Shown in pieces: positions 1 to 54,252 of a DNA stretch of 54,252 nucleotides. Every line of letters starts with the position of its first letter. Position 1 is the stretch's first letter. The DNA comes from Clostridiales bacterium (GTDB taxonomy: Bacteria; Bacillota; Clostridia; Lachnospirales; Lachnospiraceae), in the NCBI GenBank assembly GCA_012520815.1, contig JAAYNM010000086.1, positions 1 through 54,252 of the forward strand, given 5' to 3'. The translations under genes were made by a program, and so were the position numbers. The notes under the pieces were generated by a model. That model was not told the origin of the DNA. It saw nothing but the letters and a program-made list of their open reading frames with translations, and searched no databases.

Positions 1-99
1 AGTGCTTCTGTTTTTATATTCTGTAAAATGCAATTAGAAAATAAATTTGAAATTTAAAAACTTACAAGTTTCTAGAAATTGGGTAACTCTACTATCTAA

Positions 100-1911
100 T
101 TAGGTACGAGTTTCGCAATTATCTACCATAATGATTTGAAAATATAATGGTACATCTAGCATTTCACTAATCTTTGAAGTTTTTTCATAGACTATTATAT
201 TCTTATCTTGATTCGATATCTTTTTAAAACCATTATCTACAAGATAATCCATGTAATTATCAAGCAATTCCTTATCTTCTACGCTATATCTATACGTGTA
301 TTCACGTCTCATAGCTCCTATATCTTTGCTTTGCAGTTTTATTTCAGAATACATTTCTCCTAAAGTTTTAATTTCATCATAATCTGTTTCCATTGAAGCT
401 ATAATTTCATCGATCTTAAAGAACATTTCAATGAACTTACCACATGACATATTTAGACTAATACCTGTGAGTAGTCCTGCAGATAAAATAAATGTAGTCA
501 ATGCAAGTTTAATCTTTGTTTTTAGCCCGATTTGCTTTTCTTTTCCAAATTTGATATTGACATTTTGAATATATTTTTTGTGGTTTGAATAGTATACTTC
601 AATCTTAAAGCTATATTTAGTATAATCAATTCTACTTCCACAATGTTCACAGACACCACCATTTAACAGGTTCACTGTGGAACCGCAACTATGGCAAGTG
701 TATATCTCTATATCGCTGTTTTGCCTTGCAAGCGCCTCATTCTTGTATGAAACAATAAGGATAACTGATTCCGTCTTTTCTTTGGTCTTGTTTCCTTCAA
801 TTATAGTAAGTCTTAATTTCGTGCTCACTCTTATATTACAGCCATCTTGATTTAGAACAAATCCAAGAAATTTTATTTTTTGCAAATCACATTCTATTAT
901 ATTCTTATAATTTTCAATAATAGGAGTAGCATCAGTATTGAAGAAAACATTTACTTCATTAGCATTTTGAGCAAAATGAATATTTTTAAGTTTATATTCT
1001 AAATCTTGAGTAAATTTTTCATCAGAAAACTTCGGGTAGTATCGCTTTATCTCATTTACTATTTCACTTTTCTCTATTCGCTTATAAATGGCCAAAAGAA
1101 ATTTTGACCATACAAGTGTAAAGAAAATTCCAATAACGACTATAGTTAAAATAAAAATCGGAATAACTTTATACGAAACCATCATACTAATATTTACTAC
1201 GTAGGCATATTTACTGTCACCTAAAATAATAGCTGCTATAATTGAAATAATAAAAATAAATACCAGCACAGGAATCGATATTCCAAAAAAAATAAAAAAT
1301 TTCTTAAAAATCGAAGTTGACATTCTTTTAATATCTTCAGTTATTTTAAAACTAGCGATTTTCTCTCTGAAGGATGATACCATAAATTTAGAGCCACAAT
1401 AATCACATCCATCTATGTAACTAGACAGTTTTCCCACATTTCCGCATTTTGGACATTGAACTTCATCCTCATCTTTACAAGGTCGAGTAACATCTGCCAG
1501 CGCAATTGTATTTCCTTTTGATTTTTTTATTACCTTCCCATTTTTCCATATTTCTTTTTTTGTTTTCATTGGAGTTGCATATGTAGATGTTTCATCTTCA
1601 GTGCCAAAATCAATTATTTCTTTCTTCGTTTCCTTCTTAGAATGTATATCATAATGCAATGTCAAGCCATTCTCTCGTAACCTTTTTCTACTAAGATACA
1701 TACTTTGATAAAATGACTGAGTAACATCATCTATAATATCCTCGTCACTCAATTTGTAATCATAATAGTCCGTATATTTATCAAGGAATCCTGCGGCTTT
1801 GTTTACCTGCAGTCTTTCCTTTTCGCGATAATCACTAAATGCATCGTTATATGGCACAGCTTGTCCTATCGTTTCCTGTGTTTTTTTACTTAAATCGAAA
1901 TTATCATTCAC
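100..1911 (-). CDS. membrane protein with two zinc-ribbon motifs (CPKCG..CDYCG and CHSCG..CEHCG) and central TM segments; possible Tim44-like domain
   Basis: 603-aa ORF; two paired CxxC ribbons; two adjacent hydrophobic stretches; SD-like aaggagt upstream of ATG. Confidence 0.7.
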   Translation of the reverse strand: MNDNFDLSKKTQETIGQAVPYNDAFSDYREKERLQVNKAAGFLDKYTDYYDYKLSDEDIIDDVTQSFYQSMYLSRKRLRENGLTLHYDIHSKKETKKEIIDFGTEDETSTYATPMKTKKEIWKNGKVIKKSKGNTIALADVTRPCKDEDEVQCPKCGNVGKLSSYIDGCDYCGSKFMVSSFREKIASFKITEDIKRMSTSIFKKFFIFFGISIPVLVFIFIISIIAAIILGDSKYAYVVNISMMVSYKVIPIFILTIVVIGIFFTLVWSKFLLAIYKRIEKSEIVNEIKRYYPKFSDEKFTQDLEYKLKNIHFAQNANEVNVFFNTDATPIIENYKNIIECDLQKIKFLGFVLNQDGCNIRVSTKLRLTIIEGNKTKEKTESVILIVSYKNEALARQNSDIEIYTCHSCGSTVNLLNGGVCEHCGSRIDYTKYSFKIEVYYSNHKKYIQNVNIKFGKEKQIGLKTKIKLALTTFILSAGLLTGISLNMSCGKFIEMFFKIDEIIASMETDYDEIKTLGEMYSEIKLQSKDIGAMRREYTYRYSVEDKELLDNYMDYLVDNGFKKISNQDKNIIVYEKTSKISEMLDVPLYFQIIMVDNCETRT

Positions 1912-1924
1912 TTTTTATTACTCC

Positions 1925-2283
1925 TTAATTTAGCACGTTAAAAACTATATCAAGTATTCTAGGTCCTGTTAAATCCTCGCCCTCCCAAAGGCTAAATCTC
2001 AAGGAGCCTTCAACAACACTGTCCTTAAACTGTGATTCCATTAAAATATTTTGAACTATAAACTCCTCTGCTATTTCACAATGTTTTAGAACACTTATGA
2101 GCTTCGCATCCACAGTTTTTAGTATATGCGAAACTGCATCATCCGTAATCGAGCACCATATAAGACCTTTATATTTGATTTTTTGTCTATATGCATATAG
2201 CAATTAAAAGTTTTAGAGAGTAATTTTAAATTACTCTCTAAAAAATCAATATTACTATATGCAGTAATAATTAATGCCTGCAT
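1925..2283 (-). pseudogene. remnant of a core-2/I-branching (GT14-like) glycosyltransferase: N-terminal piece (MQALIITAYSNIDFLESNLKLLSKTFNCYMHIDKKSNI) and C-terminal piece (KYKGLIWCSITDDAVSHIL...EEFIVQNILMESQFKDSVVEGSLRFSLWEGEDLTGPRIL) in different frames
   Basis: two overlapping ORF fragments resemble opposite ends of the same family; centre missing and frame shifted. Confidence 0.6.
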
Positions 2284-2287
2284 TTTC

Positions 2288-3268
2288 TTATTCGATATCC
2301 AATAATTCCTGGTAGAATTTTGAATAGTCGCCTCTCTTTTCTCCAATAAAACTGATTGCTGTACGTGGATGGCTATTTAATATACCTGTAAGCAAGTATG
2401 GAATATCATATCCCCATACATTTCCCTCATTCTTAATGTTCTGGATATGTTTTTCAACTAAATCCATAATTGGAACAAGGTTGTACTTTGGATTCTTGAG
2501 GAACCCAAGTAATGATTCCATATAACAGTTTCCTGCCCCTCTTCCCATACCAGATACTGTTGCATCTAACAAGCTTGCGCCATTTGTAAGTGCTTCAATA
2601 GTATTTGCGAAAGCTAATTGTTGGTTATTATGAGCATGAATACCAACAGTTTTGTTGTATTTTGCTGCCATATTCATATACTTGTCTGTTAATCTTTTAA
2701 TCTGTTCTGAATAGAAAGATCCAAAACTATCTACAAGGTAAATAACATCAACTGAAGAGTTTCCGATAAGTTCAAGACCATTATCTAAATCTTCATCATT
2801 AACTTTTGATACTGCCATAATGTTAATAGTCGTCTCATAACCTTTTTTCTTTGCATCCTCAGCCATCTCAATAGCTGTTGGAATCTGATGGATGTAACAA
2901 GCTGTTCTTACTAAATCAATAACACTATCTTTTCTATCAATGATATCATTCTTATAGTCAGTTCTTCCTACATCTGACATAACTGAAATCTTTAAATCAC
3001 TATTGTTTTCTCCAACTACCTTACGAATAGCCTCTTCATCACAGAATTTCCATGGTCCGAAGTCATCTTCATTGAAAAATTCTCTAGATGCCTTATAACC
3101 AAACTCCATATAATCTACGCCAGCCTTAATATTGGCTTTATATAAATCTTTAACAAACTCATCTGAGAATCTAAAGTTGTTAACTAATCCTCCATCTCTA
3201 AGAGTACAATCCACAACCTTGATATCAGGTCTATAAGATATTAATGTTCCATTGTCTTTTTGCTGCAT
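2288..3268 (-). CDS. DRE-TIM/HMGL-like aldolase-domain protein
   Basis: VVDCTLRDGGLVNNFRF...MEFGYKAS...GIHAHNNQQLAFANT...DATVSGMGRGAGNC motifs. Confidence 0.8.
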   Translation of the reverse strand: MQQKDNGTLISYRPDIKVVDCTLRDGGLVNNFRFSDEFVKDLYKANIKAGVDYMEFGYKASREFFNEDDFGPWKFCDEEAIRKVVGENNSDLKISVMSDVGRTDYKNDIIDRKDSVIDLVRTACYIHQIPTAIEMAEDAKKKGYETTINIMAVSKVNDEDLDNGLELIGNSSVDVIYLVDSFGSFYSEQIKRLTDKYMNMAAKYNKTVGIHAHNNQQLAFANTIEALTNGASLLDATVSGMGRGAGNCYMESLLGFLKNPKYNLVPIMDLVEKHIQNIKNEGNVWGYDIPYLLTGILNSHPRTAISFIGEKRGDYSKFYQELLDIE

Positions 3269-3380
3269 TTAACTTTTCCTCCATTATCTCTATTGGTGCA
3301 ATGCTTTAAACCGGCAAAGCATTTTCTATAGAATACATTATTTACTTTGTATTGTCAATTATTATTTCCTAAATAATAAA

Positions 3381-3419
3381 ATCCTATGACCCTTGATAGA
3401 AAATCAAAAGTCATAGGAT
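3381..3419 (-). terminator. intrinsic terminator of yebC
   Basis: atcctatgac/gtcataggat 10-bp stem with inner ttgat/atcaa; minus-strand T-rich tail ttttattattt. Confidence 0.75.
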
Positions 3420-3430
3420 AACATTTAAAA

Positions 3431-4171
3431 TTAATCCTCGTCTGGCATATCCCAGTTATGGTATACAGCTTGTACATCATCATCTTCATCTAAAAGATCT
3501 AGGATTCTATTAATTTTCTTTATATCATTTTCATCTGATAATGTTACGTATGTCTGTGGAATCATAGTAACCTCTGCACTTGCCATAGGAACTTTTGCAT
3601 TTTCGATAGCAATCCTTACATCATTAAATGCTTCAGGAGTTGTAACGATTTCGTAACTATCCTCTTCTTCTGCAAAATCTTCTGCTCCTGCATCGAGAGC
3701 TGTCATCATAATATCATCTGCATCAAGCTTACATTCCTCTTTATCTATAATAATCTGTCCTTTTTCATCGAACATATATGAAACACAACCCGATGTTCCT
3801 ATACTACCGCTACCCTTTGTAAACGCATTTCTTACATTAGAGGCTGTTCTGTTACGATTATCTGTAAGCGCATTTACAATAATAGCTGTACCACTTGGAC
3901 CATATCCTTCATATGTAACAACCTCATAGTTAACGCTGTTTGCATCTCCTGCAGCCTTTTTTATACCTCTCTCTATTGTATCATTAGGCATATTATTTGC
4001 CTTCGCCTTTGCTACCACTGCAGCTAATTTACTATTGTTTGCGGGATCAGCTCCGCCTTCTTTTACGGCTACGGCGATTTCTCTACCGAGAATGGTGAAA
4101 ATCTTTCCTTTTGCTGCATCATTTCTTTCTTTTTTATGCTTGATATTAGCAAATTTTGAATGTCCTGACAT
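3431..4171 (-). CDS. yebC: YebC/PmpR family regulator
   Basis: MSGHSKFANIKHKKERNDAAKGKIFTILGREI hallmark. Confidence 0.97.
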   Translation of the reverse strand: MSGHSKFANIKHKKERNDAAKGKIFTILGREIAVAVKEGGADPANNSKLAAVVAKAKANNMPNDTIERGIKKAAGDANSVNYEVVTYEGYGPSGTAIIVNALTDNRNRTASNVRNAFTKGSGSIGTSGCVSYMFDEKGQIIIDKEECKLDADDIMMTALDAGAEDFAEEEDSYEIVTTPEAFNDVRIAIENAKVPMASAEVTMIPQTYVTLSDENDIKKINRILDLLDEDDDVQAVYHNWDMPDED

Positions 4172-4214
4172 CTTAAATCTCCTTAAATATTATATTTTAG
4201 TAAATGAATTTTAA

Positions 4215-5546
4215 TTAATTCTCAGAATCCCTAACAGTCAGTTTGACTAAGGAAATCATTTTATTTTCAATAGCAAGAACCTCATATGTATATTTATCGC
4301 ATACTACAATAGGTTTGTCACCTTCTTCAGGGATCCTATCTAACCGCGCTATTAAATAACCATTTAATGTATCATAATCATTATCTTCAAATGCTACACC
4401 AAGTTCATCCTCAATCTGCTCAAGAGGAGTCATACCTTTTACAAGATATACATGATCAGCATGTTTAACAATGTTATTATCTTCTACATCATATTCATCT
4501 AGGATATTGCCTACTATTTCTTCAAGAATATCCTCCATAGCTACTATTCCCGCAGTCTGACCATATTCATCAAGCACTATTTCCATATGGATCTTTTCGT
4601 ATTGCATTTCTTTAAATAACGCATCAATATTCTTGGTTTCAGGAATAAATATGGCTTCCCGAAGTATAGGTTTTATATCCTTAATTAGCCATTCTGCTTT
4701 GTCTTCTTTGTGAAAACATTCTAGTGCATCACGCAAATGTAAAATAGCAACAATGTTATCTATATCATCAATAAACACCGGAAATCTTGAATTATTCTCA
4801 TTAAGCATAAATTCAACCGTCTCTTTTAGAGTCCAGTTTCCATCCACGGCTACAATATTCTTTCGATGTGTCATTATATCCCCGGCATCTTTATCATCCA
4901 GTTCCATAATATTAGATATCATCTCCGCTTCGCGTTCTTCTAATATGCCTTGCTCGTGACCTTCATTTACAATGGATATAATCTCATCCTCTGTAACATT
5001 ATCCCATTCTTCTTTTGGATCAATACCTAAAATACGAAGCACTATGTTTGAAATAATATTGATTATACCCGTGATTGGTCTCAATATTATCACTATAAAT
5101 GTAATAATATTTACAAAAAAATATGAAAATCCTTCTGAATACTTTAAACCTAATCTTTTTGGTACCACAACTCCAAAACTTAGTAATATAATCAGGATAC
5201 AAAATATTACTATCATTGCTGAAACAACAGTATATGCGGTATTACTGAGAAGGTTACCAAAGGCCGAAACAAATGTTGATGATAACTTATGAATAAAAAT
5301 ATCAGATTGCACATATCCAGTAATAACTGCCATAAATGTGGCTGTTAACTGAATGGTGTTAATGAATCTAACTGGTTCATCTATTATCTTTAGTAATTTT
5401 GCTGCTTTAATTGAACCATCGTCAGCCTTTCTTTGTATCTCTGATTCATTTAAATTCTTAACGGCTGAACCAAAACCATACATCATAATATTCATTAAAA
5501 TAAATCCTATAAATATAATGATGCTATAAATGGGACTACTGTCCAT
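4215..5546 (-). CDS. hemolysin/CorC-like protein (CNNM TM domain, CBS pair, C-terminal transporter-associated domain)
   Basis: EEREAEMISNIMELDDKDAGDIMTHR, CBS region, DEYGQTAGIVAMEDILEEIVG. Confidence 0.9.
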   Translation of the reverse strand: MDSSPIYSIIIFIGFILMNIMMYGFGSAVKNLNESEIQRKADDGSIKAAKLLKIIDEPVRFINTIQLTATFMAVITGYVQSDIFIHKLSSTFVSAFGNLLSNTAYTVVSAMIVIFCILIILLSFGVVVPKRLGLKYSEGFSYFFVNIITFIVIILRPITGIINIISNIVLRILGIDPKEEWDNVTEDEIISIVNEGHEQGILEEREAEMISNIMELDDKDAGDIMTHRKNIVAVDGNWTLKETVEFMLNENNSRFPVFIDDIDNIVAILHLRDALECFHKEDKAEWLIKDIKPILREAIFIPETKNIDALFKEMQYEKIHMEIVLDEYGQTAGIVAMEDILEEIVGNILDEYDVEDNNIVKHADHVYLVKGMTPLEQIEDELGVAFEDNDYDTLNGYLIARLDRIPEEGDKPIVVCDKYTYEVLAIENKMISLVKLTVRDSEN

Positions 5547-5838
5547 TATTTTATCGACTCCTTTGTTATATCATAGGGTGAATTTTATCCACCAAAGTTA
5601 AAATATACCATATAAAATCCTTATTAGTCAACAAGCATTATTAATACCATTATGTCTTTAATTTAAGACTAACCAATAATGCCTTATCAACCGCATCTAG
5701 TATATCACCATCCAAATTATATACCTTATCCTTAAGCCTTTTTTAACCACAATTTTAACACTCCAATCAAATTCAATTTCTTAAAGTGTTTCCAATATCT
5801 CTATAGTTATTCTCTTGGGGGCATTTTTTATTTTGCTT

Positions 5839-7338
5839 TTATTGATTTTCTTTTAATATTCTTTCGATAGCTTTAATCATATCTCGCGGCACCATCGCCA
5901 TTTCTCCCCATTCATCCCTTGACTCATCTCCTGCCACACCATGTAAATATGCTCCTAAAGATGCTGCTACTAGCACATCATAATGAGTTGAGAGGAGTCC
6001 TGCTATCATTCCCGCAAGAACATCACCAGATCCCGCCTTTGCCATACCACTATTTCCTGTCATATTAATAAAGGTTTGACCTTTTTTATCAGAAATCACC
6101 GTCCTAGCACCTTTTAAAACACATATTATGCCATATTGCTTAGCTACATCTTGACACGTACTTACTATGGAATATTTTATTTCATCAATACCTTTTCCAT
6201 TAAGTCTAGACATTTCGCCTAAATGAGGCGTGATAATTACATTTTCGTGAAGCAACTGCCTTAAACCATCCATCTTCGAAATCGTATTTATAGCATCTGC
6301 ATCTATTACTGCTGGCTTTTTGGATTCTAAAACAAGTTGTAAAAGATCCTGTGTTCTCTTACTTACCCCCATCCCTGGCCCGGCCAGAATCACATCGGAG
6401 CATTCTATTAAATTTGAAATATCTTCCAATAATTTATCTTTATCCTGAGCAAAGCTATAAACTATAGCCTCTGGGATTGTAGACGCTATAATAACTCTAT
6501 TCACCTCAGGTGTAGCCACTCGAACCAATCCACATCCCATAGAAAAGGCGGCCGATGTAGCAAGACAAGCAGCTCCGCTCATTTCTTCATTTCCTGCTAT
6601 AATTAATAACTTTCCAAATGTACCTTTGTTTGAATCTAAAGGTCTATCCTTTTTCACCCTAGGCATATCACAAACTTCATATGATTTTAAAATTTCGCAT
6701 TCATTGTATGCTTCGCTTGGAAATCCAATATCAGCTACCGTCACCCTACCAGAGTATTCGGCACCAGGATACAATATAATACCCAATTTATAGTCACCAA
6801 ATGTTATGGTTTCATTTGCCTGAATTGCTACTCCCATAACATTACCGCTATCTCCATTAATTCCTGATGGAATATCTACTGATATCACATAGTGATTCTC
6901 ACTATTGACGTTGTTTATTAACCCCGCATACTGTCCCTCCACCACTCTGTTTAATCCAATTCCAAAAATTCCATCTATAACTACATAATATTCTGATATT
7001 TCATTTTGTTGAATACTCTTGATATTAAGATTTTTTATTACATTGTTTTGGACCTTAAATTCATCAGTTGCTCCATCCTCATCACCGATAATACAAACAG
7101 CAATCTTTGTATATCCCTCAATATAAAGCATTCTTAGTACTGCCAATGCATCTGCACCATTATTACCAATTCCACATATGGCAACAATAGAAGTTTCCTT
7201 ATCTTGAAACTGTTTTATCAATACATTCTTAATTCCAAGGGCCGCTCGTTCTATTAATGCTAGTGAAGGAATTCCGATTTTATTTATAGTATAAGAATCA
7301 ACCTTCTTCATATCTTTTCCTGATAAGATTCTTTTCAA
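5839..7338 (-). CDS. nnr: bifunctional NAD(P)H-hydrate epimerase / ADP-dependent dehydratase
   Basis: N-terminal YjeF_N (GIGNNGADALAVLR) and C-terminal kinase-like (GNSGMAKAGSGDVLAG) motifs. Confidence 0.95.
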   Translation of the reverse strand: MKRILSGKDMKKVDSYTINKIGIPSLALIERAALGIKNVLIKQFQDKETSIVAICGIGNNGADALAVLRMLYIEGYTKIAVCIIGDEDGATDEFKVQNNVIKNLNIKSIQQNEISEYYVVIDGIFGIGLNRVVEGQYAGLINNVNSENHYVISVDIPSGINGDSGNVMGVAIQANETITFGDYKLGIILYPGAEYSGRVTVADIGFPSEAYNECEILKSYEVCDMPRVKKDRPLDSNKGTFGKLLIIAGNEEMSGAACLATSAAFSMGCGLVRVATPEVNRVIIASTIPEAIVYSFAQDKDKLLEDISNLIECSDVILAGPGMGVSKRTQDLLQLVLESKKPAVIDADAINTISKMDGLRQLLHENVIITPHLGEMSRLNGKGIDEIKYSIVSTCQDVAKQYGIICVLKGARTVISDKKGQTFINMTGNSGMAKAGSGDVLAGMIAGLLSTHYDVLVAASLGAYLHGVAGDESRDEWGEMAMVPRDMIKAIERILKENQ

Positions 7339-7339
7339 A

Positions 7340-7705
7340 TTAATCCCTTCCTTCTGCTACTACAAATGCTGTAGCGTAATCATTTATATTCGATATACTT
7401 ATATGAATCTTACAAATACCTAGTTTTTTTGCTGTTTCCTTTGCATCTTCATATAGAACAACGTATGGTTTGCCAAAATCATCACGTAGTACCTCTATCT
7501 CATTGGGCTCAAAGCCCCTAAAGCCTGTTCCGAAAGATTTCGCCACACTTTCCTTAGCTGCAAAGTTAGATGCTATTGTTTGATGATTACCACCCATAAA
7601 ATCTATTTCTTTTTTAGTAAAATACCGTGTCAAAAAAGCCTGTTTTTCACAGGCCTTTCTAACGCGGTCTACTTCAATTATATCATTTCCAATTCCAATT
7701 ATCAT
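7340..7705 (-). CDS. acpS: holo-[acyl-carrier-protein] synthase
   Basis: MIIGIGNDIIEVDRV, FAAKESVAKSFGTGF. Confidence 0.96.
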   Translation of the reverse strand: MIIGIGNDIIEVDRVRKACEKQAFLTRYFTKKEIDFMGGNHQTIASNFAAKESVAKSFGTGFRGFEPNEIEVLRDDFGKPYVVLYEDAKETAKKLGICKIHISISNINDYATAFVVAEGRD

Positions 7706-7706
7706 A

Positions 7707-8324
7707 TTAATCTTTTTCCCTGTATTTCTTGTATTCTCTTAAAACATCTCTATCAAACGTATCTAATAAAAACTTCTCCATCTTTTTGTTTTCTTCTCGA
7801 CGTTTTTCTCTGAGTAAAATACGCTTTTTTAGTTCTATGCGAGTCTGATCAATCCATTTATTTAATGCGTCTATATCTGCTTCATTGGAGTCCAATTTGT
7901 CAAACAACTCCTCCATACTTATATAGGCTAGTTTTGCATTTGAGGTATTTATATTATCTGGTATATCTAATGCTTTATCCTCAATAAGAATTAGTTTATC
8001 ATTAATATCGTCAATTAATTCTTTGCTCTTTTCAACTTTTTTTGATGCTCTAGAATTCTCCTTTGCATCCATATTACTAACTATTTCCTTCATCAGAGTC
8101 TTCTTTAAGCCCTTTAATTCATCACGTTCTTTATTGATTCTTCCTTGACTTTTTATTGCATTGTTAACCTCAACTTCTAGTCTTTTTATTTCATTACTTT
8201 TTTCAGGTGTATTAAACAATGAAAGCCATTTTCTATCCAATGTAAGAACTGGTACTCTAGTCCTTTTAATCATAGTAACTATTTTTTCTGCTGTAATTTC
8301 ATTATCTTCTATTCGTTTAGCCAT
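7707..8324 (-). CDS. hypothetical coiled-coil protein
   Basis: 205-aa ORF between rex and acpS, charged/helical composition. Confidence 0.75.
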   Translation of the reverse strand: MAKRIEDNEITAEKIVTMIKRTRVPVLTLDRKWLSLFNTPEKSNEIKRLEVEVNNAIKSQGRINKERDELKGLKKTLMKEIVSNMDAKENSRASKKVEKSKELIDDINDKLILIEDKALDIPDNINTSNAKLAYISMEELFDKLDSNEADIDALNKWIDQTRIELKKRILLREKRREENKKMEKFLLDTFDRDVLREYKKYREKD

Positions 8325-8355
8325 ATCTAACCTTCTTCCATGGATTTAGCCATAT

Positions 8356-8991
8356 TTAGTCTTCTTCCATACTCTTTAGATTGTATGAAATTCTCATTAA
8401 ACTCTCAGATAAATGCACGCTTTCCACAACACAATCCTGAGGAACATTTAAATCTGTATGTGCAAAATTCCAAAATGCTTTAACACCTAGCTTGTATAAT
8501 CTATCTGCCACCATAACCGCCTGTGTCTTTGGTATTGTTAATGCCGCTATGTCAATATGATTATGTCTTGCATATTCTTCTAATTCACTAAGATGAGATA
8601 CCTTCGTTTCACCAATATCTGTTCCTGTAAGTTCTGGATTTATATCAAAAATAGCAGTAATAAGAAATCCTCTTTTTGCAAAATTACCATATCCAGCAAT
8701 TGCCCTGCCAAGATTTCCTGCTCCGATAATTACAACTTTATGTGTTCTATCTAAACCGAGTATTCTTGCTATCTCATCATATAAATATTTAACATTATAT
8801 CCGTAACCTTGCTGACCAAATCCACCAAAATTATTAAGATCTTGTCTAATCTGAGATGCTGTAACCTTCATTCTCTCGCTCAACTCATTAGACGATATTC
8901 TCTCAACGCCCATCTCAATTAACTCACCAAGATACCTGTAATATCTTGGTAATCTTTTAATAACCGCAGTTGAAATCTTGTTGTCGCTCAC
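8356..8991 (-). CDS. rex: redox-sensing transcriptional repressor Rex
   Basis: RLPRYYRYLGELIEMGVERISSNELSERM..ASQIRQDLNNFGGFGQQGYGYNV; GAGNLGRAI. Confidence 0.97.
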   Translation of the reverse strand: MSDNKISTAVIKRLPRYYRYLGELIEMGVERISSNELSERMKVTASQIRQDLNNFGGFGQQGYGYNVKYLYDEIARILGLDRTHKVVIIGAGNLGRAIAGYGNFAKRGFLITAIFDINPELTGTDIGETKVSHLSELEEYARHNHIDIAALTIPKTQAVMVADRLYKLGVKAFWNFAHTDLNVPQDCVVESVHLSESLMRISYNLKSMEED

Positions 8992-9043
8992 GGTCGTTTC
9001 CTCCTATACTTTATTTTCTGTATGTACGACTTCAATACTAAAT

Positions 9044-9093
9044 TCTAATTTACATTATAATTAATTAAAGGAAGATTGTCAATTTTTAAACAA
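9044..9093 (-). promoter_or_regulatory. rex promoter (TTGACA-N17-TATAAT) with overlapping Rex-like operator TTGTTTAAAAATTGACAA
   Basis: read on minus strand directly upstream of rex. Confidence 0.6.
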
Positions 9094-9120
9094 ACTTTTT
9101 TATGCTTTTCTATTAAAAAG

Positions 9121-9147
9121 AAACACGGTCTACCAAAGACCGTGTTT
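9121..9147 (-). terminator. intrinsic terminator overlapping the 3' end of the gntR CDS
   Basis: aaacacggtc/gaccgtgttt 10-bp stem, minus-strand tail cttttt. Confidence 0.7.
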
Positions 9148-9816
9148 TTCAATATTTATAACTGTATTTTTAATATGTTCATCAGCTAAATGCATTGCCC
9201 TTTGGGCATCGCCCGCCTTAATAGCTTCTACTATATCTCTATGTTCTTTATTGGAATGTTCTACTCTATCCTTACTCTTTAGAGTAGTTTTTCTCATTCT
9301 CTCAAGATAATGATGAAAATCTGATAGAGTATGCCTTATCATTTTGCTATTTGCAGCCTCATATAGAGTATGATGATATTCATTATCCAACTCTAACACT
9401 GAATCAAATTTTTCCTTAGCTGTATAATATTCTGATAAATCCAAAATTTCCTCTAATCTAGTCAAAATCTCATAAGTCATATTTTCAGTAGCCTTTTTCA
9501 CACATAATCCTTCAAGTAAGGATCGCATCTCATATATATCTTTTACGTCTTTCAAGCTAATACCTATGACAGATGCACCTTTATTAGGTGTGATCTGTAC
9601 AAGTCCCTCCAGTTCAAGCTGTCTAAGAGCCTCTCTTACTGGTGTTCTTGAAACTCCTAGCTCCTTGCCAATGGCCATCTCTCGTAATTCTTCATTTTCG
9701 TGATATTTTCCACTTAAAATATCTTCGCGAATATTATTAAATACATATCCGCTTAAAGAATTACTTTGAGATAAAGATCCCTTTGTTTCACGGACGTCGT
9801 TTATTCCATCACGCAT
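9130..9816 (-). CDS. GntR family (FadR subfamily) transcriptional regulator
   Basis: IREDILSGKYHENEELREMAIGKELGVSRTPVREALRQLELEGLVQITPNKGASV + FCD domain. Confidence 0.93.
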   Translation of the reverse strand: MRDGINDVRETKGSLSQSNSLSGYVFNNIREDILSGKYHENEELREMAIGKELGVSRTPVREALRQLELEGLVQITPNKGASVIGISLKDVKDIYEMRSLLEGLCVKKATENMTYEILTRLEEILDLSEYYTAKEKFDSVLELDNEYHHTLYEAANSKMIRHTLSDFHHYLERMRKTTLKSKDRVEHSNKEHRDIVEAIKAGDAQRAMHLADEHIKNTVINIEKHGLW

Positions 9817-9828
9817 ATATTACCCCCA

Positions 9829-11220
9829 CTATTTCAAAGTAATTTCTAACTCTTCACAGATTTTAGAAATTACATTTACAAGTTCCGAATCAGTAATAAC
9901 TGTTACCCTACCTTCATCGTATTGTTCGTCAACCCATACCTTTACTCTGGTAACAAGTTCACTCTGCTTATCCACCGCATTTTCACCTTTTAGCTTATAG
10001 TAGGTGTTAATCCAATGTGCAACACCTGCAAGACCTGAAGTATTAGATACAGCAACAAGTACTGGTCTGTTAAGTATCTTGTCTGTATCAAAAATATTGT
10101 ATATTTCTTCATTCTTCAATAAACCATCTGCATGGATTCCAGCTCTTGTTACATTGAATGCAGAGCCCACAAATGGAGTTCTAGAAGGTATCTTATATCC
10201 TATTTCTTTTTGATAATATTCAGCTAATTCTGTAATAACCTGAGGTTTCATTCCATCAAAGGAACCTTTGAGTTGGGCATATTCAAATACCATCGCCTCA
10301 AGAGGGGTATTTCCCGTTCTCTCACCAATACCAAATAGTGAACAGTTTATGCCACTTGCTCCATATAACCATGCAGTTGTAGAATTTGAAACGGCCTTAT
10401 AAAAATCATTATGACCATGCCACTCAATTTGCTCACTTGGCACACCACCATGCTCCCTAAGTCCATAAATAATACCCTGAACAGATCTAGGAATAACAGC
10501 TCCTGGAAAATTAACGCCATATCCCATAGTATCACATGCTCTAATTTTAACAGGAATCTTATATTCCTCTTGTAATTTCATAAGTTCAAGACAGAAAGGT
10601 ATAACAAATCCATGAATATCTGAACGGGTAATATCTTCTAGATGGCATCTAGCACTAATACCTGTTTCCAAACATTCTCTAACTATACTTAAATAGTGAT
10701 CCATACATTCTCTTCTTGTCATTTTCATCTTGTAGAAAATATGATAATCTGAGCAACTTACTAAAATTCCCGTTTCCTTTAAGCCTATATCCTTTACGAG
10801 TTCAAAATCCTTTTTGTTAGCACGAATCCAGCTAGTTACTTCTGGGAATTTGTATCCTCTCTCCATACATTTATATACAGCATCTCTATCTTTCTTGCTA
10901 TATAAAAAGAATTCTGACTGCCTAATAATGCCATTTTCCCCACCAAGCTCATGAAAATAGTCGAACATTTTTACAATCTGCTCTGTAGTGTAAGGAGCCC
11001 TAGACTGCTGTCCATCCCTAAACGTTGTGTCTGTAATCCAGATATTATCAGGCATACTATGTGGCACTATTCTATCGTTAAAAGCTATCTTTGGAACCTC
11101 GCTATATGGAAAAAGATTTCTAAAAGTGTTTGGTTCATCTACATCCACGAGGTGATATAGGTGCTCTTCTAATTGAAGAAGGTTTGTTTGTGCGTTCATT
11201 TTAACTTCGGGGTTTTCCAT
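9829..11220 (-). CDS. homocitrate/isopropylmalate synthase-family enzyme, candidate Re-citrate synthase
   Basis: ITDTTFRDGQQSRAPYT, HLEDITRSD, EWHGHNDFYKAVSN motifs; lacks LeuA allosteric domain. Confidence 0.75.
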   Translation of the reverse strand: MENPEVKMNAQTNLLQLEEHLYHLVDVDEPNTFRNLFPYSEVPKIAFNDRIVPHSMPDNIWITDTTFRDGQQSRAPYTTEQIVKMFDYFHELGGENGIIRQSEFFLYSKKDRDAVYKCMERGYKFPEVTSWIRANKKDFELVKDIGLKETGILVSCSDYHIFYKMKMTRRECMDHYLSIVRECLETGISARCHLEDITRSDIHGFVIPFCLELMKLQEEYKIPVKIRACDTMGYGVNFPGAVIPRSVQGIIYGLREHGGVPSEQIEWHGHNDFYKAVSNSTTAWLYGASGINCSLFGIGERTGNTPLEAMVFEYAQLKGSFDGMKPQVITELAEYYQKEIGYKIPSRTPFVGSAFNVTRAGIHADGLLKNEEIYNIFDTDKILNRPVLVAVSNTSGLAGVAHWINTYYKLKGENAVDKQSELVTRVKVWVDEQYDEGRVTVITDSELVNVISKICEELEITLK

Positions 11221-11254
11221 TTAAGTAATTCCTCCATACTATAGATTTTGTATA

Positions 11255-11283
11255 ATTGTATACAGTTATACACGTATTGTCAA
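11255..11283 (-). promoter_or_regulatory. promoter TTGACA-N17-TACAAT with inverted repeat TGTATA-N4-TATACA (11257-11272) in the spacer/-10
   Basis: minus-strand reading upstream of the synthase gene. Confidence 0.6.
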
Positions 11284-11340
11284 TAATTATTATTGCACTA
11301 GCGTTAGACTTCTTTTAATAGAACTTCCTGTATTTTGCAC

Positions 11341-11370
11341 TTATCCACATTTTACACAAGGTTTTACACA
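11341..11370 (+). promoter_or_regulatory. three same-strand DnaA-box-like motifs (TTATCCACA, TTTTACACA, TTTTACACA)
   Basis: matches to TTWTNCACA starting at 11341, 11350 and 11362. Confidence 0.4.
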
Positions 11371-11520
11371 ATTAATAGTTTTGTTCTCTTAATATCTTTT
11401 TTATTTATATTTTATTAGATTTAGAATATCTTTTACTTTTATTTTGTGCAGTTTTTATTTTATTCGATAATTGTGCAACCATTTTCTCTCAATTTATTTT
11501 TTATGTATAAATGTATAAAA

Positions 11521-11568
11521 GCCACATATCAAAGACTATTTTTTAAATTTATGTCTTTGATATGTGGC
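11521..11568 (-). terminator. long hairpin downstream of arcC, likely terminator
   Basis: 16-bp perfect stem gccacatatcaaagac/gtctttgatatgtggc, 16-nt loop; minus-strand tail ttttat. Confidence 0.65.
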
Positions 11569-11631
11569 CTGTTTAGACTATTGTTTCTTCAAACTAACAA
11601 TTATATATTTACAATCAACTAATAATTATAA

Positions 11632-12564
11632 TTACTTTATAATAGTTCCTATCTTCTCTTGCACACCTTCTCTTGCTTTTTCAAGATTTGTTATTATTGC
11701 CCTTCTTCCCTTCTTTGCTTCCACGAAAGATAGAGACGCATCAATTTTTGGAAGTGTTGTTATTGGGTCGAGTTCCCCTGATTTAACCATCTTTTCTGCC
11801 TCTTCAACTGTCATAGTTCCAAGCACTTGTACATTTTGTGTACCCTCTCCAATAGTAACGTTGTCATTTGAAGTGAGTATAAGAAGTGTAGTCGCATCAA
11901 CCATATCAGCAAGTTTAGCTGCTGTATAGTCTTTTTCAATAATAGCCGAAGCACCCTTTAATGTTGTTCTTTGATCCAGAACAGGGATACCGCCACCACC
12001 ACCAGCAATAACAATTTGATTAGCATTAAGTAAAGCATTTACAGCATCTATCTCATATATATCTACAGGTTTTGGAGAAGCAATAATTCTTCTATATCCT
12101 TTGCCTTCCTCATATACAACATAATTGCCTTTCTTCTCTTCGAGTTCAGCTTCATCCTTTGTCATATATCTGCCAATAACCTTTGTAGGATTATTAAATG
12201 CTTTATCAAACGGATCAACTCTTACTTGTGTAATAAGAGTAACTACCGGCTTATAGATACCCCTGTCTAAAAGTTCTGCTCTTACTGCATTTTGTAAGTC
12301 ATAGCCTATATACCCCTGGCTCATTGCATTACAAACTGACATAGGAGCTACGGTATATTTTGAATCAAGTCTAGTAAACTCTGTCATAGCTGTTTGAATC
12401 ATACCTACCTGTGGTCCATTACTATGAGTAATAACCACCTCATACTTTTCTTCTACCAAATCTGCGATAGCTTTTGCTGCTAATTTTACACGCTCCTGTT
12501 GCTTTGGAAATATGTCACTAAATGCGTTTCTCCCTAAAGCCACTACAATCTTTTTGTTTTCCAT
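11632..12564 (-). CDS. arcC: carbamate kinase
   Basis: VVALGRNAF, AGGGGGIPV, KDYTAAKLADMVDATTLLILTSND. Confidence 0.95.
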   Translation of the reverse strand: MENKKIVVALGRNAFSDIFPKQQERVKLAAKAIADLVEEKYEVVITHSNGPQVGMIQTAMTEFTRLDSKYTVAPMSVCNAMSQGYIGYDLQNAVRAELLDRGIYKPVVTLITQVRVDPFDKAFNNPTKVIGRYMTKDEAELEEKKGNYVVYEEGKGYRRIIASPKPVDIYEIDAVNALLNANQIVIAGGGGGIPVLDQRTTLKGASAIIEKDYTAAKLADMVDATTLLILTSNDNVTIGEGTQNVQVLGTMTVEEAEKMVKSGELDPITTLPKIDASLSFVEAKKGRRAIITNLEKAREGVQEKIGTIIK

Positions 12565-12567
12565 ACA

Positions 12568-13776
12568 TTATTCCTCATTTCTATATTTTTTTTCTTCTTC
12601 AAGTCGTTTTTGCTTAAGAGCCATTCTTCTTTTACGTCTTTCAAGTTTTCTATGGTAAAGACAAATTCTACGGTAAATATAATATATCAATGCTATTGTT
12701 ACAAGTAATATTATCACCTTTATAGCTATATTGCCAAAACTTATCTTTTCATTCTTATTCGAACTACTTCCAGCCTGAAAATTGTTATCGCCTTCAGAAA
12801 GATTAGATTCTGCTGTAGTAGTTTCCTCATTGGCCGCAAGAGATTCTTTGTTCTCTTCATATATAGTCTCTAACTTAGTAAAGTATGCCTCATCGGCATT
12901 TTCTTTAACGAAATCAAATATTCCTGTATTGTCCTCATACGCACCTGTTGCATTATGTGCTTTAAGTGTAACACACATTATTATTCTTCCATTTATCCTT
13001 GCATAAGAAACCAGAGTTCCTCCAGCATCTGAAGTATACCCAGTTTTTCCACCCACACAGTCTTCATAATAGAACTTCTCATAGTCAATAATCATTCTGT
13101 TACTATTAGTCCAATATCTTGTCTCTGGCTGCTTATTTGTTGGGGGAACAATATATCTAGGAGTATGTATCAATTCTCTATACATTTCAAAATTCTTATA
13201 TGCGTTTTTTCCAATAAGAGCCATATCATATGCGCATGTGTAATGCTCATCATCGTGTAATCCATGGGCATTTACAAAATGTGTATTAATACAGCCTAAT
13301 GATCTAGCCTTTGTATTCATTAATATTGCAAAATTGTTCATTGAACCAGCTATATGCTCTGCTAGTCCATTTGCCAAATCATTTCCAGATATCAACATTA
13401 AACCATATAAACATTGTTCAACTGTTAATTGTTCGCCTTCATCTGCATAGGCTGAACAACTTCCTGGTTCTATAGTAAACACCGCATCATGAGAGAATGT
13501 TACAACCTCATCCATCTGACAATTTTCCAGTGTTAGTGTTGCTGTCATAATCTTAGTAATACTTGCCGGATAATAACTCGTGTATATATTTTTTTCATAA
13601 ATTGTATAGCCTGTTGCCATATCCACTACAACAACACCTTCTGAATTGGTATCAGGAATATCTAAAAGTTCCTGACCGCCTTTTTCAGCAGTTACTATTT
13701 CAGCACCCAAGCACACCTTACCACTAGAAATTGCCAGGAGCCCACACATGCAGACCATTAGCCATTTCTTTTTCAT
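12568..13776 (-). CDS. D-alanyl-D-alanine carboxypeptidase (PBP5/DacF type); start reassigned to MKKKWLMV
   Basis: SITKIMTATL (SxxK), SGNDLAN (SxN), KTGYTSDAG (KTG), signal peptide beginning at 13776. Confidence 0.92.
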   Translation of the reverse strand: MKKKWLMVCMCGLLAISSGKVCLGAEIVTAEKGGQELLDIPDTNSEGVVVVDMATGYTIYEKNIYTSYYPASITKIMTATLTLENCQMDEVVTFSHDAVFTIEPGSCSAYADEGEQLTVEQCLYGLMLISGNDLANGLAEHIAGSMNNFAILMNTKARSLGCINTHFVNAHGLHDDEHYTCAYDMALIGKNAYKNFEMYRELIHTPRYIVPPTNKQPETRYWTNSNRMIIDYEKFYYEDCVGGKTGYTSDAGGTLVSYARINGRIIMCVTLKAHNATGAYEDNTGIFDFVKENADEAYFTKLETIYEENKESLAANEETTTAESNLSEGDNNFQAGSSSNKNEKISFGNIAIKVIILLVTIALIYYIYRRICLYHRKLERRKRRMALKQKRLEEEKKYRNEE

Positions 13777-13780
13777 TAAA

Positions 13781-15094
13781 CTAATCTTCCTTTTTACTTT
13801 CTTCTTCTCTAGCCATTGTCTCAATAATGCCCAAAATCTTCGTAATCTTGCCTCTGAATCCCTTAATTGCATAAAGCTTTACAAGGCAAGTTATAGGATT
13901 ATCATTTTCATCAATCAATCTAATAGAAAACTTAACAAAATCATTTGTCTTATTTAATCGACCAATTCTTCTGTTAAACTTGTCCACATCTTCTTCATAA
14001 ACATACTTGTTTATAGTTTCTTTCAAATCTGCTTTTGGAAGTTCATATCCGAAAATAGCTTTCCATTTGTCATTACAATACATTGTATCTTTCTTTACAC
14101 TATAATCGATAATAACTGTATCCGAATTATCTGTGGCAATAAAATATCTCTGTTTATTTATCTGTCCATTTTTAATATGAGACGCAACTAAGTAAATAAA
14201 ATAGATAATGAGCAAAAGGAACATAGCACCCATCTCAATAATAAATACCTGTCCATCACTTTGAATAAGTGTAGTTTGTTCTTCAACATTTTCAGCAGAA
14301 ACAATAGATACAATATACCACTTATTGTATGAAATTCTTGAGAAACACAAATATTTCTTTGATGTTCCTTCTCCATAAACTACGTTTCCTACACTCTTTT
14401 GCTTCATACTACTAATGAGCTTTGAAGCTGCCTTTCCATGATCAGATAATATCTGTGAAATACTCTCAACTTCATCGAGTCCATTGCCACGTGAAAGAAG
14501 TTCACCATTTTGTTTCACAATAAAAACATTACCATTATTGCCAAATGTAATCACATCTACGAAATTTGTAAATTCTTCTGGTGTACAATGGACAGCTAAC
14601 ATTCCTTTTATATCTTCATCCTGATAAATAGGTACCGCAAATACAATGCTATTTAAATTGCCGTATTCATCATCAACTGCAACTATTGAATTTTTTCCTT
14701 CCAAAGTTTTATCAAAGAATTTTTCACCAACGTAATTGATTGAACCTTTTTCTTCAAGTCCCTTACCATCAAGCCCAACAATATCATAATCACTAAATCC
14801 ATCTATTGATGTCTGTGCATCCATAACTTGAATAACATTTGAATCAGTAACACTCTTATAACTTCCAATAAACAAAGATAATGCTTCTAGTGTATTAAAT
14901 CTTTCTTCAATTTTAATATTTACACACTCTGAAGCCTCTTCTATTTGATCATTAAGGTAAATCTGAGTCTGCTGGTTTAAGTTATCATATGTACTTGTAT
15001 AAAAATTATAATATACGCCTATATTTATTAATAAAATACATATAGTAATAATAATTGACCCCATATATCGCTTTAAGTTCTTTATCTTTTGCAT
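13781..15094 (-). CDS. membrane sensor: Cache-like extracellular domain + cytoplasmic PAS, no obvious output domain
   Basis: TM - ~270 aa extracytoplasmic - TM - PAS-like C-terminus ending KILGIIETMAREEESKKED. Confidence 0.75.
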   Translation of the reverse strand: MQKIKNLKRYMGSIIITICILLINIGVYYNFYTSTYDNLNQQTQIYLNDQIEEASECVNIKIEERFNTLEALSLFIGSYKSVTDSNVIQVMDAQTSIDGFSDYDIVGLDGKGLEEKGSINYVGEKFFDKTLEGKNSIVAVDDEYGNLNSIVFAVPIYQDEDIKGMLAVHCTPEEFTNFVDVITFGNNGNVFIVKQNGELLSRGNGLDEVESISQILSDHGKAASKLISSMKQKSVGNVVYGEGTSKKYLCFSRISYNKWYIVSIVSAENVEEQTTLIQSDGQVFIIEMGAMFLLLIIYFIYLVASHIKNGQINKQRYFIATDNSDTVIIDYSVKKDTMYCNDKWKAIFGYELPKADLKETINKYVYEEDVDKFNRRIGRLNKTNDFVKFSIRLIDENDNPITCLVKLYAIKGFRGKITKILGIIETMAREEESKKED

Positions 15095-15140
15095 CTCAAA
15101 TATTTCCTTTTCATTTATTCCTTCTTAGTTCATCCCAAAA

Positions 15141-18100
15141 TCACCCATTAAGTATACTCAACAATTCATCTTTTGACAAGCGACTTATTGAAATATTTTC
15201 GCCTGTTAAAACATCGTCAGACAGCTTAACTTTTGATTTCTGTAGCTTGATAATATTTTCCTCAATGGTGTTTTTTGCTATAAGTTTAAATACTGATACC
15301 ACTTTATCTTGTCCTATCCTGTGTGCTCTATCAGTAGCCTGATTTTGGACAGCCATATTCCACCATGGGTCATAATGAATAACTATATCAGCCCCAGTGA
15401 GATTTAATCCTGTGCCACCAACTTTAAGTGAGATTAAAAATACATTTGTGTTATCCTTATTAAATTTACCAACTATATTCATGCGTTCTTCTTTTTTTGT
15501 AGCGCCTGTCATCATATAATATGATATTTCTTCTTTTTCAAGTCTTTTGCTTATAATATCTAACATAGACGTAAACTGTGAAAATAATAGAATCTTATGT
15601 CCGCCTTCAATAGAATTTTTAATTAAGTCAATGCAAAGATCCAGTTTTGATGATTCATCCTCATAATTCTCATAACAAAGAGATGGATCACAGCATATCT
15701 GTCTGAGTCTCGTAAGTTCAGCAAGTATTTTAATCTTATTTTCAGAAAACTGACTACCTTCCTGATTAGCAATATCCTCTTTTAATTTCAAAGCATTAGC
15801 TGTGTATAATTTATGCTGTTCGCCTTCCATTTTAGCGAATAATTCATATTCCATTTTATCTGGAAGTTCCTTTAGGACTTGGCTTTTAATTCTTCTCATT
15901 ATAAATGGAGAAATAATTCTAGTTAAGCCTTTTCTAGCTTCTAGCTGATTATCCCTTACAATTGGAATCTCAAACTTTTCCCTAAATTTTGCACTGGAAT
16001 ATAAGAAACCTGGCATAATATAGTCAAAGATACTCCATAATTCACTAAGCCTGTTCTCTATTGGAGTTCCTGTTAGTGCAAATTTCGTCTCTGCCTTTAT
16101 CTTTTTAACTGCCCTTGCATTATTTGTGGTATGATTTTTTATATTCTGGGCTTCATCTATTATCTGAAATCTGAAATCAAATTTCTTGTATTCATCAATA
16201 TCTCTTTTTAGCAATTCATAGGAAGTAATTATAACATCTGCCTGCGTCTGTTCAATAATTTTAATTCTTTCACTTTTTGCGCCCGTAACTGCCACATATT
16301 TTAAATCAGGAGCAAAATTCAAAATTTCATTTTCCCAGTTATAAATAAGTGATGTAGGAGCCACTATAATTGATTTCTTTGTATTACTATTAATAAGATA
16401 CTCGTCGCTAAGAAGGGTAAGCACCTGAATCGTCTTACCTAGTCCCATATCATCTGCTAAAATCCCTCCAAAACCACATATATCTAAAGTTTTCATCCAT
16501 CTAAAGCCATGTTTTTGATAATCCCTTAAAATTTTATTAAAGCCCTTGGGAATTGGAATTTCACTATCTTCCACCTGTTTAATAGTTCGCACAAGTGTCT
16601 TAAATGTGGAATCTTTCTTGTATTCAGATACATTTCCACCTAGGCGACTATCAATATACAAAGCTCTGTATTTTGGTACAAAGATTTGATTATTAATCAA
16701 TTCATCTGCTGTAAAATCAAGGTCATAGGCCATACCAGCTAAAAGTTCTAGACCATTATCATCAAGTTTAACTAATGTATGGTTATTCAACTTTACATAT
16801 TTTTTCTTTTCCCTATAACTCTTTATTAAAAGTTCAAGTTCACGGCGGGAATAGTCACCTGCATCAATTTGAAGATTTAACCAATTGTCATCCACAACTA
16901 CCTTTGCACCAATCTTCATTGTATCTACAAGTTTTAGATTTTTAACAGCCTCTGTCATCTCTACAGGCCCAAAAGCTGCAATCTCCTTTACTCCACGGCT
17001 AAGGAGCTCATAGATTTTTTTATAACCACTGGCTTTTAATTCCCCTGCAGAATTGGTTTCATCAAAATATTTTGATAAAAGATTTTTCAATGAATATTCT
17101 TGATTGTAATCTCTGCAAACGTTTTTATTGCGACATACACCTCTGTATAGATCAAAAAAATCATCATTATATGTAGCATTGACCTTTAGCAAAATATCAT
17201 CGTCTACACTATGAAGTTCAAACCTTGTCTTAAGTTCCCAAGGCTCGTAATCCTCCTTTAGACCCTTTGGCATATCAATATCACTATATTCTGTAAGCAC
17301 AGGTAAAACAGCATTGCAAAATGATGCCATATCTTTTCTATTTATGGTAAGCATACGTTCTTCATTAATGAATATATTTTCAAGAAATTCACCCATATTG
17401 TTGCCAAAATCCCTGTCGCAACAAAAAACGCTTTCGTCATCAATCAAATATATCTTTTCATTGCCTTTTATAAAATGAGATATGTTATTTAAAAACAACT
17501 TATATCCACTATTTCCCACCTGTTCGATTGTAATGGATAATTCAGGATTACCGTAAACAATATTTGATTTTTGATTATCTGTTAACAACTTTTTATTGTC
17601 ACCTGCCAGCATATCAATAAAATTGTCTACATTTTCACCTGCAAGTATCATCTTTGATTTATCTTGAATAATTGCGCTATTTGCACCACTTATTGAACTT
17701 ATAGTTTTATCCATACGAATATTTTTAAGCACAAAAAGTAACATAATCTTAGATTCATCGCTAAAATTATCTATATTATGACAAATTCCATAATTCCTAC
17801 CATATTCCATGTAATCATTCGTTACAAACATTTTTTCAAATTCATACAAATTTCTAATGGCATAGCTCTTATCCCCATTGCCCACATAAAAGCTTATTTT
17901 TAACATTCTTCCCTGTATCTGAGCCTTGTATTTTAATTCTACCTCTATCTGAGATTTTTCTAAATATTTATCTACATGCCTATTTAAATACGAATTAACG
18001 ATTTTCCTTGTCTCAGCCGAAGTATATACTGCCTCTTCATTCTCGGGTTTCCTTTCTGCATATGCCAGTGCTAATGCAGCCACATGAACACATACTCCTT

Positions 18101-18338
18101 TTGTCTCCAAAAATTCTTTACAGCCACATCCGCAAGAAACAATTTTTTCATTGCTTAAAGTAAATCTCGCATTTATATCGTCATCAGTATATACTGTTCC
18201 CTGAACTGTTATATCATTTTTCCAAAAACTTCCAACTGAGCTAATATTTACATAACCTGCACGATTAAGCTCAATAGCCTCATTTATCGCGCTCGGCTTT
18301 TTTAAATATTTTTTTATATCTTCTACTGTGAATGCCAT
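15141..18338 (-). CDS. SWIM zinc finger + SNF2-family helicase
   Basis: SWIM CxC..CxH region; DDMGLGKTIQ, DEAQNIKN, LTGTPIENRLSELWSIFDY, DRAHRIGQ. Confidence 0.96.
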   Translation of the reverse strand: MAFTVEDIKKYLKKPSAINEAIELNRAGYVNISSVGSFWKNDITVQGTVYTDDDINARFTLSNEKIVSCGCGCKEFLETKGVCVHVAALALAYAERKPENEEAVYTSAETRKIVNSYLNRHVDKYLEKSQIEVELKYKAQIQGRMLKISFYVGNGDKSYAIRNLYEFEKMFVTNDYMEYGRNYGICHNIDNFSDESKIMLLFVLKNIRMDKTISSISGANSAIIQDKSKMILAGENVDNFIDMLAGDNKKLLTDNQKSNIVYGNPELSITIEQVGNSGYKLFLNNISHFIKGNEKIYLIDDESVFCCDRDFGNNMGEFLENIFINEERMLTINRKDMASFCNAVLPVLTEYSDIDMPKGLKEDYEPWELKTRFELHSVDDDILLKVNATYNDDFFDLYRGVCRNKNVCRDYNQEYSLKNLLSKYFDETNSAGELKASGYKKIYELLSRGVKEIAAFGPVEMTEAVKNLKLVDTMKIGAKVVVDDNWLNLQIDAGDYSRRELELLIKSYREKKKYVKLNNHTLVKLDDNGLELLAGMAYDLDFTADELINNQIFVPKYRALYIDSRLGGNVSEYKKDSTFKTLVRTIKQVEDSEIPIPKGFNKILRDYQKHGFRWMKTLDICGFGGILADDMGLGKTIQVLTLLSDEYLINSNTKKSIIVAPTSLIYNWENEILNFAPDLKYVAVTGAKSERIKIIEQTQADVIITSYELLKRDIDEYKKFDFRFQIIDEAQNIKNHTTNNARAVKKIKAETKFALTGTPIENRLSELWSIFDYIMPGFLYSSAKFREKFEIPIVRDNQLEARKGLTRIISPFIMRRIKSQVLKELPDKMEYELFAKMEGEQHKLYTANALKLKEDIANQEGSQFSENKIKILAELTRLRQICCDPSLCYENYEDESSKLDLCIDLIKNSIEGGHKILLFSQFTSMLDIISKRLEKEEISYYMMTGATKKEERMNIVGKFNKDNTNVFLISLKVGGTGLNLTGADIVIHYDPWWNMAVQNQATDRAHRIGQDKVVSVFKLIAKNTIEENIIKLQKSKVKLSDDVLTGENISISRLSKDELLSILNG

Positions 18339-18352
18339 CTAATCATCTACCT

Positions 18353-19408
18353 TTATAAAATTGTTCCACCACAAGCAACATATTCTCCATCATATAATAC
18401 AAGAGCCTGTCCTGGCGTAGCTGCCCGGACTGGTTCATCAAATTCGCATGTCAATATCCCATCTTTATAAAAAGCTGTACATTGACTTTTTTTATGACTA
18501 TATCGAATTTTTCCTAAAAATCTTTTTCCATCTTCTATGGAATCCACACCCATAAAATTAATATTACAAGCTCTTACTTTGGTAACGAATAAATCTTCAT
18601 TTTCACCAATAATAATCTGATTTTTTTTCTTATCAATTCCTGTAACAAAAACAGGGTGACCAAGTGCAATACCCAATCCTTTTCTCTGTCCTATTGTATA
18701 ATGGATAATTCCTTTATGTCTTCCTAGAACATTGCCTTCCTTATCTACAAAATTGCCCTCCTTAGCAATTTTATCAGAGTGTGCTTTTATGAATGATCCA
18801 TAATCACCATCTGGAATAAAGCAAATATCTTGACTATCCGCCTTGTCAGCAACATTTAGACCTATTTCCCTGGCTATCTTCCTTATCTCTTCCTTTTGGT
18901 ATTGGCCTATTGGCATAATGGTCTTTGATAGCTGATCTTGAGTTAGATTATAAAGGGCATATGTCTGATCCTTCCCTTCAGAAGAAGCGCATTTTATTGC
19001 GTATCTCCCATTATCTCTAAGTTCTATTTTCGCATAATGTCCTGTTGCAATATATTGTGCACCAAGTTCCTCACCCTTTCCCATAAGTGCTTCCCACTTG
19101 ATGGTTCTATTACAGGTATTACAAGGATTTGGTGTAAGTCCATCAAAATAATCATTAATAAAATAATCCACCACGTTACATTTAAACTGTTTTCTAAAGT
19201 CAACAACATAGTATGGAATATCTAATATTTTTGCTACTGCCATCGCATCTTCCACACATAATGGATTAATCATTTTATCTTTTATATTTCCATCCTGCCA
19301 TGTATGCATTGTCACTCCAATGACATCATAGCCCGCCTTCTTCAATAGGTACGCACTAACTGAAGAATCCACTCCTCCAGACATACCTATAATAACTTTT
19401 TTTCCCAT
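18353..19408 (-). CDS. mnmA: tRNA-specific 2-thiouridylase
   Basis: VIIGMSGGVDSSVSAYLLK, NPCNTCNRTIKW, DSQDICFI. Confidence 0.97.
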   Translation of the reverse strand: MGKKVIIGMSGGVDSSVSAYLLKKAGYDVIGVTMHTWQDGNIKDKMINPLCVEDAMAVAKILDIPYYVVDFRKQFKCNVVDYFINDYFDGLTPNPCNTCNRTIKWEALMGKGEELGAQYIATGHYAKIELRDNGRYAIKCASSEGKDQTYALYNLTQDQLSKTIMPIGQYQKEEIRKIAREIGLNVADKADSQDICFIPDGDYGSFIKAHSDKIAKEGNFVDKEGNVLGRHKGIIHYTIGQRKGLGIALGHPVFVTGIDKKKNQIIIGENEDLFVTKVRACNINFMGVDSIEDGKRFLGKIRYSHKKSQCTAFYKDGILTCEFDEPVRAATPGQALVLYDGEYVACGGTIL

Positions 19409-19551
19409 GTATATCTCCTTTAAAAACCGAATTTAAAGCACCTTATAGCATATCACATTTTAACTAATATTGACAGTAAAATGTGTTTCGCTTATTTCAA
19501 TTTGATTTTCCTTAGATGTGCTGTATATTTCCTTCTGGTTCAATAAAAATT

Positions 19552-19590
19552 GCCTCATTTAAGTTTGAATTATCAAACCCTGAATGAGGC
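19552..19590 (-). terminator. terminator of metA
   Basis: gcctcatt/aatgaggc with inner gtttga/tcaaac; minus-strand tail aattttta. Confidence 0.7.
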
Positions 19591-19608
19591 AGTTGTTTCT
19601 TTTTTATC

Positions 19609-20556
19609 TTACAAGTGATAAGGTGTTACCTGATATACATAATAATTTAGCCAATTGGTGTAGAGGCCATTAGCATGTCCCCTCCATGTAAGCAATGGTG
19701 GGATAGATGGGTCATCATTCTCATAATAATTCTTTGGAATATTAATATCCAAACCCTTTTCCATATCTCTTTTGTATTCAATATCTAATGTATTTCTATC
19801 ATATTCTGGATGACCTGTTACAAAAATTTGTTTTCCTGCTTCTGAAATGACTATAAATGGACCTGCCTCTTCTGATTCCGCAACAATTTGTAACTTCGGG
19901 TTTTTGAGTATATCTTCTCGCAAAAAACTTGTGTGTCTAGAGTGTGGTGCTTTAAAAACATCATCAAATCCTCTAACTAGTGGCACTTTTCTATGCAAAA
20001 CTTTATGATCAAATATTCCGAAAAGTTTTTCTTTTAGTAGTTCTTTTTTTATTCCATAGTGATAATACAAGCCAGCCTGAGCACCCCAACAAATATGAAG
20101 TGTACTTGTAACATGCGTCTTTGACCATTCCATTATTATCTTCATTTCATCCCAGTATGTTACATCTTCAAACTCCATCTGTTCCACAGGAGCACCAGTT
20201 ATAATAAATCCATCAAAATGCTTGTCTTCTATTTCAGAAAATTTTGAATAGAATTGATTCAAATGACTAGCTGGCGTATTTTTTGAGATATGACTTTCAA
20301 CACACACAAATGTAATATCCACCTGAAGAGGTGTATTCGATAAAGCTCTAAGTAGCTGTATTTCTGTTTCATGTTTTAATGGCATTAGATTTAAAATAGC
20401 TATCTTTAATGGACGTATATCCTGCATAATCGCTCTATTTTCGTCCATGATAAATATGTTTTCTTGTTCTATAACTGCCTTAGCTGGCAAATCTCCTTGT
20501 ACCTTAATAGGCATCTTATTCACCTTCACATCTTTTTTATTTTTATTAGGATTCAT
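19609..20556 (-). CDS. metA: homoserine O-acyltransferase (MetA family)
   Basis: [64 protein letters not shown]. Confidence 0.96.
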
Positions 20557-20602
20557 TCTAACAGAATAATGACTTTATTTCAATGTGATTATTCCCCATC
20601 CA

Positions 20603-22618
20603 TCATCTACCAATGAGTTTTAAAAATTCCTCTTCAGTAATAACTGGCACTCCTAACTTCGCTGCGTTCTTGTTTTTAGATGAGTTGGATAATGCATCAT
20701 TGTTAATTAAATAGTCTGTTTTTGCAGAAACACTTCCTGTTACTTTTCCACCCAATGATTCGATTAATTCTTTAATCTCATTTCTGTTATTAAAATGAAT
20801 TACGCTTCCTGTAATAACGAAAGTTTTATCCGTAATTGGGCTATCCGAAACATTCGGTCCCGCCTCAATGGATAATTCTTCTAATAATCTGTTTAGTACA
20901 TTTACATTTTCTTCATTTGCAAAATAATCTGTAAATGTATTTGCTATTATTTCTCCTACGCCTTCAGCATTTACAAGTTCCTCTTTATCAGCGCTAATCA
21001 CCGCAGATATATCATTATTAAAATGCTTACAAATAACTTTAGCATTGCTTAAACCAACATTTAATATTCCCAATCCATATATCAACTTCGGCAGTGTGAC
21101 TTTTCTTGAATCATTTACAGCCTTTATAATATTGTCAAATGATTTCCTTCCAAATCCGACCATTGTGGTAATCTGTTCTTCATATCTATCCAAATGATAG
21201 ATATCACTATATTCCTTTATAAAACCCCTATCTATAAATTTTTCTAGAGTTTCTTCTGATAATCCATCAATGTTTAATGCATTTCTGCTTGCAAAGTGAG
21301 CAAATTTCTTTATAAACTTAGCTGGACACTTTGAATTTACGCAGTACAATGATTTGACATCATTTACCATGCTGATATTTGTCTTTTCGCCGCACGCAGG
21401 ACATGTATCTGGAATTTCAAGGTTACCACTTCTAGTATTATTAGTGGCGATTTGTGGAATAATCATATTCGCCTTATATACTTCAATTTCATCCCCAATA
21501 CCCAACTCTAGGGATTCAACAATGCTAACATTGTGTACACTAGCTCTAGATACTGTAGTTCCCTCAATTTCAACTGGTTCAAAAATTGCCACAGGATTTA
21601 TAAGTCCTGTTCTTGATGGACTCCACTCCATTTCTAAGAGTTTGGTCTTAACTATTTCATCCTTCCACTTAAATGCTATTCCATTTCTTGGAAATTTAGC
21701 CGTGGATCCAAGGCTTAGACCATATTGGATATCATCATAAATAAGCACTAGACCATCAGATGGCAAATCATAATTTACTATTTTTTTAGCAAAATATTCT
21801 ACAGCTTCGTCAACTGTATCTTTAGTAACTAATCTATATTCCACAACTTCAAAACCTTGTTCTCTCAAAAATTCAAATTGATTCACAAGACTATTTCCAA
21901 ATTCCATTTCTTCAGCTGTTACTAATGTAAATGCGTAAAAATGAACATTTCTGGATGCCGTTACTTCATTGCTAAGCTGTCTAACTGAACCTGCACATAA
22001 ATTTCTTGGATTTTTGTATTTAGCATCTGCATCTTTTATTTCTTTATTGATTTCCTCGAAATCGGAATATTTTATAATTGCCTCGCCTCTAAGAACTAAT
22101 TCTTTTTTATATTTTATATTTAATGGAATGTTTTTAAAAGTTCTAGCGTTATTTGTAATAACTTCACCAACCTCACCATTTCCTCTGGTTACTGCCTTAA
22201 TAAGTTTACCCTCGTTATATGTTAATACGACTGTTAATCCATCTAATTTCCAAGATAAAACACCTTCCTTATCACCCAAGAAAGCCTCCAATTCCTCTAT
22301 ATTCTTTGTCTTATCCAATGATAACATAGGCCTTTGATGGTTTTCCTTTGGTAGAGAACTCAACACATCATATCCAACATTTACCGTTGGGCTATTGGCA
22401 AAAATAATTCCTGTTTCTTCTTCAAGTTTAAGTAACTCATCATACATTTCATCATATTCAAAGTTGGTCATTATTTCACTGCCCAACTGATAGTATGCTT
22501 TAGATGCATTATTTAATATATCAATTAGTTCCTTAATTCTTTCTGTTTTATCCCTTTTCGCATCATTTATCTTAGTCTTATCTTCTGAAATAATCTCTGT
22601 TTCAACTGTTTTTTTCAT
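20603..22618 (-). CDS. ligA: NAD-dependent DNA ligase
   Basis: KLDGLTVVLTYNEG (KxDG), four-Cys zinc finger, HhH, C-terminal BRCT. Confidence 0.97.
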   Translation of the reverse strand: MKKTVETEIISEDKTKINDAKRDKTERIKELIDILNNASKAYYQLGSEIMTNFEYDEMYDELLKLEEETGIIFANSPTVNVGYDVLSSLPKENHQRPMLSLDKTKNIEELEAFLGDKEGVLSWKLDGLTVVLTYNEGKLIKAVTRGNGEVGEVITNNARTFKNIPLNIKYKKELVLRGEAIIKYSDFEEINKEIKDADAKYKNPRNLCAGSVRQLSNEVTASRNVHFYAFTLVTAEEMEFGNSLVNQFEFLREQGFEVVEYRLVTKDTVDEAVEYFAKKIVNYDLPSDGLVLIYDDIQYGLSLGSTAKFPRNGIAFKWKDEIVKTKLLEMEWSPSRTGLINPVAIFEPVEIEGTTVSRASVHNVSIVESLELGIGDEIEVYKANMIIPQIATNNTRSGNLEIPDTCPACGEKTNISMVNDVKSLYCVNSKCPAKFIKKFAHFASRNALNIDGLSEETLEKFIDRGFIKEYSDIYHLDRYEEQITTMVGFGRKSFDNIIKAVNDSRKVTLPKLIYGLGILNVGLSNAKVICKHFNNDISAVISADKEELVNAEGVGEIIANTFTDYFANEENVNVLNRLLEELSIEAGPNVSDSPITDKTFVITGSVIHFNNRNEIKELIESLGGKVTGSVSAKTDYLINNDALSNSSKNKNAAKLGVPVITEEEFLKLIGR

Positions 22619-22650
22619 TGAATGGAATCCTCAATTCTTTCACAAATATT

Positions 22651-23388
22651 TTATTTTTTTTTGGATAATAGCCTCAATAATTCAGAATATTCCTTATCCT
22701 CTATTATCCTGTATTTACCAGATTTTATCCCATCTAGCTTTATATTCATTATTCTAATTCTCTTTAATTTTATCACATTATATCCAAGGTATTTGCACAT
22801 TCGACGTATCTGTCTATTCAAGCCTTGGGTTAAAATAATCCTAAATGAATCCTTTGATATCTTTTCCACAAAACATCTCCTAGTTACTGTATCCAGACCA
22901 TGCTCTTTATCCACAATTGGAATTCCCCCAGACATACTTTTAATGAATTCCTTATCTATTTCCCTGTCTACGGTTACAACATACTCTTTTTCATGATAGT
23001 TTGACCCACGCATCATTTTATCAGATAATTCACCGTAATTCGTTAATAGTATGAGCCCCTCAGAGTTTTTGTCCAATCTTCCTATCGGAAAAATTCTCGT
23101 AGAAAAGTTAATAAAATCCACGATATTATCTTTATTCCTTTTATCTGTTGTACATTCAATACCAACAGGTTTATTTAAGGCTATTAGAACATATTTGCTC
23201 TCTTTTATTACTTTCTTACCTTTGTATAGAATATCTGATGCTTGCGAAACTTTCATTCCCATGGTAGCAACTTTACCATCCACTGTAATACTTCCTGCTA
23301 ATATTAATTTGTCAGCTTCTCGCCTAGAACATATACCTGCGTCAGCAAGATATTTATTTAGTCTTATATCTTCCATTCGTTTATCCAA
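22651..23388 (-). CDS. RNA pseudouridine synthase (RluF-like)
   Basis: S4 domain; GRLDKNSEGLILLTN; QGLNRQIRRMC. Confidence 0.92.
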   Translation of the reverse strand: MDKRMEDIRLNKYLADAGICSRREADKLILAGSITVDGKVATMGMKVSQASDILYKGKKVIKESKYVLIALNKPVGIECTTDKRNKDNIVDFINFSTRIFPIGRLDKNSEGLILLTNYGELSDKMMRGSNYHEKEYVVTVDREIDKEFIKSMSGGIPIVDKEHGLDTVTRRCFVEKISKDSFRIILTQGLNRQIRRMCKYLGYNVIKLKRIRIMNIKLDGIKSGKYRIIEDKEYSELLRLLSKKK

Positions 23389-23423
23389 ACTTTCTCATAT
23401 ATTTTTCTTTAAAATAATTAAAT

Positions 23424-23451
23424 GAGCAAGAGGCCTCAACTCCTCTTGCTC
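23424..23451 (-). terminator. terminator downstream of the 385-aa TM protein
   Basis: gagcaagagg/cctcttgctc 10-bp stem. Confidence 0.65.
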
Positions 23452-23470
23452 CTAAATGCATTTGAAACAA

Positions 23471-24628
23471 CTACTGTGTTGCTGTGTCGTCTGAAGGAAG
23501 TGCATTGAAAACTGCTGCTAAGTCCGCATCTGAAGCAATCGCAGAACTTAATGATGCGTTTACACCCTCTTCAAGAGTCTTTATCTTATTTTTATCAATG
23601 TCACTTGAAATATAGGTATCAATAACCTCTTTAACTGTCAAATTATGAACGTAATATTTTTCATCCTTATTGACAATTATAAATGACTCGCATCCAGGTG
23701 CTGCTGTCTCAACATTATAGAACTTTATGCCATATGTTACCACAACAACATATGTATTTTCTTTAACACTGTTTATCTGGTAGCAGGTTATATTTTGGAA
23801 TGATTCAATATACTTCTTTAATATTTCATATTTTTCCAAAGAAACTTGTGACATATCATCTACATACTTGCTTAGTTCTTCTATATCAGCATCAATTCTC
23901 TCTGCCTGTAAATAATTTTTAATTAATGTTGTAATCTCTGAATTCGATGGTAGTGCCACAGGAACACTTTCGTCTATTGTTGTCTGTTCCTCTGTAGTAG
24001 TCTCTTGTGCTTCATCAGTTGTTTTCTTATCCTCATCATCCTTTGATTGGCAACTTCCAACTCCAATAATGACACAAATCAAGATAATGAATATTACCAC
24101 TCCACCAGCAATATATAGCGCCATTTTGTTTTTTAATAAGAGTTCAAGCTTAGAAGAATTATCTGAACCATCTTCTTTCGATTTTCTTTTATTTGTCAGT
24201 ATTTGTCTGCAATTTGCAACAACATCCCTGACCTGCTCTGGTTTTGTCTCTGGCTTAGTTGTCGATTTTGTTACCGACTTGTCCTTTATATTCTTCTTTT
24301 TTTTATTATTGGCTTTTCTTGGGCGGCCTGACTCGCTCTTGAATTCTTTAATTTCTGGCTCTACCTCAATCTCATCCAAATATGCAAACATATCATCATC
24401 TAATATATCTGAGTTTATATCTATATCTTCTGCTACTTTCTTCTCTGATTCTTCCACATATTCAATATTTTCTGCACCTTCAAAATCATTATCCTTTACA
24501 TTAAAATCAATTTCTTTTTCTGCTCTGTCAATATTGTCAATTCTTTTATCATTTTTATTACTTACTGTTCTATCATTACTTACCGTATTTTTTCTATTTT
24601 TTGCCATTTTTACTGGTCCTTCTTTCAA
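23471..24628 (-). CDS. hypothetical protein: charged N-terminus, single TM, extracytoplasmic C-terminus
   Basis: 385-aa ORF with MALYIAGGVVIFIILICVIIGVGSC TM segment. Confidence 0.75.
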   Translation of the reverse strand: MKEGPVKMAKNRKNTVSNDRTVSNKNDKRIDNIDRAEKEIDFNVKDNDFEGAENIEYVEESEKKVAEDIDINSDILDDDMFAYLDEIEVEPEIKEFKSESGRPRKANNKKKKNIKDKSVTKSTTKPETKPEQVRDVVANCRQILTNKRKSKEDGSDNSSKLELLLKNKMALYIAGGVVIFIILICVIIGVGSCQSKDDEDKKTTDEAQETTTEEQTTIDESVPVALPSNSEITTLIKNYLQAERIDADIEELSKYVDDMSQVSLEKYEILKKYIESFQNITCYQINSVKENTYVVVVTYGIKFYNVETAAPGCESFIIVNKDEKYYVHNLTVKEVIDTYISSDIDKNKIKTLEEGVNASLSSAIASDADLAAVFNALPSDDTATQ

Positions 24629-24743
24629 TGTATTTATATAAATAATTCAAGTCAAAATTCATCTATAATAATAACAAAAAGGACAATAAAAATCAACAAA
24701 GTATTGCTTTAAAAGTTACATTTGGATATAATCTAATTTGCAT

Positions 24744-24815
24744 GCACTTGTAGTCTAATGGATATAACGTACCCCTCCGGAGGGTAAGATGTGGGTTCGA
24801 TTCCCGCCAGGTGCA
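24744..24815 (+). tRNA. tRNA-Arg (anticodon CCG), CCA not encoded
   Basis: acceptor GCACTTG/CAGGTGC, anticodon arm TACCC-CTCCGGA-GGGTA, T-loop GGTTCGATTCC; upstream TTGCTT-N17-TATAAT. Confidence 0.95.
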
Positions 24816-24817
24816 TT

Positions 24818-25765
24818 TTAGGGCAAGATTACACTATTCTTACTTCTATCAAATATGTATACATTTTCTGAAAGTATTTCCTCTGGATCCACCTCGTTCT
24901 CATTCACCTCACAAACCATTTTTTTATAGTTATCTAAGTCTGTAATGTTTTTAACTGGTATTAGAATAATCTCATGTATAGAACTTGGCAATATAAAAAT
25001 ATCTGCATCCATTTTATTTGCAAACTCTTCTAATACATCTTTGTACAATATGCAAGTAGCCCCAAATAATCTCTTTTTATTTGTGAGTACATACATCGGA
25101 AATTTTTCATCATCCTCACCTTCATCTATAAAGTCTTTATCTGCTGCTGAAATTTCCTCATTTTTATCTGCATTTTCAAATCTATTATTACTCAAAATTT
25201 CTGTAACCATAGATGACATTGACTTTAATTCATGACCATGATTCCTCTTAGTATTTTCAAGTGAAATTTTATAAAGTGATTGTACGTCCATATCCCATCT
25301 ATCCAAATGAGCATTATGGATAGTAAATGTCTGGTCTCCACATTTATCCTCTTTCACCATACAATAAAAGATAATTGACAAATCCATTGTATCTACATGG
25401 GGAACATCCTCTAGCAATTTGAGATTCTTACTGGTATTGATTATTTTACAAAAGATTTTATCCCTAATAAAATTAAAATCTAAAAACTCTTCAAAATCAA
25501 ATTCCACATCATTTTTATGGTTTTTATAAAAACTGTATATTTCCTGGGCAATGACCCCTATATCACAAATACTAGTATTATATTCCTCATAATATCTCTC
25601 AAGATAAATAGTTGGTAATATATTCTTCTCCTGCTCTTTAATAACCACTGCCCATAATTTAATATCATTATTTTTAGTGTTGGCAATTAATTTTACTTCC
25701 TCATTTTCTGCAACAATTTCGCGCAGTTTACCAATAACGCATTCTCTAAATACGTCATATTCCAT
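24818..25765 (-). CDS. DUF5688-like protein
   Basis: 315-aa ORF; overall pattern resembles the Lachnospiraceae DUF5688 family by recall. Confidence 0.65.
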   Translation of the reverse strand: MEYDVFRECVIGKLREIVAENEEVKLIANTKNNDIKLWAVVIKEQEKNILPTIYLERYYEEYNTSICDIGVIAQEIYSFYKNHKNDVEFDFEEFLDFNFIRDKIFCKIINTSKNLKLLEDVPHVDTMDLSIIFYCMVKEDKCGDQTFTIHNAHLDRWDMDVQSLYKISLENTKRNHGHELKSMSSMVTEILSNNRFENADKNEEISAADKDFIDEGEDDEKFPMYVLTNKKRLFGATCILYKDVLEEFANKMDADIFILPSSIHEIILIPVKNITDLDNYKKMVCEVNENEVDPEEILSENVYIFDRSKNSVILP

Positions 25766-25842
25766 ATTTTTACCTCTTAAGTTGGAAAACTAATCGAAAA
25801 CTTGCTGATGTTTATAGAATTCATCAAAGACTATAAATAATT

Positions 25843-25905
25843 AGATGTGTATATTGTACAATATACTTTTGTTGTTGTCAATATTTTTTGTGTATATTAT
25901 ACAAT
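25843..25905 (-). promoter_or_regulatory. promoter with 18-nt perfect palindrome over the -10 (25849-25866) and a second 13-nt palindrome (25891-25903)
   Basis: TTGACA-N17-TACAAT on minus strand; GTATATTGTACAATATAC and TGTATATTATACA. Confidence 0.55.
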
Positions 25906-25924
25906 GATAGACATGTTATAAAAT

Positions 25925-27907
25925 TTACTCTTGTCTTCTAAGGATCTTTAGGAACGACTCATCATTATATATCTCTATATATCCTTTTTCAAGCATTTCT
26001 TCTGCACTTCTATCGTATATTTCTCGGGTAGTATTATAGCGCAAATCATATACTATATAATCTGTATCTATATCATTATCATTCTCAATATATTTATATA
26101 ATTCTTTCCTATCAGTCATATGTGTCAAATAAAATGTTGTAGCTGTAACACTGGCATCCTTTGGTACTGTATCTAAAATTTCATCAATTTGAACATATTT
26201 ATCCCTCTGAAGTTTGTATTCGGTAAAATAAAAGTTTTTTGAAGAAACAAGACCCACAAACATAATAACCGATGCAATAAACATCAAAACAGCCTGTTGC
26301 TTTATATGAAATTTTTCTGCAATTGTATTTTCTTTAACAATAGCATCTCTATCAGATAAGTTACAAATGACATTGTATAATATCAGTGCTGCTGAACCAT
26401 ATGTGTATTGATAAAATATAGTTGATTGATAAGGATTATTAGTCATAAAGGTCAACACTAGGCAAGGTATTAACAATATATACGTTGGCACCTTTTTACT
26501 AGTAAATGGTACAAAAAGCACTGGAATAAAAATCCACATAAATGTTTGGATTTTATCCACGTCAAATATTTGTGACAAAAAATAGGCAGGATTATTAATA
26601 ACACTCTTAATTATTGAGAATGCACTATCACCCTCTGCAACAAAATTGCTATAGCGATTAATCATAGCTCCTTCACCATCTGATGATAAATAGTTAAATA
26701 CCAACACAAAATATAGTATTGATACGGCAAACAGTACTAGCCCAATCAACTTGTTATCTATTTGTTTTTTATTATCTAGCTTTTCTTTACTTTTAATTTT
26801 GTTATCATCTGTCCCTTCCTTTTCTACATCCAGTTCTTTTATATCTTCTACATTACCCTTACCCTTTGTTAATTCCCTATGATTACCTTTGTACAACATT
26901 AGGAACAGACCAATACATGCAGTATAAATCGCTGCATCTTCCTTTACCATTAACGTTAAAATAGTAAAAATAGTAATTCCAATTTTCTTATTCTTTTCAA
27001 TAAAATATAGAAGCCATAAAATTAATGTAACTAGGAATTTATTTTCATGAAAATCATAAAACAAACCTCCATAAATTGCTGGATAAGTCAGATATACAAG
27101 GCATAAACACATATTTACAATATTGGGCAATTTCTTATGTCTGCAAATTAAGTAAAGCGGAATTACACCACTTATAATCACCAGCAACTGTACTACTATC
27201 AATGTCTGAGCATATGGAAATACATAGTATATTGGCAATATCAGATAAAATATAGGCGACATATGTACGTCAAAATGAGACAACCATCTGTTTCTCTCGC
27301 AAGTTGTATATGGTAAAAATGATTCTTTCATACTGTTGAACATCTGCGCAAAAATTCCAAAATCAAATGTTGCTGTTCTAAATAGGAAATATCTTAAGAG
27401 CAGTAAAGCCCCTACGTACATCACCATTATTATAGCAAATGCTATTATTACAATTTTTATGCCTTTTGAAGAAATCTTTATATCTAAAAAAAACTTCTTG
27501 AATTTTCCAGTTATAAACCATACTAACCAAACAGAAATTCCAGTTGTAATTAGAGCCAGATATATACTAGTGGTATCAAATACTGTTATTATAGAAAAAA
27601 AAGGAACAATAAATAATAACAGCGCATAATCTATCACGCTGCAATTCTCTTTATATAGGTAAAACTTATATATTCTCTCGCTAGAAAATATCCTATTTAC
27701 AACGGTAATTAAAACAAACAAGACACAGGTCAATGCAACTATTATCACAAAATTTGTCGCTAACGTATCTTCCTTTGATAATTTATCTCCCACAAATCCG
27801 ACAAGGTAAATAGATTGTACTATTAACCACGATGTTAAAATTCTCACTATAATATTCTCTAGTCTAATTCCACCAAAATCTATGTTCTTTTTTTCACTCA
27901 TTCTCAT
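25925..27907 (-). CDS. polytopic membrane protein, DUF2079-like
   Basis: multiple TM; FDFGIFAQMFNSM..LPYTTCERNRWLSHFDVHMSPIFYLILPIYYVFP. Confidence 0.8.
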   Translation of the reverse strand: MRMSEKKNIDFGGIRLENIIVRILTSWLIVQSIYLVGFVGDKLSKEDTLATNFVIIVALTCVLFVLITVVNRIFSSERIYKFYLYKENCSVIDYALLLFIVPFFSIITVFDTTSIYLALITTGISVWLVWFITGKFKKFFLDIKISSKGIKIVIIAFAIIMVMYVGALLLLRYFLFRTATFDFGIFAQMFNSMKESFLPYTTCERNRWLSHFDVHMSPIFYLILPIYYVFPYAQTLIVVQLLVIISGVIPLYLICRHKKLPNIVNMCLCLVYLTYPAIYGGLFYDFHENKFLVTLILWLLYFIEKNKKIGITIFTILTLMVKEDAAIYTACIGLFLMLYKGNHRELTKGKGNVEDIKELDVEKEGTDDNKIKSKEKLDNKKQIDNKLIGLVLFAVSILYFVLVFNYLSSDGEGAMINRYSNFVAEGDSAFSIIKSVINNPAYFLSQIFDVDKIQTFMWIFIPVLFVPFTSKKVPTYILLIPCLVLTFMTNNPYQSTIFYQYTYGSAALILYNVICNLSDRDAIVKENTIAEKFHIKQQAVLMFIASVIMFVGLVSSKNFYFTEYKLQRDKYVQIDEILDTVPKDASVTATTFYLTHMTDRKELYKYIENDNDIDTDYIVYDLRYNTTREIYDRSAEEMLEKGYIEIYNDESFLKILRRQE

Positions 27908-28137
27908 TTTCTCCTATAGAAAACTATCATTTTAGTATACCCTTCCCATTTTTAGATATATTAATATGTGGATAATCATATCATACCCTAATATGTTTTT
28001 CTATCTTAAATTCCAAAGATCACATAATTTAATTATTCTAATAGCAAAAAAACAGTTGAAAAATGTGTGTATATAATATAAAATAATTATGTATGTGTGT
28101 CTTATTTCACTATAATGATTTCGTGACTTTAAGGCTA

Positions 28138-28170
28138 TAAGTAATACTCATCAAGATGATGTATTACTTA
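28138..28170 (+). promoter_or_regulatory. hairpin in efp 5' leader
   Basis: taagtaata-ct-catca-aga-tgatg-tattactta, 14 bp with 2-nt bulge. Confidence 0.5.
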
Positions 28171-28214
28171 CTATTATAAAATCATTAAAACACTTATCTT
28201 AAGGAGGAAATATA

Positions 28215-28772
28215 ATGATTCAAGCAGGCGATTTTAGAAATGGTATTACAATTGAAATGGATAATAATATCTATCAGATAATTGAATTCCAGCATGTAAA
28301 ACCTGGCAAAGGTGCCGCTTTCGTTAGAACAAAACTTAAAAGTATAACAAGTACTGGTGTAATTGAAAAATCTTTCAGACCTACAGAGAAGTTTCCACTT
28401 GCTCGTATTGACAGAAATGATATGCAATTTTTATATTCAGATGGTGAATTATATCACTTTATGGATGTTTCAACCTATGAACAAATTGCTTTGAATGAAG
28501 AAAGCATTGGTGATTCACTTAAATTCGTTAAAGAAAACGAAATGGTTAAGATATGTTCACACAATGGCAATGTATTTGCAGTTGAACCACCACTTTTCGT
28601 AGAATTATTAATCACAGAAACAGAGCCTGGTTTCAAGGGCGATACTGCTACTGGAGCTTCAAAACCAGCTGTTGTTGAAACAGGTGCTACTGTATATGTT
28701 CCATTATTTATTGAACAGAATGAGACAATAAAGATTGATACTAGAACAGGTGAATACCTTTCAAGAGTTTAG
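28215..28772 (+). CDS. efp: elongation factor P
   Basis: [41 protein letters not shown]. Confidence 0.98.
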
Positions 28773-28801
28773 TTTTTATTTTTCTTTCAAAAAATATAAA
28801 C

Positions 28802-28838
28802 AAACAAAAACACTATCAATACGATAGTGTTTTTGTTT
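28802..28838. terminator. bidirectional terminator between efp and aroK
   Basis: 16-bp perfect stem aaacaaaaacactatc/gatagtgtttttgttt. Confidence 0.85.
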
Positions 28839-28849
28839 TATCTAATACT

Positions 28850-29353
28850 TCAAGATATTTTTTTAACAATTTCTTTTGCAATATCCATTGCACTTTTATT
28901 GTCTGTTTCAACAATAATATCTGCTACAGATAAATATCTCTCTTTTCTTCTATTCATAAGCTGTCTTATATATTCAATATTCATATTACCATTTAGAATT
29001 GGTCGTTCCTTAGAATCCTTAACCCTTGCATAAATTGTCTCTGGTTTCGCGTTAAGGAGTACTATTGTCCCTGCACCCTTCATGTATTCTACGTTTTCAT
29101 CCCTAACTACAACTCCACCTCCACATGAAACGATAACATCTTTATTTCTCAATATTTCCTTTAAATATTGTGTCTCCTTGTCACGAAAATAATCTTCACC
29201 AAACCTATCAAATATATCTGAAATAGATAGATTCTCGTGCTTTACAATATAAGCATCCATATCTATCTCTTCCATCCCTGTTATAAGTGATAACTGCCTT
29301 GAAACCGTTGTCTTTCCTGTTCCCATAAATCCAATTAATAAAATATTTTTCAT
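28850..29353 (-). CDS. aroK: shikimate kinase
   Basis: NILLIGFMGTGKTTVSRQL, DIFDRFGEDYFRDKE, SCGGGVV. Confidence 0.96.
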   Translation of the reverse strand: MKNILLIGFMGTGKTTVSRQLSLITGMEEIDMDAYIVKHENLSISDIFDRFGEDYFRDKETQYLKEILRNKDVIVSCGGGVVVRDENVEYMKGAGTIVLLNAKPETIYARVKDSKERPILNGNMNIEYIRQLMNRRKERYLSVADIIVETDNKSAMDIAKEIVKKIS

Positions 29354-29371
29354 AGTGTAACTCCATTTATA

Positions 29372-30145
29372 TTATTTTGATAAATTTGTGTTTATGTTGT
29401 CTAAAATTGCACGAAGTTGTGTGACCTCAAGCTGTCCTGGCGCTGAGCTCACTCCAGCTGAAGCAAATGTCATAACTGAACCAAACAAATGACCTGCAAT
29501 CCTACTGATAGCACCCATTTCACCCATAGACATCGTAACTGCAAGAATATCCGGATTTTTTTCTTTTATCATACAAGTAGCTTCGAGCAGTTTAATAACA
29601 TCCATATGGCAATTAGGCATAACCGCCATCTTAGAAATATCCATACCCGCCACCTTCATACCCACTAATCTGGAATATATATCTTCCACAGATGGAGTTC
29701 CTTTAAAATCATGACTTGAACCCATAACCGGAATATACCTATTATGTGCTTGCACTACAAGGGTTTTAACTGCATCCACACCCATTAAATATTCCACATC
29801 TATCATATCGACCTCTTCACTTGATATAATGTCAGATAATAACGCTGTGTATTGGTCAGCATCTATATCCTTTTCTCCTCCCTCTCCCTTACTTCTAAAA
29901 GTAAAAAGAATGGGAACATCTCCTACAATATCCTGCATCAGAGACAATACCTCAATATCACTATCAATATTGAGAACATCTTTAAAAAAATCTGATCGCC
30001 ATTCAATTATATCAACGGGATATTTCAGTGCCTCTTTTGTCTTCTCTACTATCTCCTGTACTGTCGTCCCCATGACGGGAACGCAGATCTTTGGATTATT
30101 CTCACCAATAATAGTTTTCTTTATAATAATTTTTCTCATCTTCAA
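29372..30145 (-). CDS. aroD: type I 3-dehydroquinate dehydratase
   Basis: IIEWRSDFF, ILFTFRSKGEGGE, DFKGTP, MGEMGAISRIAGHLFGS. Confidence 0.96.
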   Translation of the reverse strand: MKMRKIIIKKTIIGENNPKICVPVMGTTVQEIVEKTKEALKYPVDIIEWRSDFFKDVLNIDSDIEVLSLMQDIVGDVPILFTFRSKGEGGEKDIDADQYTALLSDIISSEEVDMIDVEYLMGVDAVKTLVVQAHNRYIPVMGSSHDFKGTPSVEDIYSRLVGMKVAGMDISKMAVMPNCHMDVIKLLEATCMIKEKNPDILAVTMSMGEMGAISRIAGHLFGSVMTFASAGVSSAPGQLEVTQLRAILDNINTNLSK

Positions 30146-30169
30146 TATGTAGTCAAATAACCTTTCTAT

Positions 30170-30526
30170 TTATATAATGATAAAAGTAACTATTAATGTA
30201 ATTATAATTACTATACCTATTACTCCCGCAATCGCAATCTTTTTATCTGAGTCTTTAATAATATACAACCATCCATCATAGTCTTCCTCTTCTTGGCTGC
30301 TTTTTGTATCTCTATCTTCTACACCTTTATCTTCTATATAATCTTCGTCTTTAAAACTATTTAAATCGTACTTATGCTTAACTTCTTTAGAATGTTGGCT
30401 CTCTAATATATGTTCCACTTTCTTTCTCTCATTAAGCACCTTATTTCCAGCTGAAAGTATATCACCATATCTAGCCGTCTCCATAATTGCTCTTATTAGT
30501 CTATCATTTGACAAAAGTAATTTCAA
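30170..30526 (-). CDS. hypothetical protein with extreme C-terminal TM (tail-anchor-like)
   Basis: 118 aa ending KIAIAGVIGIVIIITLIVTFIII. Confidence 0.6.
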   Translation of the reverse strand: MKLLLSNDRLIRAIMETARYGDILSAGNKVLNERKKVEHILESQHSKEVKHKYDLNSFKDEDYIEDKGVEDRDTKSSQEEEDYDGWLYIIKDSDKKIAIAGVIGIVIIITLIVTFIII

Positions 30527-30535
30527 GAGGTTTAT

Positions 30536-31750
30536 CTATTTGTTATCTTTGAAATTCGTTACAAATGATGCTCTTTTAACAGCATCATTTCCATATCTTT
30601 TTCTGATAGAATCAATAGCTTTATCAGCATTTCCCAATTTTTCATAGTCTTCATAGTCAAACAAACTCATTTGTCGGCCAGTTTGCAATCCCTTAAGCTT
30701 AGTTGCTTTTATACCCAAAAGTCTAATAGGAATACCATCCCAAATCTCATCAAATAACTGACAGGCCACCATATGAATCTCTTTCGTTATATTTGTAGCT
30801 GCACCCAAAACTCTTTGGTGCGATATTGTGTGAAAATTAAAATCCTTAATACTCACAGATATAAGTTCTGCCTTTACATCTTGTCTCCTCATCCTTGCGG
30901 ATACATTCTCTGATAGTGATAATAGTACCAGCTTTGCCGTAGATGCGTCTGTAACATCAAATGCGATAGTAGTAGAGTTTCCATATCCCTTGTTGTCCAC
31001 AGTTTCTGGCTCTACAAGGGATACATCCTCTCCTCTTGCTAGTTTCCATATAATCTCGCCATGCTTTTTCAAATTACTCTTTAATATCGCTAAATCTGTA
31101 TTCGCCAACTCTCCAATAGTCCTGATACCAAGCGATAAAAGCCTCTTTTGTGTTGCCTTTCCAACGTAAAACAATTCACCCACTGGTAAAGGCCACATCT
31201 TATTTTGAATCTCACTTTTAAACAACGTATGTACCCGATTAGGCTTTTTAAAATCGGAAGCCATCTTGGCTAATAATTTCACGTCAGAAATACCAATGTT
31301 AACTGTAAATCCAAGTTCATCGTAAATGCGGTCCTTAATAGTGTTCGCTAGCTCTATAGGATCACCAAATAAAAGCTTAGTGCCTGACACATCTATAAAA
31401 GCTTCATCAATACTACACTGTTCCACATCAGGTGAATATTCTTCCAATGTCTTAATAAATGCATCTGAATATTCTCTATAAATCTTGGAATTCGACTTTG
31501 CTAGGTATAAATCCGGACATTTTTTAAGTGCTTCTGTAACACTTTCGCCTGTGGTTATCCCATACTTCTTTGCTGGTATAGATTTCGCCAATATGACTCC
31601 ATGTCTGGTAGATATATCTCCACAAATAGCGGATGGAATATTTCTTATATCCACTTCACCGGCATTACTCTTTAACCGATAAACCGCTTCCCAAGACAAA
31701 AAGGCAGAATTAACATCTATATGAAATATGACTTTGTTATAAGTTTCCAT
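30536..31750 (-). CDS. dinB: DNA polymerase IV; start reassigned to METYNKVIFHIDVNSAF
   Basis: Y-family motifs HIDVNSAFLSWEA, YSPDVEQCSIDEAFIDVSG; SD aaggagg 5' of 31750. Confidence 0.95.
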   Translation of the reverse strand: METYNKVIFHIDVNSAFLSWEAVYRLKSNAGEVDIRNIPSAICGDISTRHGVILAKSIPAKKYGITTGESVTEALKKCPDLYLAKSNSKIYREYSDAFIKTLEEYSPDVEQCSIDEAFIDVSGTKLLFGDPIELANTIKDRIYDELGFTVNIGISDVKLLAKMASDFKKPNRVHTLFKSEIQNKMWPLPVGELFYVGKATQKRLLSLGIRTIGELANTDLAILKSNLKKHGEIIWKLARGEDVSLVEPETVDNKGYGNSTTIAFDVTDASTAKLVLLSLSENVSARMRRQDVKAELISVSIKDFNFHTISHQRVLGAATNITKEIHMVACQLFDEIWDGIPIRLLGIKATKLKGLQTGRQMSLFDYEDYEKLGNADKAIDSIRKRYGNDAVKRASFVTNFKDNK

Positions 31751-31768
31751 ATAAGTTACCTCCTTTGT

Positions 31769-31799
31769 CTTAAAACAAGTATACCAGAACACATGTTCG
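31769..31799 (-). promoter_or_regulatory. dinB promoter with LexA/SOS box CGAACATGTGTTCT (31786-31799)
   Basis: TTTACA-N17-TATACT on minus strand with the SOS-like palindrome in the spacer. Confidence 0.75.
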
Positions 31800-31829
31800 T
31801 TGTAAAGAAGAAAATATTTTTCCATTTTA

Positions 31830-31858
31830 TTGACACAGTAATATATTTAATTTATTAT
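31830..31858 (+). promoter_or_regulatory. aroE promoter TTGACA-N17-TATTAT
   Basis: consensus hexamers and spacing. Confidence 0.65.
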
Positions 31859-31933
31859 TACCATAACTATAGTAAAAAGAAAGGATGTATAATCCTTGAA
31901 TTTTAAGGATTTTATACAACAAAGGATATTATT

Positions 31934-32797
31934 ATGTTAAATATTACCGGACACACTGGTTTATACGGCTTACTTGGAAGCCCAGTCTCACATAGCATTT
32001 CCCCAATGATGCACAATGAAGCCTTCAATATACTTGAACTTGATGACGTATATCTATGTTTTGACGTTGGTGTTTCACAACTAGAAGAGGCTGTTCGTGG
32101 TCTTATAACTGCAGGCATTAAGGGATTTAATTGCACTATGCCTGATAAAAATTTAATGTTTGAGCTGTGTGATGAAGTTTCTCCCGCTGCAAAGTTGGTA
32201 GGTGCTGTAAATACTGTTGTAAATAGTAATGGCTCTTTAATTGGACATATGACCGATGGTGTTGGCTATATGGAAGCCGCTAATGATGCAGGTTTTAATC
32301 TCATTGGAAAAACTATGACTCTATTAGGTGCTGGCGGTGCTGCCTCTGCCATTTGTGCTCAAGCTGCCCTAGATGGGGTTAATAAAATAAATGTATTCAG
32401 TATAAAAGATCAATTCTTTGATAGAGCTGCTGCTTTAGTTGACAATATCAATAAGACTACAAAATGCAAAGTTACTCTCTATGATTTAGCCAATGAAGAG
32501 GCTTTAAAAAATAGTATTTTGGAAAGTGATATACTAACAAATGCTACATCTGTTGGAATGGCCCCAAATACAGACAACTGTATTATCAAGGATCCTTCAC
32601 TCCTACGAAAAGACCTTATTGTTTCTGACATCATCTATAACCCTCGTGAAACAACCTTAATAAAGATGGCAAAAGAGATTGGCGCTCCAACATTTAATGG
32701 ATTATATATGCTTCTATATCAAGGTGCAGAAGCATTTAAGATATGGACAGGAAAAGAAATGCCTGTTAAAGAAATTAAATCGAAATATTTTTCTTAA
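31934..32797 (+). CDS. aroE: shikimate dehydrogenase
   Basis: LLGSPVSHSISPMMHNEAF, LLGAGGAASAICAQ, GLYMLLYQGAEAFKIWTG. Confidence 0.97.
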   Translation: MLNITGHTGLYGLLGSPVSHSISPMMHNEAFNILELDDVYLCFDVGVSQLEEAVRGLITAGIKGFNCTMPDKNLMFELCDEVSPAAKLVGAVNTVVNSNGSLIGHMTDGVGYMEAANDAGFNLIGKTMTLLGAGGAASAICAQAALDGVNKINVFSIKDQFFDRAAALVDNINKTTKCKVTLYDLANEEALKNSILESDILTNATSVGMAPNTDNCIIKDPSLLRKDLIVSDIIYNPRETTLIKMAKEIGAPTFNGLYMLLYQGAEAFKIWTGKEMPVKEIKSKYFS

Positions 32798-32798
32798 A

Positions 32799-32836
32799 AA
32801 AACAGCTTCAACTCTTATAAGAGTTGAAGCTGTTTT
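32799..32836. terminator. bidirectional terminator (38-nt perfect palindrome) between aroE and HAD gene
   Basis: aaaacagcttcaactctta/taagagttgaagctgtttt. Confidence 0.85.
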
Positions 32837-33477
32837 ATTGTCTCCGGCAATTCCGCCATACTTTTAATGGAAAAATTCAACATTTTCTTTGTGTGCTCAT
32901 CAGCAGGTGCAAGATCTGGTATCATAATGACATTCATACCTGATCTATACGCCGATTCTACGCCATTCGGTGAATCCTCTATTGCCACGCATTGTGAAGG
33001 ATCAAGTCCTAGCTTATTGCAAGTGTAAATATATATATCTGGTTCAGGTTTCCCATTACTTACCATATTGGCACAAATAATATTATTAAAATATTCAAAG
33101 ATTGATATTTCACGCAAATATTTCTCTGTTCTTATGCTATCAGTAGATGTAGCTACTGCAAGCCTATATCCAACATCCCTTAACTCGCATATACACTCCT
33201 TAACATAAGGCTTAATTTCTATTCCTTTTTCCTTAAGATGTGTATTCATCAATTCTTTCCTACGGCTTCTAATCTTTTCGTAATCAAAGGAATCTCCAAA
33301 TATACTTTTTAATTTTTTTGAAGCAAATGGACCTGACAAGCTTCTAATCTCAAGAGCATGTTCCATTGTCATAGGAAAGCCAGCCTCATTAGCCGCCTGA
33401 CACCAGAAGGTAGTTAAATACTTTTCAGTATCTATTAGTACTCCATCCATATCAAATACAACTGCTTTTATATCCAT
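32815..33477 (-). CDS. HAD-family phosphatase (beta-phosphoglucomutase-like); start reassigned to MDIKAVVFDMDGVL
   Basis: VVFDMDGVLIDTE, IEDSPNGVESAYRSGM; ORF-track start would overlap the upstream gene. Confidence 0.88.
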   Translation of the reverse strand: MDIKAVVFDMDGVLIDTEKYLTTFWCQAANEAGFPMTMEHALEIRSLSGPFASKKLKSIFGDSFDYEKIRSRRKELMNTHLKEKGIEIKPYVKECICELRDVGYRLAVATSTDSIRTEKYLREISIFEYFNNIICANMVSNGKPEPDIYIYTCNKLGLDPSQCVAIEDSPNGVESAYRSGMNVIMIPDLAPADEHTKKMLNFSIKSMAELPETIKQLQLL

Positions 33478-33484
33478 AGCATTT

Positions 33485-34891
33485 TTACTCTGTGACATAC
33501 TGTGTCTGTGTAAGATACCATAGACCATTATATTCAACAAATGTCCATATCATATCTACACTAGAAACATCTTTATCTATTGTATATCCAGTAAAATAAA
33601 TCGTGTAATCATATTTTACATGACATGTAAAACAACTTTCACTATATCTGATAAAATCTGTTATCTCTCTACTAGTGAACTCTGTACTTGAAATTTTACT
33701 ATCAGGATAGAAATAAGTTGTAGCTGATTCTATACTTTCATAAAGAGTCGAGCCTGGACGAACATAACTAAATATATTTTTTGCGAGATTTGCAAAATTT
33801 CTAGCATATGCATATGTAACATCCTCAACATATGATTTAAATTCCGTTTCTGTATCTAAATCTGGAGCAAATCCAGCAGTATAAGAATCTTTATCATTAG
33901 TTATCACAAGTTCATTATCTTCTTTATCTACAACTTTGATTTGTGGTGTATTAAAAAATCCTTTAATTTCAAATTTATTTTGAACGGGTATATTTTCTAA
34001 ATATTCAGAAACTCCTGAAAGTATTTCTACTGGCTCGTTGCTTACGATATATGTATCTATCACTTCAATTCCATTTACAAATACTTTTGCATCTTCTGGT
34101 GCATAAATTGTTATGTTTGATGATTCTGGTAAATATTCGTCTATATCTATTGATCCGATTTCCCAATTTTTAAAGCCATGCTTAATCTTTCCGTCCTGAA
34201 CTAGAAATACCTTTGCTACTGCTTTATCTGCAGCATAAATTTCATATACAGGAGAAGAGGATGTGTTTTCCTTAGCTTCTTTATAAGTAATTTCCTTCCC
34301 ATCAATCTGAGCTTTTATATACTCTATCGCATAATCTTCATCTTCAAATTCATTTGTAACTCCAGAAATGTCACTAAAAAGTTCGTCTACACCTTTTACA
34401 TTAAAAGCCTTTGCGATTTCAGCTATTTTATTGTACGACATTCCTTTTTCATATCCATCAATAAAGCTATAAAAGAAGATCCAAACACCAACAACTATAA
34501 CTAGTAATACCGCTGCATAAATTAGTACTCCTGATTTAAATCTCGATTTCTTCTTTTTACTACCATTCTTACCTGATGACTTACCTATACTTTTGTTACT
34601 TCTACCTTTACTTGATTCTGTATCTAATTCTGCATTTTGTCTTGTATCGGAGTTGTTAGCATTAGTTTTCTTTTTATTTGAAGTAGTCTTTTTATTGGTA
34701 CTTGTTCTTTTCCTTGTACCACTATTTTCTTTTTTATCCTTCATATTTTCTAACATTCTAATATCTTTTTCAAATTCTATATCATCAACGAATTCTATAT
34801 CCGGAAAAATTTCCTTCTCCAATATTAAATTAGCATTATCTACGCCTAAATCCTTGTCTATCTTTTTATTTTTATTTGTATTATCGCTCAT
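33485..34891 (-). CDS. hypothetical protein, Lys/Ser/Thr-rich N-terminus, single TM, extracytoplasmic domain
   Basis: 468-aa ORF. Confidence 0.75.
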   Translation of the reverse strand: MSDNTNKNKKIDKDLGVDNANLILEKEIFPDIEFVDDIEFEKDIRMLENMKDKKENSGTRKRTSTNKKTTSNKKKTNANNSDTRQNAELDTESSKGRSNKSIGKSSGKNGSKKKKSRFKSGVLIYAAVLLVIVVGVWIFFYSFIDGYEKGMSYNKIAEIAKAFNVKGVDELFSDISGVTNEFEDEDYAIEYIKAQIDGKEITYKEAKENTSSSPVYEIYAADKAVAKVFLVQDGKIKHGFKNWEIGSIDIDEYLPESSNITIYAPEDAKVFVNGIEVIDTYIVSNEPVEILSGVSEYLENIPVQNKFEIKGFFNTPQIKVVDKEDNELVITNDKDSYTAGFAPDLDTETEFKSYVEDVTYAYARNFANLAKNIFSYVRPGSTLYESIESATTYFYPDSKISSTEFTSREITDFIRYSESCFTCHVKYDYTIYFTGYTIDKDVSSVDMIWTFVEYNGLWYLTQTQYVTE

Positions 34892-34912
34892 TTTTTTACC
34901 TTTCTATTGAAT

Positions 34913-35938
34913 CTACTGAACTATAAATGATGTTGGGCATCTTCTTGGACCTGTTGGTGAGTATGGTTTATTAATAACTTCACCTTCATATACCATCTGT
35001 GTTGATGTTCCTCCATCCATACAAGAAGCATTTACAGCACCATATTCCATCATAATATATGTCATATCCTTAAATGTCGCGCCAATACTTTCTGCCTGTC
35101 TTCCGTCCACAACCAAAAGCAATACTGAACCATCCGCTGTTTGTCCAATAGCTGTACGTGGATTTTTGCCTCCACCGTATGTCGTTGTATCTGGCACAGT
35201 CAGTGGTTCACCATCTATAAGTAAAAATGGGCCTGTTGTATGTTCTGTATGCACACAGTCCCTGATTCCCATATCTATTGCTTCTTGGGCCGTCATTTTA
35301 CCAACTACAAGTATGTTATCCTCTGTAAATCCAGTAATGTTATATGTTGTATTTAGGCTGCCCATAAGCAATTCACCTTGAGATATAACTGCTCCAACTG
35401 GCATAGCAGAATATGAGTAACTTCCCATATCCACGAATTCTCCACCATTTATTCCTGCAACAGCATCATATCTATCACAAATTTCTTTTACTACTTGACC
35501 TGTTCCTTCGAAAAACTCAGGTATAGTTCCAACAAAAACTCTTGATGGATCTTTTACAATAATCATCTTACCTTTATATGTATCACCTGTAATATCTAGA
35601 ACTTGAATTTCTGGTATGTCTTCTGAAACTTTATCATTTGGATCTATATTAACAAGTTCTGTGTCAGACACTGTTCCATCTGCAACTTCCATCATAAGAT
35701 TACTCTCTACAATCTCGCTAATTTCTTCTTTGGAAAGATAAATATTTGCCACCCATCCCATAGCACTTGTCTCCTGCAATGCGCAAACAAATTGATTTTT
35801 GGCAGCATTTGATGGACCATGTATAAGTATAAAACATACTCCTAACAAAAATATGAGTACTAAAGCAACAGTAGTTAATAGCACCGCAAAGAACTTTCCT
35901 ATTCCTGAAGTTACCTTTTTAAGTGTTGTATTCTTCAT
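34913..35938 (-). CDS. phosphodiester glycosidase (NAGPA/DUF2233)-family protein
   Basis: GGEFVDMGSYSYSAMPVGAVISQGEL, NPRTAIGQTADGSVLLLVVDGRQAES, NASCMDGGTSTQMVYEG. Confidence 0.88.
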   Translation of the reverse strand: MKNTTLKKVTSGIGKFFAVLLTTVALVLIFLLGVCFILIHGPSNAAKNQFVCALQETSAMGWVANIYLSKEEISEIVESNLMMEVADGTVSDTELVNIDPNDKVSEDIPEIQVLDITGDTYKGKMIIVKDPSRVFVGTIPEFFEGTGQVVKEICDRYDAVAGINGGEFVDMGSYSYSAMPVGAVISQGELLMGSLNTTYNITGFTEDNILVVGKMTAQEAIDMGIRDCVHTEHTTGPFLLIDGEPLTVPDTTTYGGGKNPRTAIGQTADGSVLLLVVDGRQAESIGATFKDMTYIMMEYGAVNASCMDGGTSTQMVYEGEVINKPYSPTGPRRCPTSFIVQ

Positions 35939-36084
35939 TTCTATTTTCCTTTCCTTTCATACATAAAAAGTCATTTTTATGTATCTAATATTGTTTCATA
36001 ATCAACTCTAAATGAAACACATAATAATGTTAATTTTAAATGATGTTACAAAGAATATCAATACAAATATTTTCTATTTCAAAA

Positions 36085-36119
36085 CAAAAAAAACTGAAAC
36101 ATATTGTTTCAGCTTTTTT
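36085..36119 (-). terminator. terminator of tRNA-Leu(AAG)
   Basis: gctgaaac/gtttcag hairpin flanked by A/T tracts. Confidence 0.8.
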
Positions 36120-36124
36120 ACAAA

Positions 36125-36207
36125 TGCGGGAAAAGGGACTTGAACCCTCACTTCCTACGGAAACATGATCCTTAGTCATGCCTGTCTGCCAATTCCAGCA
36201 TTCCCGC
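36125..36207 (-). tRNA. tRNA-Leu (anticodon AAG), CCA not encoded
   Basis: acceptor GCGGGAA/TTCCCGC, anticodon arm CATGA-CTAAGGA-TCATG, long variable arm, T-loop GGTTCAAGTCC. Confidence 0.93.
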
Positions 36208-36353
36208 AAGCCATCGGGTACTCTCGCAACCGACCTAGGTATAATATCAAAACACCATCAAAATGTCAATATGTTTTTTTAATTTTTTAAGACAATTGAC
36301 AAAATATTTTTCCTTGACTATTTGTTTGTATTAAAATATAATAGCGGATGTCT

Positions 36354-36435
36354 GCAGTAGTGGCGCAATTGGTATACGCGCATGTTTCAGGTACATGTGG
36401 AGCAATCCGTGTGGGTTCGAGTCCCATCTACTGCA
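36354..36435 (+). tRNA. tRNA-Leu (anticodon CAG), CCA not encoded
   Basis: acceptor GCAGTAG/CTACTGC, anticodon arm CATGT-TTCAGGT-ACATG, long variable arm, T-loop GGTTCGAGTCC. Confidence 0.93.
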
Positions 36436-36438
36436 TAA

Positions 36439-36466
36439 AAAGGTTCATGATAGAACCTTTTTTTAT
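36439..36466 (+). terminator. terminator of tRNA-Leu(CAG)
   Basis: aaaggttc-atgata-gaaccttt followed by ttttt. Confidence 0.8.
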
Positions 36467-36514
36467 ACACAAAAAAAGCCTGTGTATAACACAGGCCTTA
36501 ATAGATAAATATTA

Positions 36515-36871
36515 TTATGCTAATTTAGATTTAGCAAGTTCTGCAAGCTTTGTAAAGCCCTCTGCATCATTAACTGCCATTTCTGCTAACATCTTTCTAT
36601 TCATTTCAACTTCTGCTAACTTTAAACCATACATTAATTTGCTGTATGATAAACCGTTCATTCTAGCTGCTGCATTAATTCTTGCAATCCATAACTGTCT
36701 GAACTGTCTCTTTCTTTCTTTTCTACCAGCATAAGAGCTTGTTAAAGCTCTCATAACTGACTGCTTAGCTACTCTGTACTGCTTAGATCTAGCGCCTCTA
36801 TATCCTTTAGCTAACTTTAATGTTCTATTCTGTCTTTTTTTAGCGTTTAATCCGCCTTTAATTCTTGCCAT
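36515..36871 (-). CDS. rplT: 50S ribosomal protein L20
   Basis: [30 protein letters not shown]. Confidence 0.98.
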
Positions 36872-36899
36872 CTTAATTTCCTCCTATCAACAATTTATC

Positions 36900-37097
36900 T
36901 TATAAATAAGGTAAGATCTTCTTCATGTTCTTAACGTTTGTAGCGTCAGTCATTGTTGCTTTTCTTAAATTTCTCTTTCTCTTTGTTGACTTCTTTGTTA
37001 AGATATGGCTCTTGTAAGCTTTCATTCTCTTTAACTTACCTGTACCTGTCTTTTTAAAACGTTTTGCTGCTGCTTTGTTTGTTTTGATTTTTGGCAT
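36900..37097 (-). CDS. rpmI: 50S ribosomal protein L35
   Basis: [33 protein letters not shown]. Confidence 0.98.
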
Positions 37098-37129
37098 TCT
37101 AGTATCCTCCTAAAATTATCTATTTTAAC

Positions 37130-37636
37130 TTATTTTTTTTCAGTTAAAATCATCATAATGCTTTTGCCTTCCAATTTCGCTGGCTTTTCGATAACAGAAA
37201 CATCAGCAAGCACCTTGGCGAAGTCATCAAGAATATGCTTACTACTGCTCATATGTGCCATCTCTCGGCCTCTGAATCTGAGTGTTACTTTAACCTTATC
37301 ACCTTTAGCAAGGAATTTTCTAGCCATCGCTGCTTTAGTATTAAGGTCATTTGTCTCAATATTAGGTGATAGACGTACTTCCTTAATGTCTACAACCTTT
37401 TGCTTCTTTTTAGCTTCTTTTGCTTTTCTGACAAGCTCATATCTGTATTTACCGTAATCGATAATTTTACAAACAGGTGGCTTTGCACCGGGAGCAATCT
37501 TTACAAGATCAAGGTCTGCGTCCTTTGCTAATTTCAAAGCATCTTTTGCTGACATTATGCCAAGCTGTTCGCCGTCTTCTCCAACCAAACGAATCTCTTT
37601 ATCTCTGATTTGCTCGTTAATCATTAATTCGCTAAT
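37130..37636 (-). CDS. infC: translation initiation factor IF-3, AUU start codon
   Basis: ggaggtgtactact-ATT-AGC-GAA-TTA-ATG; ISELMINEQIRDKEIRLVGEDGEQLG. Confidence 0.93.
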   Translation of the reverse strand: MSELMINEQIRDKEIRLVGEDGEQLGIMSAKDALKLAKDADLDLVKIAPGAKPPVCKIIDYGKYRYELVRKAKEAKKKQKVVDIKEVRLSPNIETNDLNTKAAMARKFLAKGDKVKVTLRFRGREMAHMSSSKHILDDFAKVLADVSVIEKPAKLEGKSIMMILTEKK

Positions 37637-37659
37637 AGTAGTACACCTCCAATTGATAA

Positions 37660-37770
37660 ATAAAAAAGTGGATAGCATAACTATCCACTAAAATTCAAAT
37701 CACGACTAATCGTTTTTAAATATTAACACCATGTAGCCTTTGCCCATGGGTGAGAGTGGATACTCTGCTT
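37660..37770 (-). ncRNA. infC-rpmI-rplT leader, L20-leader-like, with intrinsic terminator (37667-37689)
   Basis: terminator agtggatag-ttatg-ctatccact-TTTTTT; upstream tatccact (37755-37762) complementary to its 5' arm. Confidence 0.75.
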
Positions 37771-37841
37771 TGCTTTTTACAACTCCATAATATTATCACG
37801 ATTACAAGTCATTGTCAACTGTATTTTAACAACTTCCTATT

Positions 37842-37982
37842 TTAGCCATTTACTATTACCCCCTTCTCTATTTTATATTTCTTTTCAACATTTTCAAAAA
37901 GATTATTATCATGTGTAACAATTATTACAGATTTACCTAATTTAGACGCCTGTTGCAACTCTTCAAAGATAATTTTTGAATT
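37842..37982 (-). pseudogene. C-terminal remnant of an ABC transporter ATPase
   Basis: NSKIIFEELQQASKLGKSVIIVTHDNNLFENVEKKYKIEKGVIVNG*, preceded in frame by TAA. Confidence 0.7.
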
Positions 37983-37985
37983 TTA

Positions 37986-38039
37986 TTGACAATAATAATT
38001 TCATATGCTAATCTGTGTGTACTATGTCACATAGTACAC
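37986..38039 (+). promoter_or_regulatory. promoter TTGACA-N17-TAATCT followed by perfect inverted repeat GTGTACTATG-TCA-CATAGTACAC (38017-38039)
   Basis: 10-bp perfect arms immediately 3' of the -10. Confidence 0.8.
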
Positions 38040-38071
38040 CAAACACATGGCAACAGAAACGGAGGTAATAT

Positions 38072-38449
38072 ATGTTTCAATTGGATTTATTATCCAGGAC
38101 TCCTGTATATGAGCAAATTATTAATCAGCTTGAGTCATTTGTTTTAAACGACATATTAACACCCCACACGCAACTACCTTCAGTACGAGGATTATCCGTT
38201 GAATTATCTATTAATCCAAATACTATTCAAAAGTCATATTCAGAGTTAGACCACAGAGGCATTATCTACTCCGTCCCCGGAAGAGGGTGTTTCATCTCTG
38301 AGGATGCTAAGAGCATCTTAAGTAACCTTAGTAGAAGCAAGTTATCGTCACTTGAGGATCTATTTTCAGAATTAAAGGTAGCAGGTGTTACAAAAGACGA
38401 AATAAAGACTATAGTCGATTCGGTTTATGAGAAAGGGGCAAAATTATGA
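38072..38449 (+). CDS. GntR family (YtrA subfamily) regulator
   Basis: PVYEQIINQLESFVLNDILTPHTQLPSVRGLSVELSINPNTIQKSYSELDHRGII; short C-terminus. Confidence 0.93.
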   Translation: MFQLDLLSRTPVYEQIINQLESFVLNDILTPHTQLPSVRGLSVELSINPNTIQKSYSELDHRGIIYSVPGRGCFISEDAKSILSNLSRSKLSSLEDLFSELKVAGVTKDEIKTIVDSVYEKGAKL

Positions 38450-39348
38450 TAACCACAAACGAGCTTACAAAGACATTTGATGGATTCACTGCCGTAAACA
38501 ACATTTCATGCAATATTCAAAAAGGATGCGTATATGGAATGGTTGGATCTAATGGTGCTGGTAAATCCACATTTTTAAGACTTATTACTGGCGTTTACAA
38601 ACCAGATAAGGGTTCAATTTTAATTGATGACGAACCTGTATTTGAAAATCCAAGTATAAAGTCAAAGATTTCATATGTACCTGATGAATTGTTTTTCCTT
38701 CAGGGCTCAAGCATTAAAAGAATGAGTGATTTTTACAAAAATGTATATCCTAGATTTGATTCAGAAAGATGCAAATATTTAACAGAGGCCTTCAAACTTA
38801 GTTATGACAAATCAATTGCTACCTTTTCTAAAGGTATGAAGAGGCAGGCTGCTATTATTTTAGCATTGTCATGTAAAACAGACTATATGTTTTTTGATGA
38901 AACATTTGATGGATTAGATCCAGTTATGAGAAACCTTGTAAAAGGATTAATATGTCAGGATGTTATGGAGCGAAATGCAACCGCTATTATAACTTCACAT
39001 TCCCTTAGAGAATTGGAAGATATTTGTGATCAGCTTGCACTACTTCACAAAGGTGGCCTTGTTCTTGAAAATGATATACAGAATTTAAAAACTGCTCAGT
39101 TCAAAGTTCAAATCGCATTTAGCAATGAATATGATGAGACTTTATTTACAGATATTGATTTTTCAAGATTTAGAAAGAACGGTTCTGTTTCAACTATGAT
39201 AGTAAAAGGTGACAGAGATGAAACTGTATCTAAACTTAACAAGCTAAAACCAGTGCTTCTAGATGTACTTCCACTCACGCTTGAAGAAGTATTTACCTAT
39301 GAAATGGAAGCTCTTGGATATAATTTTGAAAATGTATTGGAGGCGTAA
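38446..39348 (+). CDS. ABC transporter ATP-binding protein
   Basis: GSNGAGKSTFLRLI; FSKGMKRQAAIILALS; FFDETFDGLDP; 4-nt ATGA overlap with upstream gene. Confidence 0.95.
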   Translation: MITTNELTKTFDGFTAVNNISCNIQKGCVYGMVGSNGAGKSTFLRLITGVYKPDKGSILIDDEPVFENPSIKSKISYVPDELFFLQGSSIKRMSDFYKNVYPRFDSERCKYLTEAFKLSYDKSIATFSKGMKRQAAIILALSCKTDYMFFDETFDGLDPVMRNLVKGLICQDVMERNATAIITSHSLRELEDICDQLALLHKGGLVLENDIQNLKTAQFKVQIAFSNEYDETLFTDIDFSRFRKNGSVSTMIVKGDRDETVSKLNKLKPVLLDVLPLTLEEVFTYEMEALGYNFENVLEA

Positions 39349-39350
39349 TC

Positions 39351-41540
39351 ATGAAAAACATATTTAATTTCAAGTTATATAAAGAAACCTTCGAACAATT
39401 AAAGGTTGTAGGTTCCATTTTTACTGTTATTTTAAGTATTATTGCTATTTTAATCCCTGTATCCAAGTTTTTGGAATATAAATCTGGTTTAGAAAATGGC
39501 TACTATTCTGAATCATCTAAAATCATCCTTTATTCTGGTGATGTAGGCTCATATTTGATGATTGCTTTTATCTTAGCTGCTCCGATTATAACACTAATAG
39601 CTTTTAATTTCCTTACAAGGAGAAATTCTTCTGATTTTTACCATAGTATTCCACATAAAAGAGGATCTCTTTTCACAAGCATTTTTGTAGCAATTTCATC
39701 ATGGTTGCTTATTGTGATAATTATACCTACAATAATTATGAATATATTCTTCGCGATATACTCTGCACACATAGCAATTAGTATCTTTGAATTATATATT
39801 ATTGCTTTGAATATTTTTATTGCATCAATGTTATGTTCAGTATCAATAGCTTTTGCTTGTACGCTTACCGGAACAATTCTTACAAATGTTGTCGTTTCAG
39901 GACTTATAATTTTCCTGCCTAGAATATTAATAGCTCTTTTTTCTTCAATGATTGTTTCGGCTATACCATTTTTGTTAGAACTTGATGTGCTATTTATTTT
40001 CAGAAATGACATTAATCTTATTACTGCCACATTTGGAAATACAAAGTTATTATCCACAATGGGTATACACACATTTTATTCTTTATTACTCACAGTAATA
40101 TATTTTGCAATAACATTGCTTTTATTTAATAAGCGTAAGAGTGAAGCCGCAGGAAATGGCGCAGTAAACAAAGTATTACAAACTGTATTTAGACTTTGCA
40201 TTGGATTTGTTACTACTATTCCACTAATTGCTATAATTTTTGATTTATTGACTGTAAATGATTCTAGCCCTAACACATATAGTCTTATACTTATATTTGT
40301 AATCGAAATTCTTATAGCTATTATTGCAATGTTCCTTTATGAATTATTATCTACAAGAAAAGTAAAGCAGGCAATAAAATCAATTTTAACATTACCAATA
40401 CTAGTTATTGTTGACGGCGCATTTATAGTAATATTGTTATTTATTTTTAATGTTTCGTTAAATTACACACCAACAGCAAGTGACATTACTGCTTTTTCAC
40501 TAAGTACAAGTGAGACATACTATTATGAAGATGAAACATATTACTTTGATGAAAAGCTTAAGAGTACTGATTTTAAAAATCCTGAACTTATTGAATTACT
40601 TACTACAACTTTAACCAGGAATGTAAATGAATTTAAAAATAATTATACTTATGATATGTTTTGGAACCGTTCTAGTGTATACATAACGTTCAAAGAAGGC
40701 TCAAAAGAAACTACTCGTATTCTTTATATGTCTGATACAGATTATAATAAATACAATACTTTGTTAACAAATATGACTGAATACGATAAGATTTTTACTG
40801 ACCTTCCGGACTTAGAAAAATCTACTACTGTTATTTCATCAAGATATTTGAATAACGCTCAAGCAAAAAAGATTTATGCTGAATTACAAAAAGCTATAGC
40901 TTCTAATCCTGAACCATTTATTAACTCAGTTAATGAGGATACATATTATGAAACTACTATAACCTTGGAAACTATATTCAATGGTAAGAAATGTACTGCC
41001 GAGCTTCCTGTACTTCCACAATATCAAGATTTATATAAAACATATTGTGAATATATAGCAGAAAACACTGAAAAGGACAAAGCCAAGGTACTGGATTTTT
41101 TAACTAATCCAGATAAATATGTATACGAATACAACGAACTATACTATACTTTTACTGCTTTAGATAATCAAGAAAGTAATACAACTTATTATAATGTTTT
41201 CTTCTCAAATATATTGGACTACTACATTGCTGTTAACGATCCCAAAAATTATAGCGCTGCGCAAATAGAACAATATAAAAACGAACTATTTGTTCCTAGT
41301 AAAGAGTGTTTAGAAGAATTCAAAACCATTGCAAGTTTAATTAATAACGTTTCGGATGGTGAAGAAAAGCAATTTATAATTCTAAATATTAGTGCTTCAA
41401 AGAATTATACCAATAGACAATATTTTGATTATTCGTTCGGTTTTTACATTCCAAAGTATTATGATTTATCTGTTTTAGATTCTTTTGTACCCGATTATGT
41501 AGATGAAAACTATTACGGCGAAGATGATATTTGGGAATAG
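39351..41540 (+). CDS. ABC transporter permease, multi-TM with large C-terminal soluble domain
   Basis: 729-aa ORF directly downstream of the ATPase. Confidence 0.85.
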   Translation: MKNIFNFKLYKETFEQLKVVGSIFTVILSIIAILIPVSKFLEYKSGLENGYYSESSKIILYSGDVGSYLMIAFILAAPIITLIAFNFLTRRNSSDFYHSIPHKRGSLFTSIFVAISSWLLIVIIIPTIIMNIFFAIYSAHIAISIFELYIIALNIFIASMLCSVSIAFACTLTGTILTNVVVSGLIIFLPRILIALFSSMIVSAIPFLLELDVLFIFRNDINLITATFGNTKLLSTMGIHTFYSLLLTVIYFAITLLLFNKRKSEAAGNGAVNKVLQTVFRLCIGFVTTIPLIAIIFDLLTVNDSSPNTYSLILIFVIEILIAIIAMFLYELLSTRKVKQAIKSILTLPILVIVDGAFIVILLFIFNVSLNYTPTASDITAFSLSTSETYYYEDETYYFDEKLKSTDFKNPELIELLTTTLTRNVNEFKNNYTYDMFWNRSSVYITFKEGSKETTRILYMSDTDYNKYNTLLTNMTEYDKIFTDLPDLEKSTTVISSRYLNNAQAKKIYAELQKAIASNPEPFINSVNEDTYYETTITLETIFNGKKCTAELPVLPQYQDLYKTYCEYIAENTEKDKAKVLDFLTNPDKYVYEYNELYYTFTALDNQESNTTYYNVFFSNILDYYIAVNDPKNYSAAQIEQYKNELFVPSKECLEEFKTIASLINNVSDGEEKQFIILNISASKNYTNRQYFDYSFGFYIPKYYDLSVLDSFVPDYVDENYYGEDDIWE

Positions 41541-41582
41541 AAAAACACAAATTTTAAATTATTGTTACTCCTCTATTTTATA

Positions 41583-41616
41583 AAACAATCCCCCTCGTTA
41601 TTGAGGGGGATTGTTT
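41583..41616. terminator. bidirectional terminator
   Basis: 14-bp perfect stem aaacaatccccctc/gagggggattgttt. Confidence 0.88.
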
Positions 41617-41618
41617 GT

Positions 41619-42317
41619 TTATACATTATTTTCATTTTGTATTTCTTTATTCTCTACACTATTTATGTTTTCTACACCTTCCATACATTCTACACTTTCT
41701 GCACCTTTATCTTGTATGTTCTTCTTTGAAGCATCTTTACCTATATGCAATTTCTTCTTAATCCCAAGAGACAACATTCTTTTTTTATTATACTTCTTAT
41801 TTGCCTTACGTAGTTCTTTTCTATCGCGACGAACATAAAAATATAAAACTATTCTTTCAAGATATCTCTTTAATACAATCTGTATCTCTTCTTTGGGATT
41901 TATCTGTTTAACCAATATCGTATACATATTAGCCCTATTAGCTCCAAACACATCAGTAAATACTTGATCTCCAACGAATATGGTTTCTTCTATATCAGTT
42001 CCAATAATATTCATAGCTTCTATGTAATTCTTCGTCGAAGGCTTGCGTGCATCGCATATATATGGTGCTTCCACGGCATCTGCAAACGGCCTAACACGTT
42101 CTTCTTTGTTATTGGATATCAGGCAAACCTTAAAACCAATTTTACGCAACTTTTTAAAGAAATTAACAGCCTTATCATTTGCTGCCGCACCATGAGGTAC
42201 TAGAGTATTATCAATATCAAAAAGGATACCCCTATAACCTTGCTTGTAAAATTTCTTTAAGTTGATACTATATATACTTCTAACATATTTTTTAGGATAA
42301 AACTTATCTAGAAACAT
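41619..42317 (-). CDS. YqeG family HAD-type phosphatase
   Basis: FYPKKYVRSIYSINLKKFYKQGYRGILFDIDNTLVPHGA. Confidence 0.93.
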   Translation of the reverse strand: MFLDKFYPKKYVRSIYSINLKKFYKQGYRGILFDIDNTLVPHGAAANDKAVNFFKKLRKIGFKVCLISNNKEERVRPFADAVEAPYICDARKPSTKNYIEAMNIIGTDIEETIFVGDQVFTDVFGANRANMYTILVKQINPKEEIQIVLKRYLERIVLYFYVRRDRKELRKANKKYNKKRMLSLGIKKKLHIGKDASKKNIQDKGAESVECMEGVENINSVENKEIQNENNV

Positions 42318-42326
42318 CTATTACCT

Positions 42327-42776
42327 CTACTTAAGAATCTTCTTTAATTCATCCATAAATGTATTTACATCTTTGAATTCTCTGTATACAGAAGCAAATC
42401 TAACATAGGCAACATCATCATAGTCTTTTAGTTTGTCCATTACTATCTCGCCAATAATATGACTTGGAACTTCCTTTTCTTCTAAATTAAAAATGTTCGT
42501 CTCTATTGCATCTATCATCTCGTCTATTTGATTGATAGATACTGGTCTTTTGTGACATGAACGAATAATGCCAGATTCAATCTTTGATCTATTATATGGT
42601 TCACGATTATTATCTTTTTTTATTACAATAAGTGGAATAGTTTCAACCTTTTCATATGTTGTAAATCTTTTTCCACATACATCGCACTGTCTTCTTCTAC
42701 GAATAGCACTGTTATCTTCAGCTGGTCTTGAATCAATTACTTTCGTATTTTCTTCTCCACAAAAAGGACATTTCAT
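42327..42776 (-). CDS. nrdR: transcriptional repressor NrdR
   Basis: [43 protein letters not shown]. Confidence 0.98.
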
Positions 42777-42996
42777 TTGTGTGTCCCTCCCTCATATTTT
42801 CTTATGTTTATTTTAACTTAAAATCCCACTTTGTCAAGGAAAAGCGTCCCTAAATCTATCTTTTGCACTACATTTTTTTAGACAGTCTGATTCATCCACA
42901 TTTACAATTACAATATCATCTCCTATGTTGCAAATACAGCAAAATGGAATTACATATCTGTAAAAGTAAAAATAAAAAACTTTTAGACCTTGACAC

Positions 42997-44778
42997 CTAA
43001 ACTATATAGTCTTCAACTATAATTTGTAAATATTTATTCCCGTTATATTCGTTTATAGATGGATAAAAAATAAATGACACTTTAATATCCGTAGACATTC
43101 CCATTTTTAAATTATTTGTGATTTCTTCTCCATATTTAGCCTCTACACATTCAAAAAAATCCTCTGTATTTTTGAACATCACCGCTGTTAGTGTATACCC
43201 TTTTTCCTCAAGTTGCATTTTAATAATATTTTTCTGCTTTCCTATCAGGTATAATCTTGTGATTTTTGCATCCCTAACGGCAAATAATGGCTTACTATTA
43301 TCCTTTCCAAAAGGCTCAATAACTGAAAGCTCATTAATAAACTCCTCGTTTATGTAGCTAAATGGAAGCTCAACATCTATCCATACCTTTTTTACTAAAT
43401 CTTCCTCCGTTAATATAGCGTTTTTATTTAAAAGTTCCCTAAATTCATTGATATTTTCCTCCTTAATAGACATTCCAGCCGCCATTTCATGCCCACCAAA
43501 CTTATCTAAAAGAGATGAGCATTTATTTATTTCATTGTACATATGATATCCTTCAATAGACCTTCCTGAACCTTTTACAATGTCCTCTCCATGGGTAAAA
43601 ACAATTGTTGGCTTATGAAACTCTTCTCTAATCCTTCCTGCTATAATACCAACAATACTCTCATGAACATTATTTAAGTAGATAACCAAAACTCTATCCA
43701 TCAGGTACTCCTTAGCTATTTTCCTTGCTTCCTCCACTCCGTTCGCAGTAAGCTCCTTCCTATGATTATTTAATTCCACTAGTTCACTAGCCTTTTTTAA
43801 TGCTATTTCACTGTTAATTTCACACAAAAGATCATAGCCCATCTTTGCTGTTTCCAATCTGCCGCTGGCATTTAAACAAGGTCCAATTACAAAACCTATA
43901 TGGTAGGCACTTATCTTTACACCCTCTAATCCACATTCGCTAATAAGAGCCTTTAAACCTATATTACTTGAGTTATGAATTAATTGTAATCCCCTTTTTA
44001 CTATTATTCGGTTTTCTCCTGTTAAACTCACCACATCTCCAACTGTAGCTATAGCTGCAAAAATAAGCATTTCTTCCATTGCTTCCTCGAGTTTTTTCAC
44101 ATTATAGCCTTTTGTTTTTCCCTCTATAATCAAAGCATCTAGAAATCTATATGCAATACCTGCCCCACACATTTCCTTAAAAGGATATTTGCAATCCTCC
44201 CTCTTATGATTTACAACTGCATCCGCATTTACTAATTTATATACTTTTTTACCAGCTTCATTGCAAAATGGTACATCATGATGATCAGTTACTATTACTG
44301 TCATCCCAAGAGACTTTGCATAGTCTATTTCTTCTATTGCTGCAATCCCATTATCACATGTGCAAATAAGGTTTACACCATCTCTATATGCTCTATCAAT
44401 TATTGACTTATTTATTCCATATCCATCCTTTACTCTATCTGGTATATCCATTGAAACATTGCCGTTTAGTAGTTTAAAACCTGTTGTAAGTATGTATGTT
44501 GAACAAATACCGTCGATATCATAATCACCAATAACCCTAATACTTTTATTTTCTTTTATTGCATCATAAATAAGCTCCACTGCCAATTTACAGTCCTCAA
44601 GTAAAAATGGAGATGCAAGGTCCCCTATATTGCCGTGTAGATAATTATCAATATCCTCATTTTCTATAATGTCTCTATTCCTTATAATCCTTGCTGTAAC
44701 TGGTGAAATATGAAATCTTTCTGCAATACTATTAAAATCTGCTTTTTTACCATAAATCATCCATTTTTTCTTAAACAT
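42997..44778 (-). CDS. RecJ-like single-stranded-DNA exonuclease (DHH/DHHA1)
   Basis: IRVIGDYDIDGICSTYIL, VTDHHDVP, GGHEMAAGMSI. Confidence 0.92.
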   Translation of the reverse strand: MFKKKWMIYGKKADFNSIAERFHISPVTARIIRNRDIIENEDIDNYLHGNIGDLASPFLLEDCKLAVELIYDAIKENKSIRVIGDYDIDGICSTYILTTGFKLLNGNVSMDIPDRVKDGYGINKSIIDRAYRDGVNLICTCDNGIAAIEEIDYAKSLGMTVIVTDHHDVPFCNEAGKKVYKLVNADAVVNHKREDCKYPFKEMCGAGIAYRFLDALIIEGKTKGYNVKKLEEAMEEMLIFAAIATVGDVVSLTGENRIIVKRGLQLIHNSSNIGLKALISECGLEGVKISAYHIGFVIGPCLNASGRLETAKMGYDLLCEINSEIALKKASELVELNNHRKELTANGVEEARKIAKEYLMDRVLVIYLNNVHESIVGIIAGRIREEFHKPTIVFTHGEDIVKGSGRSIEGYHMYNEINKCSSLLDKFGGHEMAAGMSIKEENINEFRELLNKNAILTEEDLVKKVWIDVELPFSYINEEFINELSVIEPFGKDNSKPLFAVRDAKITRLYLIGKQKNIIKMQLEEKGYTLTAVMFKNTEDFFECVEAKYGEEITNNLKMGMSTDIKVSFIFYPSINEYNGNKYLQIIVEDYIV

Positions 44779-44810
44779 TGTAATCTCATCCTTTATTTTA
44801 TTATAAAAAA

Positions 44811-44831
44811 GGGGCTGCCTTCGACAGCCCC
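44811..44831 (-). terminator. terminator of secDF
   Basis: ggggctg/cagcccc stem; minus-strand tail tttttt. Confidence 0.8.
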
Positions 44832-44842
44832 AATGCTTAAAA

Positions 44843-47017
44843 CTAGTTAGCTTTTTTGTATTTTCTTCTATCCATTAAGTACCATAATGCACCTGTTATA
44901 CATACTGAAGAATATCCACCGCAAACGATACCAACAATAAGTGGCATTGCGAATTCTTTTATAGATGTAACACCCAATACATAAAGGGCAGCAACCATAA
45001 CGAATGTTGTAAATGAAGTATATATAGTTCTTGTTAATGTCTGAGTTATACTCTTGTTAACAATTTCCTTTATATCCGTTCTATTTCCATCAATTGCAAT
45101 ATTTTCTCTAATTCTATCAAATATAACAATCGTTGCATTGATCGAGTATCCTAATATGGTAAGTATACATGCAATAAATGTATTACCAACTGTCGTCCAA
45201 GAAATAGCATAGTATGCTAAAACTATTAGAACATCATGAAGCAATGCGATAACAGCACTACTTGCAAAACCTAAATCCTTAAATCTAATAAAGATGTAAA
45301 TCAATATACATATAACTGCTATAACAACTGCCACAATCGCATCGTTTCGCATTTCACCACTAATAGTTGAACTTACGCTTACTTCTTTAAAACTATCTTT
45401 ATCAGCTCCAAAATCTTTAACTAACATTTCTTTTATTGTTGTCATAACTTTTGAATCTAATTCCTTAGTTCTAATAACATATTCATTTGTATCTGTTACT
45501 TCATTACCTACCACATCACTATCACCAGTGATTTCAGTAATCTTGGGAAGAATTTCATCATTAAATTCGTCAATAGAATATTTCTTATCAAATTCAACTG
45601 TAGTTGATAGACCACCCTGGAATTCAACACTGTAGTTTAATGCGTTTTCTCTATCACCTATCTTACCTGTTGAACTAAGAGCCATAGTCACAAGACCAGC
45701 TAAAATTGCAATGCTTGATGCAATAAAGAATATTGTCTTTTTGCCAAGGAAATTAATTGTCTTTCTTTCCTTGTAAACACCATACATTCCAATCTTGTCA
45801 CATCCCATATGATACATTAAGTAGAGGATTCCTCTAGTAATTACCATTGCTGTAAACATTGAAAGAACTATACCAATTGCAAGGGTTTGCGCAAATCCCT
45901 GTACAGGGCCCGTTCCTCTCCACATAAGTACAAGTGCCGCAATAAATGTTGTTACATTACCATCAACAATAGCTGATGCCGCCTTCTTAAATCCAATCTT
46001 CGTAGAATCCTTAACCGACTTTCCTGTTGCAAGTTCTTCTTTGATTCTGGCAAAAACGATGACGTTTGCATCAACTGCCATACCAATAGATAAAATAATA
46101 CCTGCAATACCTGGAAGGGTAAGTGTCATATCAAATCCATTAAGTGCTAATAAATCTAATGCTACATATAAAATAAGTGCGATTGATGCAGCAACACCAG
46201 GAATTCTATAAACAAAAATCATATATACACAAACTATAAGTAAACCAACTAAACCAGCAAACAAACTTGTTGAGATGGCATCTTTTCCTAGCTTTGCGCC
46301 TACAACCTTGGATGTAAGTTCTTTTAATTCAACCTTAAGAGAACCTATTCTAATAACTGATGCAAGTTTCTCAGCTTCTTCATAAGAATCCATACCATCA
46401 ATTTGAGCTGTACCACCTGTAATTGTGGTCTGAACTGTTGGATAACTTACTATTTCTCCATCATACACGATGTATATTGTTTTTCCAACAAATTGTGCTG
46501 TGGCTTCTGCAAAAATTTTAGAACCCTGTTCTGTAAATTCAAGTGAAACAACATTTTTTGATGAATTATTACTATCTGTTACTACACCTGGTTGTGCATC
46601 TGCAATGTCAGCTCCTGTAAGCCATACTTTTTCATTATCTGTGCCATAGTCAGTTACAAACTGTAAAGCACCTGGCTTACCTAATGTTTCTAAAACTTCT
46701 TTTGCATCATCAGCACCTGGTATATCTACAGTAACTCTGTTGTTACCCTCCTGATATACATCTGATTCAGCAGCTAATTCATTTGCACGAAGCTGAAGCT
46801 TGTACACTGTATCAGACATATCCTCTGCTGATGGAACGTCTCCTACTGCCTCATAAGTAACACTAACACCGCCCTCAAGATCTAGTCCAAGTACAATGTT
46901 TTGTGCACTTCCTTTGTTCATTCCATTAATTGTAATACCGTATCTTGTAAGAAGGCATAAGCCAGCGATTACAGCTATACAAAGAATAAACAAAATACTA
47001 CTCTTTAATTTTTTCAT
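44843..47017 (-). CDS. secDF: fused protein translocase SecD/SecF
   Basis: LGLDLEGGVSVTYE, SecD and SecF TM modules in one 724-aa ORF. Confidence 0.95.
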   Translation of the reverse strand: MKKLKSSILFILCIAVIAGLCLLTRYGITINGMNKGSAQNIVLGLDLEGGVSVTYEAVGDVPSAEDMSDTVYKLQLRANELAAESDVYQEGNNRVTVDIPGADDAKEVLETLGKPGALQFVTDYGTDNEKVWLTGADIADAQPGVVTDSNNSSKNVVSLEFTEQGSKIFAEATAQFVGKTIYIVYDGEIVSYPTVQTTITGGTAQIDGMDSYEEAEKLASVIRIGSLKVELKELTSKVVGAKLGKDAISTSLFAGLVGLLIVCVYMIFVYRIPGVAASIALILYVALDLLALNGFDMTLTLPGIAGIILSIGMAVDANVIVFARIKEELATGKSVKDSTKIGFKKAASAIVDGNVTTFIAALVLMWRGTGPVQGFAQTLAIGIVLSMFTAMVITRGILYLMYHMGCDKIGMYGVYKERKTINFLGKKTIFFIASSIAILAGLVTMALSSTGKIGDRENALNYSVEFQGGLSTTVEFDKKYSIDEFNDEILPKITEITGDSDVVGNEVTDTNEYVIRTKELDSKVMTTIKEMLVKDFGADKDSFKEVSVSSTISGEMRNDAIVAVVIAVICILIYIFIRFKDLGFASSAVIALLHDVLIVLAYYAISWTTVGNTFIACILTILGYSINATIVIFDRIRENIAIDGNRTDIKEIVNKSITQTLTRTIYTSFTTFVMVAALYVLGVTSIKEFAMPLIVGIVCGGYSSVCITGALWYLMDRRKYKKAN

Positions 47018-47033
47018 TTCTCCTATTCCTTTC

Positions 47034-48431
47034 CTAATCTGCTAAAGCAGCCTTTATCATAATGGCGCACTCGATACGTTTTCTTTGCATCTCACAACCA
47101 ATATCATATGCATTTGTAATATCACCGTGGAAATTGAATGCATTAGCGGCACAACCACCACTGCAATAATATCTTGCAAAACATTCTTTGCACTTCGGTT
47201 TAGCATATACATTACACATTTTAAACTCATCAACTATGTCTGTTGCCTTAATTCCTTCATCTACATTGCCTAGTAGGAACTTTTCATTACCAACAAATTG
47301 ATGACAAGGATAAAAATCACCCCAAGGAGTAACCGCTAAATATTCTGTTCCTGAACCGCATCCAGAAAGTCTTTTTGCGACACATGGTCCTTGTTCTAAA
47401 TCAATCATAAAGTGGAAAAAGTTAAATCCATTACCTTCTTTTTGACGCTTTATGTATTCAACTGCAAGATTATCGTATTCTTCCATAATTTTTGGAAGAT
47501 CTTCTTCCTTAATTGCATACTCTTCATAATCATCACCTACCACAGGCTCGATTGACATATGCTTAAATCCCAAATCTGCAAAGTGCTTTACATCCTCTGA
47601 AAAATCAAGATTCTGGCGGGTAAATGTACCTCGTACATAATAACTTTTGTCGCCACGACTCTCGGCAAATTTTTGAAATTTAGGAACTATTAATTCATAG
47701 CTTCCACGACCGTTTCTAAATGGTCTGTTGGCATCGTTAATCTCTTGTCTTCCATCCAGGCTTAGAACAACATTCGCCATTTCTTTATTACAAAATTCCA
47801 TAATTTCATCATTTAGTAATACACCATTTGTAGTAAGCGTAAATCTAAATTTCTTATTGAGTTTAGTCTCCATAGATCTTCCATATTCAACTAGCTGTTT
47901 TACAACATCCCAGTTCATAAGTGGTTCTCCACCAAAAAAATCCACTTCCAGATTCACTCTATTGCCTGAGTTTGATATAAGAAAATCTAAAGCTTTCTTT
48001 CCTACTTCATAGCTCATCAATGCTCTGCGGCCATGATATTCGCCCTCTTCGGCAAAACAATACTTACAAGCCAGATTGCAATCGTGAGCAATATGCAAGC
48101 ACATAGCTTTAACTACTGTTTTTCGACTTTTAAAATCTGTTATATATTTTTCATAAATATCTTCAGTAAATAATACTTCATTGTTAGCTAACTGATTAGT
48201 TTCAGCAATTGCCTCTTCTAATTCTTCTCTGCTATAGTTACTCTCAAGTCTGCTATATATATAATCCTTAATTTCATTCTCGGATTTTTTTTCGTTTAAT
48301 GCTTCTTCGTACAGAGGAATTACATCATACATAACATCATCTACTACATGTACAGAGCCGCTGTTGACATCCATAACGATATTATATCCATTATTTTTAT
48401 ATCTGTGTATCACAGCTATTTCTCCTTTCAA
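47034..48431 (-). CDS. scfB: radical SAM/SPASM SCIFF peptide maturase
   Basis: CNLACKYCFAEEGEYHGRRALMS; C-terminal Cys-rich SPASM; adjacent SCIFF precursor. Confidence 0.95.
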   Translation of the reverse strand: MKGEIAVIHRYKNNGYNIVMDVNSGSVHVVDDVMYDVIPLYEEALNEKKSENEIKDYIYSRLESNYSREELEEAIAETNQLANNEVLFTEDIYEKYITDFKSRKTVVKAMCLHIAHDCNLACKYCFAEEGEYHGRRALMSYEVGKKALDFLISNSGNRVNLEVDFFGGEPLMNWDVVKQLVEYGRSMETKLNKKFRFTLTTNGVLLNDEIMEFCNKEMANVVLSLDGRQEINDANRPFRNGRGSYELIVPKFQKFAESRGDKSYYVRGTFTRQNLDFSEDVKHFADLGFKHMSIEPVVGDDYEEYAIKEEDLPKIMEEYDNLAVEYIKRQKEGNGFNFFHFMIDLEQGPCVAKRLSGCGSGTEYLAVTPWGDFYPCHQFVGNEKFLLGNVDEGIKATDIVDEFKMCNVYAKPKCKECFARYYCSGGCAANAFNFHGDITNAYDIGCEMQRKRIECAIMIKAALAD

Positions 48432-48488
48432 ATACCACTTAGGCAGCGGATAATCCGCTGCCTAGTGTGAAATAGTTAATTTTAACTA

Positions 48489-48632
48489 TTATTTGTTGTT
48501 TTCACAGCTCTGATTTCCAACTGTACAAGATGTCTTGCAAGCTGACTGGCAAGATGTCTGGCATTCACCACAACCACCTTTAGCCATTGTATTCTTCAAA
48601 GTCTTTGTACTTAAGGTCTTGACATGCTTCAT
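48489..48632 (-). CDS. scfA: SCIFF (six cysteines in forty-five) ranthipeptide precursor
   Basis: MKHVKTLSTKTLKNTMAKGGCGECQTSCQSACKTSCTVGNQSCENNK*, aaggagg SD; too short for the ORF track. Confidence 0.95.
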   Translation of the reverse strand: MKHVKTLSTKTLKNTMAKGGCGECQTSCQSACKTSCTVGNQSCENNK

Positions 48633-48665
48633 GATTAATCCTCCTTACATAAAATAACTCATTGT

Positions 48666-48694
48666 ATTGTATCACAACATGGACACAATTTCAA
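48666..48694 (-). promoter_or_regulatory. scfA promoter TTGAAA-N17-TACAAT
   Basis: minus-strand reading upstream of scfA. Confidence 0.6.
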
Positions 48695-48737
48695 CTAAAA
48701 AAAATATCCCTAAAGTCAAAATTGAAATGATTTTTAT

Positions 48738-50156
48738 TTAAAAAATCACCCTTATTGTAGTGCCTTCGCCTAATTTACTTTCCATTTCTATTGAAGCCTT
48801 ATGAAATAAAACTCCGTGCTTTACTATGGATAAACCAAGTCCTGTTCCACCAATAGATCGTGAATGGCTTTTATCAACTCTATAAAACCTTTCAAAAACT
48901 CTTTTTTGATCTGCTTCATCTATTCCGATTCCAGTATCCCTAATCTGAACTAATTTCTTTCCATTATCATCATATACCCGTATATATACTTTTCCTCCGT
49001 CACAATTATATTTAATCGCATTCTCAACGAGATTATAAAGAATCTCATCAACAATATATTCCTCGCCACGAATTACCGTATTTTTACCGGTTAGGTCCAC
49101 TGTTACATTTCTTTTCTGAGATGAGAATTTTAACCTTTCCACAACACTTTTTGCAACATTTAATAAATCCACATCCGTCCATTCTACTGTAGTTCCCTCT
49201 TCATCTAATCTAGATATCTTAATAATATCCTCAATTAGAGTAGTCATCCTCGTAGCCTCTGCGTAAATAATCTCCGAAAATCTCGTTAAATCAGCATCCT
49301 TTACCATTCCTGACTTCATAAGTTCTGCATATCCCGTTATGGATGTTAATGGTGTTTTTAGCTCGTGGGATACATTTGCCGAAAATTCTCTTCTCATTTG
49401 TTCACGAGATTCATTTTCTGTAATAGTCTGTTCCCTTATAAATTCATTCTGTTTTACAATTTTCTTCAATAGTGGACGTATTTCCTCGTATACGTGATTG
49501 TTTTCAGGATTTTCTAAATTCAAATTATTTATAGGATTTACAATTTTTTTAACTGTAAAATATGAAATAATATCTCCGATTATAAAAACTATAATTCCTA
49601 TAACAAAAATATACAAAACAACATTTAATATTGTTACTAATATAGATTCCATATCAGTAGCAACCCTAAGTATTGAACCATCCTTAAGTAACACAGCATA
49701 ATAAAATGTTTTTACAGATAGGGTGTCTGATTTTCTCTCATCAAAACCCTCACCATCCTTTATAGCCTCCGCTACCTCTTTTCTATTCAAATGATTGTTC
49801 ATTTTTTCAATATCAGCCTCAGAGTCAAAAATAGCATCTCCCTGGGAATTAATCAGCGTAATTCTATTTTCGTTATTAGCCTCTACTGAGTTTAAATAAT
49901 CCATCCCATATAACTCTACTGCTGTTTTTATATATCCTGTTTCAGAAGTTATACTGTCCTTTATACTATTTTCATATTGCTTATAGAGGAATACTGTACA
50001 TAAAAAAGCAGTTAAAAAAATAGCCAGTGCTACAGCCTGGCTCATTTTTCTAAACATCATATTTTTGATAGTAAGTTTTTTGGGCTTATTAACAACCTCA
50101 TATGTTATGTTATTTTGATAATTGTCGTTGTCTCTATTTTTCACTATCAGCACCAT
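48738..50156 (-). CDS. sensor histidine kinase, PhoR-like
   Basis: FSANVSHELKTPLTSITGYAELM; GGTGLGLSIVKH. Confidence 0.92.
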   Translation of the reverse strand: MVLIVKNRDNDNYQNNITYEVVNKPKKLTIKNMMFRKMSQAVALAIFLTAFLCTVFLYKQYENSIKDSITSETGYIKTAVELYGMDYLNSVEANNENRITLINSQGDAIFDSEADIEKMNNHLNRKEVAEAIKDGEGFDERKSDTLSVKTFYYAVLLKDGSILRVATDMESILVTILNVVLYIFVIGIIVFIIGDIISYFTVKKIVNPINNLNLENPENNHVYEEIRPLLKKIVKQNEFIREQTITENESREQMRREFSANVSHELKTPLTSITGYAELMKSGMVKDADLTRFSEIIYAEATRMTTLIEDIIKISRLDEEGTTVEWTDVDLLNVAKSVVERLKFSSQKRNVTVDLTGKNTVIRGEEYIVDEILYNLVENAIKYNCDGGKVYIRVYDDNGKKLVQIRDTGIGIDEADQKRVFERFYRVDKSHSRSIGGTGLGLSIVKHGVLFHKASIEMESKLGEGTTIRVIF

Positions 50157-50835
50157 CCTCGCTTATCTTATATCCGATTCCGCGAATTGTATTTATATAG
50201 TTGCCACATTCTCCTAATTTCTGTCTTAAAGTCCTAACATGAACATCTACAGTTCTAGTCTCTCCATCAAAGTTGTATCCCCAGATAGATTCTAATATCT
50301 TATCTCTTGTTAAAACCATATTTTTATTTTCAAATAATAAAACCAATAGTTCAAACTCCTTTAGGGTTAAGACTACCTTAGTACCTGCTGCTTTTACAAT
50401 ATGCTTATCTACATTTACATACAAATCACCTACCGTGAATTCTTTACATGTATTTGTAATCATTTTTTGGTTCCCTACTCTTCTAAGCAAGGCATTAACT
50501 CTTGCCACCAATTCCATTATTCCAAATGGCTTTGGCACATAGTCATCGGCGCCCATATTGAGCCCTGATACTTTATCATACTCACTACCTTTAGCCGTAA
50601 GCATAATAACAGGCAACCCTTGAATCTTGCTGTTTGAACGAATTTTTTTTAATATACTTAATCCATCTTCGTCTGGAAGCATAATATCAAGCAAAACAAT
50701 GTCTGGAGTTGCTTCCTCCATCGCCCTCCAAAATGCACCTGCATTTTCAAAGCCTTTTGCCTCCATATTCATCTTGTTAAATGTGTACTCTACAAGCTGT
50801 CGGATATTACCGTCATCCTCTACAATATAAACCAT
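50134..50835 (-). CDS. OmpR/PhoB-family response regulator
   Basis: LLDIMLPDEDGLSILKKIR; C-terminal winged helix TRTVDVHVRTLRQKL. Confidence 0.94.
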   Translation of the reverse strand: MVYIVEDDGNIRQLVEYTFNKMNMEAKGFENAGAFWRAMEEATPDIVLLDIMLPDEDGLSILKKIRSNSKIQGLPVIMLTAKGSEYDKVSGLNMGADDYVPKPFGIMELVARVNALLRRVGNQKMITNTCKEFTVGDLYVNVDKHIVKAAGTKVVLTLKEFELLVLLFENKNMVLTRDKILESIWGYNFDGETRTVDVHVRTLRQKLGECGNYINTIRGIGYKISEDGADSEK

Positions 50836-50856
50836 AATTGTCTCTCATTTCTATGA

Positions 50857-52629
50857 TTACATCTTAGGCAAAATATATTTTTCTTTAAAGAGATTATATT
50901 TTTCCTTAAATTCTGCATTATCATGTTTAACATAATCGAGATATTCGTGTGTTTCATATTCATTTTCATCTACTTGAATAAGACATACAGCAACATTAGA
51001 GCAATGATCCGAAATTCTCTCAAAGTTTGTTGTTATATCAGAGAAAATAAAACCTAGTTCAATTGTACACTTATTTTCTGCAAGTCTTCTTATATGACGA
51101 TTTTTGAGTTCATCACTTAGATTATCAATAACCTCTTCCATTGGTTCAATAATACTTGCCACAACCATATCTTTTTCTTCAAAAACTACAACGGTGGACT
51201 CTACGATGTCTCTAATCGCTTTTGAAAAAACTTTTAATTCTTTATTTGCTTCTTCTGAAAAAACAAGCTTTTTCTCATGCATCTCTTTGGATGCTGCTAA
51301 AAGGTTCACAGCATGATCTGCAATTCTTTCAAAATCTCCGATACAGTGTAGAAGTTCTGTTAAAACTCTACTGTCGCTTTCCGAAAGATTACGACTACTT
51401 ATTTTAACAAGATAAGTTCCAATGCGATCTTCATACTTGTCCACACGATTTTCAAGCTCTACTACATCCTTGGCTATTTCTTCATCGTAGTTCTCAAGTA
51501 AAGACATCGCCTTAAACAGACATTCTTTTGAATGATAAGCCATACTTATTGTAACTTTTCTAGCTTGATCTATAGCATATGATGGTTGGTCTAAGAAACG
51601 TAAATCTAATGCTCTGAAATCATTATCAACTTTTTTAGCTTTTTCATCATCTTTGTCATTTCTAATTGTAAGTCTTGCAAGTTTCTCAAGACCTTTTGTA
51701 AATGGCAGTAATAACAGTGTAGCTCCGATATTAAAAGTACTGTGAAGGATAGCTATATCAGCTGGACTAACAACATCATCTAAAAATGCAAAATCAATAA
51801 ATGATGTCAAACTATAAAATCCTATCATAAATATGGCTACACCCATAAGATTAAAATACAAATGAACTAATGCTGTTCTCTTAGCATTTTTACTGGCTCC
51901 GATACTAGATATCATCGCTGTCACACAAGTTCCAATATTTTGACCTAAAACTATTGGAAAAACCATAGAATAGTTTAAAGAACCAGTAACGCATAATGCC
52001 TGTAATATACCTACAGATGCAGATGAACTTTGTATAATTGCAGTAAGTAACGCTCCCGCAACTACACCAAGTACAGGATTTGTAAACATTGTAAGCAAGC
52101 TAGTAAATGATGCATTATTAGCTAGAGGCTTTACAGCTGCAGACATAGTCTCCATACCAAACATAAGAATTGCAAATCCAATTAAAATATTACCTACATC
52201 CTTCATTCTCTCTTTTTTTGAGAACATAATCATTATAATACCGATAATTGCAAATATAGGTGAAAATGACGAAGGCTTTAATAGCTGTATTAATGTACTA
52301 TCGCTCTCAATTCCAGATAAAGATAATATCCATGATGTAGCTGTAGTTCCTATGTTAGCACCCATAATAATACTAATAGCTTGAGTAAGCTTCATTATGC
52401 CTGAATTAACGAATCCAACTACCATAACTGTAGTTGCCGAAGATGACTGAATAGCGGCTGTTACTACAGCTCCTAACAAAACACCTTTAATTTTACTAGA
52501 AGTAAGTTTTTCTAAAATCTTTTCTAATCTTCCGCCTGAAAGTTTTGCTAAACCATCACCAAGTGCATTCATTCCATATAAGAATAATGCTAAACCTCCA
52601 AACATAGTTAATACGCTAAAAATGTCCAT
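50857..52629 (-). CDS. Na/Pi cotransporter (NptA/PhoU-domain)
   Basis: AAIQSSSATTVMVVGFVNSGIM and AIIQSSSASVGILQALC QSSS repeats; C-terminal PhoU-like helices. Confidence 0.95.
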   Translation of the reverse strand: MDIFSVLTMFGGLALFLYGMNALGDGLAKLSGGRLEKILEKLTSSKIKGVLLGAVVTAAIQSSSATTVMVVGFVNSGIMKLTQAISIIMGANIGTTATSWILSLSGIESDSTLIQLLKPSSFSPIFAIIGIIMIMFSKKERMKDVGNILIGFAILMFGMETMSAAVKPLANNASFTSLLTMFTNPVLGVVAGALLTAIIQSSSASVGILQALCVTGSLNYSMVFPIVLGQNIGTCVTAMISSIGASKNAKRTALVHLYFNLMGVAIFMIGFYSLTSFIDFAFLDDVVSPADIAILHSTFNIGATLLLLPFTKGLEKLARLTIRNDKDDEKAKKVDNDFRALDLRFLDQPSYAIDQARKVTISMAYHSKECLFKAMSLLENYDEEIAKDVVELENRVDKYEDRIGTYLVKISSRNLSESDSRVLTELLHCIGDFERIADHAVNLLAASKEMHEKKLVFSEEANKELKVFSKAIRDIVESTVVVFEEKDMVVASIIEPMEEVIDNLSDELKNRHIRRLAENKCTIELGFIFSDITTNFERISDHCSNVAVCLIQVDENEYETHEYLDYVKHDNAEFKEKYNLFKEKYILPKM

Positions 52630-52686
52630 TTTCTGCTCCTAATCTGATTAATAAATTTCAACTCCCTATAGTATAACTATTCTATA

Positions 52687-52725
52687 TGTTAAAAGTCAAA
52701 AGCAAAATTGTTAAATCTACGTTAA
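52687..52725 (-). promoter_or_regulatory. PhoP-box-like TTAAC(A/G) repeats on an 11-nt grid upstream of the Na/Pi cotransporter
   Basis: TTAACG 52720-52725, TTAACA 52709-52714, TTAACA 52687-52692 (one degenerate slot at 52698-52703). Confidence 0.55.
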
Positions 52726-52728
52726 ATT

Positions 52729-54009
52729 CTAATTTTCATCTACAATATCTTCGTTAAGTTCTTTTCTAAATACATGTACTTTATCAATACGATTCTTTTC
52801 CATACTTTCTACTACTAGGGTCAGTTCTCTTGTTTCAACTATATCTCCAACCTTTGCAAGTCTATCTAGTTGCTCCATAATGAAGCCTCCTAATGATTCG
52901 TATTCATCTGATTCTATTTTATTTTTAAGCTTAAGTTTTTCATTCAAATCATCCAGTTTTATAAGACCATCTACCTGAAATTCATCTTCACTCACTAGTT
53001 TAATATCATCTTCCTCATCGTAATCATATTCATCACGTATCTCTCCAACAATCTCTTCTAGCAAGTCTTCTAGAGTAATTAATCCTACAGATGCGCCATA
53101 TTCGTCTAACACAATTATTATGTTGACAGAATCCTTTTTCATCTCAAGCATCAACTCTGAAAGTTTCTTATACTCATATGTATAAAATGCAGGGCGCAGA
53201 TAATTTCTTATAGAAAATTCACCTTCCCTTTCATAAAAAAGTAAATCCTTCATATTGATGATACCCACAACATTATCCGTAGATTCTTCAAAAACAGGTA
53301 TTCTCGTATATCTAAACTCTTTAAATAACTCAAGCAATTCATCATAGCCAGCATTGATATCAACCATACACATATCAATTCTAGGAATCATAACTTCTTT
53401 TGCTTCAGCATCACCAAAATCGAATACATTCTTTATCATCTCTCGTTCTTCACGCTGGATGACACCCTCTTCGTGGCTTACATCTACAATAGTTCTCAGC
53501 TCGTTTTCCGTAATGGTATTCTTATGTTTATTGGGATCATTTCCAATTAAAAGCATTACACCTCTTGCTAAAATATTTATAATAAATATTACAGGTGTAA
53601 GAATCCACATAATAGTCCAGACAACTCGAGCATACAATAGTGCAATTTTTTCAGAGTTCATAGATGCTGTCGTCTTTGGAGTTATCTCTCCAAATATTAA
53701 TATTACAATCGTTAAAATTCCTGTCGCTAAACTTACTGCATAATTTCCATATATATCTTGTGCTAATACTGTGGCAAGTGATGATGCTGAAATATTAACT
53801 ATATTGTTTCCAATAAGAATAGCACTAAGCATTTTTCCTTGATTGTCTATTACTTTTGTAAGTATTTTTGCCCTTTTATTTCCTTCGTCAACCAAGCTCC
53901 TAATTCTCATCCTATTCACTGTCGTAAGTGCGGTTTCTGCCGACGAAAAAAATGCCGATAGTGCAATTAAAACAATTAATACTATTACTTTTATTGCATT
54001 TCCGTTCAT
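52729..54009 (-). CDS. hemolysin/CorC-like protein (CNNM, CBS pair, C-terminal domain)
   Basis: FFSSAETALTTVNRMRIRSL, EEREMIKNVFDFGDAEAKEVMIPRIDM, DEYGASVGLITLEDLLEEIVG. Confidence 0.94.
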   Translation of the reverse strand: MNGNAIKVIVLIVLIALSAFFSSAETALTTVNRMRIRSLVDEGNKRAKILTKVIDNQGKMLSAILIGNNIVNISASSLATVLAQDIYGNYAVSLATGILTIVILIFGEITPKTTASMNSEKIALLYARVVWTIMWILTPVIFIINILARGVMLLIGNDPNKHKNTITENELRTIVDVSHEEGVIQREEREMIKNVFDFGDAEAKEVMIPRIDMCMVDINAGYDELLELFKEFRYTRIPVFEESTDNVVGIINMKDLLFYEREGEFSIRNYLRPAFYTYEYKKLSELMLEMKKDSVNIIIVLDEYGASVGLITLEDLLEEIVGEIRDEYDYDEEDDIKLVSEDEFQVDGLIKLDDLNEKLKLKNKIESDEYESLGGFIMEQLDRLAKVGDIVETRELTLVVESMEKNRIDKVHVFRKELNEDIVDEN

Positions 54010-54252
54010 AATATCTCCTCTTAAAACTTCATCGAATTATTTCTATTAGCTAATTATATGCTAACAGAAATATTTAAATTATAAGTTAATTGCATATTTC
54101 TGTCAATAAAGTCATACTTGAGTTTTCGCAGTTTTATCCACAACTGCGGATTTTATCAGTTTTACAATAAACAACTTTCAAAAAATGCCCAAAATATAAG
54201 GAATCCAGACTCTTTGTTTGGTATAATTAAAGTGACAAAACAAAAACCAACT

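Follow-up and report, generated by a model that had tools for sequence, protein, structure and literature searches.

The closest described counterpart of the locus analyzed here is the SCIFF ranthipeptide of Clostridium thermocellum, CteA, in which the maturase joins Cys32 to Thr34 via a gamma-thioether; earlier CteA work had put the acceptor at Thr37, a discrepancy that has been called unclear (PMC8326336). SCIFF genes are easily missed in structural annotation, yet they are readily recognized by the model TIGR03973 (PMC5300114), with which mining surveys detect them routinely (PMC13289728), and the co-occurrence of precursor and maturase is expected from the literature (PMC5300114). The ubiquity of SCIFF speaks against an antimicrobial role (PMC8326336), and in C. 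beijerinckii disruption of the precursor and maturase genes decreased sporulation gene expression and increased that of agr, according to the account of Chen et al. 2020 given in PMC8102284. By analogy with the C. beijerinckii work, the downstream role of SCIFF would be one in signaling.

Two kinds of described RNA hairpin are also relevant to this locus. Stabilizer stem-loops that act in selective RNA processing and stabilization (SRPS) are known in Clostridium operons (PMC8219983, PMC4423207); the sequence rule for a stabilizer is a stable intra-operonic stem with no more than 5 U among the 10 nt that follow it and poly(U) of no more than 3 (PMC8219983); a processing site and a difference in stability are further parts of the full definition. 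Intrinsic termination in B. subtilis takes place 7-9 nt past the hairpin, and the weak terminators that depend on NusA/NusG carry interruptions in the distal part of the U-tract (PMC8060035).

The window contains a typical SCIFF precursor gene

We analyzed a 54,252-nt stretch of DNA from a member of the Lachnospiraceae (the window), in which an original prediction had placed an unannotated SCIFF precursor gene, scfA, next to the gene for a radical SAM/SPASM maturase (Table 1). The 47-codon ORF was present exactly as claimed in sequence (MKHVKTLSTKTLKNTMAKGGCGECQTSCQSACKTSCTVGNQSCENNK) and in its six Cys within 47 residues, and it lies on the minus strand, a detail that the prediction had left out. 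The search with the SCIFF family model that had been proposed as a check returned a match of 84 bits to TIGR03973 (cut-off 50), and PF13165 matched with 86 bits (cut-off 27). Together with the bona fide ScfB encoded next to it and its status as the sole SCIFF of the genome (one copy), these scores far above the cut-offs of both curated models bear out the predicted identity of the peptide. In addition, the Cys spacing of ScfA is that of all 146 relatives examined, across which the SCIFF core is almost invariant. An ORF of only 47 codons beside a radical SAM gene might be a chance or decayed reading frame, but the scores against two curated SCIFF models, the conservation of the scfA promoter and Shine-Dalgarno sequence and the near invariance of the core leave this explanation practically no credence, and a pseudogene or chance ORF was rejected on the strength of the model scores and conservation. 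The identification of this ORF as a SCIFF precursor gene, taken by itself, is all but certain, and its short length is a plausible reason for it to be missed.

Table 1. Features of the scfA-scfB locus, with coordinates in the window.
Feature	Coordinates	Strand	Basis
scfA, 47-aa SCIFF ranthipeptide precursor, Cys21/24/28/32/36/43	48489..48632	-	TIGR03973 + PF13165
scfA promoter, TTGAAA-N17-TACAAT, TG before -10	48666..48694	-	sequence scan and conservation in relatives
scfA Shine-Dalgarno AAGGAGG, 7 nt before ATG	48640..48646	-	read from sequence
scfA-scfB spacer hairpin, 12-nt arms TAGGCAGCGGAT / ATCCGCTGCCTA, U-poor tail	48440..48464	-	folding; relatives; compensatory changes
scfB, radical SAM/SPASM SCIFF maturase, GTG start favored over TTG 48431	47034..48413	-	TIGR03974; CteB homology; start from homologues
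secDF, conserved neighbor downstream of scfB	44843..47017	-	TIGR01129 + TIGR00966 over cut-off

Compared with the SCIFF family as defined by these models and exemplified by CteA, ScfA has the same length, the same six-Cys spacing and the invariant core CGECQTSCQSACKTSC, and it shows no difference that matters; its N-terminal part is variable, as it is throughout the family. Cys32 and both candidate acceptors, Thr34 and Thr37, are at the positions named in PMC8326336.

The predicted signals upstream of scfA were also recovered, the Shine-Dalgarno sequence directly and the promoter by comparison. A Shine-Dalgarno-like site precedes scfA in 90 of 96 relatives. Promoter-like matches in the AT-rich 2.5-kb region numbered 14 against 13.4 expected, so that a single match is at chance level; the promoter assignment holds because it is conserved among relatives beyond what shuffled sequences give, matches of at least 10/12 being found upstream of scfA in 42 of 96 non-redundant relatives compared with 4.1 in dinucleotide shuffles. 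In most genus-mates, an extended -10 element and a TTG -35 have been retained, and their distance from the start is similar. We propose that scfA would form a short transcription unit, with efficient translation and a sigma-A-type promoter of its own.

The maturase gene and the order of genes at the locus

The claim that a radical SAM/SPASM maturase adjoins scfA proved correct, with ScfB scoring 797 bits against TIGR03974 (cut-off 425) and giving a full-length match of 611 bits to the CteB structure (PDB 5wgg/5why; the entry title of 5wgg itself reads radical SAM domain protein, and we take this protein to be CteB). The radical SAM CX3CX2C motif of ScfB reads CNLACKYC, PF04055 scores 51.4 bits, and the SPASM model PF13186 scores 20.3 bits, slightly below its cut-off of 21.5. 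The motif and the gene order are the same as those of ScfB/CteB, from which the window protein shows only ordinary sequence divergence.

The start of scfB is most likely GTG 48413, because TTG 48431, the start given in the ORF list, overlaps the scfB Shine-Dalgarno sequence (TTGAAAGGAG) and because ScfB homologues begin with [MVL][IV]H(Q/R)YKNNGYNIV, which corresponds to GTG 48413 in the window. The scfA-scfB spacer then measures 75 nt; the 57 nt that the original prediction had put between scfA and the maturase were counted from TTG 48431 and have to be revised.

Examination of 146 SCIFF loci placed scfB immediately downstream of the precursor gene in 143; it was not found in L012, L025 and L029, for which just ~1.45-1.49 kb of downstream sequence was available and which were not scored as absences. 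Past scfB the order is secDF, then RecJ, and SecDF follows scfB in 69 of the 76 related loci with enough sequence.

Distribution and surroundings of the SCIFF system

The system had been predicted to be near-universal in Clostridia, in agreement with the finding of SCIFF in 245 of 291 genomes of the class; the corresponding numbers are 140 of 150 for the family and 8 of 8 for the genus. The related loci assign the window to the Lachnospiraceae. Gain or loss appears to affect precursor and maturase jointly, because the two genes are so regularly adjacent and because none of the 22 SCIFF-less genomes encodes a ScfB over the cut-off. Six near-complete genomes of the family (G374, G376, G405, G413, G416 and G430) have neither SCIFF nor a ScfB over the cut-off and, as natural losses within the Lachnospiraceae, are useful for probing the purpose of the system. 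A genome with an estimated contamination of 6% (G425) has three SCIFF copies on separate contigs (C22, C59 and C78), which are probably mixed strains rather than paralogues.

Directly upstream of scfA and on the same strand, genes for a PhoR-like histidine kinase, a PhoB-like regulator and a Na/Pi cotransporter-PhoU fusion lie in tandem (48738-52629). Related same-strand genes for the histidine kinase, the response regulator and the Na/Pi protein were present upstream of scfA in 5, 2 and 3 of 68 loci, respectively, and these phosphate-type two-component and Na/Pi-PhoU genes were rejected as a part of the SCIFF system, since, at the sensitivity of this comparison, the neighborhood showed no conservation. 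The content of the window adds nothing to the biological role described from C. beijerinckii. Elsewhere in the window, two divergent tRNA-Leu genes with anticodons aag and cag lie ~145 nt apart (36124-36436).

Overall, this is a typical and already well-described SCIFF system, a routine member of its family, and the window scfA is a further example of a clostridial RiPP that is nearly universal. Mild interest attaches only to the element in the scfA-scfB spacer and the variation at position 37 of the peptide, for both of which the comparative results are modestly useful.

A strong hairpin in the scfA-scfB spacer

Folding of the spacer region of the window gave a z of -6.3. The stem of the hairpin is single-copy in the genome, which rules out a dispersed repeat as its origin, and the tail (TAAGTGGTATTT) has 4 U in 10 and no YGTT, unlike that of a genus-mate (L039), which has one. 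Just before this GC hairpin, a perfect inverted repeat composed of A and U only (48471-48490; AATAGTTAA / TTAACTATT, 9 bp) overlaps the scfA stop; by eye, it is not a general feature of the relatives.

The hairpin was compared across 96 non-redundant spacers, comprising the window and related loci that are essentially from Lachnospiraceae. Hairpins at least as stable as -12 kcal/mol were found in 94 of the 96 and a z of -2 or lower in 91, counts that overstate the number of independent events because the sequences are related, and the stems and tails discussed below are those of predicted folds. Control spacers of the same loci had hairpins of the same strength in 34 of 83 tandem and 35 of 74 convergent cases. 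The stem types differ by lineage (GCAGCG, CAGAGCC, CCCCTA, GACCG, GAGAGTG and CCGAGG), and stems of the GCAGCG type show compensatory change at 6 of 12 pairs. In the class-level sample, a strong hairpin was present in 17 of the 24 loci having a spacer. Some other families have plain U-run terminators at this position (L006, L008 and L022), and in family f5 the two genes sometimes abut or overlap and leave no spacer (L005, L023, L150, L152 and L156).

The tails of the scfA-scfB hairpins are unusual in being U-poor, at least 6 U in eight being found in 7% of the strong hairpins compared with 24% of the tandem controls. YGTT lies within +4 to +16 in 43 of 94 tails, compared with 15.2 +/- 3.4 for shuffled sequences; counted from the last G-C pair, its position peaks at +8/+9. 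A looser form, YGTK at +6 to +10, recurs with several unrelated stems. No Rfam family matched either the spacer or the leader, although hits with E up to 1 were considered. The literature searched, which included only a minority of subscription journals, contained no description of the scfA-scfB element and no partial terminator in a RiPP precursor operon, a negative result that does not amount to proof of novelty.

Possible functions of the spacer hairpin

The hairpin resembles the Clostridium SRPS stem-loops, stabilizers and leaky terminators alike, in that it is a GC hairpin within an operon, has a U-tract that is interrupted or poor (PMC8219983, PMC4423207) and sits between genes that are likely needed in unequal amounts; the account of SRPS stem-loops in PMC8219983 makes no mention of "SCIFF" or "radical SAM". 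Across relatives, its tails share with the factor-stimulated weak terminators of B. subtilis both the 7-9 nt distance and the interrupted U-tract (PMC8060035). We consider it likely that the locus as a whole is a standard clostridial SCIFF locus with a dosage-setting hairpin, which would raise the level of the precursor transcript above that of the maturase (and SecDF) transcript. The hairpin is probably a leaky terminator, a 3' stabilizer or both; in either role, the predicted outcome is the same, namely precursor in excess of enzyme.

On the mechanism, the features of the predicted folds leave us evenly divided over leaky termination, the simplest interpretation, according to which the hairpin across relatives would be a leaky intrinsic terminator, with an interrupted U-tract and a pause-like Y/G step 8-9 nt past the stem. 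In terms of intrinsic-terminator features, the window copy has the GC hairpin and a poor U-tract, the pause-like +8/+9 step being a feature of its relatives, and given the U content of its tail and the missing YGTT, termination at the window copy may be weak. The scfA-scfB transcript could instead be cut in the spacer and the upstream scfA piece protected at its 3' end by the hairpin, as in SRPS, an explanation that is possible although we lean against it. The U-poor tails are what a stabilizer would have, and the rules of PMC8219983, in simplified use, class 53 of the 94 hairpins as stabilizers, including that of the window, which agrees with the sequence part of the SRPS definition, with 33 intermediate and 8 terminators. 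On the other hand, the YGTT peak falls at the distance at which RNA polymerase pauses or releases the transcript, which is unexpected for a pure stabilizer, and the plain U-run terminators of other families (see above) occupy the same place. With the weaker tail of the window copy, protection of the 3' end of the upstream RNA may contribute more there. Finally, strong hairpins are common in the spacers of these genomes (41-47% of the other spacers in the same loci), and the scfA-scfB hairpin might have no specific role; this is improbable in view of its presence in 98% of scfA-scfB spacers, of the turnover of the stem sequence while position and tail pattern are kept, and of a single-copy stem that is no dispersed repeat.

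Returning to leaky termination, we tentatively suggest, with somewhat less than even confidence, that the hairpin, the interrupted U-tract and the Y/G pause step together form a conserved, fast-evolving and undescribed terminator, tuned to be leaky, that would fix the precursor:maturase ratio across Lachnospiraceae and much of Clostridia. For a SCIFF system with no settled biological role, the spacer hairpin offers a concrete and testable handle on the dosage of precursor and maturase.

Candidate acceptors of the predicted Cys32 cross-link

As a radical SAM/SPASM enzyme, ScfB would install a non-alpha thioether on ScfA, and by analogy with CteA the predicted link is most likely that from Cys32 to Thr34. 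All 146 SCIFFs have Thr at residue 34; at residue 37, Thr is found in 142 of them and Gly in the other 4. When 27 further units were added, mainly from the Gly37-rich family and a few of them overlapping the first 146 by genome neighborhood, Thr34 was present in 173 of 173 and Gly37 in 23 of 173 (two of the added loci hold tandem units). Thr37 therefore is not a universal acceptor, and Thr34 can be. The contrast between an invariant residue 34 and Thr or Gly at 37 bears on the published dispute over the acceptor threonine of Cys32; the invariance favors Thr34, in a supportive way only, as Thr34 sits in an almost wholly invariant block.

The Gly37 peptides have SCGVANQ in place of SCTVGNQ or SCTVANQ, with Thr34 kept, and occur at loci of family f5 (e.g., L005, L010, L023 and L150-L170) and also at L031. 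In two cases, L151 (G483 C7:81180-81449) and L179 (G411 C100:26764-27024), a single ORF of ~97-99 codons upstream of scfB contains two complete six-Cys units, both with Gly37, and such a double SCIFF is possibly a single precursor that yields two modified cores.
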